From assembly GCF_017876775.1 (NCBI RefSeq), contig NZ_JAGIOP010000002.1:1860001-1924000 (forward strand): a stretch of 64,000 nucleotides of DNA, in the 5' to 3' direction. The notes under the pieces are model-generated. The model saw only the letters and a list, made by a program, of their open reading frames with translations, was not told the DNA's origin and searched no databases. The position numbers were made by a program, and so were the translations under genes. The stretch is from Mycolicibacterium lutetiense. GTDB lineage: Bacteria; Actinomycetota; Actinomycetes; Mycobacteriales; Mycobacteriaceae. This document shows, piece after piece, positions 1 to 64,000 of the stretch (positions are counted from its first letter, which is position 1; every line of letters starts with the position of its first letter).

Positions 1-1680
1 GGTCCGCGCGTCCGTACCGCCGTGCTGACCAAGCTGTACCCGACGCGGTCGCACACCGGCGCAGCCCAGGGCGGCATGTGCGCCGCACTGGCCAACGTCG
101 AAGAGGACAACTGGGAGTGGCACACCTTCGACACCGTCAAGGGTGGCGATTACCTCGCTGACCAGGACGCCGTCGAGATCATGGCCAAGGAGGCCATCGA
201 CGCGGTGCTGGACCTCGAGAAGATGGGGATGCCGTTCAACCGCACCCCCGAGGGCCGCATCGACCAGCGTCGTTTCGGCGGGCATACCCGCGACCACGGC
301 AAGGCCCCGGTCCGCCGGGCCTGTTACGCCGCCGACCGCACCGGCCACATGATCCTGCAGACGCTGTACCAAAACTGCGTAAAGCACGACGTCGAGTTCT
401 TCAACGAGTTCTACGCCCTGGACATCGCACTGACGGATACTCCGGCGGGCCCGGTGGCCACCGGCGTCATCGCCTACGAGCTGGCGACCGGCGACATCCA
501 CATCTTCCACGCCAAGGCAGTCGTGTTCGCCACCGGCGGCTCGGGCCGGATGTACAAAACCACCTCCAACGCCCACACGTTGACCGGTGACGGCCTCGGC
601 ATCATCTTCCGCAAGGGACTTCCCCTGGAAGACATGGAGTTTCACCAGTTCCACCCGACAGGTCTGGCCGGGCTCGGGATTCTCATCTCGGAGGCCGTGC
701 GCGGCGAGGGCGGCCGGTTGCTCAACGGCGAGGGCGAGCGGTTCATGGAGCGCTACGCGCCCACGATCGTCGACCTGGCCCCACGCGACATCGTCGCCCG
801 CTCGATGGTGCTCGAGGTGCTCGAAGGCCGCGGCGCCGGACCGAACAAGGACTACGTCTACATCGACGTGCGCCACCTGGGCGCCGATGTGCTGGAGGCC
901 AAGCTTCCCGACATCACCGAGTTCGCCCGCACCTACCTCGGCGTCGATCCGGTGACCGAACTGGTCCCGGTCTACCCGACCTGCCACTACGTCATGGGCG
1001 GCATCCCCACCACGGTCAACGGCCAGGTGCTGCGCGACAACACCAACGTCATCCCCGGCCTGTACGCCGCGGGTGAGTGCGCGTGTGTGTCGGTGCACGG
1101 CGCCAACCGGTTGGGCACCAACTCGCTGCTGGACATCAACGTGTTCGGCCGCCGTGCCGGTATCGCCGCCGCGGAGTACGCCGCCAACCACAATCACGTC
1201 GACCTGCCCGAGGCCCCGGCCGACATGGTGGTCGGCTGGGTCGGCGACATCCTGTCCGAGCACGGCCACGAGCGTGTCGCCGACATCCGCACTGCGCTGC
1301 AGCAGTCGATGGACAACAACGCCGCGGTGTTCCGCACCGAGGAAACCCTCAAGCAGGCGCTGACCGACATCCACGCACTCAAGGAGCGGTACAGCCGAAT
1401 CACGGTGCATGACAAGGGTAAGCGCTACAACAGCGACCTGCTCGAGGCCATCGAGCTCGGCTTCCTGCTGGAGCTGGCCGAGGTGACCGTGGTGGGTGCG
1501 CTCAACCGCAAGGAGTCCCGCGGCGGACACGCCCGCGAGGACTACCCGAACCGCGACGACACCAACTACCTGCGGCACACCATGGCCTACAAGGAGGGCG
1601 ACGACCTGCTCTCCGATATCCGGCTGGACTACAAGCCCGTCGTCCAGACCCGGTACGAGCCGATGGAAAGGAAGTACTGA
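1..1680 (+). CDS. sdhA: Succinate dehydrogenase flavoprotein subunit (5' end outside window)
   Basis: SdhA oxidises succinate to fumarate with covalently bound FAD and passes electrons to SdhB and the quinone pool at the inner face of the membrane. The reading frame is open from base 1 and has no start in the window; 559 residues are present, so roughly the first 25-30 (the FAD dinucleotide fold) are missing. Visible signatures are RSHTGAAQGG near the beginning, whose His is the covalent FAD attachment site in this family, QFHPTG, the substrate-binding PTCHYVMGGIPT, and GANRLGTNSLLD of the FAD domain. It ends three bases before sdhB, so the two are co-transcribed. Orthologous by position and sequence to Rv3318. 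Confidence 0.95.
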   Translation, partial: GPRVRTAVLTKLYPTRSHTGAAQGGMCAALANVEEDNWEWHTFDTVKGGDYLADQDAVEIMAKEAIDAVLDLEKMGMPFNRTPEGRIDQRRFGGHTRDHGKAPVRRACYAADRTGHMILQTLYQNCVKHDVEFFNEFYALDIALTDTPAGPVATGVIAYELATGDIHIFHAKAVVFATGGSGRMYKTTSNAHTLTGDGLGIIFRKGLPLEDMEFHQFHPTGLAGLGILISEAVRGEGGRLLNGEGERFMERYAPTIVDLAPRDIVARSMVLEVLEGRGAGPNKDYVYIDVRHLGADVLEAKLPDITEFARTYLGVDPVTELVPVYPTCHYVMGGIPTTVNGQVLRDNTNVIPGLYAAGECACVSVHGANRLGTNSLLDINVFGRRAGIAAAEYAANHNHVDLPEAPADMVVGWVGDILSEHGHERVADIRTALQQSMDNNAAVFRTEETLKQALTDIHALKERYSRITVHDKGKRYNSDLLEAIELGFLLELAEVTVVGALNRKESRGGHAREDYPNRDDTNYLRHTMAYKEGDDLLSDIRLDYKPVVQTRYEPMERKY

Positions 1681-1683
1681 CCC

Positions 1684-2469
1684 ATGAGTGCACCTGTCAT
1701 CGACAAGCCTGAAGCCGGCGATCCACCGCTGCCTCCCGTGCCCGAAGGCGCGGTCATGGTCACGCTCAAGATCGCCCGGTTCGATCCGGAGAACCCTGAC
1801 GCCGCAGGCTGGCAGAGCTTCCGGGTTCCCTGCCTGCCCTCAGACCGGCTGCTCAACCTGCTGCTGTACGTGAAGGGCTATCTGGACGGCACGCTGACCT
1901 TCCGGCGGTCCTGCGCACACGGCGTGTGCGGCTCGGATGCCATGCGGATCAACGGTGTGAACCGGTTGGCCTGCAAGGTGCTCATGCGCGACCTGCTGCC
2001 CAAGAAGGCCGGCAAGCAGCTCACCATCACCATCGAGCCGATCCGCGGCCTGCCCGTGGAGAAGGACCTCGTGGTGGACATGGAGCCCTTCTTCGACGCC
2101 TACCGCGCCGTGAAGCCGTACCTGATCACCAGTGGCAACCCGCCCACCAAGGAGCGCATCCAGAGCGCCACCGACCGGGCCCGCTACGACGACACCACCA
2201 AGTGCATCCTGTGCGCCTGCTGCACCACGTCGTGCCCCGTCTACTGGAGCGAGGGGTCCTACTTCGGGCCCGCCGCGATCGTCAACGCGCACCGGTTCAT
2301 CTTCGATTCGCGTGACGAGGCGGCCGCCGAGCGGTTGGACATCCTCAACGAGGTCGACGGCGTCTGGCGCTGCCGCACCACGTTCAACTGCACCGAGGCC
2401 TGCCCGCGTGGCATCCAGGTGACCCAGGCAATCCAGGAGGTCAAGCGCGCGTTGATGTTTGCGCGCTAG
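1684..2469 (+). CDS. sdhB: Succinate dehydrogenase iron-sulfur subunit
   Basis: SdhB carries electrons from the SdhA flavin to quinone through three iron-sulfur clusters. The 261-residue protein has the plant-ferredoxin-type 2Fe-2S ligands around RRSCAHGVCGSDAM with a later Cys (NRLACK), the 4Fe-4S motif CILCACCTTSCP, and the 3Fe-4S cysteines in CRTTFNCTEACP. The length and cluster order are normal for the family. The ATG at 1684 follows the sdhA stop by three bases and has a GGAAAGGA-like ribosome site inside the end of sdhA. A long palindrome (2476-2543) follows directly and probably ends the sdh transcript; the membrane anchors sdhC/sdhD would lie upstream in the usual mycobacterial order. 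Confidence 0.95.
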   Translation: MSAPVIDKPEAGDPPLPPVPEGAVMVTLKIARFDPENPDAAGWQSFRVPCLPSDRLLNLLLYVKGYLDGTLTFRRSCAHGVCGSDAMRINGVNRLACKVLMRDLLPKKAGKQLTITIEPIRGLPVEKDLVVDMEPFFDAYRAVKPYLITSGNPPTKERIQSATDRARYDDTTKCILCACCTTSCPVYWSEGSYFGPAAIVNAHRFIFDSRDEAAAERLDILNEVDGVWRCRTTFNCTEACPRGIQVTQAIQEVKRALMFAR

Positions 2470-2475
2470 ATCTTT

Positions 2476-2543
2476 GGGCGTCGACACTGCGGCCAGATCG
2501 TGTTTTCGAGCGAAATCACGATCTGAGCGCAGAGTCGGCGCCC
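2476..2543. terminator. Long imperfect palindrome after sdhB
   Basis: Two 27-base arms (2476-2502 and 2517-2543) pair with about four mismatches around a 14-base loop that can itself pair. It starts seven bases after the sdhB stop and has no U-tract, as is common in mycobacteria. Probable transcription terminator or REP-like palindrome. Confidence 0.6.
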
Positions 2544-2552
2544 GTTTTGCGC

Positions 2553-2579
2553 TGTCACACATTGCGGGGCTGCCTCGTC
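2553..2579 (+). promoter_or_regulatory. ECF41 (SigJ-type) promoter, TGTCACA-N16-CGTC
   Basis: TGTCACA lies at 2553-2559 and CGTC at 2576-2579, with exactly 16 bases between them. This equals the published consensus for promoters read by ECF41 sigma factors. The -10 element ends eight bases before the ATG at 2588, so the predicted transcript would start at or next to the start codon and be leaderless or nearly so. An ECF41 sigma gene, sigJ, lies 1.9 kb away at 4450-5373. Confidence 0.8.
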
Positions 2580-2587
2580 TAACGGGT

Positions 2588-3160
2588 ATGACCGAGACAC
2601 GCATCGCCCCTGTAACCCCCAAACAAGCCGGCCTGCTCACCCGCGCCATGTACTGGTACGCCAAGCGCCAGTTCGGTGAGGTGCCCGAGCCCTTCGCGGT
2701 GGCCGCGCACCACCCGCGCCTGCTGGTCGCCAACGGTGTCCACGAAATGCTGCTCCAGAGCGGCTCCAAGAAACTACCCGCCACGGTCCGTGAGCTCGCG
2801 GTGTTCTGGACCGCCCGCACTGTCGGCTGCTCATGGTGTGTGGATTTCGGCTCCATGCTGATGCGGCTGGAGAACCTCGACGTCGAACGGCTCAAGTCGA
2901 TCGACGACTACGCAACCTCCCCGTTGTTCACCCCTGACGAGCGCGCCGCGATCGCCTACGCCGACGCCATGACCACCGATCCGCACACCGTCACCGACGA
3001 GCAGGTGGCCGACCTGCGCAAGCGCTTCGGCGACGACGGCGTGATCGAGCTGACCTATCAGATCGGCGTGGAGAACATGCGGTCGCGGATGTACTCGGCG
3101 TTGGGCATCACCGAGCAGGGCTTCAACACCGGGGATGCATGCCGCGTGCCATGGGCGTGA
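2588..3160 (+). CDS. Carboxymuconolactone decarboxylase / AhpD-family protein
   Basis: This 190-residue protein belongs to the AhpD-like CMD superfamily, whose members are small all-helical proteins using a CXXC pair for peroxidase or disulfide chemistry. The core here is ELAVFWTARTVGCSWC, with the redox pair C-S-W-C and the upstream Glu, near residues 65-85. The frame is open further upstream, but the ATG at 2588 is chosen because the conserved protein begins there and an ECF41 promoter sits just in front. CMD proteins are the best-known genomic partners of ECF41 sigma factors, which supports control by SigJ. The physiological substrate is unknown; peroxidase or antioxidant function is an inference from family. 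Confidence 0.85.
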   Translation: MTETRIAPVTPKQAGLLTRAMYWYAKRQFGEVPEPFAVAAHHPRLLVANGVHEMLLQSGSKKLPATVRELAVFWTARTVGCSWCVDFGSMLMRLENLDVERLKSIDDYATSPLFTPDERAAIAYADAMTTDPHTVTDEQVADLRKRFGDDGVIELTYQIGVENMRSRMYSALGITEQGFNTGDACRVPWA

Positions 3161-3175
3161 TACAAAACGCCCATG
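3150..3175 (+). promoter_or_regulatory. Hairpin spanning a stop codon and the next start codon
   Basis: CATGGGCGT (3150-3158) and ACGCCCATG (3167-3175) are perfect 9-base inverted repeats around an 8-base loop. The hairpin includes the stop codon of the CMD gene (3158-3160) and the ATG of the next gene (3173). Ribosomes finishing the first gene would melt it, so it may enforce translational coupling; there is no clear ribosome site for the second gene. Confidence 0.45.
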
Positions 3176-3964
3176 CATTGGTACACCGGCGACACGCTCT
3201 ATGACACGGTGCTGACTGCGGCCTTCGCGTTCGCCGCATTCGTGATCATCGGCGGATTCTTCGCACAGAGTTCTTACGGGCGCTTCTCGACGACGAAACT
3301 CGGTTTGAACCTCAACCCGAAGCTCGGCTGGTGGCTGATGGAGATCCCGGCGACCGTGGTTTTCTTGATCAGCTACCTGGCCGGGCCGAACCGATTCGAG
3401 CCGACATCACTTGTGCTCGCGGGAATCTGGATGCTGCACTACGCCAACCGGGGGTGGTTCTTCCCGTTGGCGATCCGCCAGGCACCGGGCAAGCGCGGCA
3501 CCTTCAACGTCTCGGTGATCGTGATGGGCATGCTCGTCACCTCCATGCACGGCTACCTCAACGGAACCCTGTTCAGCCACGACTTCTTCGGGCAATACAC
3601 CTCTGCCTGGCTGACCGATCCACGATTCCTGGTGGGGTTGGTGATCTACCTGTGCGGATTCGCGCTGCTGGTCAACTCCGAATCGATCGTGCGAAACCTG
3701 CGAGACAAGAAGAATCCCGGCGGGGCGGAATACCGGATCCCCTTCGGCGGTGGCTTCCGGTTCGTCACCAGCCCGGCCTACCTCGGCGAGATCATCGCCT
3801 GGTCCGGTTTCGCGCTGCTGACCTGGGCATTGCCCGGCGTAGCCATCCTGTTGATCACCGCAGGCAATCTGATCCCCCGGGCGATGGGCACCCACGGTTG
3901 GTATCGGGAAAAGTTTCCCGAGTACCCCACCGACCGCAAGGCACTGATCCCCTACGTGCTATGA
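3173..3964 (+). CDS. Steroid 5-alpha-reductase-like membrane reductase (SRD5A C-terminal family)
   Basis: The 263-residue protein has about six hydrophobic segments and resembles 3-oxo-5-alpha-steroid 4-dehydrogenases, NADPH-dependent membrane enzymes that reduce the 4,5 double bond of 3-oxo-steroids. The C-terminal third carries the family pattern: SPAYLGEIIAWSGFALLTW followed by HGWYREKFPEYPTDRKALIPYVL-type ending (Y-R-E-K-F and R-K-x-L-I-P). It starts 12 bases after the CMD gene, through a stop-start hairpin, so both probably sit in one transcript from the ECF41 promoter. A steroid substrate is plausible in a sterol-using mycobacterium but not shown. Its stop overlaps the stop of the converging gene by six bases. 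Confidence 0.75.
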   Translation: MHWYTGDTLYDTVLTAAFAFAAFVIIGGFFAQSSYGRFSTTKLGLNLNPKLGWWLMEIPATVVFLISYLAGPNRFEPTSLVLAGIWMLHYANRGWFFPLAIRQAPGKRGTFNVSVIVMGMLVTSMHGYLNGTLFSHDFFGQYTSAWLTDPRFLVGLVIYLCGFALLVNSESIVRNLRDKKNPGGAEYRIPFGGGFRFVTSPAYLGEIIAWSGFALLTWALPGVAILLITAGNLIPRAMGTHGWYREKFPEYPTDRKALIPYVL

Positions 3965-4450
3965 CGCGGGCGTGATCTCGATGAAAGCCATTGGCACGCC
4001 AAGGGTCTGACTGCTCACGTCGAGGCTGCGCTCGAACAGCTTCATGGGTGCACTCCAGTTGGCGGCAATCACCGCGTCGGCGTGCGCGTGTTCCGACTCG
4101 GGCAGGATGCGCGCCACGCCGGCCACCACGGGTCCGCTGGGCTTGCCGCGCAGGCTACTCGCCACCACAAGGACATTCGGGTTGTTGCGGATGCGTTTGA
4201 CCTTCCCGGTCGACGCATCCGTCCGCACGTAGAGCTTGCCGTCGGCCACACCGTGGTTGATCGGGCTGGGTATCGCCTCACCCGATTTCTTGAAGGTCAC
4301 CAACACGATCTGCCGGTAATTCTCGAATCCGGCGAACGTGCTTCCCGTCGCGTCGCCGATGTCGAAGGCGTCGCGGTGACGCATCTTGTCCATGCCCCGG
4401 AACATCATTCGGCTGAACGTCTGGGTAAGGGTTCCCGGCTCATTGGGCAT
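3959..4450 (-). CDS. PPOX-class (F420-type) flavin-fold oxidoreductase
   Basis: A 163-residue split-beta-barrel protein of the pyridoxamine-phosphate-oxidase-like superfamily that in mycobacteria mostly uses F420 or FMN. The fold is recognised from strands around RQIVLVTFKKSGEAIPSP, GKLYVRTDASTGKVKRIRNNP and VAGVARIL, in the usual order for this family. The ATG at 4450 is chosen over an upstream in-frame codon because it overlaps the sigJ stop as TGATG, a one-base overlap that points to translational coupling with the sigma factor. Substrate unknown. ECF41 sigma genes are often beside CMD proteins, oxidoreductases or epimerases, and this gene fits the oxidoreductase class. Confidence 0.75.
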   Translation of the reverse strand: MPNEPGTLTQTFSRMMFRGMDKMRHRDAFDIGDATGSTFAGFENYRQIVLVTFKKSGEAIPSPINHGVADGKLYVRTDASTGKVKRIRNNPNVLVVASSLRGKPSGPVVAGVARILPESEHAHADAVIAANWSAPMKLFERSLDVSSQTLGVPMAFIEITPAS

Positions 4451-5373
4451 CACGTCGTACCTCCACGCTCGGCAGCTCCACGAAGGGGGGATCCAGTGAA
4501 CTTGTCGGGATTGGCGATGTCCCACACCGCACAAACCAGGCCGTCGCGGATGGTCATCGCGGTGACCCGCGGCATCATCTCCGGGTAACCGGCGAGGGCC
4601 GGCGATCCCGGGTTGTAGGTGCCGAGCTGGCCGTTGACGAGGGCCAGCTGGCTGTCGGCCAGCCAGTTCGGGCCGTAACGCTGGGCCAGCCCGAACAGGA
4701 ACCTGGCCACCTTGTCGGGGCCGTGGATGACCCGCGCCGCGGTGGGAGCCCTGCGGTTGGAATCGCCGGTGAACGTGACGTCGGGATGCAGGAGGCGCAC
4801 CACGGCATCGATGTCACCGGTCGCCAGCGCCGCCATCAGTGCGCCGGCCACCTCGTTGTGTGTGTCGTCGGGTACCGGAGGCGGGGCATCGGCGACCTGC
4901 CGCCGCGCCCGCGACGCCAATTGGCGGGCCGAGGCGGCGCTGACCCCGAGCACATCGGCGATCTCGTTGAACGGCACCGCGAAGCCGTCGTGCAGCACGA
5001 ACGCCACCCGCTGGTCGGGATTCAGCCGCTCCATCACCACCATGGCGGCGAACCGGGCGTCCTCACCGGCAACCACCGCACCCAGCGGGTCGTTGGCCTC
5101 GAATCCGGTGACCACGGGCTCGGGCAACCACTCCCCCACGTATTTCTCGCGCCGGTGGGCGGCCGAACGTAGCCGGTCCAGCCCGAGCCGGCTGACGACG
5201 GTGGTCAGCCAGGCCCGCAGGTCGGCGATCGTGGTCTGGTTGTCATGCCAGCGCAGCCAGGCATCCTGCACGATGTCTTCGGCATCGGCGTAGGTGCCCG
5301 TCAACCGGTAGGCGACCGCCAGCAGGTGCGGCCGCAGCGCCTCGAACTCATCGGTGCGCGCCGCAGTGGTCAC
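4450..5373 (-). CDS. sigJ: ECF41-family RNA polymerase sigma factor with SnoaL-like C-terminal domain
   Basis: SigJ-type sigma factors direct RNA polymerase to promoters of the TGTCACA/CGTC kind and have no separate anti-sigma factor. Region 2 (about residues 10-75, LLAVAYRLTGTYADAEDIVQDAW) and region 4 (about 115-165, EIADVLGVSAASARQLASRARRQV) are clear. Residues about 180-300 form a SnoaL_2-type domain that in ECF41 proteins tunes activity, ending with the family's NPDKF motif; the usual DGGGR-like loop reads GDSNRRAP here. The start is a GTG at 5373. At 307 residues it is full length. Position and domain make-up match Rv3328c; no copy of the ECF41 promoter motif is visible directly in front of sigJ. 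Confidence 0.85.
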   Translation of the reverse strand: MTTAARTDEFEALRPHLLAVAYRLTGTYADAEDIVQDAWLRWHDNQTTIADLRAWLTTVVSRLGLDRLRSAAHRREKYVGEWLPEPVVTGFEANDPLGAVVAGEDARFAAMVVMERLNPDQRVAFVLHDGFAVPFNEIADVLGVSAASARQLASRARRQVADAPPPVPDDTHNEVAGALMAALATGDIDAVVRLLHPDVTFTGDSNRRAPTAARVIHGPDKVARFLFGLAQRYGPNWLADSQLALVNGQLGTYNPGSPALAGYPEMMPRVTAMTIRDGLVCAVWDIANPDKFTGSPLRGAAERGGTT

Positions 5374-5396
5374 AGGCCAAGCTTAATCCCGCCGAG

Positions 5397-5444
5397 TGTC
5401 ACGCCAGAGTGGCTGCCGCCGCCGAGTGCCACTCCAGCGTGACA
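5397..5444. repeat. Dispersed hairpin repeat, locus 1
   Basis: Seventeen-base arms TGTCACGCCAGAGTGGC (5397-5413) and GCCACTCCAGCGTGACA (5428-5444) pair with two mismatches. The same core recurs at 16198-16307 and 38309-38414. It lies downstream of the aldehyde dehydrogenase gene (minus strand), where it could act as terminator. Confidence 0.7.
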
Positions 5445-5493
5445 TTCGAGGCTGACGGCGGCAGATCGGCGGCGGATCGGCGGCGGATCGGCC

Positions 5494-6981
5494 TCAGCGC
5501 TTGCTGAAAATTGTTCGGTGCCACTCTTTTTCGGCGATCCCGGTGATGTCGCTCATCACATGCTTGATGGTGAGGTACTCCTCGAACGAGTAGTCGCTCA
5601 TGTCCTTGCCGAAGCCCGACGCACCGACGCCGCCGTGCGGCATCTCCGAGATGATGGGGATGTGGTCGTTGATCCACACGCACCCGGCGTTGATCTCGCG
5701 GGAGGCCCGCTGCGCGCGGTACACGTCACGGGTCCAGGCCGAGGCGGCCAGGCCATAGTCGGTGTCGTTGGCCTGCCGGATCGCGTCGTCGTCGTCGGTG
5801 AACGCCCGCACGGTCAGTACCGGCCCGAAGATCTCGTCGCGGTACACCTCTGAGGTCTCGGCGACGTCGGCAATCAGGGTGGGCCGGTAGAACGCGCCGG
5901 GCAGGTCCGGGATCACCCCTCCGGTGACGACCCGGCCGCCTTGTTCGGGTGCCCGCGCCACCATGCCCGCCACCTTGTCGCGGTGCGCGTACGAGATCAG
6001 CGGGCCCAGGTCGGTGTCGGGGTCGTGCGGGTCGCCGACGACGATCTTGCCCATCACCTCGGCGACACCGGCCACGAAATCGTCATACAGGTCGCGAGCC
6101 ACGATCGCCCTGGTCGCGGCGGTGCAGTCCTGCCCGGTGTTGATCAGCGCGCCGGCCACTGCGCCCTGGATCGCGGCGTCCAGATCGGCATCGTCGAACA
6201 CCACGAACGGCGCCTTGCCGCCCAACTCGAGCTGGGTGCGGTGGCCATGGACGGCGGCGGCCGACATCACCTTGCGGCCCACGGCGGTCGATCCGGTGAA
6301 GGTGACGACGTCGACGTCGCGATGGCCGGCCAGGGCGGATCCGACGTCGGCGCCACCCCCGGTGACCACGTTGAACACGCCATCGGGCAGACCCGCCTCG
6401 GTGGCCAGCCGGGCCAGCGTCAGGGTGGTCAGCGGGGTGATCTCGGCGGGTTTGATGACCACCGAGCAGCCTGCCGCCAACGCCGGGATGACCTTCCACA
6501 CCGCCATCTGCAGTGGGTAGTTCCACGGGGTGATGGTGGCGACGACACCGACGGCCTCGCGTCGAATGCTCGACGTGTGGTCACCCGAATACTCCGCGGT
6601 GGCCTTTCCTTCCAGGTGGCGGGCCGCGCCGGCGAGGAAGTCGATGTTGTCGACGCTGCCGGGGACATCGAACTCGGCGGCCAGGCGCACCGGTTTGCCG
6701 GTCTGGCTGACCTCCTCGGCCACCAGCTGATCAGCATGTTCGTCGGCGAGCTTGGCGAGCTTGGCCAGCACTGCCGAGCGCTCGGCCGGCGTTGCCTTGG
6801 ACCAGCTGGGAAATGCCGCCCGGGCGGCTGTCACGGCGTTGTCCACGTCGACGGGGGTGGCCAGGGCGTAGTCGACGACGGCCTGTCCGGTGGCGGGGTC
6901 GACGATCCGATGGACAGGCCCGGCCGTCGCGACCGGTGCACCGTTGATCCAGCTGCTCGTTACATCTACTGCCACGCCCAT
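5494..6981 (-). CDS. NAD(P)-dependent aldehyde dehydrogenase (aminobutyraldehyde/betaine-aldehyde type)
   Basis: This 495-residue enzyme oxidises an aldehyde to the acid with NAD(P)+. The catalytic Cys is in GQDCTAATRA, the general-base Glu in LELGGKAPFVVF, the nucleotide-binding FTGSTAVGRK and the C-terminal EIFGPVL are all present, so it should be active. It is closest in pattern to gamma-aminobutyraldehyde dehydrogenases. The ATG at 6981 gives the normal family N-terminus (SSWINGAP); in-frame upstream sequence is Arg-rich and unlike the family. It is divergent from an Lrp regulator and a class III aminotransferase, which together fit transamination of a diamine followed by oxidation of the amino-aldehyde. 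That pathway is an inference. Confidence 0.85.
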   Translation of the reverse strand: MGVAVDVTSSWINGAPVATAGPVHRIVDPATGQAVVDYALATPVDVDNAVTAARAAFPSWSKATPAERSAVLAKLAKLADEHADQLVAEEVSQTGKPVRLAAEFDVPGSVDNIDFLAGAARHLEGKATAEYSGDHTSSIRREAVGVVATITPWNYPLQMAVWKVIPALAAGCSVVIKPAEITPLTTLTLARLATEAGLPDGVFNVVTGGGADVGSALAGHRDVDVVTFTGSTAVGRKVMSAAAVHGHRTQLELGGKAPFVVFDDADLDAAIQGAVAGALINTGQDCTAATRAIVARDLYDDFVAGVAEVMGKIVVGDPHDPDTDLGPLISYAHRDKVAGMVARAPEQGGRVVTGGVIPDLPGAFYRPTLIADVAETSEVYRDEIFGPVLTVRAFTDDDDAIRQANDTDYGLAASAWTRDVYRAQRASREINAGCVWINDHIPIISEMPHGGVGASGFGKDMSDYSFEEYLTIKHVMSDITGIAEKEWHRTIFSKR

Positions 6982-7079
6982 GGGCCCCCACGCTAACCGA
7001 CGACGGCCTCGACCTCTACGCAATCCCGCGTTCGACACCCTTCAAACAAGGGATTTCATCGATTCAATTGCCACAAACG

Positions 7080-7090
7080 ACGGATTCCGT
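7080..7090. promoter_or_regulatory. Short palindrome in divergent aldehyde dehydrogenase-lrp promoter region
   Basis: ACGGATTCCGT is a perfect 5-1-5 inverted repeat 15 bases before the lrp-like start. The divergent layout makes it a possible operator of the adjacent Lrp/AsnC protein, but the match is short. Confidence 0.25.
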
Positions 7091-7104
7091 GCACAATCAG
7101 AGGC

Positions 7105-7620
7105 ATGAGCAACCCTGAGGGTGACGACCTTCAGCCCGTACAACTGCGGGTGAACAACAATTCTCGCGGCGCCTTTCAACTCGACGACCTGTCGAAGGCG
7201 ATCATCGAGAAGTTGCAGGCCGACGGCCGCCGTTCGTACGCCGGCATCGGCAAGGCCGTGGGCCTGTCCGAGGCCGCGGTACGCCAGCGCGTACAGCGCA
7301 TGGTCGACGCCGGCGTCATGCAGATCGTCGCGGTGACCGATCCGTTGCAACTCGGCTTCGCCCGCCAGGCGATGATCGGCATCCGCTGCACCGGCGACAC
7401 CCTCAAGATGGCCGAGAAACTCTCGGCCATCGAATCGGTCGACTACGTCGTGCTGACAGCAGGTTCCTTCGACGCCATCTGCGAGGTGGTCTGCGAGGAC
7501 GACGACAGCCTGCTCGAACTACTCAACACCAAGATCCGCGCATTGCCGGGAGTGATATCCACCGAAACCCTTGTTTACCTGAAACTTGTTAAACAGCAAT
7601 ATAATTGGGGAACTCGATGA
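7105..7620 (+). CDS. Lrp/AsnC-family transcriptional regulator
   Basis: Lrp/AsnC proteins bind DNA through an N-terminal helix-turn-helix and sense amino acids through a C-terminal RAM domain. Here the winged HTH covers about residues 27-75 (DDLSKAIIEKLQADGRRSYAGIGK then VGLSEAAVRQRVQRM), and the RAM alpha-beta domain about 85-160. At 171 residues it is normal length. Its last four bases overlap the aminotransferase start (ATGA), so it is co-translated with that gene, and it diverges from the aldehyde dehydrogenase. The context indicates a local regulator of amine or amino-acid catabolism; the ligand is unknown. Confidence 0.9.
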   Translation: MSNPEGDDLQPVQLRVNNNSRGAFQLDDLSKAIIEKLQADGRRSYAGIGKAVGLSEAAVRQRVQRMVDAGVMQIVAVTDPLQLGFARQAMIGIRCTGDTLKMAEKLSAIESVDYVVLTAGSFDAICEVVCEDDDSLLELLNTKIRALPGVISTETLVYLKLVKQQYNWGTR

Positions 7621-9002
7621 GTAACACGAAGACTTCACCGGCCACCACCTCAGATCTGGCCGCCAAGGCCAACCGCCACCTGTGGGGCCACTTCGCCCGA
7701 CACGGCGAGGGCATCACGCCGCCCATCATCACCCGCGGCGAAGGTGTCCGAATCTTCGATGACAGGGGCAAGAGCTACATCGACGGACTGTCCGGCCTGT
7801 TCGTCGTCCAGGTCGGCCACGGCCGCAAGGAGCTTGCCGAGGCCGCGGCCAAGCAGGCCGAGAAGCTGTCCTTCTTCCCGCTGTGGTCCTACGCCACGCC
7901 GCCGGCCATCGAATTGGCCGAGCGCATCGCCAACTACGCACCGGGCGATCTGAACCGGGTGTTCTTCACCACCGGTGGCGGCGAGGCCGTCGAGAGTGCA
8001 TGGAAGCTGGCCAAGCAGTATTTCAAGCTCACCGGAAAACCCGGTAAGCACAAGGTGGTTTCGCGTGCGATCGCCTATCACGGCACCCCGCAGGGCGCGC
8101 TGGCAATCACCGGCATCCCGGCGTTCAAGGCTCCGTTCGAGCCGCTGACCCCGGGCGGCTTCCGGGCACCGAACACCAACTTCTACCGGGCACCTGCCGA
8201 ATACGCCCACGATGAAAAGGTTTTCGGCCGCTACTGCGCCGACCGCATCGCGGAGGCCATCGAGTTCGAGGGGCCGGACACGGTGTGCGCCGTCTTTCTT
8301 GAGCCCGTGCAGAACGCGGGCGGCTGCTTCCCGCCGCCGCCCGGATACTTCGAGCGGGTCCGCGAGATCTGCGACGAGTACGACGTGCTGCTGGTGTCCG
8401 ACGAGGTGATCTGCGCCTACGGCCGCATCGGATCAATGTTCGCCTGCGACGACTTCGGTTACGTCCCCGACATCATCACCAGCGCCAAGGGTCTGACGTC
8501 GGGCTACTCACCGCTGGGCGCAATGGTGGCCAGCGACCGGTTGTTCGAGCCGTTCAACGACGGCAAGACGGTCTTCGGCCACGGCTATACCTTTGGCGGG
8601 CACCCGGTTTCGGCCGCGGTCGCCATGGCCAACCTCGACATCTTCGAACGCGAGGGCATCAACGACCACGTCAAGGAAGCCGCCCCGGCCTTCCGGGCCA
8701 CCCTGGAGAAGCTCTACGACCTGCCGATCGTCGGTGACGTCCGCGGTGAGGGCTTCTTCTACGGCATCGAGCTCGTCAAGGACAAGGCGACCAGGGAGAC
8801 CTTCAACGACGAGGAGTCCGAGCGGTTACTCCGAGGTTTTCTCACTCCCGCCTTGTGGGAGGCCGGGCTGTACTGCCGCGCCGACGACCGTGGCGACCCA
8901 GTGATCCAGCTGGCCCCGCCGCTGATCAGTGGTCAGGCCGAATTCGACGCGATCTACGAGATCTTGCACGGCGTGCTGACCGAGGCCGGAAAGCTGCTGT
9001 AG
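7617..9002 (+). CDS. Class III PLP-dependent aminotransferase (diamine/omega-amino type)
   Basis: A 461-residue fold-type I aminotransferase that moves an amino group from an omega-amine or diamine to pyruvate or another oxo-acid. The PLP lysine lies in ITSAKGLTSGYSPLG, the cofactor Asp in SDEVICAYGRIG, and the phosphate-binding turn in FTTGGGEAVES. The family includes putrescine- and beta-alanine-pyruvate aminotransferases, and M. tuberculosis Rv3329 occupies the same place between sigJ and dacB1. The ATG at 7617 overlaps the lrp stop (ATGA). With the divergent aldehyde dehydrogenase it could convert putrescine or a similar diamine to an amino acid. The substrate has not been fixed by sequence alone. 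Confidence 0.85.
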   Translation: MSNTKTSPATTSDLAAKANRHLWGHFARHGEGITPPIITRGEGVRIFDDRGKSYIDGLSGLFVVQVGHGRKELAEAAAKQAEKLSFFPLWSYATPPAIELAERIANYAPGDLNRVFFTTGGGEAVESAWKLAKQYFKLTGKPGKHKVVSRAIAYHGTPQGALAITGIPAFKAPFEPLTPGGFRAPNTNFYRAPAEYAHDEKVFGRYCADRIAEAIEFEGPDTVCAVFLEPVQNAGGCFPPPPGYFERVREICDEYDVLLVSDEVICAYGRIGSMFACDDFGYVPDIITSAKGLTSGYSPLGAMVASDRLFEPFNDGKTVFGHGYTFGGHPVSAAVAMANLDIFEREGINDHVKEAAPAFRATLEKLYDLPIVGDVRGEGFFYGIELVKDKATRETFNDEESERLLRGFLTPALWEAGLYCRADDRGDPVIQLAPPLISGQAEFDAIYEILHGVLTEAGKLL

Positions 9003-9024
9003 CTCGCCACTGTTGCACTACTTG

Positions 9025-9087
9025 CGCCGAAACGGCATTCCAGCAGAACAAGTTCGAGTAACACCCTGCCGGAATGCCATTTCGGCG
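9025..9087. terminator. Stem-loop after the aminotransferase gene
   Basis: Arms CGCCGAAACGGCATTCC (9025-9041) and GGAATGCCATTTCGGCG (9071-9087) pair at 16 of 17 positions around a 29-base loop. The stem begins 22 bases after the aminotransferase stop. Probable terminator, or another palindromic repeat type. Confidence 0.55.
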
Positions 9088-9100
9088 TCAGACTGGCAGC

Positions 9101-10099
9101 GTGCCACACAAACCCCCGATCGACCCGGTCCGTTGGACACCGCCTCCGATCGACCCGCTACCTGATTTCGGTCCTGCCGAACTCACCCTCGTGCCGATGC
9201 CCGGCGAAGGTCCCGAAGACGTCGTCGTCGACGCATCCGGGCAGCTGTGGACCGGCCTGGTCGACGGACGCATCGTCCGGGTCTCGCCCGACGGTGCCAC
9301 GGCCGTGGTCGCCGATACCGGCGGGCGCCCGCTAGGGCTGCACGTCGCCCTCGACGGTCGGGTGCTGATCTGCGACAGCCACCGCGGGCTGCTGGCGTTG
9401 AATCCTGACTCCGGGGCGCTGTCGACGTTGGTCGAGTCGGTCGATGGCCGCCCGTTGCGGTTCTGCTCGAATGTGACCGAAACCTCGGACGGCACAATAT
9501 TTTTCACCGAGTCCACCAGCCAGTTCCATTTCGAACATTTCGCCGGCGCCGTCATGGAGGCCCGCGGGCGCGGCAGCCTGTTCCGGCTGGACAACGACGG
9601 TACCGTCACCACCCTGGTGGACGGGCTGTACTTCGCCAACGGAGTGACCACCACCGCCGACGAATCGGCGTTGGTGTTCGCCGAAACCCAGGGCCGACGG
9701 CTGTCGAAATACTGGCTGAGCGGGCCGCACGCCGGGACCGTGACGCCACTGGCGGTGCACCTGCCGGGGTATCCGGACAACATCTCCACCGGCGCCGACG
9801 GCCGGATCTGGGTGGCGATGGTGTCTCCGCCGAACGCTGCCGCAGAGGCGCTCGCACCACGAGCACCGCTGATCCGAAAGCTTTTGTGGCAGTTGCCCAA
9901 TCGACTCCAGCCGAAGATCCATCCGCAGGTGTGGGTGCTGGCCTTCGACGCCGACTCCGGCGACGTGCTCACCGGCGTGCAGACCACGCGTCCAGACTTC
10001 GGCACCGTCACCGGCGTCGTAGAATCGGCGGGCAAGCTGTGGATGTCCACGATCGCCTTCCCTACGCTGGCATACGCCCAGATCCGCGACCTGGGTTAA
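9101..10099 (+). CDS. SMP-30/gluconolactonase/strictosidine-synthase-like beta-propeller protein
   Basis: A 332-residue protein of the six-bladed calcium-dependent propeller superfamily, which includes lactonases and strictosidine synthase-like hydrolases. Blade-type repeats are visible: GPEDVVVDASGQLWTGLVDG, RPLGLHVALDGRVLICD, NVTETSDGTIFFTEST, and PDNISTGADGRIWVAMV. The pattern near the N-terminus (PEDVVVD) supplies the usual metal-ligand Glu. An ATG at 9074 is also in frame but lies inside the stem-loop that follows the previous gene, so the GTG at 9101 is preferred. Its stop overlaps the stop of the convergent MarR gene by four bases. Substrate unknown; a lactone or ester produced by the neighbouring amine pathway is only a guess. 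Confidence 0.75.
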   Translation: MPHKPPIDPVRWTPPPIDPLPDFGPAELTLVPMPGEGPEDVVVDASGQLWTGLVDGRIVRVSPDGATAVVADTGGRPLGLHVALDGRVLICDSHRGLLALNPDSGALSTLVESVDGRPLRFCSNVTETSDGTIFFTESTSQFHFEHFAGAVMEARGRGSLFRLDNDGTVTTLVDGLYFANGVTTTADESALVFAETQGRRLSKYWLSGPHAGTVTPLAVHLPGYPDNISTGADGRIWVAMVSPPNAAAEALAPRAPLIRKLLWQLPNRLQPKIHPQVWVLAFDADSGDVLTGVQTTRPDFGTVTGVVESAGKLWMSTIAFPTLAYAQIRDLG

Positions 10100-10593
10100 C
10101 GCGTTGCGGCACAATCGTTCTTCAAGGCATCGCTGACGCGCCTGGCGCCGTCGCCGAGCGCGGTCATCTGCTCTCGGTTCAGCGGCGCCAGATAGAACTG
10201 CCGTACGAACAAGGCGTAGGTGCACAGCGCCGGCCGCAGGTGATTCTGGCCTTGCCGGGTGATCCCGACGACAATTCCGCGTTTGTCCTCGCGGCTGGGA
10301 AACCTACGGACAAATCCGCGCACCTCCAGTCGGCCGACCTGCCACGTCAACCGGCTCGGCGCCAGAACCAGAGCATCGGCCAGAGTGCCCATTCGAACAG
10401 GCCGGCGCGCGTCCGCATTGAGCAGATTGAGCAGCTGCAGGTCGGGAACCCCCAGATCGTGTCGGGCGATGAGAGCGGCGTTGATCTCCCGGTAGAGCAG
10501 CTCGGCCGATTCACCGAAGCGCTCCCATTGCCGCCACTCTCCGTCACCGACATCCAGCTCGTCTGGGGGACTTGGGGATACAACTGCCAACAT
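10096..10593 (-). CDS. MarR-family transcriptional regulator
   Basis: A 165-residue winged-helix protein of the MarR type: a helical dimerisation segment, then DNA-binding helices around MGTLADALVLAPSRLTWQVGRLEVRGFV, then the wing RRFPSREDKRGIVVGITRQGQ with the family's D-x-R motif. It diverges from the AraC-type gene at 10719, so both may read from the 10594-10718 interval. Its 3' end overlaps the stop of the SMP-30-type gene. The ligand and regulon are unknown. Confidence 0.85.
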   Translation of the reverse strand: MLAVVSPSPPDELDVGDGEWRQWERFGESAELLYREINAALIARHDLGVPDLQLLNLLNADARRPVRMGTLADALVLAPSRLTWQVGRLEVRGFVRRFPSREDKRGIVVGITRQGQNHLRPALCTYALFVRQFYLAPLNREQMTALGDGARRVSDALKNDCAATR

Positions 10594-10718
10594 CGACTCG
10601 AACCGTTTCCTTCGTCGAGGGACGCCAGTCCGGCGACCGCTGCGACGATCACAGCCCAGCCGGCAATTTCGGTCTATGCAGAATGGGACAGCCCGATCAC
10701 GCCATACACTGCAACGTC

Positions 10719-11651
10719 ATGCACGTGCCGTTGGTCCGGACCCGGATCGCGCAACTCGAGGATCTCAGCGATGCGGTCAACGCCGCCGGGCTGAACGCGT
10801 TCCAGATGTCTCGTGAGGCGCCCAGCGGCAACTTGATCCACGCTGACCAGGCCGGTATCGCGTTCACGTCGGGACGCTTCGACAGCCGGGTACAGATCCG
10901 CGGCCCACTGTCCGCCGACGCGCTGTCGATCGCCGTCGGCCTGCGGATTCCACCCCGGAACCGGCTCCTGCTGCGAGAGATCGACTCGGGAGTGATCACC
11001 GTGTTTCGCCCGGGCGACGAGCACGAGGCATTCCACGACGTGGACTCCCTCTATGCCGTGGTGACCCTGCACGAGGAAACGTTGGAACTCCAAGCCGAAC
11101 GCCACGGACTCACGCTCTCCCCCAACGCGTACCGGCGCACCAGCATCCATCCACAACCCTTGGCACGCACGCATCTCGAGGCGATATCGCGCTACCTGAC
11201 CCGGGTGCATCAGGACAACCATGGGCAGCTTGATTCGGCTGCGTTCGCCGATATCGTCGCCGCCTTCATCGGCCACTTCGCGCGGCAACCGGCGCCGCTA
11301 CCCGTCGTCACGCTCAGGCACCGTCAAAGAGTCGTCGAGTTGACCCGTTCACACATCGACCAGAACCTCGACAGACGTCTCGACATCGAGGGGCTGGCAC
11401 TGCTGGCCGGGGTGTCCCGACGGACGCTCGCCCGGTCGTTCGAGGAGACGCTCGGAGAGTCACCGCAGTCGTATATCGGCCGGATGCGCCTGCACCGCAT
11501 CCGAGCCGACCTTCTTGCCGGCGGTCAACAGGTGACAGTCGCGGCGGTCTCCAACCGGTGGGGAATCAGCGAGCTCGGCCGGATGGCGGCCAGATACCGC
11601 AGCTTCTTCGGCGAACCGCCATCGCAGACTCGGTTGCGCGGCTCGCTCTGA
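10719..11651 (+). CDS. AraC-family transcriptional regulator
   Basis: A 310-residue regulator with a C-terminal AraC/XylS DNA-binding domain: two helix-turn-helix units in about the last 100 residues (DIEGLALLAGVSRRTLARSFEE, then TVAAVSNRWGISELGRMAARYRSFFGEPPSQ). The N-terminal part (about 1-180) is a cupin-like sensing domain, as in AraC regulators of catabolic genes. The ATG at 10719 is chosen because the upstream in-frame stretch is antisense to the MarR gene and has no family resemblance. Effector unknown. Confidence 0.85.
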   Translation: MHVPLVRTRIAQLEDLSDAVNAAGLNAFQMSREAPSGNLIHADQAGIAFTSGRFDSRVQIRGPLSADALSIAVGLRIPPRNRLLLREIDSGVITVFRPGDEHEAFHDVDSLYAVVTLHEETLELQAERHGLTLSPNAYRRTSIHPQPLARTHLEAISRYLTRVHQDNHGQLDSAAFADIVAAFIGHFARQPAPLPVVTLRHRQRVVELTRSHIDQNLDRRLDIEGLALLAGVSRRTLARSFEETLGESPQSYIGRMRLHRIRADLLAGGQQVTVAAVSNRWGISELGRMAARYRSFFGEPPSQTRLRGSL

Positions 11652-11738
11652 AGCGTGGTCACATTCGTCACACAAACCACATACGTCACAGCGTGGCAAG
11701 CCGGAAATCAGGCCGCGATCGCCTAATCTTCGGACACG

Positions 11739-12950
11739 ATGGCGATCTTGCGGAGGACTACCCAGCGCGTCGTGTCTGTCTTCGCGACACTGGCGATGCT
11801 GACGGCACCCCTGATGACGGCCGGTATGGCCAATGCCGAACCCGCCCCCGAGTGCCCGTACAAGGTGACAACTCCGCCGGCCGTCGACGCCTCCGAGGTC
11901 CCCAAACCGGGTGAGGTCGCGCCCGGCCCGCTACCGGTGCCCACCAAGACGATTGGCGGCGCGGCATTGTCGGGCTGCGGCGTGATCACCGCCCCCGATA
12001 CCGCGCCGCTGCCCAACGACGTCTCCGCCGAAGCGTGGCTGGTCGCCGATCTGGATTCCGGAGATATCATCGCGGCCCGCGACCCACACGGCCGGCACCG
12101 CCCGGCCAGCATCATCAAGGTGCTGGTGGCCACCGCCGCCCTCAACGAACTCAACCTCAACAAGCTGGTCGCAGGCACCCAGGAGGACGCCAACTCCGAG
12201 GGCACCCGCGTCGGTGTCGGCCCCGGCGGCCAGTACACGGTCAACGATCTGCTGCACGGGCTGCTGATGCACTCCGGCAACGACGCCGCACACGCGCTGG
12301 CGGCGCAGTTGGGCGGCATGGACCCCGCATTGCAGAAGCTGAACATCTTGGCGGGCAAGCTCGGTGGCCGCGACACCCGGGCGGCCACACCGTCGGGCCT
12401 GGACGGCCCCGGCATGAGCACCTCGGCGTATGACATCGGGCTGTTCTACCGGTACGCCTGGCAACATCCGGCTTTCGCCGACATCGTATCGACGCAAACC
12501 TACGATTTCCCCGGGCGCGACGGCAATCCGTCCTACCCGGTGGAAAACGACAACCGGCTGCTCTACAACTACCCGGGCGCCCTCGGCGGCAAGACGGGTT
12601 ACACCGACGACGCCGGGCAGACGTTCGTCGGCGCAGCCGAACGCGACGGCCGCCGCCTGGTGGCCATCCTGATGAAGGGCACCCGGGTGCCGATCGCACC
12701 GTGGGAGCAGGCGGCGCACCTGCTCGACTACGGTTTCGCCACTGCACCGGGAACCAAGGTCGGAACCCTCGTCGACCCCGACCCGTCACTCAAGGCCAAG
12801 CCCGCGGAACCCTCAGCGGCCCAAGCCGCTTCGGTCCTGCCGCCGGCAGATACCTTGCCCGTGCGGGTTGGCGTCGCGATCGTTGGCGCCCTCATCGTGT
12901 TCATGCTCATGATGGGCGCGCGGTCGCTGAATCGCCGCACCATCCTCTGA
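11739..12950 (+). CDS. dacB1: Penicillin-binding D-alanyl-D-alanine carboxypeptidase (DacB1-like)
   Basis: The enzyme removes the terminal D-Ala from peptidoglycan stem peptides outside the membrane. The 403-residue protein has an N-terminal signal segment, the serine motif S-I-I-K ([14 protein letters not shown]), the second motif S-G-N (LMHSGNDAA) and the K-T-G triad ([11 protein letters not shown]), so the active site is complete. A C-terminal hydrophobic helix ([19 protein letters not shown]) anchors it. The length and position after sigJ and the class III aminotransferase match Rv3330. A TAATCT -10-like element at 11724-11729 would start transcription within a few bases of the ATG. Confidence 0.9.
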
Positions 12951-13313
12951 CCGCACACGGGTTCCACGTCCCATAAGCGACGTTGCCCATCATGCGCCAA
13001 TGGGAATGGCAAGCATCAGCGGTTCCAAAATCGGAAATGAACATGTTTCAGTCGTGCCGATTCATCGTTTACCTATTTAGCCGACAACGGCAGGCATAGC
13101 TAATTGACTCCGGTTCTTTCCAAGCTCCTGAACAGGGACTACACCGGCTAGCTGGATTCATACACACTCGGCATTTACACAATATTTTTCACACATTCGA
13201 GATATTTTTCGAATGTGTGATGACTATTGCCAATAGTGATCGGAATTCATACCTCCACTGCTAAATTCAGCGCCGGTCAGGGCCGCCCTGGCCCGATCAA
13301 CAAAGGAATCCGG
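12951..13313. other. 363-base gap upstream of gjpA, locally AT-rich
   Basis: No gene is visible. The part from about 13030 to 13230 is much richer in A and T than the surroundings and holds runs such as ATATTTTTC at 13182-13190 and again at 13202-13210. It probably carries the gjpA promoter and 5' leader, and would be a natural binding place for a Lsr2-type nucleoid protein (inference). Confidence 0.6.
13190..13219. promoter_or_regulatory. Perfect inverted repeat in the gjpA leader
   Basis: CACACATTCGA (13190-13200) and TCGAATGTGTG (13209-13219) are perfect 11-base arms around an 8-base AT-rich spacer, about 95 bases before the gjpA start. Either an operator or an RNA hairpin. Confidence 0.45.
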
Positions 13314-14666
13314 TTGCAACTCACACTTCGCCCCTACGTCACCGCCGGCGTAGCGCTGGCCGGCGCCAGCGTCATCGCCATCAGTCCGATCAGCCCCGTG
13401 ACATCCGACATCCACGCGCCGACGATCAGCACCCACTCAGCGGCCGTGGACCTCGCCGCCGCCGTCAACCCCATCGGCGACCCCATCTCGGCATGGGTCA
13501 CTACCGTCACGAACGCCGCCCAGAACCTGGGTGCGCTCGGCGGGCAGGTCATCGGTAACGGCGCGCCCGTCTTGACCCAGATCCTCGCCAATCAGATGGG
13601 CTACGCCAACCTGGTCGGCACCGGGTTCGAGAACTTTCGCATCGGATTCGAGAACTTTCTGAATTCCACACTGCCGTTCTACCTGCAGTACGCGTCCGAC
13701 TTTCTCAAAGCAGGCCAGATCGGAGAGGCATTCAGCTGGGGTGTCGTCTACCCGATAGTCGGTGCACTTCAGACGATGTTCCCGCTGATCAACAACCTGA
13801 AGATCCCGGCCATGATGGCGCAGAACGTCGCCAATGTGCTGCAAACGATTCCCAATGCCATCCAGCCCATCGGTCTTGGCGCAATAAATATGCTGGCGAA
13901 TCCCTTTCATGCGTTTGGGGCCCAGCTGCAAAATGTTTCCGACGCGGTGAACGCCGGTGACCCACTCTCCGCGGTGAACGCGGTACTGAACATTCCCGCC
14001 GCGATGACGGACTCCTTCCTGACCGGTGCGCTCAAGCCGTACGTGAGTTTCTTCGATACCGGCGTCATCGCCGCGCTGGTGGTGGACCTCCCCAGAACCA
14101 TCGCGGCGGCGATCAAGCCCCCGGCTCCGGCGGTCGCACCCACTACTGTGGAATCTGCGCCTGAAACGTCAGTGATTGGTCCGCCCGTCACCAAATCACT
14201 GTCTGCCGCGACAACGCCCAACGCGTTGCCCGCAAACGCCGATCAAACACTTGTCGCCGCTGAACCCGCCAAAGAACTCGCGAGCGGTGTGACCGGCACA
14301 GTTGACAGCATCACCAGCGCTGCTACGTCGGCGATCGATGCGGTGAAGACCGTGACGTTGAAAGTCGATTCGAAGGCTACGGTGACCGAGACCCCCACCG
14401 CCGTCGAAAGTTCCGCTGACACCGACGGCGCCGGCGACACCGACGACTCGGCTACCGCGGGCACCGGAAGCGATGCGACGGACGCGTCAAAAGCCAAGGC
14501 CGACAAGGAGTCCAAGCGGGACGCGCGGCAACAAGCCAGGGCAGAACGCCAGCGTGACCGACAGGCTGCAAAGAAGGAATCCAAGGCCGACAAGCACGTA
14601 GCCAAAGCCCACAAGAGCAGCGGCGGCAAGCACCGCGCCGCCAAGAGCGCCGGCAGCAGCGAGTAA
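13314..14666 (+). CDS. gjpA: Mycobacterial outer-membrane porin-like protein GjpA
   Basis: A 450-residue exported protein that begins with the hallmark N-terminus of the GjpA family (QLTLRPYVTAGVALAGASVIA, a signal-like hydrophobic helix). Residues about 40-290 are rich in Ala, Asn and amphipathic segments (NLVGTGFENFRIGFENFLN, NPFHAFGAQLQNVSDAV); residues 290-400 are low-complexity Ala/Thr/Val and the tail is strongly basic, Lys/Arg-rich, ending KHRAAKSAGSSE. The TTG at 13314 is taken as the start because AAAGGAA lies eight bases upstream and the conserved family begins there; the longer frame has no family resemblance. Family assignment is by recognition of the N-terminus; the porin role is known only from naming of the family. 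Confidence 0.7.
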   Translation: MQLTLRPYVTAGVALAGASVIAISPISPVTSDIHAPTISTHSAAVDLAAAVNPIGDPISAWVTTVTNAAQNLGALGGQVIGNGAPVLTQILANQMGYANLVGTGFENFRIGFENFLNSTLPFYLQYASDFLKAGQIGEAFSWGVVYPIVGALQTMFPLINNLKIPAMMAQNVANVLQTIPNAIQPIGLGAINMLANPFHAFGAQLQNVSDAVNAGDPLSAVNAVLNIPAAMTDSFLTGALKPYVSFFDTGVIAALVVDLPRTIAAAIKPPAPAVAPTTVESAPETSVIGPPVTKSLSAATTPNALPANADQTLVAAEPAKELASGVTGTVDSITSAATSAIDAVKTVTLKVDSKATVTETPTAVESSADTDGAGDTDDSATAGTGSDATDASKAKADKESKRDARQQARAERQRDRQAAKKESKADKHVAKAHKSSGGKHRAAKSAGSSE

Positions 14667-14679
14667 CCACACCAGGACC

Positions 14680-14728
14680 GGTGGGCCCACTCCTCCGGGG
14701 TGCACTTCACCCCGGGGACGGGCCCACC
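14680..14728 (+). terminator. Nested stem-loop after gjpA
   Basis: GGTGGGCCC (14680-14688) pairs with GGGCCCACC (14720-14728), and inside it CCGGGGTG (14695-14702) pairs with CACCCCGG (14708-14715). It starts 14 bases after the gjpA stop and is GC-rich without a U-tract. Confidence 0.7.
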
Positions 14729-14837
14729 GCCCGATATGAAGACTTCAGAACCGCCGGCGCATCACCCTGACAGCAACCGGTGGTGAATGTGCCCGATTCG
14801 GCTGACAACTAATTACCGCTCGGGTTAAATACATTCC

Positions 14838-14880
14838 GGGCCTGCCAACCCGTCGCCGCTCTCGACGGTTTGGCAGGCCC
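14838..14880 (-). terminator. Strong stem-loop after the nitronate monooxygenase gene
   Basis: Eighteen-base arms (14838-14855 and 14863-14880) pair with one mismatch around a 7-base loop. The stem ends four bases from the stop codon of the minus-strand gene that begins at 15730. Confidence 0.75.
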
Positions 14881-14884
14881 ACCA

Positions 14885-15730
14885 TCACCAACGTCGCAGG
14901 AGCTGCTCGGCATCGCCAGACAGCGACGCCACGATCTCGGCCGCGTCAGCCGGGCGCCGCACCGAGCCCACGCCCTGCCCCGCATTGACCGGCGAGCCGC
15001 GCAGCACACGTTCGGGAATTGTTGCCGGCCATCGATATCCGGCGGCAAGGTCGTACTCGGTGGTGAGCTCGGTGCAGTCACTGTCTGCGGCCAGCAGGGC
15101 ATCACGGGCCGGGGCCGGGGTCAGCGCCTCGGCACACGCCGCGAAGGCCGTGCCGACCCAGGCCGCAGCCGCTCCGGCCGCCAGCACTGCGGCCACTGCT
15201 CGTGCCGAAGAAATCCCGCCCGCCGCCAACACCGGTACGTCGACGGCGTCGAGCACCTCCGCCAAGAGCGGCAGGGTGCCGACCGTCGGCTCTCCGTGGC
15301 CACCGCCTTCGGCGCCGCGCGCCACAAGGACGTCGACGCCGGCGTCGACCGCTCGGCGGGCAGCGTCGACGGTCGCCACCTGGGTCGTCACCGTCAGGCC
15401 CGCGTCATGCGCCCGACGCACCCAGTCCCAGTCCACACCGAAGCTCACGCTCAGCAACGCCGGCCGGGCGGCCAACGCCACGTCGAACAGATCCGGCCGA
15501 TCCTGGGTGACCCAGTGCACCAGGCCAATTCCGAATCGCTGCCCATCGAGTTGCTTCAGTTCGGCGGTCAATTGTTCGGCCGTCGCCGAACTGCCCATTC
15601 CGACCATCCCCAGACCGCCAGCCGCCGAGACCGCAGCCGCCAGTCGGCCCCCCGCCGCACCACCCATCGGCGCGTTGACGATTGGAACATCAATACCCAT
15701 TGATCGCGACCAGGTGGTTGTCAAACTCAC
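14885..15730 (-). CDS. Nitronate monooxygenase / 2-nitropropane dioxygenase-like FMN enzyme
   Basis: A TIM-barrel FMN enzyme that oxidises alkyl nitronates such as propionate-3-nitronate. The protein begins with PIVNAPMGGAAGGRLAAAVSAAGGLGMVG, the flavin-binding opening of the family, has ARGAEGGGHGEP with the conserved phosphate-binding glycines and His, then PVLAAGGISS and a GAAAAWVGTAF strand. The GTG at 15730 gives 281 residues; an ATG at 15700 is the alternative. The frame remains open far upstream but that stretch is antisense to gdx. The promoter region is shared with the riboswitch-controlled gdx on the other strand. Confidence 0.8.
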   Translation of the reverse strand: MSLTTTWSRSMGIDVPIVNAPMGGAAGGRLAAAVSAAGGLGMVGMGSSATAEQLTAELKQLDGQRFGIGLVHWVTQDRPDLFDVALAARPALLSVSFGVDWDWVRRAHDAGLTVTTQVATVDAARRAVDAGVDVLVARGAEGGGHGEPTVGTLPLLAEVLDAVDVPVLAAGGISSARAVAAVLAAGAAAAWVGTAFAACAEALTPAPARDALLAADSDCTELTTEYDLAAGYRWPATIPERVLRGSPVNAGQGVGSVRRPADAAEIVASLSGDAEQLLRRW

Positions 15731-15753
15731 AACCTGCAATGTTACGTCGTTGT

Positions 15754-15759
15754 TACTAT
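15754..15759 (+). promoter_or_regulatory. Possible -10 element for the gdx transcript
   Basis: TACTAT at 15754-15759 would place transcription start near 15766, about 15 bases before the riboswitch. No matching -35 hexamer at standard spacing is visible, which is usual for mycobacterial promoters. Confidence 0.35.
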
Positions 15760-15780
15760 GGGGACCGCCAGCACATGGCA

Positions 15781-15824
15781 CCGGACGAGGCGCACCCGTA
15801 CCCGGCCAGCGACAAGACGGGGTG
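15781..15824 (+). ncRNA. Guanidine-III riboswitch (ykkC-III)
   Basis: The leader of the exporter gene carries the compact guanidine-III aptamer. The order of conserved blocks, CCGGACGAGG, GTACCCGG, CAG and GACAAGACGG, follows the known Thermobifida class closely. The first CCGG (15781-15784) can pair with CCGG at 15802-15805 to form the pseudoknot, and CACCCGT can pair with ACGGGGTG to form P1. The 3' side runs to within a few bases of the GGAGG ribosome site at 15828-15832, so guanidine binding probably acts on translation of gdx. The downstream gene is a guanidinium exporter type, which agrees with the aptamer's ligand. Confidence 0.88.
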
Positions 15825-15838
15825 TTTGGAGGTGTGCC

Positions 15839-16156
15839 ATGGCTTGGCTGATTCTCGTGGTCTCGGGTGTCCTCGAGGCCGTGTGGGCGACCGCCCTGAG
15901 CAAGACCGAAGGCTTCACCCGGCTCTGGCCGTCGGTGATTTTCGGTGTCGCGCTCGTGTTCTCGATGATCGGGTTGGGCATCGCGATGCGCAGCCTGCCG
16001 CCGGGCACCAGTTACGCGATCTGGGTCGGCATCGGCGCGGTGCTCACTGTCGGCTACGCGATGCTCACCGGCGCCGAACCCGCATCGGTGATCAAGGTGC
16101 TGCTCATGCTCGGCGTCGTCGGCTGCATCGTCGGCCTCAAGGTCGTCAGCCACTAA
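15839..16156 (+). CDS. gdx: SMR-family guanidinium exporter (Gdx/SugE type)
   Basis: A 105-residue, four-helix small multidrug resistance protein. The Gdx subtype exports guanidinium in exchange for protons as an antiparallel dimer. The first helix shows G10, E13 and W16 (SGVLEAVWATAL), E13 being the essential ligand shared by proton and substrate, and the second and third helices (IAMRSLPPGTSYAIWVGIGAVLTV) match SugE/Gdx rather than EmrE. The ATG at 15839 follows a strong GGAGG site. Upstream lies a guanidine-III riboswitch, which strongly supports guanidinium as the substrate. It is a single-gene unit, ending before the hairpin repeats at 16198. Confidence 0.9.
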   Translation: MAWLILVVSGVLEAVWATALSKTEGFTRLWPSVIFGVALVFSMIGLGIAMRSLPPGTSYAIWVGIGAVLTVGYAMLTGAEPASVIKVLLMLGVVGCIVGLKVVSH

Positions 16157-16197
16157 CGGCGCGAGAACTCGGCCGCTCCACGTTTCGTGCCGGCGCT

Positions 16198-16307
16198 TTG
16201 TCACGCCAGCGTGGCTGTCGAGCGCCAACGCCACTCAGGCGTGACAAGGTGCGGCGGGCCTGCACGCCAGCGTGACGCTCGACCTCGGGCGCCACTCTGG
16301 CGTGACA
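16198..16307. repeat. Dispersed hairpin repeat, locus 2 (two tandem units)
   Basis: Unit one pairs TTGTCACGCCAGCGTGGC (16198-16215) with GCCACTCAGGCGTGACAA (16230-16247). Unit two pairs the GCACGCCAGCGTG side (from 16262) with CGCCACTCTGGCGTGAC (to about 16306). They lie between the converging gdx and yihY-like genes and could end transcription from both sides. Confidence 0.7.
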
Positions 16308-16342
16308 ATGGGGGGAGAGCGGGACGAGAGCGAGCGCAACCG

Positions 16343-17365
16343 CTAACGGCGCAACAGCCGCGAAAGCCCCAGAGCGCCAATGGCTCCCATCGCAGCCGCG
16401 GCCAAGGCGCCCCGCAGCCCGATCCCCTCGCGGACCTGCACCCGCGTGACGATCTGCACTGGGTCCGGTGGCGGCACCGGTGCGACCGCCAGACTCTCGG
16501 TGGACGTCGCCGCCCACGCGGTGGCGAACAGGATGAGCCGTGCGGTGACATAGGCAAACACCATCAAGCCCAGCACCGGGCCGAACGTGGCTCCGGCGGG
16601 GCCGTTCAGCACGGACTGCAGGTAGATCGACGCCACCTGTTTGAAGATCTCGAAACCCACCGCGGCCAGCAGACCGGCCCGGAGAGACCGGCGGAAGGGC
16701 ACCGGCTCACGCGGCAACCGGGAGATGATCCAGCTGAACAACAGCCACGAGATCGAGACCGACACCGCGATCGAGATGGCCCGCAACCCGCTACCGAGTA
16801 CCGCGCCATCGTGAAGACCGATCCAGCGCAACACCTTCCGCATCAAACTGGGGTCGCCGAGGACGGTCAGTCCGATGGTGAGCACCATCGCCAGGAATGC
16901 CGACACCAGGGCAAACAGATCCGAGAGCTTGTTGCCGACGAAGTTGGACTCGGCGTGTTGACCCCACATCTGGCTCAGCGCCTGCCGGAGGTTGGCCATC
17001 CAACCCAGCCCGGCCCACACTGCCGTCGCGAGACCGATCACGCCGACCGTGCCGCGGGAATCGATGGCGGAGTCCATCAGGGTGACCAGTTGCTGGCCGA
17101 GATCACCGGATACCGCCTGACGGATCTGGTGGTCGATTTCCTCAAGCAGGTCCGGACGCCGGGACAGCAGGAAGCCGCCGGCGGCGAAGCCGACCATCAA
17201 CAGCGGAAACAGCGCGAAAATGGTGAAATAGGTGATGCCAGCGGCGTAAAAGTTGCCGCTGCATTCGTCATAGCGCTCCTGCGCCAGCATCACATGGTTG
17301 AACCAGGGAAAGCGCGTACGCACCCTCGCCAGCAATCCTGGCTTCTCCGGCTTGTCCACCGCCAA
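16343..17365 (-). CDS. YihY/YhjD (BrkB-family) inner membrane protein
   Basis: A 340-residue polytopic membrane protein with about six transmembrane helices of the YihY/virulence factor BrkB family. Recognisable segments are AAGITYFTIFALFPLLMVGFAAGGF near the N-terminus, VIGLATAVWAGLGWMANLRQALSQMW in the middle, and FEIFKQVASIYLQ...GPVLGLMVFAYVTARLILF toward the end. The C-terminal tail is basic (SRLLRR). It corresponds to Rv3335c and sits 15 bases downstream of trpS on the same strand, so it is likely co-transcribed with it. Function is not established; some relatives are proposed lipid or LPS transporters. Confidence 0.85.
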   Translation of the reverse strand: MAVDKPEKPGLLARVRTRFPWFNHVMLAQERYDECSGNFYAAGITYFTIFALFPLLMVGFAAGGFLLSRRPDLLEEIDHQIRQAVSGDLGQQLVTLMDSAIDSRGTVGVIGLATAVWAGLGWMANLRQALSQMWGQHAESNFVGNKLSDLFALVSAFLAMVLTIGLTVLGDPSLMRKVLRWIGLHDGAVLGSGLRAISIAVSVSISWLLFSWIISRLPREPVPFRRSLRAGLLAAVGFEIFKQVASIYLQSVLNGPAGATFGPVLGLMVFAYVTARLILFATAWAATSTESLAVAPVPPPDPVQIVTRVQVREGIGLRGALAAAAMGAIGALGLSRLLRR

Positions 17366-17380
17366 CCCCTCCCCTGGCGC

Positions 17381-18421
<1,041 letters not shown>

Positions 18422-18430
18422 TCATCCGGA

Positions 18431-18844
18431 CTACTCGGGGGTCAGCTGCTGCAGCACCCGCAGGAACACTTTTCGATCGTCGGCAGACAACTCACCCAGC
18501 CACCGCTCCTCCCCGCGCTGGATCTCCCGCTGCGCCGCGTCCTTGACCGCGCGGCCCGCCGCGGTGATGTTCAACAGCCGTACCCGCCGGTCGTCGGGGT
18601 CGGCCCCGCGCTCGATGAAGCCCTGTTGTTGCAGGTCATCGAGGGTGCGGATGATGCGCGTCTTGTCAGCGCCGATCGCCTCGGCCAGGGCCGCCTGGGT
18701 CCGCACCGAAGACCGGTCCAGGGCCAGCAGCACGACATAGCCCCACATCGTCAGGCCGTGAGCGTCCAGCACGGGCTGCTCGGCGGCGATCAGGTCCCGC
18801 ATCAACGGGGCGAGCATCGCTGCCAGATCCGGACGCTTCGACAT
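18431..18844 (-). CDS. MarR-family transcriptional regulator
   Basis: A 137-residue MarR protein: dimerisation helix, HTH around TQAALAEAIGADKTRIIRTLDDLQQQGFIER, and wing GADPDDRRVRLLNITAAGR with the conserved D-x-R. It is divergent from the TIGR03086-type gene at 18896, with only 51 bases between the starts, and a perfect palindrome lies in that space. Autoregulation together with control of the divergent gene is likely. Ligand unknown. Confidence 0.88.
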   Translation of the reverse strand: MSKRPDLAAMLAPLMRDLIAAEQPVLDAHGLTMWGYVVLLALDRSSVRTQAALAEAIGADKTRIIRTLDDLQQQGFIERGADPDDRRVRLLNITAAGRAVKDAAQREIQRGEERWLGELSADDRKVFLRVLQQLTPE

Positions 18845-18879
18845 CGGCTCATCGTAGGCGTTGCCATATCGTGTGCCTC

Positions 18880-18894
18880 CGCTTATCGTAAGCG
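18880..18894. promoter_or_regulatory. Palindromic operator between marR and the divergent gene
   Basis: CGCTTATCGTAAGCG is a perfect 6-3-6 inverted repeat ending one base before the ATG at 18896 and 36 bases from the MarR start. Its place and symmetry fit a MarR operator that blocks both genes. Confidence 0.6.
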
Positions 18895-18895
18895 T

Positions 18896-19513
18896 ATGCC
18901 TACTATCGACACCGACCTACGCCCCGTGCATCGCGTCGCCGTTCTGCGCTCCATCGATGCCGTCGACGCGGTCCGCCCCTCAGACCTGGACCGCCCCACC
19001 CCCTGCGCGGAGTGGACACTCACCGGCCTCCTGGCCCACATGACCGCGCAGCACCATGGGTTCGCCGCCGCCGCACGAGGAAACGGTGCCGACGAGGCGA
19101 CATGGAAGGCCGAGACGGTGACCGACGCCGTGCGCGCCGACCCGGCCGGCACCTACGCCAAGGCCGCCCATGACGTGCTCGACGCGTTCGCCGATGACGG
19201 GGTCATGGAGACGACGTTTGCACTACCCGAGTTCGGCCCGGATGCGACGTTCCCGGGCGCGCTGGCGGTCGGATTCCACTTCGTCGATTACGCCGTGCAC
19301 GGCTGGGACGTCGCGGCCAGCCTCGGAGCGGCCTACGAGCTACCCGCTGACGTGGTCAGCGCCGTCTTGCCCTTGGCCATGGCGATCCCCGACGGCGACT
19401 TTCGCGACAGTGCGCCCTCACCATTCGGCCGGGCCGTCAATGGTTCGGCGACAACGGATTTCGATCGGATTCTGGCTCACCTGGGCCGGCGGCCGGACTG
19501 GCGCCAGCCGTAA
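18896..19513 (+). CDS. TIGR03086-type metal-binding protein (mycothiol-dependent maleylpyruvate-isomerase fold)
   Basis: A 205-residue DinB-like four-helix protein of the family common in mycolic-acid bacteria. Signature elements are TPCAEWTLTGLLAHMTAQHHGFA with the first metal-ligand His and, later, GFHFVDYAVHGWDVAASLG with the second His-containing motif. Relatives include mycothiol-dependent maleylpyruvate isomerase and mycothiol S-transferases, so thiol-transfer chemistry is an inference. The ATG at 18896 immediately follows the MarR operator palindrome, so transcription is probably leaderless and repressed by the divergent MarR protein. Confidence 0.8.
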   Translation: MPTIDTDLRPVHRVAVLRSIDAVDAVRPSDLDRPTPCAEWTLTGLLAHMTAQHHGFAAAARGNGADEATWKAETVTDAVRADPAGTYAKAAHDVLDAFADDGVMETTFALPEFGPDATFPGALAVGFHFVDYAVHGWDVAASLGAAYELPADVVSAVLPLAMAIPDGDFRDSAPSPFGRAVNGSATTDFDRILAHLGRRPDWRQP

Positions 19514-19521
19514 CTGATTAC

Positions 19522-19860
19522 TCACTCACGAAGAAGTTCGTCAAGTACGTTCTCTAACTCTGGCAGTTTGTCGGTGATCACCTGCCATACCAAAGCATCA
19601 TCGACATCCGCGTATCCATGAATCAGGATGTTGCGGAATGCCACGATCCGCGCAAGATCTGGAATCCTCGCTGAAAGTCCCTCATCCACTTTCGATAGCT
19701 GGTTGAGGGCCTCGCCAATGATCTCCAATTGTCATTCGACCGCAGAACGAAGCAGAGCCTCAGCCTGGTAATCGGCAAACGTTTTCCCATGGCTGAACTG
19801 ACGGACAAGCGTCACCGCATGCCGCGCATCCCAAAGATATTTCCTTGCATCACGCGGCAT
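19522..19860 (-). pseudogene. hepT: HepT-like (DUF86, HEPN) ribonuclease toxin, interrupted by an in-frame TGA
   Basis: From ATG 19860 the frame encodes a normal DUF86 beginning (MPRDARKYLWDARHAVTLVR) but meets TGA at 19732-19734 after 42 codons, then continues in the same frame with QLEIIGEALNQLSKVD to the stop at 19522. The family normally has an Arg (VERQLEIIGEAL) where the stop falls, so one C-to-T change (CGA to TGA) explains it. The catalytic R-x4-H-x-Y motif RNILIHGY lies after the stop. A TTG at 19728 could restart translation of the last 68 residues, but the N-terminal helices would be lost. Length without the stop (112 residues) is normal. Paired with the mntA antitoxin, which overlaps its start by 11 bases. 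Confidence 0.8.
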
Positions 19861-20158
19861 ACAGAGCTTCCCGTGTCCGCATAACGTGTTGCTTGAAGTA
19901 CGGGTTCTTGATGCTCGACACCGTCACGACGTCGACCGCGCGCCCGAATATCCGCTCAAGGCCTTCTTTCAGAGAGAAGTACTGATCGAAGTAGTCGAAG
20001 TCCGCCCGCACTTCGAACTCGACGAGAACGTCGACATCACTTGACTCGGCGTCGAACGCGTCCCCGACGGCAGAACCGAACACATCGAGTCGACGCACCG
20101 AAAGCTCACGGCACAACGCCTCGACCTCATGTCGTTTCGACTCGACCACTTCGTGCAC
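19850..20158 (-). CDS. mntA: MntA-like nucleotidyltransferase antitoxin
   Basis: MntA antitoxins modify and silence HepT toxins by transferring AMP to a tyrosine. The minimal nucleotidyltransferase motif is intact: FGSAVGDAFDAESSDVDVLVEF, with the G-S pair and D-x-D metal ligands. The GTG at 20158 is chosen because a GGAGG site lies eight bases before it; this gives 102 residues, the usual size. The gene overlaps the start of the broken hepT, the standard order (antitoxin first) for MNT-HEPN pairs. With the toxin interrupted the antitoxin may have lost its partner. Confidence 0.82.
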   Translation of the reverse strand: MHEVVESKRHEVEALCRELSVRRLDVFGSAVGDAFDAESSDVDVLVEFEVRADFDYFDQYFSLKEGLERIFGRAVDVVTVSSIKNPYFKQHVMRTREALYAA

Positions 20159-20244
20159 CGTCGCCACCTCCACGGGCAATTGTCCCGACGAATCTAGGGC
20201 GTGTCTCGCAAATATCTGTGTCGGCGTTCTGTGCCGAACACTAA

Positions 20245-20283
20245 GCCGAGGATTACAGCCACATACTGACCACAATCCTCGGC
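20245..20283. terminator. Perfect stem-loop upstream of mntA
   Basis: GCCGAGGATT (20245-20254) and AATCCTCGGC (20274-20283) are perfect 10-base arms around a 19-base loop, in the space between xthA (3' end at 20368) and mntA on the minus strand. Probable terminator of xthA. Confidence 0.55.
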
Positions 20284-20367
20284 GTAAGCACCTGTAAGCC
20301 TATCCCGGCCAGGGTGACTGCGGGCTATGACGAGCGCGCGATCGGTGTGTCGGCAGCCTGGTTGGGC

Positions 20368-21177
20368 TCAGCCGTAACTGACCGTCACGGGTGAGTGGTC
20401 GGACCACCGCAGCGCGTACAGCTCGGCCCGGTCCACCCGCGCCGACGCAGCTCGCGCCGCCAACCCCGGGCTGGCCAGGTGATAGTCGATGCGCCAGCCG
20501 GCATCGTTGTCGAAAGCCTTGCCGCGCCATGACCACCAGCTGTAAGGCCCGGCCACGTCGGGATGCAGCACGCGGACCACATCCACCCAGCCGGTGCCCA
20601 AGAGCTCAGTGAGCCAGGCCCGCTCACTGGGCAGGAAGCCGGCCTTCTTGACGTTGCCTTTCCAGTTCTTGATGTCATTCTCGGTGTGAGCGATGTTCCA
20701 ATCACCGCACAGCACCGCGTCACGGGCCTGCAGCTCGGCCATCCGGGCGGCGATGGTGGTCATGAACCGTTCCTTCTCCAGCTGGCGGTCCGTCTCGGCC
20801 TCGCCCGTCGGGACGTACAAGCTGGCCACCGTCACCCCCGCGGTATCCACCTCGAGATAACGCCCGTGCGCCTCGAACTCATCGGACACCAGCAGCCGGG
20901 CCGCCTCGATGGGATGCCGGGACAGCACCGCAACCCCGTTGCGGCCCTTGACATGCGGAACTGCCGACGCCAGGTTCCACCCGTCGGCCAGGGCCGGGGT
21001 CAAGGCATCGTTGAGCTGCTCATCGTCGGCCCGGGTCTCCTGCAGACACACCACATCAGAGTCGGTTTCCTTGAGCCAGGGCAGCAGGCCGAGGTTGTCG
21101 GTGGACCGCTGTTTGACCGCGGCACGAATACCGTTGACGTTGATGGTGCTGACGGTCAGAGGTCCTGGAGATGCCAC
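20368..21177 (-). CDS. xthA: Exodeoxyribonuclease III (AP endonuclease family)
   Basis: XthA-type enzymes cleave DNA at abasic sites and trim 3' blocking groups in base-excision repair. The Mg-dependent EEP fold shows STINVNGIRAAV, the Glu ligand in CLQETRAD, GDWNIAH, WRIDYHLAS and the closing SDHSPV with the catalytic Asp-His pair. The GTG at 21177 gives a 269-residue protein of normal length; the longer frame adds sequence unlike the family. It diverges from the hydrolase gene at 21238. Confidence 0.88.
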   Translation of the reverse strand: MASPGPLTVSTINVNGIRAAVKQRSTDNLGLLPWLKETDSDVVCLQETRADDEQLNDALTPALADGWNLASAVPHVKGRNGVAVLSRHPIEAARLLVSDEFEAHGRYLEVDTAGVTVASLYVPTGEAETDRQLEKERFMTTIAARMAELQARDAVLCGDWNIAHTENDIKNWKGNVKKAGFLPSERAWLTELLGTGWVDVVRVLHPDVAGPYSWWSWRGKAFDNDAGWRIDYHLASPGLAARAASARVDRAELYALRWSDHSPVTVSYG

Positions 21178-21237
21178 GGCCCAGACCCTACCGACCCCCA
21201 CCGACAGGCCCCTTGCGGTACCGGCGGTATCACCTTA

Positions 21238-22077
21238 ATGTCGGGCGGCATGGCTGAACGTGCACCCATCCACCTCGGCTCCGGCGAGCCCATCCTGCTG
21301 CTGCATCCGTTCCTGCTGTCACAGAGCGTGTGGAAGTACGTCGCACCCCAACTCGCGCAGACCGGTCGCTACGAGGTGTTCGCCCCCACCATGGCCGGCC
21401 ACCACGGCGGCGCACCAGCACCGATGCTCCTCGACGTCACAGCCCTGGCCGACGACATCGAACGCCGACTCGACGACCTCGGCTGGTGCACCGCACACAT
21501 CGTCGGCAACTCACTGGGCGGCTGGGTGGCCTTCGAACTGGAACGCCGCGGCCGGGCCCGCACGCTGACCGGCATCGCCCCCGCGGGCGGCTGGTCCCGG
21601 TTCACCCCGGTCAAGTACGAGATCATCGCCAAGTTCGTGGCGGCCCTGCCGGTCGTCCTGGCCACCGCGGCGCTACGCCAGCAGGTGCTGAAACTGCCGC
21701 TGTCCGAACAGATCTCCTACCTGGCCGTGAGCGCGACTCCCGAAGCGCTCAATGACAGCGACCGACACGACCTGATCGAGGACCTGGCACACTGCCCGGC
21801 GTACTTCAAGCTCATGCTCAAGGCGCTGACCACCGCGGGCCTGATGGAGATCCGGAATTCCCGCACCCCCACGCATCTGGTGATCTGCGAAAAGGACCGG
21901 GTGCTGCCGGCACCCCGGTTCACCCGGCACTTCACCGCCAGCCTGGCGCCGGACGCCGTCGTCACCACCCTGAAGGGCGTCGGACACGTCCCGATGTTCG
22001 AGGCACCCGACACCATCACCCGGGTGATCACCGAATTCGTGGACCGGCATACCGATCCGACGCGCGCGACGGGCTGA
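21238..22077 (+). CDS. Alpha/beta-hydrolase
   Basis: A 279-residue alpha/beta-hydrolase. The oxyanion motif is LLLHPFLLSQ, the nucleophile elbow is G-N-S-L-G-G (HIVGNSLGGWVAFEL), and the acid and His of the triad are visible in LVICEKDRVLP and KGVGHVPMFEAP. This order and spacing are standard. The ATG at 21238 is used; a second ATG lies at 21250. It corresponds in position to Rv3338. It ends ten bases before the convergent isocitrate dehydrogenase gene. Substrate unknown. Confidence 0.82.
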   Translation: MSGGMAERAPIHLGSGEPILLLHPFLLSQSVWKYVAPQLAQTGRYEVFAPTMAGHHGGAPAPMLLDVTALADDIERRLDDLGWCTAHIVGNSLGGWVAFELERRGRARTLTGIAPAGGWSRFTPVKYEIIAKFVAALPVVLATAALRQQVLKLPLSEQISYLAVSATPEALNDSDRHDLIEDLAHCPAYFKLMLKALTTAGLMEIRNSRTPTHLVICEKDRVLPAPRFTRHFTASLAPDAVVTTLKGVGHVPMFEAPDTITRVITEFVDRHTDPTRATG

Positions 22078-22087
22078 GCGGCGAAAC

Positions 22088-24328
<2,241 letters not shown>

Positions 24329-24607
24329 GGTTTGCTCTCCCGGCGTCAGGTTCGGTTCGACGAGGATCACTCGTTGTAACCCGCGGTTATTCGCTGCTGT
24401 CGTATCGCGGGCCAGACTACAAGGGCGCCGAGAACCGCGGCGGGGCAGCTTTCGTTACTGACCAGTAACTTTAGTGCGCAGCGACGCATCCGACACCTCC
24501 ATATGCCGACTGAACCGAACGTGTTCCAGTCCCGCGGGCGCAGAACAGGCAAACATCCCGAACAACCGACTGGCACGGCCTCCGCGCGTTGCGATAAGCT
24601 GCAGGCC
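24329..24607. other. Divergent promoter region between icd2 and the met leader
   Basis: No gene is supported. The stretch should hold the icd2 promoter on the minus strand and the met promoter on the plus strand just before the SAM-IV aptamer; no hexamer pair is convincing enough to annotate. Confidence 0.5.
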
Positions 24608-24740
24608 GGTCATGAGTGTCAGCATCAAGCCCCGGCTTGCTGGCCGGCAACCCTCCAACCGCGGTGGGGTGCCCCGGGTGATGACCAGGTTGAGCAGTCG
24701 ACGGAACGTTTCCGGTCGGCTGCAAGGCAAGCGCGGGTCC
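24608..24740 (+). ncRNA. SAM-IV riboswitch
   Basis: The sequence follows the mycobacterial SAM-IV aptamer nearly base for base: the GGTCATGAGTG P1 side, the CAAGCCCCGGCTTGCTGGC stem, GGCAACCCTCCAACCGCGG, GGGGTGCCCCGGGTGATGACC closing P1, then AGGTTGAG, a variable hairpin and GCAAGCGCGGGTCC for the 3' pseudoknot. It precedes metY-metX, so high S-adenosylmethionine should turn methionine synthesis down. The same element lies before Rv3340 in M. tuberculosis. Confidence 0.93.
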
Positions 24741-24775
24741 GAAGGTACGGGCCCCCAGACAGACAGGGAAACCTG

Positions 24776-24859
24776 ATGGAGGTCAGCCGTATGTATGTGT
24801 CCGTGAATTGCCAGTGTCTGCTGCCTGTCGTCGCTGACGGCAGGCGCGACCCCCGGTAA
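24776..24859 (+). CDS. Possible leader peptide with Cys-x-Cys, between SAM-IV aptamer and metY
   Basis: A short open frame encodes MEVSRMYVSVNCQCLLPVVADGRRDPR-type peptide of 27 residues (22 if the second ATG at 24791 is used). It ends 47 bases before metY. Its last third overlaps a 10-bp hairpin with a 3-base loop (24823-24845), directly after the N-C-Q-C codons. Mycobacteria have other cysteine-containing leader peptides before sulfur genes, so ribosome stalling on Cys codons may shape this hairpin. There is no strong ribosome site and no conservation data, so this is tentative. Confidence 0.3.
   Translation: MEVSRMYVSVNCQCLLPVVADGRRDPR
24823..24845 (+). promoter_or_regulatory. Hairpin in the metY leader
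   Basis: GCCTGTCGTC and GACGGCAGGC form a 10-pair stem (one G-U) with a three-base loop. It lies 62 bases before the metY start. It might be the expression platform of the SAM-IV switch or an attenuator linked to the short Cys-containing frame; no U-tract follows. Confidence 0.45.
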
Positions 24860-24906
24860 CCGACCACACATCTACCTTCGATCCCCTCACCGAGGAGACC
24901 CCAGCC

Positions 24907-26238
24907 ATGACAAACCCCGAAAGTGTCGCGAACTGGTCGTTTGAGACCAAGCAGGTCCACGCCGGTCAGACCCCGGACAGCGCCACCAACGCCCGCGCCC
25001 TGCCGATCTACCAGACCACGTCGTACACGTTCCGCGACACCGACCACGCCGCCGCACTGTTCGGCCTGGCCGAGCCGGGCAACATCTACACCCGGATCAT
25101 GAACCCCACCACCGACGTGGTCGAACAGCGCATCGCCGCACTCGAAGGCGGCGTCGCCGCGCTGCTGCTGTCCTCGGGTCAGGCCGCCGCGACATTCGCC
25201 ATCCTCAACCTGGCCGGCGCCGGTGACCACATCGTGTCCAGCCCGCGCCTGTACGGCGGCACCTACAACCTGTTCCACTACACGCTGCCCAAGCTCGGCA
25301 TCGAGGTCAGTTTCGTAGAGGATCCCGACAATCTGGACAGCTGGCGGGCCGCCGTGCGACCCAACACCAAGGCGTTCTTCGCCGAGACGATCTCCAACCC
25401 CCAGATCGACATCCTCGACATCCCGAACGTGTCGGCCGTGGCACACGAGAGCGGTGTCCCGCTGATCGTCGACAACACCATTGCCACGCCGTACCTGATC
25501 CAGCCGATCGCCCTCGGCGCCGACATCGTGGTGCACTCGGCAACCAAGTACCTGGGCGGCCACGGCTCGGCGATCGCCGGGGTCATCGTCGACAGCGGCA
25601 ACTTCGACTGGACCAACGGCAACTTCCCCGGATTTACCACGCCGGACCCCAGCTACCACGGCGTCATCTTCGCCGAGCTCGGAGCGCCCGCCTACGCGCT
25701 GAAGGCCCGGGTGCAGCTGCTGCGCGATCTAGGGTCGGCGCTTTCGCCGTTCAACGCCTTTTTGATCGCGCAGGGATTGGAAACGCTGTCACTGCGTGTT
25801 GAACGCCACGTGGCCAATGCACAGAAGGTCGCCGAGTACCTCGCCGGGCAATCCGGCGTGACATCGGTGAACTACGCCGGACTCCCCACCTCCCCCTGGT
25901 ACGAGCTGGGCCAAAAGCTCGCACCGAAGGGCACCGGCGCGGTGCTCGCGTTCGAGTTGGCCGGCGGCGTGGAAGCGGGCAAGGCGTTCGTCAACGCGCT
26001 GACGCTGCACAGCCATGTCGCCAACATCGGTGACGTGCGTTCGCTGGTGATCCATCCGGCCTCGACCACCCACGCACAGCTCTCCCCCGAGGAACAGCTG
26101 TCCACCGGCGTCACACCCGGTCTGGTCCGGCTGGCCGTCGGTATCGAGGGCATCGACGACATCCTTGCCGACCTGGAGCAGGGATTCGCCGCTGCCCGTC
26201 CGTTCAGCGGCGTCGCGCAGACCGCGGCGACGGTGTAG
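24907..26238 (+). CDS. metY: O-acetylhomoserine sulfhydrylase (aminocarboxypropyltransferase)
   Basis: MetY makes homocysteine from O-acetylhomoserine and sulfide with PLP, the direct sulfhydrylation route to methionine. The 443-residue fold-type I enzyme has the Tyr/Arg pair in NIYTRIMNPTTDVVEQR, the PLP Asp in VDNTIATPYL and the Schiff-base Lys in HSATKYLGGHGSAI. The ATG at 24907 is preceded by GAGGAG. It is 18 bases upstream of metX, which makes its substrate, and both follow the SAM-IV riboswitch. It is called metC (Rv3340) in M. tuberculosis. Confidence 0.95.
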   Translation: MTNPESVANWSFETKQVHAGQTPDSATNARALPIYQTTSYTFRDTDHAAALFGLAEPGNIYTRIMNPTTDVVEQRIAALEGGVAALLLSSGQAAATFAILNLAGAGDHIVSSPRLYGGTYNLFHYTLPKLGIEVSFVEDPDNLDSWRAAVRPNTKAFFAETISNPQIDILDIPNVSAVAHESGVPLIVDNTIATPYLIQPIALGADIVVHSATKYLGGHGSAIAGVIVDSGNFDWTNGNFPGFTTPDPSYHGVIFAELGAPAYALKARVQLLRDLGSALSPFNAFLIAQGLETLSLRVERHVANAQKVAEYLAGQSGVTSVNYAGLPTSPWYELGQKLAPKGTGAVLAFELAGGVEAGKAFVNALTLHSHVANIGDVRSLVIHPASTTHAQLSPEEQLSTGVTPGLVRLAVGIEGIDDILADLEQGFAAARPFSGVAQTAATV

Positions 26239-26256
26239 GACGGCGAGACGACCGGC

Positions 26257-27387
26257 ATGACGATCACCGAAGAGCCCGCCGTGTCCACCCTCCCATTGCC
26301 CGCCGAAGGCGAGACCAGCGTGGTGCACATCGGTGCCCTGACGCTGGAGAGCGGCACCGTCCTGCCTGACGTGTCGATCGCCGTGCAGCGATGGGGCGAG
26401 CTGTCCCCCGCACGCGACAACGTAGTGATGGTGCTGCACGCACTGACCGGCGACTCGCACGTCACCGGACCGGCCGGCGACGGCCATCCGACCGCAGGTT
26501 GGTGGGACGGAGTGGCCGGACCGGGCGCCCCGATCGACACCGACCAGTGGTGCGCGATCTCGACCAATGTGCTCGGCGGCTGCCGAGGCTCCACCGGGCC
26601 CAGCTCGCTCGCGCCTGACGGAAAGCCCTGGGGTTCAAGGTTTCCCCAGATCACGATCCGTGACCAGGTCGAAGCCGACCGGGCCGCGCTGGCCGCCTTG
26701 GGCATCACCGAGGTCGCCGTGGTGGTCGGCGGTTCGATGGGCGGAGCCCGGGCACTGGAATGGCTCGTCGGATATCCCGAAGAGGTCCGCGCCGGTCTGG
26801 TGCTGGCCGTCGGGGCCCGCGCCACCGCCGACCAGATCGGCACCCAGAGCACGCAGGTGGCCGCGATCAAGGCCGATCCGGACTGGCAGGGCGGCGATTA
26901 CCACGGCACCGGCCGGGCCCCGCTGTCCGGCATGGAGATCGCCCGGCGCTTCGCGCACCTGACCTACCGCGGTGAAGAGGAACTCGACGACCGATTCGGC
27001 AACGACGCGCAGGGCGACGAGGATCCGACCACCGGTGGTCGCTATGCCGTCCAGAGCTATCTGGAATACCAGGGCGGTAAATTGGCCCGCCGATTCGACC
27101 CGGGTACCTATGTGGTCCTCTCGGATGCGTTGTCCACCCACGATGTCGGCCGAGACCGTGGCGGCGTAGCCAGTGTGCTGAGCAGTTGCCCCGTGCCGGT
27201 CATCGTCGGCGGGATCACCTCCGACCGGCTCTACCCCATCCGGCTGCAGCAGGAACTGGCCGAGTTGCTTCCCGGCTGCAACGGCCTCGACGTCGTCGAC
27301 TCGGAGTACGGTCACGACGGCTTCCTGGTCGAGACGGAAGTGGTGGGCAAGTTGATCCGCCGCACGTTGGAGCTGGCGCAGCGGTGA
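26257..27387 (+). CDS. metX: Homoserine O-acetyltransferase
   Basis: MetX acetylates homoserine with acetyl-CoA, the first committed step to methionine. The 376-residue alpha/beta-hydrolase-fold enzyme has the nucleophile Ser in [14 protein letters not shown], the acid in [16 protein letters not shown] and the catalytic His in [20 protein letters not shown] forms the family's oxyanion and substrate loop. It is co-transcribed with metY and overlaps the following methyltransferase gene by four bases (GTGA). M. tuberculosis Rv3341 (metA). Confidence 0.95.
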
Positions 27388-28109
27388 GCTCGCCCACGGC
27401 GCGTTCCCTGTCCTTCGGCTCAGAGGCCGCGGCATACGAACGCGGCAGGCCGTCGTACCCACCGGAGGCGATCGACTGGCTGCTTCCCACCGGCGCCCAC
27501 GATGTGCTGGACCTGGGAGCAGGCACCGGCAAGCTGACCACCCGGCTGGTGGAACGCGGGCTGAACGTCACTGCCGTCGACCCCATCCCGGAAATGCTTG
27601 AGCTGCTGTCGAACTCGTTGCCGGACACTCCGGCACTGCTGGGCACGGCCGAGGAGATCCCGCTGGCTGACAACAGCGTCGACGCGGTGCTGGTGGCCCA
27701 GGCGTGGCACTGGTTCGACCCCGAGCGGGCCGTCAAGGAGGTCAGCCGGGTGCTGCGCCCCGGCGGCCGGTTGGGTCTGGTGTGGAACACGCGCGACGAG
27801 CGGTCCGGCTGGGTCAAGGATCTGGGCCGCATCATCGGGCCCGAGCATGATCCGAACAACGAGGTGGCGCTGGCCGAGCCGTTCGGCGCCGTCGAGCGCC
27901 GCCAGGTGGAGTGGACGAGTTACCTGACGCCGCAGGCCCTCATCGATCTGGTGGCCTCCCGCAGCTACTGCATCACCTCACCGGAGCAGGTGCGCACCCG
28001 GACGCTGGAGCAGGTCCGCGAACTGCTGGCCACCCATCCGGCGCTGGCCCATTCATCGGGCCTGGCGCTGCCCTACGTCACGGTCGGTATCCGAGCGACC
28101 CTGACCTAG
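27384..28109 (+). CDS. Class I SAM-dependent methyltransferase
   Basis: A 241-residue methyltransferase with SAM motif [11 protein letters not shown], motif II acid in [14 protein letters not shown], and [43 protein letters not shown] as motifs III-IV, typical of the small UbiE/tellurite-type group. The GTG at 27384 overlaps the metX stop (GTGA), placing it in the SAM-riboswitch operon metY-metX-methyltransferase. It corresponds to Rv3342. Its acceptor is unknown; control by SAM level fits a SAM user. Confidence 0.85.
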
Positions 28110-28129
28110 TCCGCTCCGGCGCCGCGCCC

Positions 28130-29674
28130 TCAGGCGCTGAGCGCATCCAGTTCCGATTCCGGCCCAACCCAACGCTGCAGCGCACCACGTAGTCGGTCTC
28201 GGTCGGACTCGGCGAAATCGTCTGCCGCCCAGGCAACATAGCCGTCGGGCCGGATCAGCAGGAACGCGGCGGGCCGGTCTTCTGCGGTCGCCACCGCCAC
28301 CTCCAGCCGGTCGCGCCAGCCTTCGATCACGTCGGCGTAGTCGCCGCCGGACAGGTCGAGCAACAACGGCCTCCCCGACTGCAGCAACTCGGCAATCCGA
28401 CGACCGTCATCCAGGACGAAATCGGGGACGAAGAATCCGGACAGCCGATGCTCGTCATCGACGTCGTAACGGACATCCGAGCCGGCCAGCGCCCCGGCGA
28501 TGTGCGCCGAGCCGTCCGGCGTCGCCAGGAGTTCACCGAAAAGCGTTCGCAGTGCGGTGACTTCGGGACCGGCAGCCATCAGGGCAGCCTGGGCCATCGA
28601 CTGCATCATCACCCGCTGCCCCGCCGGCCAACGCTCGGTGTGGTAGCTGTCCAACAGACCGTCGGGTGCCCGACCCTGCACCGTGGCGGCCAGTTTCCAT
28701 CCCAGGTTCATGGCGTCCTGCAGTCCCAGGTTCAGACCGGGGCCACCCATGGCCGAGTGGACATGTGCGGCGTCGCCCACCAGGAAGACGTTGCCGGCCC
28801 GGTACTGCGCTGCCTGACGGGTGTTCTGGCCGTTGATCCGGCGCAGGGCATGTGGTCCCGGCCCGTCCGGGGGCGCGATCGGCAGGTCAGCGCCGACCAC
28901 TCGCCTCACGCTCTCACGCAACTCGTCGATCGTCAGGTCCGGCGCGTCGGCGGGCAGGATGGATCCGTATTCGATGGTCCCGAGCATCGACCGTCCCTGC
29001 TGGAATTCCGCATAGATCAGTACACCGCCGTCGAACCGATTGTGCCCGAACGGGATATGTCCGACACCGGGAATGTTCAACGCGCCGTAGCCGGAACGCA
29101 ACTCCTCCGGCAGGCTGATGTGGGCCACCCGTGCGATCACCTCGGAGGTCAGCCCGGGAAACTCGATGTCGGCCTTCTTCCTGACCGGACTACGGCCCCC
29201 GTCGGCGCCGACAAGGTAGGTGGTCGACAGTCGGTAGCTCCCCGTGGATGCCGCGACATCCACGGTGACGCCATCGGATTGCTGCTGGAGATCGACGACC
29301 TCGTGCCCCCAACGGATCTCGACCCCCAGGCCCTGCACCCAGTCCACCAGTTGGCGCACCACCTTGGGCTGTTGAATCACCATGCCGTACATGGGGTTCT
29401 CGACAACATCGGCGAACGGCACCTGCATGCCGGCGAATATGTAGCCGCCCATGGGCTGCGGAGCCTCGGCCGATCCACTGAGCGTCCGATACAGACCCCG
29501 CAGATCGAGCACGCGATTTGCCTGCCCGACAATGCCATTCGCCTTGAGTTCGGGGCTCGGCTCGGGCAGCTGCTCGAGCACCACCGGCCGCACCCCGGCC
29601 AGCGCCAGCTCCCCCGCCACCAGCAGGCCGTTGGGACCGGCGCCGCAGATGACGACGTCTACCTGATCTTTCAT
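28130..29674 (-). CDS. Class A FAD-dependent aromatic monooxygenase (PheA/TfdB, rifampicin-monooxygenase-like)
   Basis: A 514-residue single-component flavin monooxygenase using NAD(P)H and O2. It has the Rossmann GxGxxG (VDVVICGAGPNGLLVAGELAL), the D-G motif (YLVGADGGRSPVRK) and the G-D motif (VFLVGDAAHVHSAMGGPGLNLGLQDAMNLGWKLA). The C-terminal thioredoxin-like domain of about 130 residues is present as in phenol hydroxylases and rifampicin-modifying Rox enzymes. It overlaps the TetR gene by four bases (ATGA), so the pair is an operon under its own repressor. An aromatic or antibiotic substrate is probable but cannot be chosen from sequence alone. Confidence 0.85.
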   Translation of the reverse strand: MKDQVDVVICGAGPNGLLVAGELALAGVRPVVLEQLPEPSPELKANGIVGQANRVLDLRGLYRTLSGSAEAPQPMGGYIFAGMQVPFADVVENPMYGMVIQQPKVVRQLVDWVQGLGVEIRWGHEVVDLQQQSDGVTVDVAASTGSYRLSTTYLVGADGGRSPVRKKADIEFPGLTSEVIARVAHISLPEELRSGYGALNIPGVGHIPFGHNRFDGGVLIYAEFQQGRSMLGTIEYGSILPADAPDLTIDELRESVRRVVGADLPIAPPDGPGPHALRRINGQNTRQAAQYRAGNVFLVGDAAHVHSAMGGPGLNLGLQDAMNLGWKLAATVQGRAPDGLLDSYHTERWPAGQRVMMQSMAQAALMAAGPEVTALRTLFGELLATPDGSAHIAGALAGSDVRYDVDDEHRLSGFFVPDFVLDDGRRIAELLQSGRPLLLDLSGGDYADVIEGWRDRLEVAVATAEDRPAAFLLIRPDGYVAWAADDFAESDRDRLRGALQRWVGPESELDALSA

Positions 29675-30294
29675 TTCTTCCCTCCTGGCTCAGGCAGGCC
29701 CGCGGCCACCGCCGCGAACCCTTTACGCAGCAGTGACGTGAAAGGCACTGGTGGATCAGCGATCCCGTATTCGTCCATCGCGACATCGCCGACCGCACGC
29801 ACCACGGCGGCCACCAGCCGCGGATACATATCGCGTTCCGGGTCGGTGCCGGTCCGTTCGGCGATCGCCGTCACCCACTCGTCGGACATCCCTCGGAAGG
29901 TCGCATCGCGCATCTCCGGGATCATCAGCAGTTTTCGGACCTCGGCCAGCTGCCGGCGGGTCGGCAGCACGTTCTCCGCGCCGTAGACATCGGACATATC
30001 GGCGTCCACCGGACTGGTCACGGACTCGGCGATCGCGGTCCACAGCGGTTCGTCTGCCGGGCGAGACCTCAGCAGGTCGATGCTGCGACGCAAGCGCTCC
30101 TGCTGCCGGTATGCCAGCGCGTCGTACTTGCCGGCGAAGTAGTTGGTGAAGGTGCGCAGCGAGACCCCGGCCAGATTGGCGATGTCCTCGCGGGTGACGT
30201 TCTCCAGTCCGCGCTCGAACGCCAACGTCAACGCCGCATCGCTCAGCGCCCGTCGTGTATCGCGCTTCTTACGCTCCCGCAGTCCCGGCTCCAT
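29671..30294 (-). CDS. TetR-family transcriptional repressor
   Basis: A 207-residue TetR protein: N-terminal HTH over about residues 12-60 (TRRALSDAALTLAFERGLENVTREDIANLAGVSLRTFTNYF with the family's YF/K-D-A-L), and a helical ligand domain after it. It is the first gene of an operon with the flavin monooxygenase. Two palindromes directly upstream (30316-30346) are the likely operators. This layout implies induction by the monooxygenase's substrate. Confidence 0.9.
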   Translation of the reverse strand: MEPGLRERKKRDTRRALSDAALTLAFERGLENVTREDIANLAGVSLRTFTNYFAGKYDALAYRQQERLRRSIDLLRSRPADEPLWTAIAESVTSPVDADMSDVYGAENVLPTRRQLAEVRKLLMIPEMRDATFRGMSDEWVTAIAERTGTDPERDMYPRLVAAVVRAVGDVAMDEYGIADPPVPFTSLLRKGFAAVAAGLPEPGGKK

Positions 30295-30315
30295 GCCACC
30301 ACGCTAGACCAATTG

Positions 30316-30346
30316 TTGCCTATTAGGCAATATTGCCCGCTGGGCA
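30316..30346. promoter_or_regulatory. Tandem palindromic operators of the TetR operon
   Basis: TTGCCTATTAGGCAA (30316-30330) is a perfect 6-3-6 inverted repeat; TGCCCGCTGGGCA (30334-30346) is a second, related 5-3-5 repeat, with centres 17 bases apart. They lie 22-52 bases before the TetR start, as expected for two repressor dimers. Confidence 0.6.
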
Positions 30347-30478
30347 TTTCCTGTGGGATCGCGAGTGCCGAGCCCATCAGGCGCCTTGCATCTAGGCCCT
30401 TGCCGGTGCGCCGAAAGGCCAGTTATTACCCGGAGTTTCCCCAGCTCAGTGCAAGAACTGGCCACTCGGGCGAGAAAA

Positions 30479-30772
30479 TTACGAGGTGCCCAGCGGGTCG
30501 ATGGTCCAGGCGATGTAGAGCACGATGGCACTCACCGTCGCGGTGGTCGTGAAGTCGATGGTCCGCGAACGCACCACCAGGAGCCCGGCCCGGTCATCGG
30601 TCAGGGCCAGCCGCAGCGCGGCCGCAGCGCCCACGCCGATCCCGATGACCAGCGCGCCGCGGCGCCAATAGCCCGCCGCCACCAAGGCGAACGCCGCAAT
30701 GAAGAACAGCCCGACCACCAGGATCGGCCACTGTCCGGCGAACACCTTGCGGACGAACTCATTCACCGTCAC
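30479..30772 (-). CDS. DUF3017 small membrane protein
   Basis: A 97-residue membrane protein of the actinobacterial DUF3017 family with three hydrophobic helices ([41 protein letters not shown] and [17 protein letters not shown]). It overlaps folD by four bases (GTGA), the constant neighbour of this family, and matches Rv3355c. Function unknown. Confidence 0.85.
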
Positions 30773-31620
30773 GCCAGTTTCGACTCTTCGAGCTCGACGA
30801 CATTGCTCAGCAGGAACGCCCGCGTCAACGGACCCACCCCGCCCGGGTTGGGCGACACGTGCCCGGCCACGTCCCAGACATCGGGCGCAACGTCACCGGT
30901 GAGCTTGCCGTCCACCCGGCTGACGCCGACGTCGACGACGGCCGCGCCGGGCTTGACCATGTCGGCGGTCACCATGTGCGGCACCCCGACCGCGGCGATG
31001 ATGATGTCGGCCTGCCGCGTCAGACTCGGCAGATCGCGGGTGCCCGTGTGGCACAGCGTCACCGTGGCGTTCTCCGATCGTCGGGTCAGCAGCAGGCCCA
31101 TCGGCCGGCCGACGGTGACCCCGCGCCCGATCACCACGACGTGCGCCCCCGCGATCGGCACGTCGAACCGGCGCAACAGGTGCACGATCCCACGGGGAGT
31201 ACACGGCAGCGGTGCCTCTTTACCGAGCACGAGCCGGCCGAGGTTGGTCGGATGCAGACCGTCGGCGTCCTTGGCCGGGTCGATGCGCTCCAGTGCGGCG
31301 TTCTCGTCGAGATGCTTGGGCAGCGGCAGCTGCACGATGTAGCCCGTGCACTCCGGGTTGGCATTGAGCTCGTCGATGGTCTCATCGAGCTGAGCCTGGG
31401 TGATATCGGCAGGCAGGTCACGGCGGATGGAGGTGATCCCGACCTTGGCGCAGTCGGCATGCTTGCCGCGCACGTAGGCCTGCGAACCGGGGTCGTCACC
31501 GACCAACACGGTCCCGAGCCCGGGCGTGCGGCCCGCTTCGGTCAACTTCGCGACGCGCTGCTTGAGATCCACGAAGATCTCGTCACGCGTGGCCTTACCG
31601 TCCAACACAATCGCACCCAC
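30769..31620 (-). CDS. folD: Bifunctional methylene-THF dehydrogenase / methenyl-THF cyclohydrolase
   Basis: FolD interconverts 5,10-methylene- and 10-formyl-tetrahydrofolate for purine, thymidylate and methionine supply. The 283-residue protein has [15 protein letters not shown] with the catalytic Lys, [27 protein letters not shown] and the NADP-binding [12 protein letters not shown]. The GTG at 31620 aligns with the known start of the M. tuberculosis protein ([13 protein letters not shown]); an ATG at 31629 is an alternative. It overlaps the DUF3017 gene and diverges from the flavin oxidoreductase gene at 31658. Confidence 0.94.
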
Positions 31621-31657
31621 GGCTGCCATTGTGTCAGCCACGTGGCAGGCTCAGCAT

Positions 31658-32881
31658 ATGAACACCCAGCCCAATGTGTTCACTGATGTATTCAGTGAGG
31701 CCAAACTCGGCCCCTTGACGCTGCGTAACCGCATCATCAAGGCCGCCACCTTCGAAGCTTCGACCCCTGATGCGCTGGTCACCGATGATTTGATCAACTA
31801 CCACCGGCTGCCCGCGGCCGGCGGTGTCGGCATGACCACCGTCGCGTACTGCGCGGTGTCCCAGGGTGGCCGCACCGACGGTTGGCAGATCTGGATGCGG
31901 CCCGAGGCGGTGCCCGGGCTGACCAGACTGACCGACACCGTCCACGCCGAGGGCGCTGCCATCAGCGCCCAGATCGGCCATGCCGGCCCGGTGGCCAATT
32001 CGCGCACCAACAAGGCCAAGGCGCTGGCCCCCGTGCGGTTCTTCAACCCGCTGTCGATGCGGTTCGCCAAGAAGGCCACTATCGACGACATCCGCGACGT
32101 CACCGAAGCCCACGCCAACGCCGCGCGGCTGGCCATCGACTCGGGATTCGACGCCGTCGAGGTGCACCTCGGCCACAACTACCTGGCCAGCTCGTTCCTG
32201 TCCCCGCTGATCAACCGCCGCACCGACGAATTCGGCGGGTCCTTGGAGAACCGGGCGAAGGTGGCCCGAGGCGTGGTGCGGGCGGTGCGTGACGCCGTCG
32301 ACAAGCACGGCGACCGCAAGATCGCCGTCATCGCCAAGCTCAACATGAGCGACGGTATCCGCGGCGGTATCCCGATGGATGAGTCGCTGCAGACCGCCAA
32401 GTGGCTCGAGGAAGACGGTGGCCTGGACGCCATCGAACTCACCGCAGGCAGCTCGCTGGTCAACCCGATGTACCTGTTCCGCGGCGGCGCGCCGGTCAAG
32501 GAATTCGCCGCGAACTTCAAACCCCCGATCAGCTGGGGCATCCGGATGAGCGGCAACAAGTTCTTCCGCGAATACCCGTACCACGAGGCATATCTGATGC
32601 GCGACGCCGAGAAGTTCCGCGCCGAGCTGACCATGCCGATCATCCTGCTGGGCGGTATCACCAACCGCGAGACCATGGACCGGGCGATGGCGGCAGGCTT
32701 CGAGTTCATCGCGATGGGCCGGGCGCTACTCGCCGAGCCGGATCTGCTCAACCGGATCCAGGCCGAGGAAACCAAGGGTTCGGTCAAATCGCTGTGCACG
32801 CACTGCAACGAGTGCATGCCGACCATCTACAGCCACACCCATTGCGTGGTGACGGGAGCGCCCGACACACTCGTGAAGTGA
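31658..32881 (+). CDS. Old-yellow-enzyme-family NADH:flavin oxidoreductase with C-terminal cysteine cluster
   Basis: A 407-residue FMN TIM-barrel reductase of the OYE/2,4-dienoyl-CoA reductase family (LGPLTLRNRIIKAATFE start; AISAQIGHAGPVAN; GFDAVEVHLGHNYLASSFLSP with the substrate His-x-x-Asn; SLENRAKVARGVVRAVR). The C-terminus reads CTHCNECMPTIYSHTHC, resembling the 4Fe-4S ligands of the longer dienoyl-CoA reductases, but the second flavin domain is absent. It corresponds to Rv3359. The ATG at 31658 is chosen for the family N-terminus. It is translationally coupled (GTGA) to the membrane protein that follows. Substrate unknown. Confidence 0.85.
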   Translation: MNTQPNVFTDVFSEAKLGPLTLRNRIIKAATFEASTPDALVTDDLINYHRLPAAGGVGMTTVAYCAVSQGGRTDGWQIWMRPEAVPGLTRLTDTVHAEGAAISAQIGHAGPVANSRTNKAKALAPVRFFNPLSMRFAKKATIDDIRDVTEAHANAARLAIDSGFDAVEVHLGHNYLASSFLSPLINRRTDEFGGSLENRAKVARGVVRAVRDAVDKHGDRKIAVIAKLNMSDGIRGGIPMDESLQTAKWLEEDGGLDAIELTAGSSLVNPMYLFRGGAPVKEFAANFKPPISWGIRMSGNKFFREYPYHEAYLMRDAEKFRAELTMPIILLGGITNRETMDRAMAAGFEFIAMGRALLAEPDLLNRIQAEETKGSVKSLCTHCNECMPTIYSHTHCVVTGAPDTLVK

Positions 32882-33795
32882 GCACAGACGCCATCAGCGA
32901 CACCATGGTGACCTACCGCTACGTGCGGGTCGGGCTGGTCGCGCTGGTGGTGTTCCTGCTGACCTCGCTGGCATTGACCTGGGCGCACACCTGCCCGCAG
33001 GGGTCGATCAGCGCGTTCTTCTACACCCGCACCCACGCGGTGTTCCTGGCTTCCCTGTGCGCGATCGGCATCTGCCTGATCGCCTACAAGGGCAGCCGGG
33101 TGGGCGAGGACGCGCTGCTGAACTACTCCGGGTTCATGGCCTTCATCGTCGCCCTGGTGCCCACCGGTTCCGACGACCTGTGCCGGCCATGGCTTCCCAC
33201 GGTGAGCGACCCGTTCGGGGGTGTCGCCAACAACGTCGCCGCACTGTTCGTGGCCGTCGCCGTCGGCACCGGCATGTACCTGGCGCTGGACCGCTGGCGG
33301 CGCCCGCAGCGGGCCCCGGTGCCCTCCGCCCCGTCCTGCGCTGAGGCCGCCACCCTGTGGAAGACTGTCGCCACCGCGCTTCTTCGGGTCGAAAAATGGC
33401 TCCCGACAGCATTATTGATCATCGCTATCGCCGGCGCCCCGCTGATGTTGTGGGACTGGTTCGCCGAACATGCGCACGTCATCGCCGCGGTGGCGATGTT
33501 CCTGGCCATCACGCTCGTCGCGGTCTACCACGCGTGCTACGCACGTGCCGCCGTGCGCCGACACCTGGCCCGGTTCTACGCCACCATCGCGGCGCTCATG
33601 CTCGTCACCGTCGTGGCCGGCATCGTGCTGCTGGTCCTGGGGTGGCACTTCGGTGTCATCGCCACCGAACTCACCCTGATTGTGCTGTTTGCGGTGTTCT
33701 GGGCCGTGCAGACCTGGGACGTCTGGGACGCCCAGGACCGCTACCCGGAAGAAGCCGTGCCGACCCTGGCCAATACGCCGACTCAGCCGGTGTAG
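32878..33795 (+). CDS. Uncharacterised polytopic membrane protein
   Basis: The 305-residue protein has about eight predicted membrane helices, e.g. VGLVALVVFLLTSLALTW, VFLASLCAIGICLIA, NVAALFVAVAVGTGMYLAL, TALLIIAIAGAPLML, and two near the end (ALMLVTVVAGIVLLVLGW, ELTLIVLFAVFWAV). No known catalytic motif is seen. The GTG at 32878 overlaps the stop of the reductase gene, so the two are coupled, and it may partner that enzyme at the membrane. Its 3' end overlaps the stop of the convergent gene by 13 bases. Confidence 0.7.
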   Translation: MSTDAISDTMVTYRYVRVGLVALVVFLLTSLALTWAHTCPQGSISAFFYTRTHAVFLASLCAIGICLIAYKGSRVGEDALLNYSGFMAFIVALVPTGSDDLCRPWLPTVSDPFGGVANNVAALFVAVAVGTGMYLALDRWRRPQRAPVPSAPSCAEAATLWKTVATALLRVEKWLPTALLIIAIAGAPLMLWDWFAEHAHVIAAVAMFLAITLVAVYHACYARAAVRRHLARFYATIAALMLVTVVAGIVLLVLGWHFGVIATELTLIVLFAVFWAVQTWDVWDAQDRYPEEAVPTLANTPTQPV

Positions 33796-35561
33796 CCGTC
33801 GATCTGCAGCGTCTGCCCGTCGCGCCGTAGCACCAACACCGCACCCGGCGCCGGAACGAGCCCCTCCACCGATTCCGCAGGCGCCGTCGCGGTCTGCGCG
33901 CACGTCCTCGCGTCGAACGTGCGCAGCGATCCCGGCGTGCCCCGGACGCCGCGGTCGGCAAGGACCAGAGTGTCGGGGAACGCGACGTAGGCAGGCTGGT
34001 CGACTCGTCGGCTCGGCACGTTCGTCCGAACCGCCTCGACGCCGTCGGGAACCTGGCACCGTTGACGGCCGTCCGACCCGAACAGGGTCAGCCGGGTGGT
34101 CCGGTCAGTCAGAAACCACACCACGAAATCATCACTGGGACCGTATGATTCGGCGAAGCGGCCATCTGCCGGTAATTCGGTGACGGTGCGGTGAACGATG
34201 TCGGCATACCTGGCGGCGTCGGGCGCACCGGCGCCCTGCAGCGAGATGACGACCCCGATGCCGTTGGCCGGCTTGGACCCGAGTTGGACGTACCGCTGTT
34301 CGATCGGCACCGCCGGGTCGATCTTCCTCTCCGACAGAACTGTGTCCCAACCGATTTCCCCTGTTTCGGGATCGAGGACACTCAACCAGACCTTGCCGTC
34401 CTGACACTGGACCGTGGACACCACGCCGGAGGCGGTCACCACGGGTTCGACAATGCCGCAACCGGGATGAGGTGCGGGCACACTCCACAACGCATGTCCG
34501 GTCCGGCTGTCATACCGGGTCCAGGTGTGCTGGTCATCCCACCCCACGATGAACGGACCGGTCGCAGAACGTAGACGTCCGCGGGCCGCCTCCTGCAAGC
34601 CCGCATCGTCACTGGCCCACAGGTATTCGCCGGTGACCGCATCCAAGCCGACCAGGCCGCCGCCGACGAACGCCAGCACCGTGGCGCCGTTGTCGACCAC
34701 CCGCATCGCTTCGACGCCCACATCACCGGGGCCGGTACGCGCGTAGTGCCAGCGCTCCTTGCCGTCAGAACCGTAGGCCGTGATGCGGCCGTCGCGATAC
34801 ACCGCGAAACCGGCCCCCGCAGAGTCCATGTCATAGACCGGCAAACGTTGATCACCGAAGGCATCGGGCACCGACACGGTGAACGTCCGCTTCCCCAGCC
34901 CGGCGGGTACTGCGGGCACATCGGTAGCCGGCGCCGTCGTCGCGTCCACGAAGCGCCCGTCGTCACCCGCCCGCAACGCGCCCACGGTCACCACCGCGGC
35001 AACGACGACGGCGATCGCTGCACCGATCGCCAGCAACTTCACCGAGCCGCGTTCCAAGCGCGGGAAGGCGCGTGCCGCCAGGAACGCCGCCACTGCACCA
35101 GCCAGACACAAGCACCACGCCGCCGCACCGAGCGGCAATGCCGTGGTGACCGGGGCGCTGTCCATCACCTTGCGATAGAACGCCGGGATGCCCTGACTGA
35201 CGTAGGCGATGACCAGTATCGCCGCCACGCCCGCCGCGCCGACCGGGGTAGCGGCAAGGTCACGGTCCGTACGTCCGCGCCACACGCTGTACGCCATCGC
35301 CGCGAGCAGCACCAGCGCGATCACCGTCACCGCCAGCACCATCCGATTCGGCAACGCGTCGCCCCAGCGGTGCAGGCCGAAGACGTACCAGCCGCTTTCA
35401 CCTGCACTGCGCGGTGCAATCAGCCGCGCCCAGGCGCCCAACGCCACGGCCCACACCAACCAGACCACCGCCGCACCGGCCAGCACCGTGCCCACCTGGC
35501 GCAGCACGCCGAGGACCCGGACGGCGGCCTTCTGCACCCCTTCAGAACTCATGCGTGCCAT
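33783..35561 (-). CDS. Membrane-anchored PQQ-like beta-propeller protein
   Basis: The 592-residue protein begins with a membrane domain of about five helices (VGTVLAGAAVVWLVWAVAL, RMVLAVTVIALVLLAAMAYSV, GVAAILVIAYVSQGI, AAAWCLCLAGAVAAFLAAR, LLAIGAAIAVVVAAVVTVGAL) in residues 1-200. Residues about 230-590 are an outward propeller built from PQQ-type repeats with Trp/Gly closing strands (RITAYGSDGKERWHYARTG, GLVGLDAVTGEYLWAS, YDSRTGHALWSVPAP, VLDPETGEIGWDTVL). No catalytic residues are recognised; a scaffold or sensor role is possible. The ATG at 35561 is used; 35552 is an alternative. It diverges from the FHA-ABC transporter 67 bases away. Confidence 0.7.
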   Translation of the reverse strand: MARMSSEGVQKAAVRVLGVLRQVGTVLAGAAVVWLVWAVALGAWARLIAPRSAGESGWYVFGLHRWGDALPNRMVLAVTVIALVLLAAMAYSVWRGRTDRDLAATPVGAAGVAAILVIAYVSQGIPAFYRKVMDSAPVTTALPLGAAAWCLCLAGAVAAFLAARAFPRLERGSVKLLAIGAAIAVVVAAVVTVGALRAGDDGRFVDATTAPATDVPAVPAGLGKRTFTVSVPDAFGDQRLPVYDMDSAGAGFAVYRDGRITAYGSDGKERWHYARTGPGDVGVEAMRVVDNGATVLAFVGGGLVGLDAVTGEYLWASDDAGLQEAARGRLRSATGPFIVGWDDQHTWTRYDSRTGHALWSVPAPHPGCGIVEPVVTASGVVSTVQCQDGKVWLSVLDPETGEIGWDTVLSERKIDPAVPIEQRYVQLGSKPANGIGVVISLQGAGAPDAARYADIVHRTVTELPADGRFAESYGPSDDFVVWFLTDRTTRLTLFGSDGRQRCQVPDGVEAVRTNVPSRRVDQPAYVAFPDTLVLADRGVRGTPGSLRTFDARTCAQTATAPAESVEGLVPAPGAVLVLRRDGQTLQIDGYTG

Positions 35562-35628
35562 CGTCACACGCCGCGACACCCAGGCAACGGCCCAGCCCCG
35601 GTGAAAACACCCGATAGAGTTGAGCGCG

Positions 35629-38271
35629 ATGAGCCCTGCGCTGACCGTTCGTTACGACGGGTCGACCCGTACCTTTGCCCCAGGCAACGATGTCGTCATC
35701 GGCCGAGACCTCCGCGCCGACGTCCGCATCGCCCACCCGCTGATCTCGCGTGCCCACGTCGTGCTGCGTTTCGACCAAGGCCGATGGGTCGCGATCGACA
35801 ACGGCAGCCTCAACGGCATGTACGCCAACGGCCGCCGGGTGCCCACGCTCGACATCCATGACGGCCAGGTCGTCAACATCGGCAACCCGGACGGCCCGCA
35901 GCTGACGTTCGAGGTCGGCCGGCATCAGGGAGCAGTCGGTCGCACCCCGACCGCGGCGGTGCCGATCGCGAATCGGCCCAGTGGCGCCTGGCCCACCCAG
36001 CCCGCCGCCCCCGGCCGGCAGCAGTACGGTCAGCCGCCCGCGGCCCAGCGCCCCGGCTACTCGTCCGGCCCGCAACCGCGCTACCCGACACCGCCCACCG
36101 GATATCCCAGCGGTCCGCAGGGCGGCTACCCGAGCGGCCCGCAGAGCGGGTATCCCCAGGGGCCATCGACCTATCAGCCCCCACCGGTACGCAACTCGAA
36201 CCCGGCTCAGTCCTCGTCGCAGGCGCCCACCACGATGGGCCCGGCCGCCACCTCGGACCGCGGTAGCAGTGAGCCCGCCGGCAACATCGCCACCAGCATG
36301 CTCAAGATCCTGCGGCCGGGTCGCACCACCCCGGCGCCGGCAGGTGCGGTGAAGATCGGTCGCAACACCGACAACGACATCGTCATCCCCGACGTGCTGG
36401 CCTCGCGGCATCACGCCACCTTGATCCCGCTGCCCGGCGGCACCGAGATCCGCGACGAGCGCAGCATCAACGGCACGTTCCTCAACGGCACACGGGTCGA
36501 GTCGGCGGTCCTGCACGACGGGGACGTCATCACCATCGGCAACGTCGACCTGGTGTTCACCGGCGGCACCCTCGTGCGCCGCAGCGAAACCGAAGCCGAC
36601 ACCCGCACCGGCGGCCTCGAAGTGCGTGGCCTGACCTGGACCATCGAGGGCAACAAGACGCTGCTCGACAACATCTCCGTCGACGCCCGGCCCGGCACAC
36701 TCACCGCGGTGATCGGCCCCTCGGGTGCGGGCAAGTCGACGTTCGCCAAGCAGGTCGCCGGCTACACACATCCGACCAGCGGCACCGTCACCTTCGAGGG
36801 CCACGACGTCCACGCCGAGTACGCCTCGCTGCGCTCCCGGATCGGCATGGTCCCGCAGGACGACGTGGTGCACGGTCAGCTGACCGTCCGCCAGGCCCTG
36901 ATGTTCGCCGCCGAGCTGCGGCTGCCGCCGGACACCACCAAGGAAGACCGCGAACAGGTCGTCATGCAGGTGCTCGAGGAACTCGAGATGACCAAGCACC
37001 TCGACACTCGCGTCGACAAGCTGTCCGGCGGGCAGCGCAAGCGCGCCTCGGTCGCACTCGAACTGCTGACCGGCCCGTCGCTGCTGATCCTCGACGAGCC
37101 CACCTCCGGCCTCGACCCCGCGCTGGACCGGCAGGTGATGACCATGCTGCGCCAGCTGGCCGACGCCGGCCGCGTGGTGCTCGTCGTCACGCACTCGCTG
37201 ACCTACCTGGATGTCTGTGATCAGGTGCTATTGCTGGCGCCCGGCGGTAAGACCGCATTCTGCGGGTCGCCCGATCAGATCGGCCCGGAGCTCGGCACCA
37301 CCAACTGGGCCGACATCTTCAGCACCGTCGCGAGCGATCCGGCCGAGGCCGGCCGGCGCTACCTGGCCCGCACCGGCCCGGCCCCGGAGGCCGCGGCATC
37401 GTCGAACCAACCCGGGGACCTGGGTGCACCGGCCAAGACGAGCCTGCTGCGGCAGTTCTCCACGATCGCCCGCCGGCAGATGCGGCTGATCATCTCCGAC
37501 CGCGGCTACTTCATCTTCCTGGCACTGCTGCCGTTCATAATGGGTGTGCTGTCCCTGTCGGTGCCCGGCACCGACGGCTTCGGCGTCCCCAACCCGATGG
37601 GCGATGCCCCCAATGAACCGGGCCAGATCCTGGTACTGCTCAACGTCGGTGCGATCTTCATGGGTACCGCCCTGACCATCCGCGACCTGATCGGTGAACG
37701 GGCGATCTTCCTCCGCGAGCAGGCGGTCGGGTTGTCCACCACGGCCTACCTGCTGGCCAAGGTGTGCGTGTACTCGGTGTTCGCCATCGTGCAGTCGGCG
37801 ATCGTCACAGGCATCACGCTGGCGGGCAAGGGCTGGGGCGAAGGCGCGGTCGAGCACGGCGTGTTCATCCCCAACCGGTCACTGGAGCTGTTCTTCAGCA
37901 TGGCCGCCACCACCGTCACCGCCGCCATGGTGGGCCTGGCGCTCTCGGCGCTGGCGAAATCCAACGAGCAGATCATGCCGCTCCTGGTCGTCGCGATCAT
38001 GAGCCAGCTGGTGTTCTCCGGCGGCATGATCCCGGTGACCGGCCGCGTCGGCTTGGATCAGCTGTCCTGGATCACCCCGGCCCGGTGGGGTTTCGCCTCA
38101 TCGGCGTCGACCGTAGATCTGATCCGGTTGGTCCCCGGCCCGCTGACACCCAAGGATGCGCACTGGGAGCACACCACCAGCGCCTGGCTCTTCGACATGG
38201 GCATGCTCGTCGCGCTGTCGTTGTTCTACGTCAGCTTCGTGCGCTGGAAGATCCGCCTCAAGGCCGGCTGA
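35629..38271 (+). CDS. FHA-FHA-ABC exporter (Rv1747-like)
   Basis: An 880-residue half-transporter. FHA domain 1 (residues 1-100: VVIGRD...ISRAHVVLRF...SLNGMYANG) and FHA domain 2 (about 225-320: IGRNTDNDIVIPDVLASRHHATL...SINGTFLNG) bind phosphothreonine and are linked by a Pro/Gly/Ser/Gln-rich segment with PSGPQxGYP repeats. The ABC domain (about 330-560) has Walker A GPSGAGKST, signature LSGGQRKR and Walker B LLILDEPTSGLD; an ABC-2 membrane domain with six helices ends the protein. M. tuberculosis Rv1747, of this make-up, is phosphorylated by PknF and exports cell-wall material; here no kinase gene lies next to it, and it sits between folD and mfpA. Confidence 0.9.
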   Translation: MSPALTVRYDGSTRTFAPGNDVVIGRDLRADVRIAHPLISRAHVVLRFDQGRWVAIDNGSLNGMYANGRRVPTLDIHDGQVVNIGNPDGPQLTFEVGRHQGAVGRTPTAAVPIANRPSGAWPTQPAAPGRQQYGQPPAAQRPGYSSGPQPRYPTPPTGYPSGPQGGYPSGPQSGYPQGPSTYQPPPVRNSNPAQSSSQAPTTMGPAATSDRGSSEPAGNIATSMLKILRPGRTTPAPAGAVKIGRNTDNDIVIPDVLASRHHATLIPLPGGTEIRDERSINGTFLNGTRVESAVLHDGDVITIGNVDLVFTGGTLVRRSETEADTRTGGLEVRGLTWTIEGNKTLLDNISVDARPGTLTAVIGPSGAGKSTFAKQVAGYTHPTSGTVTFEGHDVHAEYASLRSRIGMVPQDDVVHGQLTVRQALMFAAELRLPPDTTKEDREQVVMQVLEELEMTKHLDTRVDKLSGGQRKRASVALELLTGPSLLILDEPTSGLDPALDRQVMTMLRQLADAGRVVLVVTHSLTYLDVCDQVLLLAPGGKTAFCGSPDQIGPELGTTNWADIFSTVASDPAEAGRRYLARTGPAPEAAASSNQPGDLGAPAKTSLLRQFSTIARRQMRLIISDRGYFIFLALLPFIMGVLSLSVPGTDGFGVPNPMGDAPNEPGQILVLLNVGAIFMGTALTIRDLIGERAIFLREQAVGLSTTAYLLAKVCVYSVFAIVQSAIVTGITLAGKGWGEGAVEHGVFIPNRSLELFFSMAATTVTAAMVGLALSALAKSNEQIMPLLVVAIMSQLVFSGGMIPVTGRVGLDQLSWITPARWGFASSASTVDLIRLVPGPLTPKDAHWEHTTSAWLFDMGMLVALSLFYVSFVRWKIRLKAG

Positions 38272-38308
38272 GCTCGCTCGGTACTCGGTCGCGCTCTCAC
38301 TCTCCAAT

Positions 38309-38414
38309 GTCACGCTGGAGTGGCGCTCGACCTCGAGCGCCACTCTGGTGTGACAGTGCGGTTTGGGGTGCCACGCTGGCGTGACGCTCGACGTCGGCAG
38401 CCACTCTGGCGTGA
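38309..38414. repeat. Dispersed hairpin repeat, locus 3 (two units)
   Basis: Unit one (38309-38354) pairs 23-base arms, TGTCACGCTGGAGTGGCGCT... with its complement, with three mismatches. Unit two (about 38369-38414) repeats GCCACGCTGGCGTGACGCT against CCACTCTGGCGTGAT. They lie between the converging FHA-ABC transporter and mfpA genes and share the core of the copies at 5397 and 16198. Confidence 0.7.
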
Positions 38415-38485
38415 TAAACGGCCGACGAGAGGGCCTCCGAGAGTCCGACAGCGGCCTCGGAGAGTCCGAGAGGGACTCGGGAGAG

Positions 38486-39061
38486 CTACCCGCCGTGGAC
38501 GTCGAGGCCATGGGCGGCCGAGTAGGCCAGCGCCTGGGCGATGTCGATCTTGGCGCCGCGCACCTTCGCAGTGGTCCAGAAGGTGGGGTCGACGCGGGCG
38601 CCGCGCAGATCCGCCTCGTCGAGCTTGGCGTCCTGTACCCGCGCCCCGGTCAGGTCCGCCTGCCGCAGAACCGCCTTGCGCAGGTCCGCACCGACCAGGC
38701 TGGCCTCGCGTAACCGGCAGTCCGAGAGGTCGACGCCCCGCAGATCGCAGCCACCCAGCACGGCCAGGGTCAGATCCGACTCGATGATCTTGATCGGCCG
38801 CAGCCGGCATTCGGTGAACACCGAACCCAGCAGGCTGCAGTTGGTGAACGTGCTGTGCCACAGCGTGGCGCGGCGGAACGTACAGTTGCGGAACGCCGAG
38901 CCGGAATGCTCGGACTCGGACATGTCGACGCCGCTGAAATTGCACTCGGTGAACACCACGCGCTCAGTGCGCAACCGGCTCAGGGCTCCGTCATATTCCT
39001 CGGCGCGGAAGTCTACCCCGGTGAATTCCCTGTCCGCCCAGGTTGTTTCGTCAGCTACCAC
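38486..39061 (-). CDS. mfpA: Pentapeptide-repeat protein MfpA, DNA gyrase-binding
   Basis: MfpA folds as a right-handed quadrilateral helix that mimics B-form DNA, binds gyrase and lowers sensitivity to fluoroquinolones. The 191-residue protein consists of A(D/N)LXX-type repeats (SGVDMSESEH, FRNCTFRRATL, CDLRGVDLSDCRLREASLVGADLRKAVLRQADLTGARV) for almost its whole length, then a short C-terminal helix for dimerisation (AQALAYSAAHGLDV). It starts with GTG at 39061, three bases after mfpB, as the last gene of the conservon operon. Orthologous to Rv3361c. Confidence 0.92.
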   Translation of the reverse strand: MVADETTWADREFTGVDFRAEEYDGALSRLRTERVVFTECNFSGVDMSESEHSGSAFRNCTFRRATLWHSTFTNCSLLGSVFTECRLRPIKIIESDLTLAVLGGCDLRGVDLSDCRLREASLVGADLRKAVLRQADLTGARVQDAKLDEADLRGARVDPTFWTTAKVRGAKIDIAQALAYSAAHGLDVHGG

Positions 39062-39064
39062 GCG

Positions 39065-39673
39065 TCAGCCGGGCAACGCGGAAAGCGTGGTCAACGAGTA
39101 CTCGGTGACCGCGATCAGCGCAGCCTTGGCCGAGTTGCGGTCACGGGCATCCACGGCGACCACCGGGATGTGCTCCGGCAGCGCCAGGGCCTTGCGCACC
39201 GCCTGGGTGGGATGCTTTGGCGCGTCGTCGAACTCGTTCACCGCGACGATGAACGGCAGTTTGCGGGCCTCGAAGAAGTCGACCGCGGCGAAGCTGTCCT
39301 GCAGGCGACGGACGTCGACCAGGATGATCGCACCGATCGCACCGCGCACCAGGTCGTCCCACATGAACCAGAACCGTCGCTGCCCGGGGGTGCCGAACAG
39401 GTACAACACCAGATCCTCGTCCAGCGTGATCCGACCGAAGTCCATCGCGACCGTCGTGGTGCGCTTGTCCGGGGTGCCGTCCAAGGCATCGACACCCTCG
39501 GACACGTTGGTGACCAACGCTTCTGTGCGCAGCGGCATGATCTCGGAGACCGCGCCGACGAATGTCGTCTTCCCTACGCCGAACCCGCCAGATATGACGA
39601 TCTTCGTCGAGGCGGCCCCACGCCGGGCGCCGCCGCCGGAGGCCGAGCGGGGTTCAGAGGGCTCGTAGGCCAC
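39065..39673 (-). CDS. mfpB: Conservon GTPase MfpB (CvnD)
   Basis: CvnD-type GTPases are small Ras-like switches; MfpB changes how MfpA protects gyrase. The 202-residue protein has G1 GGFGVGKTT, switch and G3-like region around LFGTPGQRRFWFMWDDL and the degenerate G4 AVNEFD in place of NKxD, standard for this family. The GTG at 39673 has GGAAGGA seven bases upstream. It overlaps cvnC by 20 bases and is followed at three bases by mfpA. Rv3362c in M. tuberculosis. Confidence 0.9.
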   Translation of the reverse strand: MAYEPSEPRSASGGGARRGAASTKIVISGGFGVGKTTFVGAVSEIMPLRTEALVTNVSEGVDALDGTPDKRTTTVAMDFGRITLDEDLVLYLFGTPGQRRFWFMWDDLVRGAIGAIILVDVRRLQDSFAAVDFFEARKLPFIVAVNEFDDAPKHPTQAVRKALALPEHIPVVAVDARDRNSAKAALIAVTEYSLTTLSALPG

Positions 39674-40025
39674 GCAGGGTCCTTCCAATCAATTCGCGGC
39701 GTTCGTCGAAGCTCGCCGAGTCATCAAGGGTGGCTTCCACCCGTAGATAACCCTGCGTCACCAAGTCCCCGATCAGCACGCGCGCCACGCCGAGCGGGAG
39801 AGATAAATGAGCGGCAATCTCGGCAACCGAAGGAGTGCCGGTGCACAACTCTACGATCTGTGCGCGCACATCGTGCCCAGTCCAGCGCGGTTCACGTGTC
39901 GTGTCGGCTTTTTGCACCGGCGCTTCCAGCGGAAGATGCACCCGAGAGTCGGTGCGGCCGGCCGTCAGGGTGTACGGCCGCACCAAACTCGGTCGATCGG
40001 TGGTTTCCGGTTCGTCCACAGGCAC
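39654..40025 (-). CDS. Conservon protein CvnC (DUF742)
   Basis: A 123-residue DUF742 protein with a winged-helix-like core (VRAQIVELCTGTPSVAEIAAHLSLPLGVARVLIGDLVTQGYLRV). CvnC is the second partner in the conservon complex assembled under the CvnA histidine-kinase-like protein. It overlaps mfpB and follows cvnB by 27 bases. Rv3363c. Confidence 0.88.
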   Translation of the reverse strand: MPVDEPETTDRPSLVRPYTLTAGRTDSRVHLPLEAPVQKADTTREPRWTGHDVRAQIVELCTGTPSVAEIAAHLSLPLGVARVLIGDLVTQGYLRVEATLDDSASFDERRELIGRTLRGLRAL

Positions 40026-40052
40026 CTCGCGAAGGGCAGAAGGATCAGGGAC

Positions 40053-40460
40053 TCAGGACGGCTGCGGAGTACGGCGCGAAGACTGCACCACCGCACCGAC
40101 CCGCTCGACCAGAATCGCCATCTCGTAGCCGACCTGCCCGATGTCACATGACGGGGTGGTCAGCGTCGCCAGATTGGAGCCGTCGCCCACCCGCATCAAC
40201 AGCAGGTAACCGTTCTCCATCTCGACCACCGACTGCATCACATGACCGCCGTTGAACAACTGGGAGGCACCGGTGGCCAGGCTGGCCAGACCGGAAGCGA
40301 CCGCCGCGAGTTGATCGGCCCGTTCGAGCGGCATGTGTTCGCTGGCAGCCATCAGCAGTCCGTCGGCCGAGACCAGCACCGCGTGGGACACCCCGGATAC
40401 CTCGCGGGCGAACTTGGACACGAGCCAGTCCAGGGAGTCGCGCTGTGTCGGACGCGTCAT
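40053..40460 (-). CDS. Conservon roadblock/LC7 protein (CvnB)
   Basis: A 135-residue roadblock/LC7 fold protein that acts as a regulator of the conservon GTPase, similar to MglB. Typical segments are [30 protein letters not shown] and [35 protein letters not shown]. It overlaps the cvnA stop by four bases (ATGA). Rv3364c. Confidence 0.9.
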
Positions 40461-43417
40461 TCGTTATCGGTTCCTCTGGTCTCACGGGCACGCGATCGCC
40501 CGGCGTGCACGCCCCCGAAAAGGTTGCTGGTGCTAGCGCGGACGGCCTCAGGATCACGCGGCGTGAACGCCGCGAACATGCCGCTGTCAGGTTCGTCTGC
40601 CGATGCTACCGTCTCCGAGCCATCGTCGTTGCGGTGCACTCCGCCGTTGCGGTGACGGCCGTTGGCGTCGGCCGAAGCCGCCACGACAGCGGCCACACCG
40701 CCCGGCACCAGGCGGGCGCCCGGCGTACGCATGGGCAGGCCTTCCTCGGTGTGCTGGTCGACGGGCGCGTCCTGCGCCGCGGCGGCCACCGACCACCCCT
40801 TCTCCCAGACCGTCTTCCAGTCCAGGTCGGCGCTGCGCACGTGGGTCGTCGGATCGATCTCGAATTCCGACATCATCGACTGATAGATCGAGTCACCCTG
40901 GACGTCCGGGCTCTCCGCCTGGACCGGGGCGGATTCGACCGGTTCTTCCCGGTTCTCGCCGGGATCATGCGCCGGAGCGCTGTGACCGTTCAGATCACTG
41001 TGGCCGTTCAGACCACTGTGACCGTTGAGATCACCAGCACCGTTGACGCCCTGGGTGGCGGCCTGCCCGCGGGATGCGAAGAACGACGAGGTGTTGGTGC
41101 GTGACGGCCGTCCGGACTCCACTTCGTCGTCGGCGGCCGCGCCCGGTGCTGTGTCCGCCGCCGGGGCGGCTTGGCCCTTGGCCAGGGCCGCACTCTCTTC
41201 GGTGTGTACCGGCCACTGCTGCGGCCATTCACTGACCGACTCGTCCGCCGGCTCCTCGACCGGCACCTCAGCCACCGGTTCCGGTTGCGGTTGCGGGGCG
41301 AGCGTGCCGGGCAGCTCCGAGATACCGCTGGCTCCCGGACTGCGCTGCGGCAGCAGGTCGAACGGAACCTCGCCACCATTGAGGTGGGATTCGTCGAGCC
41401 CGGATCCGACGCTCGAGCCATCGGCAGGATCGGCGTCCAACGACAACGCCGTGGCGATCCCGGCGTGGGCGTCGACGGGCCTGCCATAGGGAAGGTCCTC
41501 GACCTGGTCGCCACCATCCCGGGCCAACAATGTGGCCGGGAGGTACACCCCCGCCGTGGTGCCCGAGCTCGGCTCCTCGGCGACGGTGCTGCGCAGCCGC
41601 ACCACCAGACCGTGCTGGGTGGCCAGTCGCCCGACCACGTACAGGCCCATGTGACGCGCGGTGTAGGGGTTGACCTCACCGCCGGACTGCAGACGGGTGT
41701 TGGCGACCCGCAGGTCCGCCTCGGTCATGCCCAGGCCGACGTCGCTGACCTCGATCACCAACGCACCCTTGGCCGCATGCACGGCCGACACCCGCACCTG
41801 CGAGATCGGCGGCGAGTAGCGCAGCGCATTGTCGAGCAGCTCAGCCAGGAGGTGGATCAGGTCGCCGGCCACCGCACCGGTGATCTCGACGTCGGCCACC
41901 GACGCGGTGACCACGCGGGTGTAGTCCTCGACTTCCGAGGCAGCGGCGTTGATGACCGTCGCCAACTGGACCGGCTTGCTGTGCTCGCGTGCCAACTTGG
42001 ACCCGGACAGCACCAACAGGTTGGCCCCGTTCCGACGCATGCGGGCCGCGAGGTGGTCGAGCCGGAACAGGCTCTCCAGGCGCTGGGGGTCGTCCTCGTT
42101 GCGTTCCAGCTGGTCGATCAGTGACAACTGCTGGTCAACCAGGGAGCGGCTACGCCGCGACAACGTCTCGAACATGTCCGAGACCTGCAATTGCAGCTGA
42201 GCCTGTTCACCGGCGAGGAACACCGCCTGCTCGTGTAGCTCGTCGACGGCATGGGCCACCTGACCGATCTCTTCGGTGGTCTGCACCGGGATCGGGGTCA
42301 CCGGGATCAGCTCGCCGCCGGCGCGGACCCGTTCGATCTCCTTGGCCAGATCCTGGTGGGCCACCCGCAGGGCGCTGTCCCGAAGCGTCCGCAGCGGGCG
42401 CACCAGCGAGCGGGCCACCAACAACACGATGACGATGGCGCTGATGATCGCGGTCGCGACCAGGATTGCGTCGCGGATCGCGTCGTTGCGGGCATCGTCG
42501 GCCTGAGCCTCGACCGCAGCCGGAATCGACGCGGTGGTGTTCTCGATGATCTGCCCGGCAATCGTGTTGGTGGCCTGCAACGAGGCCACCATGTCCGGGT
42601 TACCGACCAGCGGAATCGCCGGGTTGGACATCATCGCCATGCGCTTGACCATCTCGGCGCGCAGCGTGGCCGCCTCCTCGGAGCCACCTCCCAGCACCTT
42701 GGTCAGTGCCGCGACCGTGGATGGTTCGGTACCGGCCATCGTGATCATCGAGGTGCGGAGCAACGGTTCCGGCTCAGCGCCGCCGGCGGTGACCAGCATC
42801 TGTTGAATGGCCATCTGCCCGCGGGCACCGACCGCCCGGGACAGCGCCTCCACCTGGGCCTGAACCGACTGCTGGTTGCTGTGCACCGAACCGGTGATGG
42901 CAGCTTCCCCGGTCAGCAGCAGCGGGCCGTAGTCGAGGATGCGCTGGCGCAGGTCGATCGAGTTCGCCATCACCGCGTCGACCAGTTCCGGCCCCTTGGT
43001 GAGCAGACTGCCCACCGCCTGGCCGACATCTTCGGCCGCATCGGTGGCTTCCAGGCGTTGCTGCAGATCAGATTTCCGGTCGTCGAACGTGGACATCGCC
43101 GCTTGCCCGTCGCCGCCTTCAGTAGCGGCGATGAGGACGCCCTCCATCGCAGCCATGTAGTCGTCGATGTGCGGAATCAATTCGGCCCGGTCGGCCGCCA
43201 ACCGGAGATCTCCAGCCACGGCGGCACTGGCATAGATACGCAACCCACCGAACGTCGCCGCCAGGATCAACGGCACGATGACGATGGCAAGGACTTTCCG
43301 ATTGACCGGCCAATTGGCCGGTGACCAGCGGGAAGGACGCTTGGCCGGAGTCGACGGCGTTGGGGAGAATTCGACGAGGGTGCCGTCAGCCTGCTTCAAC
43401 TGCGTAAAGGCAGTCAT
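40457..43417 (-). CDS. Conservon sensor histidine-kinase-like protein (CvnA)
   Basis: A 986-residue membrane sensor. A helix at about residues 45-65 ([18 protein letters not shown]), a nitrate/nitrite-sensor-like (NIT) extracellular region to about 310, and a second helix ([22 protein letters not shown]) precede a HAMP linker. The ATPase fold covers about 510-640 with the N-box [15 protein letters not shown] and G-box VSDVGLGM; the phospho-acceptor His region is atypical, as in other conservon kinases. The last 350 residues are acidic, low-complexity, with a three-fold L-N-G-H-S repeat. It is the first gene of the cvnABCD-mfpA operon. ATG at 43417 used; GTG 43423 is also in frame. Confidence 0.88.
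40980..41033. repeat. Three 18-bp tandem repeats inside cvnA
   Basis: The unit CTGTGACCGTTCAGATCA occurs three times with small changes and encodes repeated L-N-G-H-S in the disordered C-terminal part of CvnA. Such repeats often vary in number between strains. Confidence 0.7.
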
Positions 43418-43749
43418 CGGCACCCAACCGCACTACCTGCTGCGTGGCCGCAATTTACTCGTGGGGCGTGATTCATAAGACTTCCTGCTGTTTCCACCCA
43501 CGCTGGGGCGGGCGTCAAACGCCTTGGCAATTGCACGAGTATGACAGCAGCTCGCGGGCGTTTCCACAATTCTTACTGAACAGACAGAGTTCGTGACCGA
43601 GCTGTAGCGCAGTCGTGTGGTAATCGAGCAAACAACAACGTCCTTGCCGGATCGCGTGCCGATTTCGCACTCGGATTTGAGGACAGATTTCACGGCCGCA
43701 TTTGCATCCCGATTCGTCACAAGGCGGGTCGCCATACGATCATCGACGG
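43418..43749. other. Divergent intergenic region, conservon and trmL
   Basis: No gene is supported in these 332 bases. It should contain the conservon promoter on the minus strand and the trmL promoter on the plus strand. Confidence 0.5.
43735..43740 (+). promoter_or_regulatory. -10-like element before trmL
   Basis: TACGAT ends nine bases before the trmL ATG, so a transcript from it would be leaderless or nearly so. No -35 is evident. Confidence 0.35.
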
Positions 43750-44214
43750 ATGTTCCGGGTGATGTTCTTTTCTCCCCGCATCGCACCCAATACGGGCAAT
43801 GCGATCAGGATGGTGGCGGGCACCGGGTGCGAGCTGCACCTGGTCGAGCCACTGGGTTTCGATCTGTCCGAACCCAAGCTGCGCCGGGCCGGTCTGGACT
43901 ACCACGACCTGGCATCGGTGACGGTGCACGCTGATCTGGAGGCAGCCTGGCGCGCCTTGATGCCAGGCCGGGTGTACGCGTTCACCGCACACGCATCGAC
44001 CTCATTCACCGACGTCTCCTACCAACCGGGCGACGTGCTGATGTTCGGCCCGGAACCCACCGGGCTGGATGCACAAACGCTGGCCGATCCCAATATCACC
44101 GCTCAGGTCCGCATTCCGATGCTCCCGGGCAGGCGGTCACTGAATTTGTCGAATGCGGCGGCGGTCGCCGCCTATGAGGCGTGGCGTCAACACGGGTTCG
44201 CCGGCGGCGTCTAG
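43750..44214 (+). CDS. trmL: tRNA (cytidine/uridine-34-2'-O)-methyltransferase
   Basis: TrmL methylates the ribose at the wobble position of certain leucine tRNAs. The 154-residue SPOUT knotted protein has motif 1 FFSPRIAPNTGNAIRMVAGTG, motif 2 VLMFGPEPTGLDAQTL and motif 3 IPMLPGRRSLNLSNAAAVAAYEAWR. The ATG at 43750 gives exactly the usual length and matches Rv3366 (spoU). A GC-rich hairpin follows at 44223. Confidence 0.9.
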   Translation: MFRVMFFSPRIAPNTGNAIRMVAGTGCELHLVEPLGFDLSEPKLRRAGLDYHDLASVTVHADLEAAWRALMPGRVYAFTAHASTSFTDVSYQPGDVLMFGPEPTGLDAQTLADPNITAQVRIPMLPGRRSLNLSNAAAVAAYEAWRQHGFAGGV

Positions 44215-44222
44215 TTACGCCG

Positions 44223-44253
44223 CGGGCGTGGGCCGACACGCGACCCACGCCCG
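44223..44253 (+). terminator. Stem-loop after trmL
   Basis: CGGGCGTGGG (44223-44232) pairs perfectly with CCCACGCCCG (44244-44253), nine bases after the trmL stop. Confidence 0.6.
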
Positions 44254-44307
44254 AATCTCACAGAGTGTTCATACAGGGGCTTCACAATTTCATCGGGAGC
44301 CCCGGGC

Positions 44308-44853
44308 TCACCAACTGTCCCAGTGCGAGAACTGCTCGGCGGGAAGACGCTTGGCCTTCTTGAAATCGGTGCCCTTGGTGTAGGCGATCGGGAACAGGCC
44401 CGCCTGGGCGTACCGGTCGAACGGAATGCCCAGCAGCTCGGCGGCCTGCTTCTCGCCGTCGCCCAGCAGGTGCAGCGTCGTCCAGGCCGATCCCAGACCC
44501 CGCGACCGCAGCGCCAACATGAAGCTCCACACCGCGGGCAGCAGTGATCCCCAGAACGATGCGCTCATACCGGCGGGCGCACCGTCGGGACGCCCTTCAA
44601 GGCACGGCACCAACAACACCGGCGCCTTCTCGAAGTTGTCGGTGAGGTACCTGGCGGAGCTCGTCACCGCATCCATCTGCTGGTCGCGGATATCACCGCG
44701 CTCCGGCTTTGGTAGATCGAGATAGGGGTTGGCATTGGCCCGGTAGATGTCGGCCAGCGCCTTCTTCTTTGCCGGATCCTCAACGAAAACCCATTGCCAG
44801 CCTTGCGCATTCGACCCGGTCGGGGCTTGAAGTGCCAGGTCGAGACACTCCAT
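44308..44853 (-). pseudogene. Nitroreductase-family gene, 3' part, cut by IS21 element
   Basis: This fragment encodes the C-terminal ~181 residues (ECLDLALQAPTGSNAQGWQW, AVWSFMLALRSRGLGSAWTTLHL, the closing GLFPIAYTKGTDFKKAKRLPAEQF) of an FMN/F420-type nitroreductase matching Rv3368c. Its first 37 codons are missing and lie on the other side of the insertion sequence at 47551-47663. Removing the element and one copy of the six-base target gives a continuous frame of 218 codons. The lost N-terminus carries the flavin phosphate-binding R-S-x-R-K, so the fragment cannot be a working enzyme even if translated from the ATG at the junction. Confidence 0.88.
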
Positions 44854-44854
44854 G
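44849..44854. repeat. Target-site duplication TCCATG, left copy
   Basis: TCCATG borders the element at 44849-44854 and again at 47551-47556; on the gene strand it reads CATGGA, the end of codon ATG plus the start of the next codon in the nitroreductase. Confidence 0.8.
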
Positions 44855-44947
44855 TGTCGTCGGTCACGTAATTCCCCAGGGGTTGCTGTCACGTAATTCC
44901 CCAGGTGTGGGCCTCGTGTTGGTCTTACCGGTCGGGGCGGGCGTTGT

Positions 44948-45703
44948 CTAGGTGGTGGTGCGGCCGGGTCGTTTCCGGGGTCGGTAGCTGGGTCCGTCCA
45001 TGAGGACTTGGTGGCTGGTGTTGATCAGTCGGTCGAGTAGGGATTCGGCCACGACGGGGTTGGGGAACAGCGGGTACCAGTCTTTGGGGGCGCGGTTGCT
45101 GGTCAGGATGAGGGGTTTGCCAGCGATGGCCCGGTCGGAGACCAGATCGTAGAGATCGTCGGATTGGGTGGTGGTGTGCTCACGCATCGCGAAGTCATCG
45201 ACGATCAGTACCAGGGGCCGGGTGTACTCGCGCATGCGCTGGCCGATGGTGCGGTCGGCGTGTCCGCCGGCAAGGTCGGCGAGCATGCGGGCGCATTTGA
45301 CGAAGCGGATGTCCCCGCCGCGGCGGGCTACGTGATGTCCGAGTGCTTGTGCCACATGGGTTTTGCCGACGCCGACGGGGCCGTAGAGGATGACTGATTC
45401 GCCGGCGTCGAGCCAGCGCAGGGCGGCCAGGTCGCGCAGCATCGCGGCGGGCAGTTTCGGGTTGGCGGTGAAGTCGAAGTCTTCGAAGGTGGCCTGTTCT
45501 TCGAACTTGGCGCGGCGCAATCGCCGTGTGAGAGCGGCGGATTCGCGGCGGGCGATCTCGTCTTGACAGAGGGCTTGCAGGAATTCGAGGTGGCCGAGGC
45601 CGCCGTCGCGGGTTTGGGCGAGCCGGGCATCGAGGGTGTCGAGCATGCCGGACAGTTTCAGGGTGCGCAGCGCGGTGCGTAGCGCCGGATCACAGATAGA
45701 CAT
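44948..45703 (-). CDS. istB: IS21-family helper ATPase IstB
   Basis: A 251-residue AAA+ ATPase that forms a clamp on target DNA and stimulates IstA. Walker A is G-P-V-G-V-G-K-T-H, Walker B is LVLIVDDFAM, and the C-terminal sensor is LILTSNRAPKDWYPLFPNP. It is full length, and lies 54 bases downstream of istA. Nothing suggests inactivation, so the element may still move. Confidence 0.95.
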   Translation of the reverse strand: MSICDPALRTALRTLKLSGMLDTLDARLAQTRDGGLGHLEFLQALCQDEIARRESAALTRRLRRAKFEEQATFEDFDFTANPKLPAAMLRDLAALRWLDAGESVILYGPVGVGKTHVAQALGHHVARRGGDIRFVKCARMLADLAGGHADRTIGQRMREYTRPLVLIVDDFAMREHTTTQSDDLYDLVSDRAIAGKPLILTSNRAPKDWYPLFPNPVVAESLLDRLINTSHQVLMDGPSYRPRKRPGRTTT

Positions 45704-45757
45704 GGTGGGCTTCCTTTGAAGGTTGATTATGTTGCAGCAGTGTGGAATTGGTGACGA

Positions 45758-47323
45758 TCAGGCGATGATGCCGGTATCGGTGCCGAACTGGTCGGGGCCA
45801 CGCAGAAACGCCCCCGCCGCGCCGGTGCTGGCGGGCGGTTCGTCGCCGGCGTGTTCGGTGCCGGCGGCCAGGATGCCTTTGATGGTGCGGTAGGACGGGT
45901 CACCGACGGCGATGGCGCGGGCGCACGCGGCCTCCAACCGGTCGCAGCCGTGTTTGTCGCGCAGCCCGAGCACTCCTTGCGCGGCGCGCAGATGGTGGAT
46001 GGCGTTGTCGGCCATGAACGCGGCGATCACCGCGACGCAGGCCGGGCCGACCAGTTCGGCGGTGCGCCGGCACCAGGTCGGGGTTTTCATCGCGAACGCG
46101 ACCTTCTCCGGCGGGTAATGGGCGAAGTCGGTCGAGCGCCCCGATGGGCGGCGCACGTGGATGGCCACCACCGCATCGGCGTGAAAGACCTGTACCACGT
46201 CGCCGGCGGTGCGGGCATGCAGGCGTTGCCCGATCAGCCGCCACGGCACCGAGTACAACGCCTTGCCGACCTTGAGGTGCGCGTCGGTGCCGACGGTGCC
46301 GATCGACCAGGTGGACAGTTCAAATACTCTGGGCGGCAACCCGATCAACGCGCTGGCTTCGATCGCTTCAAACACCCGCAACGGCGGCGCGCCCTCCAGT
46401 GCCCGACACGACCTCGCCCCGGCCACCTCGATGCTCCAGCGCTGGGCGTCGGTTTGCATCGCGGGCAGCCCGTCGAACTGGCGGCCGCGCCAGAACGAAT
46501 CCCGGATGTATTGCATGGGCCGTTCGACGCGGGGTTTGTCTTTGGGTTTGAACGCCCGCGCCGGGTCGATCAGGGTGCCGTAGTGGGTGGCCAGCTCGGC
46601 ATAGGCGCGGTTGATCTTCGGGTCATACAGGTCGGGTTTGTCCACCCCGGTCTTGAGGTTGTCACACACCAACCGGGCCGGGACCCCGCCGAAGAACTCG
46701 AACGCCGCGACATGGCAAGCGCACCAGGTGGTTTGGTCCATCCGGATCACCGGGCGCACGAACAGGTGCCGCGAACACGCCAACACCATCACGAACGCCC
46801 ACACCGCCACCCGGCGGCCCACCGCGGGATCGAACCACATGCCCAGGCGACCGTAGTCGATCTGCGCTTCACTGCCCGGCTCGACCGGCCCGCGCGGCAC
46901 GGTCACCTTCGCTCGTGCCACCTCTTCCGCGAAATGTGTTGCGATCCAACGCCGAACCGAGGACTCCGACACCGCTACCGCATGCTCGTCCCGCAACCGC
47001 TGAGCGATCGTGGCGATCGTGACATCGGCATCGAGCCAGGTCTTGATCTGGTCCCGGTGCGGTTCGATCAGCGGCCAGGTCAGCGCCCGCGCCGCAGGAT
47101 CGGACAGTTCCGGGAACCACCCGCCGATCAGCTCCGACCACTGTGGCGCGGTCAGCGGCTCGGTACCCGGGCCGATACCCGCCGCGACCGCCGGAGCCAA
47201 ATATTTGCGGACGGTCTTGCGGTCAATGCCCAGCGACTCCGATAACTGGACCTGCGAACGGCCCGCGTGCCAGTGGGTGAACAACTCGACCAAATCGAGC
47301 ATCACGATACTTCTCCTCGCCAT
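45758..47323 (-). CDS. istA: IS21-family transposase IstA
   Basis: A 521-residue DDE transposase. The N-terminal HTH (RSQVQLSESLGIDRKTVRKYL) is followed by a second DNA-binding segment and the catalytic core: first Asp in EAQIDYGRLGMWF, second in RLVCDNLKTGV, Glu in KDKPRVERPMQYI. The family's MWAS-type beta-barrel end is present and no frame disruption is seen. ATG 47323 follows GGAAGG; ATG 47302 follows GAGGAG and is also possible. Confidence 0.93.
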   Translation of the reverse strand: MARRSIVMLDLVELFTHWHAGRSQVQLSESLGIDRKTVRKYLAPAVAAGIGPGTEPLTAPQWSELIGGWFPELSDPAARALTWPLIEPHRDQIKTWLDADVTIATIAQRLRDEHAVAVSESSVRRWIATHFAEEVARAKVTVPRGPVEPGSEAQIDYGRLGMWFDPAVGRRVAVWAFVMVLACSRHLFVRPVIRMDQTTWCACHVAAFEFFGGVPARLVCDNLKTGVDKPDLYDPKINRAYAELATHYGTLIDPARAFKPKDKPRVERPMQYIRDSFWRGRQFDGLPAMQTDAQRWSIEVAGARSCRALEGAPPLRVFEAIEASALIGLPPRVFELSTWSIGTVGTDAHLKVGKALYSVPWRLIGQRLHARTAGDVVQVFHADAVVAIHVRRPSGRSTDFAHYPPEKVAFAMKTPTWCRRTAELVGPACVAVIAAFMADNAIHHLRAAQGVLGLRDKHGCDRLEAACARAIAVGDPSYRTIKGILAAGTEHAGDEPPASTGAAGAFLRGPDQFGTDTGIIA

Positions 47324-47434
47324 CAGCGCCCTTCCATCCACCATCAGATGGATGCAGAGCGAACCGGTAAACGAGGCCCACACCAGGCAGACACACCGCC
47401 CAGGGTGGGGAATTACGTGACAGCCAGGGTGGGG

Positions 47435-47562
47435 AATTACGTGACGGACAACCCCTCAAACCTGGGGAAATACGTGACCGCTGACATCCATGAGCACCAA
47501 TTACGTGACGGACAACCCCTCAAACCTGGGGAAATACGTGACCGCTGACATCCATGAGCACC
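47435..47562. repeat. Two exact 64-bp tandem copies across the right IS end and host flank
   Basis: The 64 bases at 47435-47498 are repeated without change at 47499-47562. Each copy has 52 bases of IS end and 12 bases of host sequence (TCCATGAGCACC) belonging to the nitroreductase gene. The first host 12-mer is therefore inside the apparent IS end. Confidence 0.85.
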
Positions 47563-47663
47563 TCGCGCGACACCGGCTTCTCGAAGTCGAGGCGTTTGCG
47601 CACCGACCGTGTCGTGGTGAGGAGTTCATCAACGGTCAAGTTCAGGGCTGGTTCGGCTGTCAT
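47551..47663 (-). pseudogene. Nitroreductase-family gene, 5' part, cut by IS21 element
   Basis: From ATG 47663 the frame encodes MTAEPALNLTVDELLTTTRS...REVLM, the N-terminus of the Rv3368c-type nitroreductase with its flavin-contacting TTTRSVRKRLDF. It then enters the IS end. The rest of the gene is at 44308-44853. Confidence 0.88.
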
Positions 47664-47698
47664 GTCGCGAGACTACAACCGGGCTCGCCGGAAACCCG

Positions 47699-47731
47699 AG
47701 AAGCTCCCCAGCAGTTTGCTGGGGAGCTTCT
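47699..47731 (-). terminator. Perfect 15-bp stem-loop
   Basis: AGAAGCTCCCCAGCA (47699-47713) and TGCTGGGGAGCTTCT (47717-47731) form a perfect stem with a three-base loop. It lies between the end of the gene at 47814 and the nitroreductase start, so it probably ends transcription from the former before it reaches the latter. Confidence 0.75.
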
Positions 47732-47813
47732 AATCATCGTGCGCCGCAGTACAACTCAGCTAACCGATGAAGGTTGCACGCCGCCGCCTTATCCGTGACG
47801 GCGCGCGGGGTTC

Positions 47814-48386
47814 TCAGCCTGCGTTATCGGAGACCAGCACGGGCTCCCAGCCGTTGGCCTGCGAATCGTCGGACGACCCGAAGCCGGCCGAGGCCGGGAC
47901 GGCGTGGATGCCGTGATCTTCGCCGGGCAACCCGCCGAGCGCTGCGATCGTGTCGCGGATCTTCGTCGCCTCGGCGTCCGTCGGTGTTGCGCCGGCCTCG
48001 AGTTGGTCCAGCAGTCCGTCACGCAGGCCGGCACCGTTGGCCACTTCCTGGGCCGACAGCTTGGCGTGGATGCGGGTGACGTAGATCTGCTGTCCCAGAG
48101 AGGAACCCGGCGCCGACGCGGCGTGGGCCATCAGCGAGTCATACCGCTGACGAACCCCGCTGAGCGCCACGATCACCGCGGGGGAAGGCCGGTTGCTGCC
48201 GGCCGCCTCAGTCAGCGAGGCACGCAGCTTGCGCAGGCCGGACAGGACCACGTCGGCGCGCTTGTGGAACTTCTTGTCCTCGGGGAAAGGCAGTGCGTCG
48301 ATAGCGGCGGAATACATGTGCATCGCCGCTTCCGACAGACTGACGATGACCGCCGAATCACCTTCCAGCGTCGCGTTTTGTCCCAT
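47814..48386 (-). CDS. Uncharacterised protein with XRE-like HTH segment
   Basis: I do not recognise this 190-residue protein. Residues 1-100 are helical and Ala-rich (AVIVSLSEAAMHMYSAAIDAL, GLRKLRASLTEAAG). Residues about 110-160 look like a helix-turn-helix of the XRE type (YVTRIHAKLSAQEVANGAGLRDGLLDQLEAGATPT), followed by an acidic, disordered tail. The ATG at 48386 is used. It is divergent from the membrane/coiled-coil gene at 48651 and ends with a strong hairpin. A DNA-binding role is an inference. Confidence 0.6.
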   Translation of the reverse strand: MGQNATLEGDSAVIVSLSEAAMHMYSAAIDALPFPEDKKFHKRADVVLSGLRKLRASLTEAAGSNRPSPAVIVALSGVRQRYDSLMAHAASAPGSSLGQQIYVTRIHAKLSAQEVANGAGLRDGLLDQLEAGATPTDAEATKIRDTIAALGGLPGEDHGIHAVPASAGFGSSDDSQANGWEPVLVSDNAG

Positions 48387-48650
48387 GGGGCCCTCAATTC
48401 TCAAGCGAACAGATCAACAGAAGCGAGCAGCCGACTGCCGGACCCATCGGGTCCGATCTACCGCCGCTCAGGTAAGCACGCCGATGACACTAGCGGTTTC
48501 GGGGCGGCGCGTCATCGCTAGGGGCACTTGAAGAATGACGAAAAACAAGGTATGCGGATGCGGCTGCCACCGGCCGGTAGCAGCCGCCGCCGAGGATGGC
48601 CCTACTCTGAACGCCGGCACGGTGGCAGGCTTGGCCGACGGGAGGTCGAC

Positions 48651-49625
48651 ATGGCCGGACTAACTGAATCGACAAGGGCCGCTGAGTCTTCAGGGGGTGC
48701 CCCGCCGAACTACGGCCAGGTGGGCGAGGTGACCGAACCGATGCGGGTGGCTGTCGTGGATCAACACACGGCCCCGAAAGCGATATCGGTCGGCGCCAAG
48801 ACCGGTATCGGATGGTTGGTATGCGGCGGCCTGGGCAGCCTGGCCATCGTCTGCTTCCTGCTCTTCGGTCCGGGCGAACTCGGCAGCAAGGCCGAGTGGT
48901 TCTTCGGTGCCGTCGTCTTCGTCGTCGTGACGGTGACGATGTGGCTGACCCTGACCATCCAGCGCCAGGCCAAGTACGACATCGCCCGGGCCGACGAGCG
49001 CCTGCGGCGTGAGCTGGCAGCTGCCGACGAGCGTTCGGCGCTGGAACTCGCCCTGACCCAGAAATGGCATCGGGCCCAGATGGAGTCCCAGCAGAAACTG
49101 CACCACGCCGAAGTGGTGGCCCAGCGGGAACTGGCCCGCATCGAACGCAACAACTTGCTCGAGCAGCTGCAGAAGCAGGCGATGATCGAGGTATCTCGCG
49201 CGGTCGGAGCCCACACGCGGATGCTGGCGGCGCTGTGGACCGAAGGTGCGACGCAACTGCGCAACCCGGACCGCGCCGAGCGGGAAACCGCGATGAACGC
49301 GCTCTTCGCTCAGATCAGCCAGGTGGTGAGCGATGTCTCGGTCGAGCTGGACAACGCCCACCTGCTCAGCCAGGACGACCGCCTGCAGGACGCCCTGAAC
49401 CAGGTCAACGATGCGGTGCTGATGGCGATCCAGGTCGCCGAGGATCTGTATGCCGACGTGATCGAGGGTCGCACCCCGGAGACCAACCCCGTCCCCGCCG
49501 TCCAGCGACTGCTGCACGATCGGGCCACCGCCGCGCGGCGGCTGGCGTGGTCGCTGCTGCGGTCCGGGCTCCAGGACAGCACCACCGCACCCAGCGCTGA
49601 TCCGGCCACCAGTGCGGAGCGCTGA
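48651..49625 (+). CDS. Uncharacterised membrane protein with long coiled coil
   Basis: A 324-residue protein with two membrane helices in residues 55-110 (GIGWLVCGGLGSLAIVCFLLF and EWFFGAVVFVVVTVTMWLTL), then a long charged coiled coil (about 112-190: LRRELAAADERSALELALTQKW...AEVVAQRELARIERNNLLEQLQKQ) and a helical C-terminal domain. The ATG at 48651 follows GGGAGG. No family function is recognised. It ends 14 bases before the convergent dnaE2 stop. Confidence 0.7.
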   Translation: MAGLTESTRAAESSGGAPPNYGQVGEVTEPMRVAVVDQHTAPKAISVGAKTGIGWLVCGGLGSLAIVCFLLFGPGELGSKAEWFFGAVVFVVVTVTMWLTLTIQRQAKYDIARADERLRRELAAADERSALELALTQKWHRAQMESQQKLHHAEVVAQRELARIERNNLLEQLQKQAMIEVSRAVGAHTRMLAALWTEGATQLRNPDRAERETAMNALFAQISQVVSDVSVELDNAHLLSQDDRLQDALNQVNDAVLMAIQVAEDLYADVIEGRTPETNPVPAVQRLLHDRATAARRLAWSLLRSGLQDSTTAPSADPATSAER

Positions 49626-49639
49626 ATCCAGCTTGAGCC

Positions 49640-52600
49640 TCAGCGGAAGTCTCGCGACCGGGACCCGACCCTCAGCTCGACCGGGCTCATCCGGTCGGCG
49701 AGCACGGTGACCGCACCGCTCGCGTTCTGCACGATGCCGCGGACCACCAGTGCCGGAGCCGTCTGCGCCAGCTTGCGGTAGCGCGCCCACACCCCCGGGG
49801 CGCACAGCACGTTGACCATCCCGGTCTCGTCTTCCAGGTTCATGAACGTCACCCCTTGCGCGGTCGCCGGACGCTGGCGGTGAGTCACCGCTCCGGCAAC
49901 CAGGATTCGGGTGCCATCCACGACCTCCAGCAATCTGTCGGCGGGAATCACACCCAGCGCATCGAGGTCAGCGCGCAGATACTGGGTGGGATAGCTGTCC
50001 GGTGAGATGCCGGTGGCCCACACGTCGGCGGCCGACAACTCCAGGGCGCTCATCCCGGGTAGCGGCGGCACATGCGAGGAGGACCCCACCCCCGGCAGCC
50101 GGTCCGGTCGCTGGGTGGCCGCCGCGCCGGCCGCCCACAGCGCCTCGCGTCGGCTGATCCCGAAACAACCCAACGCACCGGCGGTGGCCAGTGCCTCGGT
50201 CTGGGGTACCGACAGCTGCACCCGGCTGGTCAGGTCGACCAGAGTTTCGAACGGTCCGTTGGCATTTCGTTCATCGACCAACCGCCCCGCCAACTCGTCA
50301 CCGATGTGGCGGACACTGCCCAGCCCCAGCCGCACGTCCATGCCGCGGTTCTCGCACGTCGCGTAGGCCAGGGATGCGTTGACGTCGGGGCCGTGCACCG
50401 CCACCCCGTGCCTACGCGCGTCGGCGACCAGGGACTGTGGTGAATAGAACCCCATCGGCTGGGCCCGCAGCAGGGCCGCGCAGAACGCCGCCGGATGATG
50501 CAGTTTGAACCACGACGAATAGAACACCAGCGACGCGAAGCTCAACGAATGACTCTCCGGGAAGCCGAAATTGGCGAAAGCCTCCAGCTTCTCGTAGATC
50601 CGCTCGGCCACCTCGCCGGTGATCCCGTGAAGCTCGGCCATGCCGGCGTAGAACCGGCTGCGTAACCGTCGCATCTTCTCGGTGGAACGTTTCGAGCCCA
50701 TGGCCCGGCGCAGTTGGTCGGCCTCGGCCGCGGTGAAACCCGCACAGTCGACCGCCAATTGCATCAGCTGCTCCTGGAACAACGGGATGCCCAGCGTCTT
50801 GCGCAACGCGGATTCCATCGACGGATGGTCGTAGGTGACTTCCTCCAGACCGTTGCGGCGACGGATATAGGGGTGTACCGAACCACCCTGGATCGGGCCC
50901 GGCCGGATCAGCGCCACCTCGACCACCAGGTCGTAGAACTCCCGCGGCTTGAGCCGGGGCAGGGTGGCCATCTGCGCCCGGGACTCCACTTGGAACACCC
51001 CGACCGAGTCGGCCTTCTGCAGCATCTCGTAGACCGCCGGTTCGGCCAGGTCCAGCTTGGCCAGGTCGACGGCGATGCCCTTGTGCTCGGCCAGCAGGTC
51101 GATGGCGTAGTGCAGCGCCGAGAGCATGCCGAGGCCGAGCAGGTCGAACTTCACCAAACCGATTGCCGCACAATCATCTTTGTCCCACTGCAGCACGCTA
51201 CGGTTGGCCATGCGGGCCCACTCCACCGGGCACACGTCGGCGATCGGACGGTCACAGATCACCATGCCGCCGGAGTGGATGCCGAGATGCCTCGGCAGAT
51301 TGGCAATCTGGGTGGCCAGCTCGATCACCGGTTGCGGGATGTCTTCCGCCTCCGGCGAGTCGGGGCGACCGCTCCACCGGCTGAGCTGCTTGCTCCAGGC
51401 GTCCTGCTGCCCCTGGGAGAAACCCAGCGCCCGGGCCATGTCGCGGACGGCACTGCGGCCGCGGTAGGTGATGACGTTGGCGACCTGCGCAGCGTAGTCA
51501 CGACCGTAACGCTCATAGACGTATTGAATGACGTTCTCGCGCAGGTCCGATTCGATGTCGATGTCGATGTCGGGCGGCCCGTCGCGGGCCGGGGACAAGA
51601 ACCGTTCGAACAGCAGCCCGTTGGCAACCGGGTCGACGTTGGTGACCTTGAGCGCGTAGCAGACCGCCGAGTTGGCCGCCGATCCCCTGCCCTGACACAG
51701 GATGTCGCTGTCCCGGCAGAACCGGGTGATGTCGTGCACCACCAGGAAATAGCCGGGGAACTTCAACTGCTCGATGATCCGCAGTTCGTGTTCGATCTGC
51801 GCATAGGCCATTTCTGCGTTGCCGGCGGGTCCGTACCGCTCGGCCGCGCCTGCCATGACCAGGTGCCGCAACCACGTGTCCTCAGTGTGCCCGGCCGGAA
51901 CGTCGAACGGCGGCAACTGCGGGGCGATGAGTGCCAGCCCGAAGGCGCACTGCTCACCGAGATCGGCTGCGGCCATCACGATCTCGGCGCCGAACCGCTG
52001 GGCCATCTCCTCCCCCGAGCGCAGGTGAGACCCGCCGAGCGGGGCCAGCCACCCCGCCGCGGTGTCCATCGAGTTACGGGCCCGGATCGCCGCCATCGCC
52101 ATGGCCAGCCGACCCCGGTCGGGTGCAGCGAAGTGCGCGCCGGTGGTCGCCACCACCGGTAGCCCGAACCGCTGAGCCAGCCCGGCCAGGGCAGCATTGC
52201 GCTCGTCGTCACACGGATGGCCGTGATGGGTGAGTTCGATACTGACCCGGTCGGCTCCGAAGCGATCCACCAGATCGACCAACGCGGCGGCCGCAGCTTC
52301 CGGACCACCTTCTGAAAGCGCCTGGCGGACATGACCTTTACGACATCCCGTGAGGATGTGCCAGTGCCCACCGGCGGCCTCGGTGAGCCCGTCGAAGTCG
52401 TAGCGGGGTTTACCCTTCTCACCACCGGCCAGGTGCGCCTTGGCGATCTCGCGGGACAACCGCCGGTACCCCTCCGGCCCGCGGGCCAGGACCAGCAGAT
52501 GCGGGCCGGGCGGATCGGGATCCTCGGTGCGGGGAACATTCCCCAACGACAACTCGGCGCCGAATACCGTGGCCACGTCCAACTCCCTGGCCGCCTCGGC

Positions 52601-52924
52601 GAACCGGACCACGCCGTAGAGCCCGTCGTGATCGGTCAGCGCGATGGCCCGCAGGTTCAGCCGGGCCGCCTCCTCGACCAACTCCTCCGGCGTGCTCGCG
52701 CCGTCGAGGAAGCTGTAGGCGCTGTGCGTGTGCAGCTCGGCATAACGGACCGACGTTCGCGGCCGGTCGAGTTCCGGCGGCTGATAGGCACCGCGCTTAC
52801 GCGACCAGGCCGGGCTGTCCCCACCGTCGCCCGCGGGCTCCAACGGCAGGCCGGAGCGGCGCGGCTTGCCGGTCAGCACCCGCTCCATCTCCGACCAGCT
52901 CGGCGGCCCGTTATGCCAACTCAC
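49640..52924 (-). CDS. dnaE2: Error-prone DNA polymerase III alpha subunit
   Basis: DnaE2 is the damage-inducible polymerase of the mycobacterial mutasome and makes mutations during lesion bypass with ImuB and ImuA'. The 1094-residue protein has a PHP domain (ELHTHSAYSFLDGAS), the palm catalytic Asp run (PPDIDIDIESDLRE), a fingers/tau-like region, helix-hairpin-helix and OB domains (FMNLEDETGMVNVL). GTG 52924 (or 52927) fits the usual start WHNGPPSW. A perfect LexA box lies 13 bases upstream. Orthologous to Rv3370c. Confidence 0.93.
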   Translation of the reverse strand: MSWHNGPPSWSEMERVLTGKPRRSGLPLEPAGDGGDSPAWSRKRGAYQPPELDRPRTSVRYAELHTHSAYSFLDGASTPEELVEEAARLNLRAIALTDHDGLYGVVRFAEAARELDVATVFGAELSLGNVPRTEDPDPPGPHLLVLARGPEGYRRLSREIAKAHLAGGEKGKPRYDFDGLTEAAGGHWHILTGCRKGHVRQALSEGGPEAAAAALVDLVDRFGADRVSIELTHHGHPCDDERNAALAGLAQRFGLPVVATTGAHFAAPDRGRLAMAMAAIRARNSMDTAAGWLAPLGGSHLRSGEEMAQRFGAEIVMAAADLGEQCAFGLALIAPQLPPFDVPAGHTEDTWLRHLVMAGAAERYGPAGNAEMAYAQIEHELRIIEQLKFPGYFLVVHDITRFCRDSDILCQGRGSAANSAVCYALKVTNVDPVANGLLFERFLSPARDGPPDIDIDIESDLRENVIQYVYERYGRDYAAQVANVITYRGRSAVRDMARALGFSQGQQDAWSKQLSRWSGRPDSPEAEDIPQPVIELATQIANLPRHLGIHSGGMVICDRPIADVCPVEWARMANRSVLQWDKDDCAAIGLVKFDLLGLGMLSALHYAIDLLAEHKGIAVDLAKLDLAEPAVYEMLQKADSVGVFQVESRAQMATLPRLKPREFYDLVVEVALIRPGPIQGGSVHPYIRRRNGLEEVTYDHPSMESALRKTLGIPLFQEQLMQLAVDCAGFTAAEADQLRRAMGSKRSTEKMRRLRSRFYAGMAELHGITGEVAERIYEKLEAFANFGFPESHSLSFASLVFYSSWFKLHHPAAFCAALLRAQPMGFYSPQSLVADARRHGVAVHGPDVNASLAYATCENRGMDVRLGLGSVRHIGDELAGRLVDERNANGPFETLVDLTSRVQLSVPQTEALATAGALGCFGISRREALWAAGAAATQRPDRLPGVGSSSHVPPLPGMSALELSAADVWATGISPDSYPTQYLRADLDALGVIPADRLLEVVDGTRILVAGAVTHRQRPATAQGVTFMNLEDETGMVNVLCAPGVWARYRKLAQTAPALVVRGIVQNASGAVTVLADRMSPVELRVGSRSRDFR

Positions 52925-52936
52925 CACACCAGCATA

Positions 52937-52952
52937 TCGAACATCTGTTCGA
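52937..52952. promoter_or_regulatory. SOS (LexA) box of dnaE2
   Basis: TCGAACATCTGTTCGA matches the mycobacterial LexA consensus TCGAAC-N4-GTTCGA exactly, 13 bases before the dnaE2 start. Because the region is divergent with the gene at 53044, LexA bound here may also affect that gene. Confidence 0.9.
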
Positions 52953-53043
52953 TACCTACCGGGGTGCGTCCCCTCGTGATGCCGACCACGCCATCGACCC
53001 CTACGATGCTGCTGGTCTGGGAATCTGCGGTGGAAGGACGGGC

Positions 53044-54018
53044 ATGGCCTCAACGAAGTACATCGGCTACGTCGGCGGTGTCGCGGTGGCGGCGGGCGTC
53101 GGTGCGGCGATCGCCGTGGCCGGCCAGGGCACCGCCCACGCTGATTCGACCGACGGCGCGGCCAAGGACTCGACCAGCAGTGTGTCGAGCGTCAAGGCCG
53201 GACCCAAACGCGGTGAGACCAAGGCCGGCGAGACCAAGCGCCCCAAGCCTTTGTCCACGTTCAAGGACAACGTCAAGGACACCCTCGACAAGCAGGCCGA
53301 CAAGATCGAGAAAGCGGCCGCACGCGTCAACAAGGCCGTACAGGACGCAACACCCGCCAAGCCGACGGCCGGCAAGACCAAGCCGAAGCCCAGTGTCGAA
53401 GAGTTCGAGGCCGGCGAGGTCGCCAAGCTCAAGGGCCTGCTCTCCCCCAAGCAGGCGGCGGCCCCCAAGCCGGCCCCGGTAGTGGCCGACAAGCCGGACA
53501 CCGAGACCGTCGCGCCGCGCGCAGTGCAGATCCAGGCCGATACCGCCGACGATGGCCAGGCATGGGATCCCAACCCGTTCCGCGGCAACGATCCGGAGCC
53601 GAAGGACATCCCCAAGCCGATCATGGATCTCCGGAACGCCCTGATGGATGCCTCGCCCAATGAGCTCGATCCCCTGGTGCGTGAAGCCACCGAGCAGATC
53701 TACCGGGGCAGCCAGATGGTTCCGTGGGTCAACGCCGTCATCCCGATCGGCAAGATCGCGACGAACCTGGAGACTGCGGTCGGCAGCGATGCCGCCGCCC
53801 TGGATGCCCGGCAGACCATCATCAACGAGCTGATCAAGACCACGCCGCCGGGATCGTTCGTGTACTACGGCTACGACCTCGTCGCCGACGTGATCAACCT
53901 GGAGGCCCCGGCCGCCGCCCTCAAGGTCCAGGCCGTCGCGACAGTGTGGGATCTGCTCGACCCGCTTCACGTTGCCCACAATCCGGGCAAGTCCGGCATC
54001 GGCAACGCGGCCGGCTGA
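53044..54018 (+). CDS. Secreted protein, function unknown
   Basis: A 324-residue exported protein. The signal peptide is residues 1-33 (YIGYVGGVAVAAGVGAAIAVAGQGTAHA, cleavage after A-H-A). Residues 35-170 are low-complexity Lys/Pro/Ala/Thr (KPTAGKTKPKPSVEEF, APKPAPVVADKP). Residues about 190-320 are a folded helical domain (DLRNALMDASPNELDPLVREATEQIY, NELIKTTPPGSFVYYGYDLVADVINLEAPAAALKVQAVATVWDLL) seen in several mycobacterial exported proteins. The ATG follows GGAAGGA. It diverges from dnaE2, with the LexA box between them. Confidence 0.7.
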   Translation: MASTKYIGYVGGVAVAAGVGAAIAVAGQGTAHADSTDGAAKDSTSSVSSVKAGPKRGETKAGETKRPKPLSTFKDNVKDTLDKQADKIEKAAARVNKAVQDATPAKPTAGKTKPKPSVEEFEAGEVAKLKGLLSPKQAAAPKPAPVVADKPDTETVAPRAVQIQADTADDGQAWDPNPFRGNDPEPKDIPKPIMDLRNALMDASPNELDPLVREATEQIYRGSQMVPWVNAVIPIGKIATNLETAVGSDAAALDARQTIINELIKTTPPGSFVYYGYDLVADVINLEAPAAALKVQAVATVWDLLDPLHVAHNPGKSGIGNAAG

Positions 54019-54037
54019 CTCGGCGTTTCGGCAGCCG

Positions 54038-55594
54038 TTACTCGACGAGTGACGGCGTGTCGTGCCGCAGTGTCTCGCCCCGGAAGAACTCGGGGCTGCG
54101 AGATCGCCAGATCATCATCAGCACGGCACCGAGGATCAGCACGCCGAAGCCGATGTAGAACACCAGGCCGATGCCGCCGATCGCGGCGCCGCTGGCATTG
54201 TCCGGGTTCATACTCTCGCCGATCGAGATGACGAACACCGCGGCCAGCACGATTCCGCCGAGCAGCGGGAACAGGAATTTGAACACCACGTTGTGGGCGT
54301 TGGCGAACAGCTCACGGCGGAAGTACCAGACACACGCAAACGCCGTGATGCCGTAGTACCAGCAGATCATGATGCCAAGGGCCGCAATGGTATCCAACAG
54401 TGCGCTCTCGGAGAGCAGGCTCACCGCGGTGTAGAACACCCCGGTGACCACCCCGGCGGTGACGGTCGCGAACACGGGCACCAGATAGCGCGGACTGACC
54501 TCGGCAAAACGCGCGGGGAAGGCCTTGTAGGCACCCATCGCCAGCATCGCCCGGGCGGCCGGCAGGAACGTGGTTTGCAGGCTGGCCACCGAGGAAGCCA
54601 GGATCGCCAGGAACAGCAGCGGCCCGGCATAGGTACCGAGCACCGGGTCGGCCAACGCGGCGAACACGTTTTCGGCGTTGTCCGGATTGCCCAGTCCGAG
54701 ATCGGTTTCCCCGACGCCGGCGTACATCATCACCGCGACCGCGATCAGCAGATACGTCGCCAGGATGGACAGCACGCACAGCAACCCGGCCCGGCCCGGC
54801 ACCTTCGTCGGATCCTTGGACTCCTCCCCCAGCGTCAGACAGGTATCCCAGCCCCAGAAAGCGAAGATCGACCCGGTCACACCAATCACAAAGGCGCTCA
54901 ACGCGAGTCCGGTGAACGGGTTGAACCAGTCCAGGTCGAACGACAGCCCGGCCGGCGCGTCGCCGCGGCTCACGTGCACGAACGCCATCACCGCGAACGC
55001 CAGTAGCACCACCATCTGAAATCCGACCAATACGTACTGCACCCGTTCACTGGTGGTGATGCCGCGGCTCGCGATCGCGGTGGCGATGGCCAGGAACACC
55101 AGCGTGGTCAGGATGTTGATGGCCTTGTTGTCGGCCAACTCCGCAATGGAATGTTGGTTGGTGACCCTGGCGATGAACAGGTAGAAGAACTCCACCGCAA
55201 TGGCAGCGAGGTTGGACAGCACGATAATCGATGCGACCACCATGCCCCACCCGCACATCCACCCGACATACGGGCCGAACGCCTTGGTGGACCAGGTGAA
55301 CGATGCTCCACAGTCGGGTGCACGCGAGTTCAGTTCACGGTATGCGTACGCGGTCAGGAACATCGGGATGAACCCGGCGATGAAGATCGCCGGCATCTTC
55401 AGCCCGACGGCCGCGACGATCAACCCGATGCTCGCGGTCAGGGTGTATCCGGGCGCCACACACGAGATACCAAGGATCGCACCGGAGAACGTGCCGACCT
55501 TCCCGGTGGCCAGACCCTTGGAGACCAGCCCCGCAGAGCGCTCTGCGGATTCGAGCTTCTGAGGCGACGCGGATTCCGATGTCGACTCTGTCAT
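54038..55594 (-). CDS. APC-superfamily amino acid/polyamine permease
   Basis: A 518-residue transporter with about twelve transmembrane helices of the APC superfamily. The start has GAILGISCVAPGYTLTASIGLIV (the unwound helix 1 motif) and FIPMFLTAYAYRELNSRAPDCGASFTW; GWDTCLTLGEESKDPTKVPGRAGLL follows helix 6. The substrate is likely an amino acid or amine. Its start overlaps the upstream Usp gene (ATGA), so it is made together with it. Confidence 0.85.
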   Translation of the reverse strand: MTESTSESASPQKLESAERSAGLVSKGLATGKVGTFSGAILGISCVAPGYTLTASIGLIVAAVGLKMPAIFIAGFIPMFLTAYAYRELNSRAPDCGASFTWSTKAFGPYVGWMCGWGMVVASIIVLSNLAAIAVEFFYLFIARVTNQHSIAELADNKAINILTTLVFLAIATAIASRGITTSERVQYVLVGFQMVVLLAFAVMAFVHVSRGDAPAGLSFDLDWFNPFTGLALSAFVIGVTGSIFAFWGWDTCLTLGEESKDPTKVPGRAGLLCVLSILATYLLIAVAVMMYAGVGETDLGLGNPDNAENVFAALADPVLGTYAGPLLFLAILASSVASLQTTFLPAARAMLAMGAYKAFPARFAEVSPRYLVPVFATVTAGVVTGVFYTAVSLLSESALLDTIAALGIMICWYYGITAFACVWYFRRELFANAHNVVFKFLFPLLGGIVLAAVFVISIGESMNPDNASGAAIGGIGLVFYIGFGVLILGAVLMMIWRSRSPEFFRGETLRHDTPSLVE

Positions 55595-56490
55595 GAGTGA
55601 TCCTCGCCGTCCTTGAGTTCATCCCGGGGCACCACCACCATCGGCACGTCCAACACTCGCAACATCTTGGCCGCGGTGGAACCGAGGAAGATCCGCCGCG
55701 GCGCACTGAGCCGGCTGGATCCGACCATGATGATGTCGCCGTCCTCCCAGCCCAGCTGCTCGACAGCGGCCTCGACACTGGGACCGTTCACGATGGTGGA
55801 GGTCACCGGAAAATCCGCGGGTAGTTCATCTTTGGCGGCCGCCAAGGTCCGTTCGGCATGCTCGCGCGCGTGGGCTCGCACGGCCTCGCTGTCGCCCCGC
55901 AGCGAGCCGAAAATCGGATCGAGCGCGACCAGCGACACCAACCGCAGCGGAATGCCCGCGACGCGGCTGGCCCGCACCGCAGTGGAGAGCAACAGATCCG
56001 AACCTTGACGTTGCCCTATGGCGCAGGTGATTTCATGCACCCGCTCAACTTTGGAATCGCGGGTTCCGCGCGGAGCCACCGCGACCGGCACCGGGGAGGA
56101 ATGCAACAGCTCGTTAACCACCGACCCCAGGGAGTAGCTGCCGACCAGGCCCCCACCGGCGCCGCCGACCACGATCGCGATCGCCTGCAGTCGCAGCGCC
56201 TCACGGATCAGACCGTCGGTGAACGAGTCATCGAAGCTCAGATGCGTGTGCGCCACAACGTCGTCGGGCACCAGGGCCAGGGCGTCATCCAGCCAACCCT
56301 GCGCCTGCCCGGCCAGCACTTCCTCGTAGCCGCCCTTGGGAACGCTGCCCGGCGGCGCGTTGTCGGGCGGCAGCACGATGCAGATGTGGACCTCAGCGGC
56401 CAACGTCCGGGCGAACCGAACCGCCAATGCCAGCGCATCGGCGCCACCGGGGGTGGCCAGATACCCAACGACCAGGTTTACCTGCGTCAC
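55591..56490 (-). CDS. Tandem universal stress protein
   Basis: A 299-residue protein with two Usp domains. The first ends in AIVVGGAGGGLVGSYSLGSVVNELLHSSPVPVAVAP and the second in IIMVGSSRLSAPRRIFLGSTAAKMLRVLDVPMVVVP, both matching the ATP-binding G-x2-G-x9-G(S/T) pattern. The GTG at 56490 is chosen for its GGTGG site and because it starts directly with the beta strand NLVVGYLATPGG. It is the first gene of an operon with the APC permease, whose activity it may regulate (inference). Confidence 0.8.
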   Translation of the reverse strand: MTQVNLVVGYLATPGGADALALAVRFARTLAAEVHICIVLPPDNAPPGSVPKGGYEEVLAGQAQGWLDDALALVPDDVVAHTHLSFDDSFTDGLIREALRLQAIAIVVGGAGGGLVGSYSLGSVVNELLHSSPVPVAVAPRGTRDSKVERVHEITCAIGQRQGSDLLLSTAVRASRVAGIPLRLVSLVALDPIFGSLRGDSEAVRAHAREHAERTLAAAKDELPADFPVTSTIVNGPSVEAAVEQLGWEDGDIIMVGSSRLSAPRRIFLGSTAAKMLRVLDVPMVVVPRDELKDGEDHS

Positions 56491-56596
56491 CTGCCACCAC
56501 CCATCCCGCACCGCGCCATGCGACCGTAGTGGTTCGATCCTGTCAATCCACCCCGCGGTGTGCAGGGCTTCGGAGGAAATTTCCGCGACTGCCCGA

Positions 56597-57466
56597 TCAG
56601 TCGGAATACTCGGCGACGCCGTCGTCCAGCACCAACCGGGCGTCGGCACCGTCGGGCCCGGCCGCCTCCGTGCGGAACACCGCCCGCCCCGGTTCGGTAC
56701 GCCAGATCGACGTCGTCAGCGTCTCACCCGGGAACACCGGCGAACTGAACCGCGCCGCCACCGCCTGAACCTTGGTGGCGTCACCGCCGCCGAGTTCGGC
56801 GACCAGTGCCCGCCCGGCCACCCCGTAGGTGCACAGGCCGTGCAGGATCGGCTTCGGGAACCCGGCGAGATTCTGCGCGAACCACGGATCGCTGTGCAGC
56901 GGGTTGCGATCCCCGGACAGTCGATAGATCAGCGCCTGATCCTCACGGGTGGGCAGCGCCACCCGGGCGTCGGGTTCGCGGTCGGGAATCTGCGGTGCCA
57001 CCGGGCGTTGCCCCGGCTGCCCGCCGAACCCGCCTTCGCCCCGGATCACCACGGTGGTAAGGGTTTCCGCGACGACCTCGCCGCTGGCCGGATCTGTGCC
57101 GATGCCCTTGAGCATGACCACCGCGTTCTTGCCCTCACCCTTGTCCTGGATGTCGACGACCTCGGAGACCACGCTGAGCTTCCCGGCCGGCGGCAGCGGC
57201 CGGTGCAACCGGATCGCCTGGGAACCGTGCAGCAACATGCCGAAATTGAAGGTGCCGATCTTGAGTGCTGCGGGGAAGGCCGAGCAGGCGATCACCGCAT
57301 AGGTCGGCAACACCTGCTGTTCGATCTCGTGACTGTTCTCGGTGGTGAAGGCGAGGTCTTCGGTACCCGCGCCCACCCCGATGGCGTACAGCAGGGTGTC
57401 GCGGTCGGTCCATTCGAACGGAATCGGGTCGGTGGTTTCGCCGATGGCTTCGGGATTGAGGGGCAT
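56597..57466 (-). CDS. htdY: (3R)-hydroxyacyl-thioester dehydratase, double hot-dog
   Basis: A 289-residue double hot-dog MaoC-type enzyme that removes water from or adds it to (3R)-hydroxyacyl-CoA or -ACP. The C-terminal domain holds the hydratase-2 motif YRLSGDRNPLHSDPWFA with the catalytic Asp and His. The N-terminal domain lacks the catalytic pair, as usual. It corresponds to Rv3389c (HtdY). It diverges from acrA1, the acyl-CoA reductase gene, which suggests related lipid chemistry. Confidence 0.9.
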   Translation of the reverse strand: MPLNPEAIGETTDPIPFEWTDRDTLLYAIGVGAGTEDLAFTTENSHEIEQQVLPTYAVIACSAFPAALKIGTFNFGMLLHGSQAIRLHRPLPPAGKLSVVSEVVDIQDKGEGKNAVVMLKGIGTDPASGEVVAETLTTVVIRGEGGFGGQPGQRPVAPQIPDREPDARVALPTREDQALIYRLSGDRNPLHSDPWFAQNLAGFPKPILHGLCTYGVAGRALVAELGGGDATKVQAVAARFSSPVFPGETLTTSIWRTEPGRAVFRTEAAGPDGADARLVLDDGVAEYSD

Positions 57467-57537
57467 GCGTGCCGACGATAGCGGCTCAGCGGTTCAGTTG
57501 ACCGGCCTTGTTGACCTTTGCTCGATCTAGGGCCACG

Positions 57538-59574
57538 ATGGCTCGCATGCGTTATGTCGTTACCGGCGGTACCGGGTTTATCGGCCGCCGAATGATCACC
57601 CGGATTCTGTCCGTCGAACCCGGCGCCGAGGTGTGGGTGCTGGTACGCCGTGAGTCGCTGAGGCGGTTCGAGCAGCTGGCCCAGAACTGGGATGAACGAG
57701 TGAAACCGCTGGTGGGCGACCTGACCGCGGCAGATCTCGGGCTGTCCGACACCGATATCGCCGAGTTGGGTGACGTCTCGCATGTGGTGCACTGCGCGGC
57801 CATCTACGACATGACGATCGGTGAATCCGAACAGCGGGCGGCCAATGTGGAAGGCACCCGCGCGGTGATCGACCTGGCCCGGAAGCTGGATGCCACGTTG
57901 CACCACGTGTCCTCGATCGCGGTGGCCGGCAACCATCGGGGCGTGTTCACCGAAAACGATTTCGACGTGGCCCAGGACCTGCCCACGCCGTATCACCAGA
58001 CCAAGTTCGAGGCCGAACTGCTGGTGCGCTCGACGCCGGGACTGCGCTACCGGGTGTACCGACCGGCCGTCGTGGTCGGCGATTCGGCGACCGGTGAGAT
58101 GGACAAGGTCGACGGCCCCTACTACTTCTTCGGCGTGCTGGCACGCCTGGCCGGGCTTCCCAAGTTCACGCCGATGATGCTGCCCGACAGCGGCCGCACC
58201 AACGTGGTGCCGGTGGACTATGTAGTTGAGGCGATGGTCGCGTTGATGCACACCGACGACAAGGACGGTGAAACCTTCCACCTCACCGCGCCGAAGACCA
58301 CCGGGCTGCACGACATCTACCGTGGCGTGGCAGCAGAGGCCGGACTGCCTCCGCTGCGCGGGTCGCTGCCACGGGCCACCGCGGCTCCGGTCCTGCAGGC
58401 GCGGGGACGGGTCAAGGCGGTGCGCAACATCGTCGCCACCCAGCTGGGTATCCCCGGCGAGGTGCTCGACGTGGCCGAGCTGCGACCGACCTTCACCGCG
58501 GACAACACCACCGCCGCGCTGCGCGGTACCGGGATCTCGGTACCCGAATTCTCTTCGTATGCACCGAAACTGTGGCGCTACTGGGCCCAGCACCTCGATC
58601 CCGACCGCGCCCGTCGCGATGATCCGGCCGGCGCCCTGATCGGCAGGCACGTCATCATCACCGGCGCCTCCAGCGGTATCGGCCGGGCTTCGGCTATCGC
58701 CATAGCCGAACGCGGCGCCTGCGTCTTCGCGCTGGCCCGCAACGGTGAGGCGCTCGACGACCTGGTTGCCGAGATCCGGGCTGCCGGCGGGCAGGCCTAC
58801 GCATTCACCTGCGACGTCACCGATTCCGCGTCGGTCGAGCACACCGTCAAGGACATCCTCGGCCGGTTCGGCCACGTCGACTACCTGGTGAACAACGCCG
58901 GCCGGTCGATCCGCCGCTCGGTGACGAACTCGACGGACCGGCTGCACGATTACGAACGGGTGATGGCGGTCAACTACTTCGGTTCCGTGCGTATGGTGCT
59001 GGCGCTGCTGCCGCACTGGCGCGAACGCCGGTTCGGGCATGTGGTCAACGTGTCCAGCGCCGGTGTGCAGGCCAACACCCCGAAGTACAGCGCCTACCTG
59101 CCGTCCAAGGCAGCCCTCGACGCCTTCTCCGAGGTAGTCGGCACCGAAACCCTCTCGGATCACATCACCTTCACCAATATCCATATGCCCCTGGTGAAGA
59201 CGCCGATGATCGCACCCTCGCGCAAGCTCAACCCCGTGCCGCCGATCTCTGCCGAGCACGCCGCGGCCATGGTGGTGCGCGGTCTGGTCGACAAGCCGGC
59301 CCGGATCGACACCCCGTTGGGCACCGTCGCCGATTTCGGTCATTACCTGACCCCGAAACTGTCGCGCCGCGTCCTGCATCAGCTGTATCTGGGCTATCCG
59401 GACTCGGCGGCCGCGCAGGGGCAGATCGGCGAGAGCCCGCAGGCGACGACGGGCGAGCCGACGCAACGGCGACCGAAACGGCCGGTCCGCAGCGTCCGCA
59501 CCCTGCGGGTTCCGCGCGCGGTGGCCCGCCCGATCAAGCGAGCGGTGCGGTTGGTGCCCGGCGTGCACTGGTAG
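57538..59574 (+). CDS. acrA1: Two-domain fatty acyl-CoA reductase (AcrA1-like)
   Basis: A 678-residue enzyme with two Rossmann reductase domains. The N-terminal half is an extended SDR/thioester reductase-like domain (TGGTGFIGRRM, then the Y-x3-K in PYHQTKFEAELL); the C-terminal half from about residue 370 is a classical SDR (TGASSGIGRASA, NNAG, catalytic Y-x3-K in YSAYLPSKAALDAFSE). The layout matches Rv3391, proposed to reduce acyl-CoA to fatty alcohol. The ATG at 57538 is used; 57547 is also possible. It is followed at 26 bases by iunH. Confidence 0.85.
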   Translation: MARMRYVVTGGTGFIGRRMITRILSVEPGAEVWVLVRRESLRRFEQLAQNWDERVKPLVGDLTAADLGLSDTDIAELGDVSHVVHCAAIYDMTIGESEQRAANVEGTRAVIDLARKLDATLHHVSSIAVAGNHRGVFTENDFDVAQDLPTPYHQTKFEAELLVRSTPGLRYRVYRPAVVVGDSATGEMDKVDGPYYFFGVLARLAGLPKFTPMMLPDSGRTNVVPVDYVVEAMVALMHTDDKDGETFHLTAPKTTGLHDIYRGVAAEAGLPPLRGSLPRATAAPVLQARGRVKAVRNIVATQLGIPGEVLDVAELRPTFTADNTTAALRGTGISVPEFSSYAPKLWRYWAQHLDPDRARRDDPAGALIGRHVIITGASSGIGRASAIAIAERGACVFALARNGEALDDLVAEIRAAGGQAYAFTCDVTDSASVEHTVKDILGRFGHVDYLVNNAGRSIRRSVTNSTDRLHDYERVMAVNYFGSVRMVLALLPHWRERRFGHVVNVSSAGVQANTPKYSAYLPSKAALDAFSEVVGTETLSDHITFTNIHMPLVKTPMIAPSRKLNPVPPISAEHAAAMVVRGLVDKPARIDTPLGTVADFGHYLTPKLSRRVLHQLYLGYPDSAAAQGQIGESPQATTGEPTQRRPKRPVRSVRTLRVPRAVARPIKRAVRLVPGVHW

Positions 59575-59599
59575 CCGATTCGGTCCTATCGTTGGTGTC

Positions 59600-60646
59600 G
59601 TGACGACACCGCCAGTCCCCGTGTTCGCCGACGTCGACACCGGTGTCGACGACGCGATGGCGCTGGCATATCTGCTGGCCAGCCCGGAAGCCGAGGTGGT
59701 CGGTATTGCCTCGACCGCGGGAAATGTTCCGGTGCAACAGGTCTGCACCAACAACCTGGGCCTGCTGGAGCTGTGCGGGGTGACCGGAATCCCGGTCTCC
59801 AAAGGGGCCGAGCAGCCGTTGGTCGCACCGCTGCGCACTGCCGAGGACACCCACGGGCCACAGGGCCTGGGATACGCACAGTTACCCGACAGCGACCGGC
59901 TGCTCACCGCGCACGACGCCGCCGAGGCCTGGGTCCGCGCCGCCCGCACGCACCCGGGTGAGTTGATCGGGCTGGCCACCGGACCGCTGACCAACCTGGC
60001 GCTGGCGATGCGTGTCGAGCCCACGCTGCCCAAGCTGCTGCGCCGCCTGGTGATCATGGGCGGGGCGTTCGACTATCGCGGCAACACCACGCCGGTGTCG
60101 GAGTGGAACATCAGCGTGGACCCCGAGTCCGCCGCCGAGGTATTCAGCGGCTGGAACGCCGCCTGGGGCCTCGACGACGCCGCGCATGTGCCAATCGTGC
60201 TGGGTCTCAACCTCACCGAGAATGTGGCGTTGACACCGGCACTGCTGAACCGGCTCGCGACCGCGGCCGGGTCACCGTCGGCGCCGATGAGCGTGCTCGA
60301 CGAGCGCGGCACCCGGTCGGCGGCCGACAACCCGTTGATCCGCGTCCTCGAAGACGCCATGCGGTTCTACTTCGAGTTCCACTTCGACACCGGCGACGGG
60401 TACCTGGCGCATCTGCACGATCCCCTGGCAGCCGCGGTCGCGCTGGACCCGGAGTTGGTGAGCTACCGGGAAACCACGGTCGATGTCGAGCTGAACGGCA
60501 CCCTGACCCGCGGTATGACGGTGGCCGACTGGAACGGGCACTGGGGGCGGCCGCCCAATGCGCTGATCGGCACCGAAGTCGACCCGGCGGTGTTCTTCGA
60601 CCGGTTCATCAACCGGGTCGGGGAGTTCGCACAGCGCCTGAGCTGA
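59600..60646 (+). CDS. iunH: Inosine-uridine-preferring nucleoside hydrolase
   Basis: Splits ribonucleosides into base and ribose for salvage. The 348-residue protein has the Ca-binding N-terminal Asp cluster DVDTGVDDAMAL of the family, the substrate loop EWNISVDPESAAEVF with Asp, and the late HDPLAAAVALDPEL with the final Asp ligand. The GTG at 59600 gives this N-terminus directly. It corresponds to Rv3393 and converges on imuB. Confidence 0.92.
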   Translation: MTTPPVPVFADVDTGVDDAMALAYLLASPEAEVVGIASTAGNVPVQQVCTNNLGLLELCGVTGIPVSKGAEQPLVAPLRTAEDTHGPQGLGYAQLPDSDRLLTAHDAAEAWVRAARTHPGELIGLATGPLTNLALAMRVEPTLPKLLRRLVIMGGAFDYRGNTTPVSEWNISVDPESAAEVFSGWNAAWGLDDAAHVPIVLGLNLTENVALTPALLNRLATAAGSPSAPMSVLDERGTRSAADNPLIRVLEDAMRFYFEFHFDTGDGYLAHLHDPLAAAVALDPELVSYRETTVDVELNGTLTRGMTVADWNGHWGRPPNALIGTEVDPAVFFDRFINRVGEFAQRLS

Positions 60647-60653
60647 CCGTGCC

Positions 60654-62240
60654 TCATTCATAGGCGCCCTCCAGATACCACCGGCGCTGCCGATAACACA
60701 GCAGCAGGGCGAGATCGTCTTCGTCCCTATCTCCAGAGCCCAGCAGTACCTGGACCCGCGCCGTGCGCCCGGCTCCTCGGTTCTCCGGATCCCACCACCG
60801 CTCGTCGACCGGCCACGGCCCCGCCCACCAGCGCAACCTGCCGTCACGGCGGCCGGCGCCGGCCAGCTGCGCCGGATCAGCCGAGAACAACCCACGACTG
60901 GTGACCCGGACCGGATTTCCTTGTGTATCAAGCAGTTCCACCGGGTCATCGAGCAGGACGGTCGGTGAGGGCTCGGGCAACTGGCCGGGCCAGGGCTGGC
61001 GCGGATCGGCTCGCGGTACCGGCTCGTCCCCCAACGGCGTGAGGGTGATGCGCTCGGCAGGGCCGCGCCCTCCACTGAGCACCGGAACCTGTACCGCTTC
61101 GGGGCCGAGCAGCCCCTGAACTCGCAGCAGCGCGCGCCGGGCCCGCAGCCGATCCTCCTCCCCCAGCCCGCCCCACAATGGCAACTGCAACGCCGACGCC
61201 GATACCACCTCCACCGGGCGCAGCCGCAGCACAATGACCGGGCCGGTGGGCCGCTCGGAGGTGCGGCGGTTCAGCCAGCCGTCCAGCTGCCAACGCACCC
61301 GGTCTGCGGTGGCATCCTCGGTCAGTGGTTCGGCGCACCGCCAGACCCTTTCCAGCTCTTCACCGTTGGCGGTGAGGGCATGGATGGCCAACCGGGTACA
61401 GCCCACCCCGGCCGCCTCCAGACGACGATGCAGATCGCCGGCCAGGGACCGTCCGGCGAAAGCTGCCGCGTCCACCCTTTCGATCGGCGGGTCACAGTTC
61501 ATCACCGCATCGAGTTCGGTGTCCGGATCCCGTCCGGAGGGACCCCGGTCCGGCTCCCCACAGGCGAACCGGTGCGCCGTCACCGCGTCGACCCCGAACC
61601 GGGAGGCGACATCGGTGCGGGACAACTCGGCGAACTGCCCGAGAGTTCGGATACCCATCCGCCACAACAGGTCTGCCAGGTCCTCGCGGCCCGGGGCGGC
61701 CAGGGCAGGCTCGGTGGACAGCTGCCGGATCGACAGCCCGGACAGAAACCGTGCATCGTTCCCGGGTTCGACGATGCACCCGGCCCGGGCGGCGAAGACC
61801 GCGGTGGAAAGTTGATCGGCGATCCCGACCTGGCATTCGGCCCCTGCCGCGGCGACGGCGTCGATCAATCGTTCGGCCGCAACCGGTTCGGATCCGAAGT
61901 ACCGCGCCGCGCCGCGCACCGAGAGCACCAACAATCCTGGACGCAGCACCTCGGCGCGCGGCACCAGATCGTCGACAGCAAGCGTCACGTTCTCGAAATG
62001 GCGGGCATCCCTTGCCGGGTCCGCGGTGACGACATGTAGTTGCGGACACCGGGCCTGCGCCTCACGCCGGCGCAGGCCCCGCCGAACCCCGGTCGCCCGA
62101 GCCGACGCCGAGCAGGCGATCACCCGGTTGGCCAGGGTGACCGCGACCGGCACCGTCGAGGTCACACCTGCCGCCGTCGCTGCGGCCACTGCCGGCCAGT
62201 CCATACACCAGAGGGCCAGCACCCTGGAATCCGCGGGCAC
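60654..62240 (-). CDS. imuB: Mutasome adaptor ImuB, inactive Y-family polymerase homologue
   Basis: ImuB bridges DnaE2, ImuA' and the beta clamp in SOS mutagenesis. The 528-residue protein has a Y-family fold, but the first active-site motif reads LWCMDWPAVAAA and the usual S-x-D-E acidic pair is absent, so catalysis is not expected. Residues 352-357 are Q-L-P-L-W-G, the clamp-binding motif at the same residue numbers as in M. tuberculosis. The GTG at 62240 follows the imuA' stop by three bases. Rv3394c. Confidence 0.93.
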   Translation of the reverse strand: MPADSRVLALWCMDWPAVAAATAAGVTSTVPVAVTLANRVIACSASARATGVRRGLRRREAQARCPQLHVVTADPARDARHFENVTLAVDDLVPRAEVLRPGLLVLSVRGAARYFGSEPVAAERLIDAVAAAGAECQVGIADQLSTAVFAARAGCIVEPGNDARFLSGLSIRQLSTEPALAAPGREDLADLLWRMGIRTLGQFAELSRTDVASRFGVDAVTAHRFACGEPDRGPSGRDPDTELDAVMNCDPPIERVDAAAFAGRSLAGDLHRRLEAAGVGCTRLAIHALTANGEELERVWRCAEPLTEDATADRVRWQLDGWLNRRTSERPTGPVIVLRLRPVEVVSASALQLPLWGGLGEEDRLRARRALLRVQGLLGPEAVQVPVLSGGRGPAERITLTPLGDEPVPRADPRQPWPGQLPEPSPTVLLDDPVELLDTQGNPVRVTSRGLFSADPAQLAGAGRRDGRLRWWAGPWPVDERWWDPENRGAGRTARVQVLLGSGDRDEDDLALLLCYRQRRWYLEGAYE

Positions 62241-62243
62241 GAG

Positions 62244-62951
62244 CTATCCGCCTGCCGCACAAGCTGATCCGATGCCCCGTCCCCGGGCACGCATGACCAG
62301 CCGGACCCGGCTGATCCGGCCGCGCCCGGGCGTCGGGATGTCCTGGCCGGCACCGGCCACCTCATAACCGCATACCCGGGCCTCCAGCCGAGCCGACGCT
62401 CCCTGCCAGTCACCGTCGACGACCAGCAGGGTGCAGCCTTTCTGCCGGGCCCGCGCCACCATCACCCTGGCCCGACTCGGCGGCACCGAACGCCCACCCA
62501 GCCCGAGCACCACCAGATCCATCCCGTCCATCAGCACCGCAGCCACCTCGACAGGATCGGCACCCGGATCGGGGATCACCGCGAGCCGACTCAGATCGGC
62601 GCCCATTTCCACCGCGGCCAACAGGCCGACATCGGGTTGGCCGATGATCACCGCGTGCCCGCCCGCGGCCGTCACCGCCGCCACCATGCCCAGCGACAGC
62701 GACCGGGCACCCGCTGCCACTGCCACAGACCCACGCGGCAGCGTCGTCGGCAGCCCCTCCGGCAACGCTTCAACCAGCGTTTCAGACGGTTCCAGCAAAG
62801 ATTCCGGAGCCGATATCACGGTTTCGGACCGGGGCGCACCGCGATGCGCGAGACCCACCTTCCCTGACACCGAGGCAATCTTGCGACGGAGGTGTTCGAC
62901 CTGTTCAGAACGGGTAAGTGAGGGAAAATCAAGCTCTGCCGCTACAGTCAC
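62244..62951 (-). CDS. imuA': Mutasome component ImuA'
   Basis: A 235-residue RecA-fold-like protein required with ImuB and DnaE2 for damage-induced mutagenesis. Sequence features are [15 protein letters not shown] near the start, the RecA-like strand [27 protein letters not shown] where the Walker A motif is missing, and [41 protein letters not shown] 62951 has GGGAGG seven bases upstream. It is the first gene of the imuA'-imuB operon, behind a LexA box. Rv3395c. Confidence 0.9.
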
Positions 62952-62987
62952 AACAACACCTCCCGCACCATCCACATCTCACTTTGT

Positions 62988-63003
62988 TCGAATATATGTT
63001 CGA
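62988..63003. promoter_or_regulatory. SOS (LexA) box of imuA'-imuB
   Basis: TCGAATATATGTTCGA differs from the mycobacterial LexA consensus by one base and lies 37 bases before the imuA' start, the expected place for LexA control of the operon. Confidence 0.85.
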
Positions 63004-63243
63004 TCTCTTGAGTAAACACCCACCCCCCGACAGCGTCAAGCTGCGGGAAGCGGCCGCCACCCCGGGGGCGGGACCGGCCGAAATGGTTCTGCGGCCGTGC
63101 GAACCTTCAGTTAGAGTTCCCTCACCAGAACCCACTTCGGGATGGGACTGGCCACGACTTTGCGTTACAGGTAGTGGGAATCCACCGCGATTCGCCGAAG
63201 ACCAGAGTTCTGCGACAGCACCGGGGACAGTGAGGACAGCATC
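63004..63243. other. Intergenic region before the lipoprotein gene
   Basis: No gene is supported. The end of the region (GAGGACAGCATC before the ATG) supplies a ribosome site; a promoter for the downstream genes should lie here but none is clear. Confidence 0.4.
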
Positions 63244-63528
63244 ATGAAGTCAGGACAGTTGACTCGTCGGCTCACCGTCATCGCGGGCGGCGCGGCAGTC
63301 ATCGGGATGATCTCGTTCACCGCGGCGTGCGGCACCGAGGAACAGAAGGGTCCCGAGACCACCACGCCGACCACGACGACGACTACGACCACCACCACGC
63401 CGGCCACCCCCGCCCCACCGCCGCCCGTCGCGCCGACCGAGAAGTCGATCAACCCCACCGGTGGCAACCTGTTCACGCCCGGCGTGAAGGCACCTCCGGC
63501 CCCGACCGCGATCCCCGGCGACAACTAG
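63244..63528 (+). CDS. Small Thr/Pro-rich lipoprotein
   Basis: A 94-residue protein with a basic N-terminus, hydrophobic helix and lipobox-like F-T-A-A-C (residues 25-29), so it is probably exported and acylated at that Cys. The rest is disordered: a run of Thr interrupted by Pro, Ala-Pro-rich stretches and PTGGNLFTPGVKAPPAPT near the end. No function is recognised. It may be a surface spacer peptide, or co-expressed with the S53-type gene 30 bases downstream. Confidence 0.65.
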   Translation: MKSGQLTRRLTVIAGGAAVIGMISFTAACGTEEQKGPETTTPTTTTTTTTTTPATPAPPPPVAPTEKSINPTGGNLFTPGVKAPPAPTAIPGDN

Positions 63529-63558
63529 GCGCGGAGCGCAGAAAGTCGGTCGCTCGCC

Positions 63559-64000
63559 ATGGCCGGGATGAACATCGCCTCCGGGCGAGCGTTACTGGCA
63601 CTGATCCTGTTCAGCGCCCTGCTGGTGTCTGACCTGCGGACTGCGCCCACCCCGGACGGCCCGGCGTACGGATCCACTCACATCACGGGTCCGTACGCCC
63701 AACTACTTTCTGCCTCAGCGGATCTCGGACCAGCCGCGAACGGCTCGGCGCAGCTCACCGTCACGCTAAACAGCGCCGCCCGACCGGCTGAACTGTTCGG
63801 GTGGGCCGAGGAGCATTCACTGTCCATCCGGTGGCGGCCCGGCGATACCTGGGCAATCGCCGAAGGCCAATCCGCAGACCTGGCAACCGCTTTCGGAGTG
63901 GACATCCATGACTACCTGGGCCGGCGCGGTCAAGAGTTCTACGCTTCACCACAGCAGCCGTCGATACCCCAGCGGTTGTCCGGGGAGGTCACCGGAGTCG
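63559..64000 (+). CDS. S53-family (sedolisin/kumamolisin) peptidase, N-terminal part
   Basis: The frame runs off the window; about 147 codons are visible. A signal segment (RALLALILFSALLVSDL) is followed by a pro-kumamolisin-type activation domain: LGPAANGSAQLTVTLNSAA, AELFGWAEEHSLSIRWRPGDTWAIAEGQSADLATAFGVDIHDY, then the RRGQEFYASPQQPSIPQRL linker. That order (conserved T-V-x-L, F-G, and Y-x5 region) fits the propeptide of exported S53 serine-carboxyl peptidases. The catalytic domain lies outside the window, so activity cannot be judged. ATG 63568 is an alternative start. Confidence 0.65.
   Translation, partial: MAGMNIASGRALLALILFSALLVSDLRTAPTPDGPAYGSTHITGPYAQLLSASADLGPAANGSAQLTVTLNSAARPAELFGWAEEHSLSIRWRPGDTWAIAEGQSADLATAFGVDIHDYLGRRGQEFYASPQQPSIPQRLSGEVTGV

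What the first reader, a model, noticed from the sequence alone, without database searches (positions are those of the whole stretch)
2553..5373. SigJ (ECF41) and a candidate target: exact ECF41 promoter in front of a CMD gene
TGTCACA-N16-CGTC occurs at 2553-2579 with the exact published spacing, eight bases before the ATG of a carboxymuconolactone-decarboxylase-family gene. The ECF41 sigma gene sigJ, with NPDKF motif and SnoaL domain, lies nearby on the other strand. This gives a testable, direct regulon for mycobacterial SigJ, which has few known targets: CMD plus the coupled steroid-reductase-like gene.
Basis: partly seen in the sequence, partly recalled or inferred. Interest (0 to 1): 0.75.

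Follow-up and report, generated by a model that had tools for sequence, protein, structure and literature searches.

The report
SigJ promoter before a peroxidase-like gene
A mycobacterial gene for a small peroxidase-like enzyme carries, directly against its start codon, a switch sequence kept almost letter for letter in many related species next to the gene for the switch protein SigJ, which suggests a target of this little-understood regulator from sequence alone.

Summary
In detail: TGTCACA-N16-CGTC at 2553-2579, eight bases before the ATG (2588) of a CMD/AhpD-like gene. The letters alone are chance-level (2 exact genome hits, 2 for the reversed pattern). Position and conservation carry the case: 81 of 81 CMD loci (window plus 80) read NGTCAC[AG]-N16/17-CGTC-N8-ATG, with a SigJ homologue within 6 kb in 80 of 80. 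Outside Mycobacterium the promoter persists with a longer leader; the mycobacterial form is predicted leaderless. One clade of 13 sampled species lost sigJ. There the CMD promoter keeps -35 and spacing but reads G-CATC-T[TCA][GA]AG. The base before -10 and the discriminator then match promoters of a second ECF41: preceding G in 13/13 and 14/14, against 0/137 SigJ-side rows; discriminator 13/13 and 14/14, against 2/137. This fits SigJ as normal reader and a change of sigma factor after its loss. The steroid-reductase gene is an optional neighbour (27 of 80; 14 directly after CMD). The module is an instance of the known ECF41-COE arrangement (Wecke 2012). New here: the mycobacterial pair, leaderless geometry and inferred sigma change. 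No transcript was measured.

The parts
2553..2579 (+). ECF41-type promoter: -35 TGTCACA (2553-2559), N16 spacer, -10 CGTC (2576-2579)
   Evidence: exact match; 81 of 81 CMD loci keep NGTCAC[AG]-N16/17-CGTC
2580..2587 (+). 8-nt discriminator TAACGGGT between -10 and ATG; transcript start predicted at or next to the A of the ATG (leaderless)
   Evidence: length 8 in 81 of 81; length 9 in 8 of 20 further SigJ-bearing genomes read
2588..3160 (+). CMD/AhpD-like protein, 190 aa, CSWC; predicted SigJ target
   Evidence: CxxC in 119 of 119 homologues read
3173..3964 (+). steroid 5-alpha-reductase-like protein (PF02544), 12 nt after CMD; possible read-through passenger
   Evidence: in 27 of 80 loci, 16 downstream (14 directly after CMD) and 11 upstream of CMD
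3959..4450 (-). PPOX-class F420-dependent oxidoreductase (TIGR03666); its ATG overlaps the sigJ stop by one base, so probably co-transcribed with sigJ
   Evidence: 117.9 bits, cut-off 84.9, scanned from the GTG at 4453; homologue in 27 of 80 loci
4450..5373 (-). SigJ, ECF41 sigma factor with fused SnoaL_2 domain; predicted reader of the 2553 promoter, convergent to CMD
   Evidence: homologue within 6 kb in 80 of 80 loci; no ECF41 motif in the 260 nt upstream of sigJ in 79 of 79 loci that could be read

Best explanation
2553-2579 is a genuine ECF41 promoter. SigJ, encoded convergently 1.3 kb downstream, directs RNA polymerase to it when its SnoaL_2 domain lets it (that control is published for other ECF41 proteins, not tested here). 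The transcript probably starts at or beside the A of the CMD ATG, so the mRNA is leaderless, and carries CMD and in this species perhaps the steroid-reductase-like gene. The product is probably a CxxC redox protein (inferred). Shown here: sequence, geometry, conservation, co-occurrence, and the different -10 region in the clade without sigJ. Inferred: recognition by SigJ, transcript start, enzyme function, and take-over by a second ECF41 where sigJ is missing.
For: 81 of 81 loci NGTCAC[AG]-N16(80)/N17(1)-CGTC-N8-ATG. In the 80 rows with N16, GTCAC and CGTC have 2.00 bits per column, while columns 2 to 40 bases upstream of the -35 box have at most 0.42 (the base next to it 0.75). Full architecture 79 times in 80 loci, reversed control 0 in 958,396 bases; one hit in the window genome. 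SigJ homologue within 6 kb in 80 of 80. Genus sample of 248: strict pattern present somewhere in 175 of 195 genomes with CMD and SigJ; the other 20 have GTCAC[AG]-N16-CGTC at CMD. Without SigJ, 13 of 13 carry CATC instead of CGTC, one clade, support 100/98. Outside the genus 18 of 20 loci (14 of 15 sampled genera) keep GTCAC[AG]-N16-CGTC, and 15 of 15 where a SigJ homologue lies in the stretch. Published ECF41 promoter and CMD targets: PMC3426412 (passages).
Against: No RNA or protein data. The -35/-10 letters alone are not enriched genome-wide. Four other SigJ-like genes exist in the genome. Absence of sigJ beside an intact CMD is one evolutionary event in this sample. Two genomes (G147, G159) have SigJ without a close CMD, so the pair is not absolute; three loci outside the genus keep the motif with no SigJ in the stretch read.
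Confidence: 0.87

Rival explanations
1. The promoter is real but is read by another ECF41 paralogue of the same genome (for example ECF41-2 at C1:326520), SigJ being only a neighbour or sharing the job.
For: Five SigJ-like genes of 190 bits or more in the genome; ECF41-2 promoters share GTCACA-N16.
Against: The oxidoreductase promoter beside ECF41-2 has -10 TGTC, a G before it, and discriminator T[CT][GA]AGG (14 of 14). SigJ-side CMD promoters have CGTC, never a G before it (0 of 137 rows) and that type of discriminator in 2 of 137; CMD shows G and discriminator together only where sigJ is gone (13 of 13).
Confidence: 0.08
2. The conserved block is kept for another reason, for example as operator of a repressor or for translation of a leaderless start, and the ECF41 match is incidental.
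For: Spacer and discriminator positions next to -10 are also conserved.
Against: Conservation peaks on the two published ECF41 boxes at fixed N16; it persists outside the genus, where the likely start codon lies tens of bases further down, mostly behind a Shine-Dalgarno.
Confidence: 0.03
3. Chance match.
For: Motif counts equal reversed-pattern controls genome-wide.
Against: 81 of 81 conservation at fixed distance to the ATG; 232 full-architecture sites in 248 genus genomes (my sum of the table) against 12 reversed.
Confidence: 0.01

Closest known systems
ECF41 sigma factor with COE target (Ecf41Bli/ydfG of Bacillus licheniformis, Ecf41Rsp/RSP_0606 of Rhodobacter sphaeroides; Wecke 2012, PMC3426412, passages)
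   Same: TGTCACA-N16-CGTC before a CxxC CMD gene near an ECF41 sigma gene with a C-terminal extension.
   Different: The two mapped transcripts have a 22/23-nt leader with ribosome-binding site; here CGTC lies 8 nt from the ATG. The genes are convergent, an arrangement counted in 9 of 373 ECF41s there; sigJ has no motif of its own.
M. tuberculosis SigJ and its sigI promoter (Homerova 2008, not read, seen as cited in PMC4821874 passages; structure 5xe7)
   Same: Same sigma factor by sequence (464 bits to 5xe7).
   Different: The target named there is sigI; a CMD target is not mentioned in the passages read. I did not identify or examine an M. tuberculosis genome.
ECF41-2 beside its FAD/NAD-type oxidoreductase in the same genome (C1:326520, L132)
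   Same: GTCACA-N16 -35/spacing; neighbour target.
   Different: -10 TGTC preceded by G, discriminator T[CT][GA]AGG, order oxidoreductase then sigma.

Membership tests
ECF41 sigma factor (SigJ, 4450-5373) | sigma region 2 and region 4_2 | tested here: met
   PF04542 50.8 bits, PF08281 41.6 bits
ECF41 sigma factor (SigJ, 4450-5373) | C-terminal SnoaL-like extension | tested here: met
   PF12680 28.1 bits, cut-off 27
ECF41 sigma factor (SigJ, 4450-5373) | WLPEP linker motif and NPDKL/F motif (motif names recalled) | tested here: met
   EWLPEPV and NPDKF in the translation; kept in the 10 SigJ homologues aligned
ECF41 sigma factor (SigJ, 4450-5373) | activity controlled by the C-terminal extension | not testable with these tools
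   needs experiment
ECF41 target promoter | TGTCACA-N16(+-1)-CGTC upstream of a COE gene | tested here: met
   definition from PMC3426412 passages
ECF41 target promoter | ECF41-dependent transcription start | not testable with these tools
   no transcript data; leaderless start is inferred from distance
CMD family (PF02627) | Pfam curated score | tested here: not met
   19.5 bits against cut-off 23; so called CMD-like, not filed as a Pfam member
CMD family (PF02627) | CxxC motif, reported for all ECF41-linked CMDs (PMC3426412, passage) | tested here: met
   CSWC/CAWC in 119 of 119 homologues
AhpD alkylhydroperoxidase | CxxCxxxH with upstream acidic residue (recalled) | tested here: not met
   acidic residue 12 before the first Cys in 119 of 119 (E 100, D 19), but Gly at the His position in 119 of 119

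The most novel reading that the evidence does not exclude
A natural sigma-factor swap: in one mycobacterial clade without sigJ, the CMD promoter kept the shared ECF41 -35 box and N16 spacing but had its -10 region rewritten (mostly T-CGTC-TAA to G-CATC-T[TCA][GA]AG), handing the gene to the remaining ECF41 (ECF41-2). This would show that paralogous ECF41 factors share the -35 and are kept apart by the base before -10, the -10 and the discriminator. Alongside, an ancestral leadered ECF41 promoter became leaderless in Mycobacterium.
Probability: 0.55. Interest if true: 0.65.

Novelty: new member of a known kind. Interest (0 to 1): 0.5.

Why it matters
Mycobacterial SigJ has few described targets that I know of, and its signal is unknown to me. 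A target promoter conserved across the family gives a ready reporter for finding what frees SigJ, including in harmless laboratory mycobacteria. The clade without sigJ offers a natural experiment on how paralogous ECF41 factors stay insulated, and the leadered-to-leaderless shift of one orthologous promoter is a clean case for studying leaderless translation.

Tried and rejected
Motif statistics alone did not separate the site from chance; kept as evidence against relying on the letters. The second exact genome hit (L002/L136) was rejected: it lies in an open frame with a similar copy nearby. Autoregulation of sigJ by the same motif: 0 of 79. Steroid reductase as core target: rejected as conserved feature. 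My first script for -10 anchors mis-anchored L035, L036, L071 and L072 and shifted the -35 of L070, which has N17; replaced. In one search the script chose an upstream in-frame ATG or GTG for L370, L384, L386 and L388; those four starts I judged by eye. The discriminator pattern and the base before -10 were chosen after looking at the sequences. The discriminator count is 0 of 81 in the first set, but 2 of 28 in a further SigJ-side set (G194, G198), found on rechecking; the base before -10 separates the sets without exception. ECF41-2 promoters were read in 14 genomes only, 13 of them from the clade without sigJ and one from the window genome. Other leaderless ECF41-type sites in the genus precede an enoyl-CoA hydratase, small proteins without Pfam hit, a DoxX-like protein, an NmrA-like protein and an ECF41-type sigma gene; their own regulators were not followed. 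Literature: seven of ten searches used. Carboxymuconolactone decarboxylase + SigJ + Mycobacterium gave one paper, Wecke 2012, in the open-licence library only. Supplements could not be read.
Full report
What is there. The window is part of a 6.35 Mb genome (G000:C2:1860001-1924000); its closest CMD matches among named genomes are Mycolicibacterium sp. CBMA 247, peregrinum and senegalense, 94-95%, so this is a mycobacterium of that group. Gene order: sdhA, sdhB (named from sequence and recall), CMD-like (2588-3160 +), steroid-reductase-like (3173-3964 +), PPOX/F420 oxidoreductase (3959-4450 -), sigJ (4450-5373 -), an aldehyde-dehydrogenase-like gene. CMD and sigJ are convergent.

Is it more than chance? 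By letters alone, no: exact motif 2 genome hits against 2 for the reversed pattern, relaxed motif 46 against 42. The full architecture GTCACA-N16-CGTC-N8-ATG occurs once in the genome, at CMD, with no reversed hit. Of the 248 genus genomes searched 186 have it; I sum 232 sites against 12 reversed.

Conservation. The search for related loci kept the best 80 of 233 CMD loci in named genomes. In all 80 plus the window the sequence before CMD is NGTCAC[AG]-N16 (80) or N17 (1)-CGTC-N8-ATG; the -35 is TGTCACA in 53, CGTCACA 20, GGTCACA 5, TGTCACG 2, AGTCACA 1. In the 40 bases upstream of the -35 box no column exceeds 0.42 bits except the one next to it (0.75; 80 rows), so what is kept is essentially the promoter. 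A SigJ homologue (70-90% identity; cut short in L014, L042 and L046) lies within the 6 kb flank in 80 of 80; sdhB in 75; steroid reductase in 27 (16 downstream, 14 of these directly after CMD, and 11 upstream); PPOX in 27. The conserved pair is CMD and sigJ; the steroid-reductase gene comes and goes.

Genomes with and without sigJ. Of 248 genus genomes, 195 have CMD (E<=1e-40) and SigJ (E<=1e-100), 19 CMD only, 2 SigJ only, 32 neither. The strict pattern is found somewhere in 175 of 195, 5 of 19, 2 of 2 and 4 of 32 (I did not check for every genome that the hit is the CMD site, and for G053, one of the 5, it is not). The 20 of 195 without it were all read: each has GTCAC[AG]-N16-CGTC before CMD, 13 with GTCACG, 8 with nine bases to the ATG, one of them both. 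Of the 19 'CMD only', six have a broken, partial or contig-cut SigJ near CMD; five of these keep CGTC and one (G089, decayed) reads CGCC. The other 13 show no SigJ match within 5 kb in the script, nor genome-wide at E<=1e-60.

The 13 genomes without sigJ. In 13 of 13 the CMD promoter reads TGTCACA-N16-CATC-N8-ATG, once per genome; the pattern is absent from 7 comparison genomes that have SigJ. They form one clade (100/98) nested among SigJ-bearing rows in a 120-row CMD tree (drawn with midpoint root), so this is one loss, kept through later speciation. All 13 hold a second ECF41 (309-321 bits) directly after an oxidoreductase gene, as ECF41-2 in the window genome does; in 6 of the 13 it is the only NF007214 hit at E<=1e-40. 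The oxidoreductase promoter is GTCACA-N16-TGTC-T[CT][GA]AGG with G as last spacer base in 14 of 14 (13 plus the window genome). Across 137 SigJ-side CMD rows (81 + 28 + 28, some species twice) the -10 is CGTC in 137, the base before it is T 121, C 15, A 1, G 0, and the discriminator matches T[TCA][GA]AG in 2 (G194, G198). In the 13 rows without sigJ the -10 is CATC in 13, the base before it G in 13, and the discriminator matches in 13. The simplest reading is that SigJ and ECF41-2 share the -35 and differ in the -10 region, and that CMD moved towards ECF41-2 after sigJ was lost. Against certainty: the markers were picked after inspection, CATC equals neither sigma factor's own -10, the loss is one event, and outside the clade only one ECF41-2 promoter was read; hence 0.55.

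Outside the genus. CMD homologues (E<=1e-40) occur in 138 of 301 family genomes and 17 of 31 genera. I took 20 loci from 15 of the 16 other genera with a match. 18 of 20 have GTCAC[AG]-N16-CGTC before CMD; the two without are L372 (by eye an altered -35) and L379 (none). A SigJ homologue (52-75%) lies in the stretch in 15, and all 15 have the motif; of the 5 without, 3 have it. L370 (g9) has the 8-base form like Mycobacterium (by eye). In the other 17 the likely start lies tens of bases downstream, 38-67 in the 14 where the script also found a Shine-Dalgarno-like GGAG/GAGG/AGGA; for the remaining three (L384, L386, L388) the script stopped at an earlier in-frame codon and I judged a similar leader by eye. 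The two mapped ECF41 starts in print have a 22/23-nt leader (PMC3426412, passage). The leaderless form therefore looks derived in Mycobacterium. The exact start is inferred, not measured.

Protein. All 119 CMD sequences read have C[SA]WC with an acidic residue 12 positions before it (E in 100, D in 19), and Gly at the position of AhpD's catalytic His (recalled) in 119 of 119. It is CMD/AhpD-like with a redox CxxC but not a standard AhpD; solved relatives include an uncharacterised peroxidase-related protein, an AhpD and the debrominase Bmp8. Substrate unknown; a thiol-redox role under oxidative or stationary-phase stress is the guess that fits the published ECF41 view.

Known or new. Wecke 2012 defines the ECF41 promoter, the CMD/oxidoreductase/epimerase targets and the CxxC, and counts the convergent arrangement 9 times in 373 (passages). 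In M. tuberculosis SigJ is linked to sigI (PMC4821874, passages). My search for SigJ with carboxymuconolactone decarboxylase in mycobacteria returned only Wecke, in an open-licence library. So: a new, well-supported member of a known kind, with two features that I have not seen described in what I read: leaderless geometry, and a probable change of sigma factor.

Noticed in passing
L132 (G000:C1:321500-332500), reverse strand: A second ECF41 follows an oxidoreductase gene with its own TGTCACA-N16-TGTC promoter: a separate, non-CMD ECF41 module in the same genome.
   Followed up: partly
L278:4300-5300 (G115, 3,268,203 bp, a size I recall as that of M. leprae): A decayed CMD copy still carries GGTCACA-N16-CGTC-N8-ATG in front; no SigJ at E<=1e-60 in that genome. 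Described only.
   Followed up: partly
L267, L268, L269, L270, L272-L275: Leaderless ECF41-type promoters in other mycobacteria precede small proteins of 129-148 aa, apparently membrane proteins by eye; the three scanned (L267, L270, L273) have no Pfam hit: candidate uncharacterised targets of other ECF41 factors.
   Followed up: no
L274 and L275 around position 4000: Divergent pair of ECF41-type promoters almost back to back, before a short ORF (45-46 aa) and a 129-aa protein.
   Followed up: no
L266, L282: ECF41-type promoter 8 nt before an enoyl-CoA-hydratase-like gene (L266 scanned, L282 alike by eye); similar sites appear in several genomes of the list.
   Followed up: no
window 5394-5447, 16291, 38339-38419: Repeated element near GAGTGTCACGCCAGAGTGGC, 6 copies with up to 3 mismatches against 0.01 expected; two copies lie upstream of sigJ.
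   Followed up: no
window 2470-2545: Intergenic inverted-repeat-like block between sdhB and the promoter, visible before CMD also in L003 and L010 but not in most other rows; one copy in the window.
   Followed up: no
L226-L231, L233-L239 (13 genomes without sigJ; neighbours read in 7): CMD lies divergent from an acyl-CoA-dehydrogenase-like gene in the 7 loci annotated (by eye); a TTAGTCCGTCAA-like block stands in front of CMD in 12 of the 13, not in G166.
   Followed up: no
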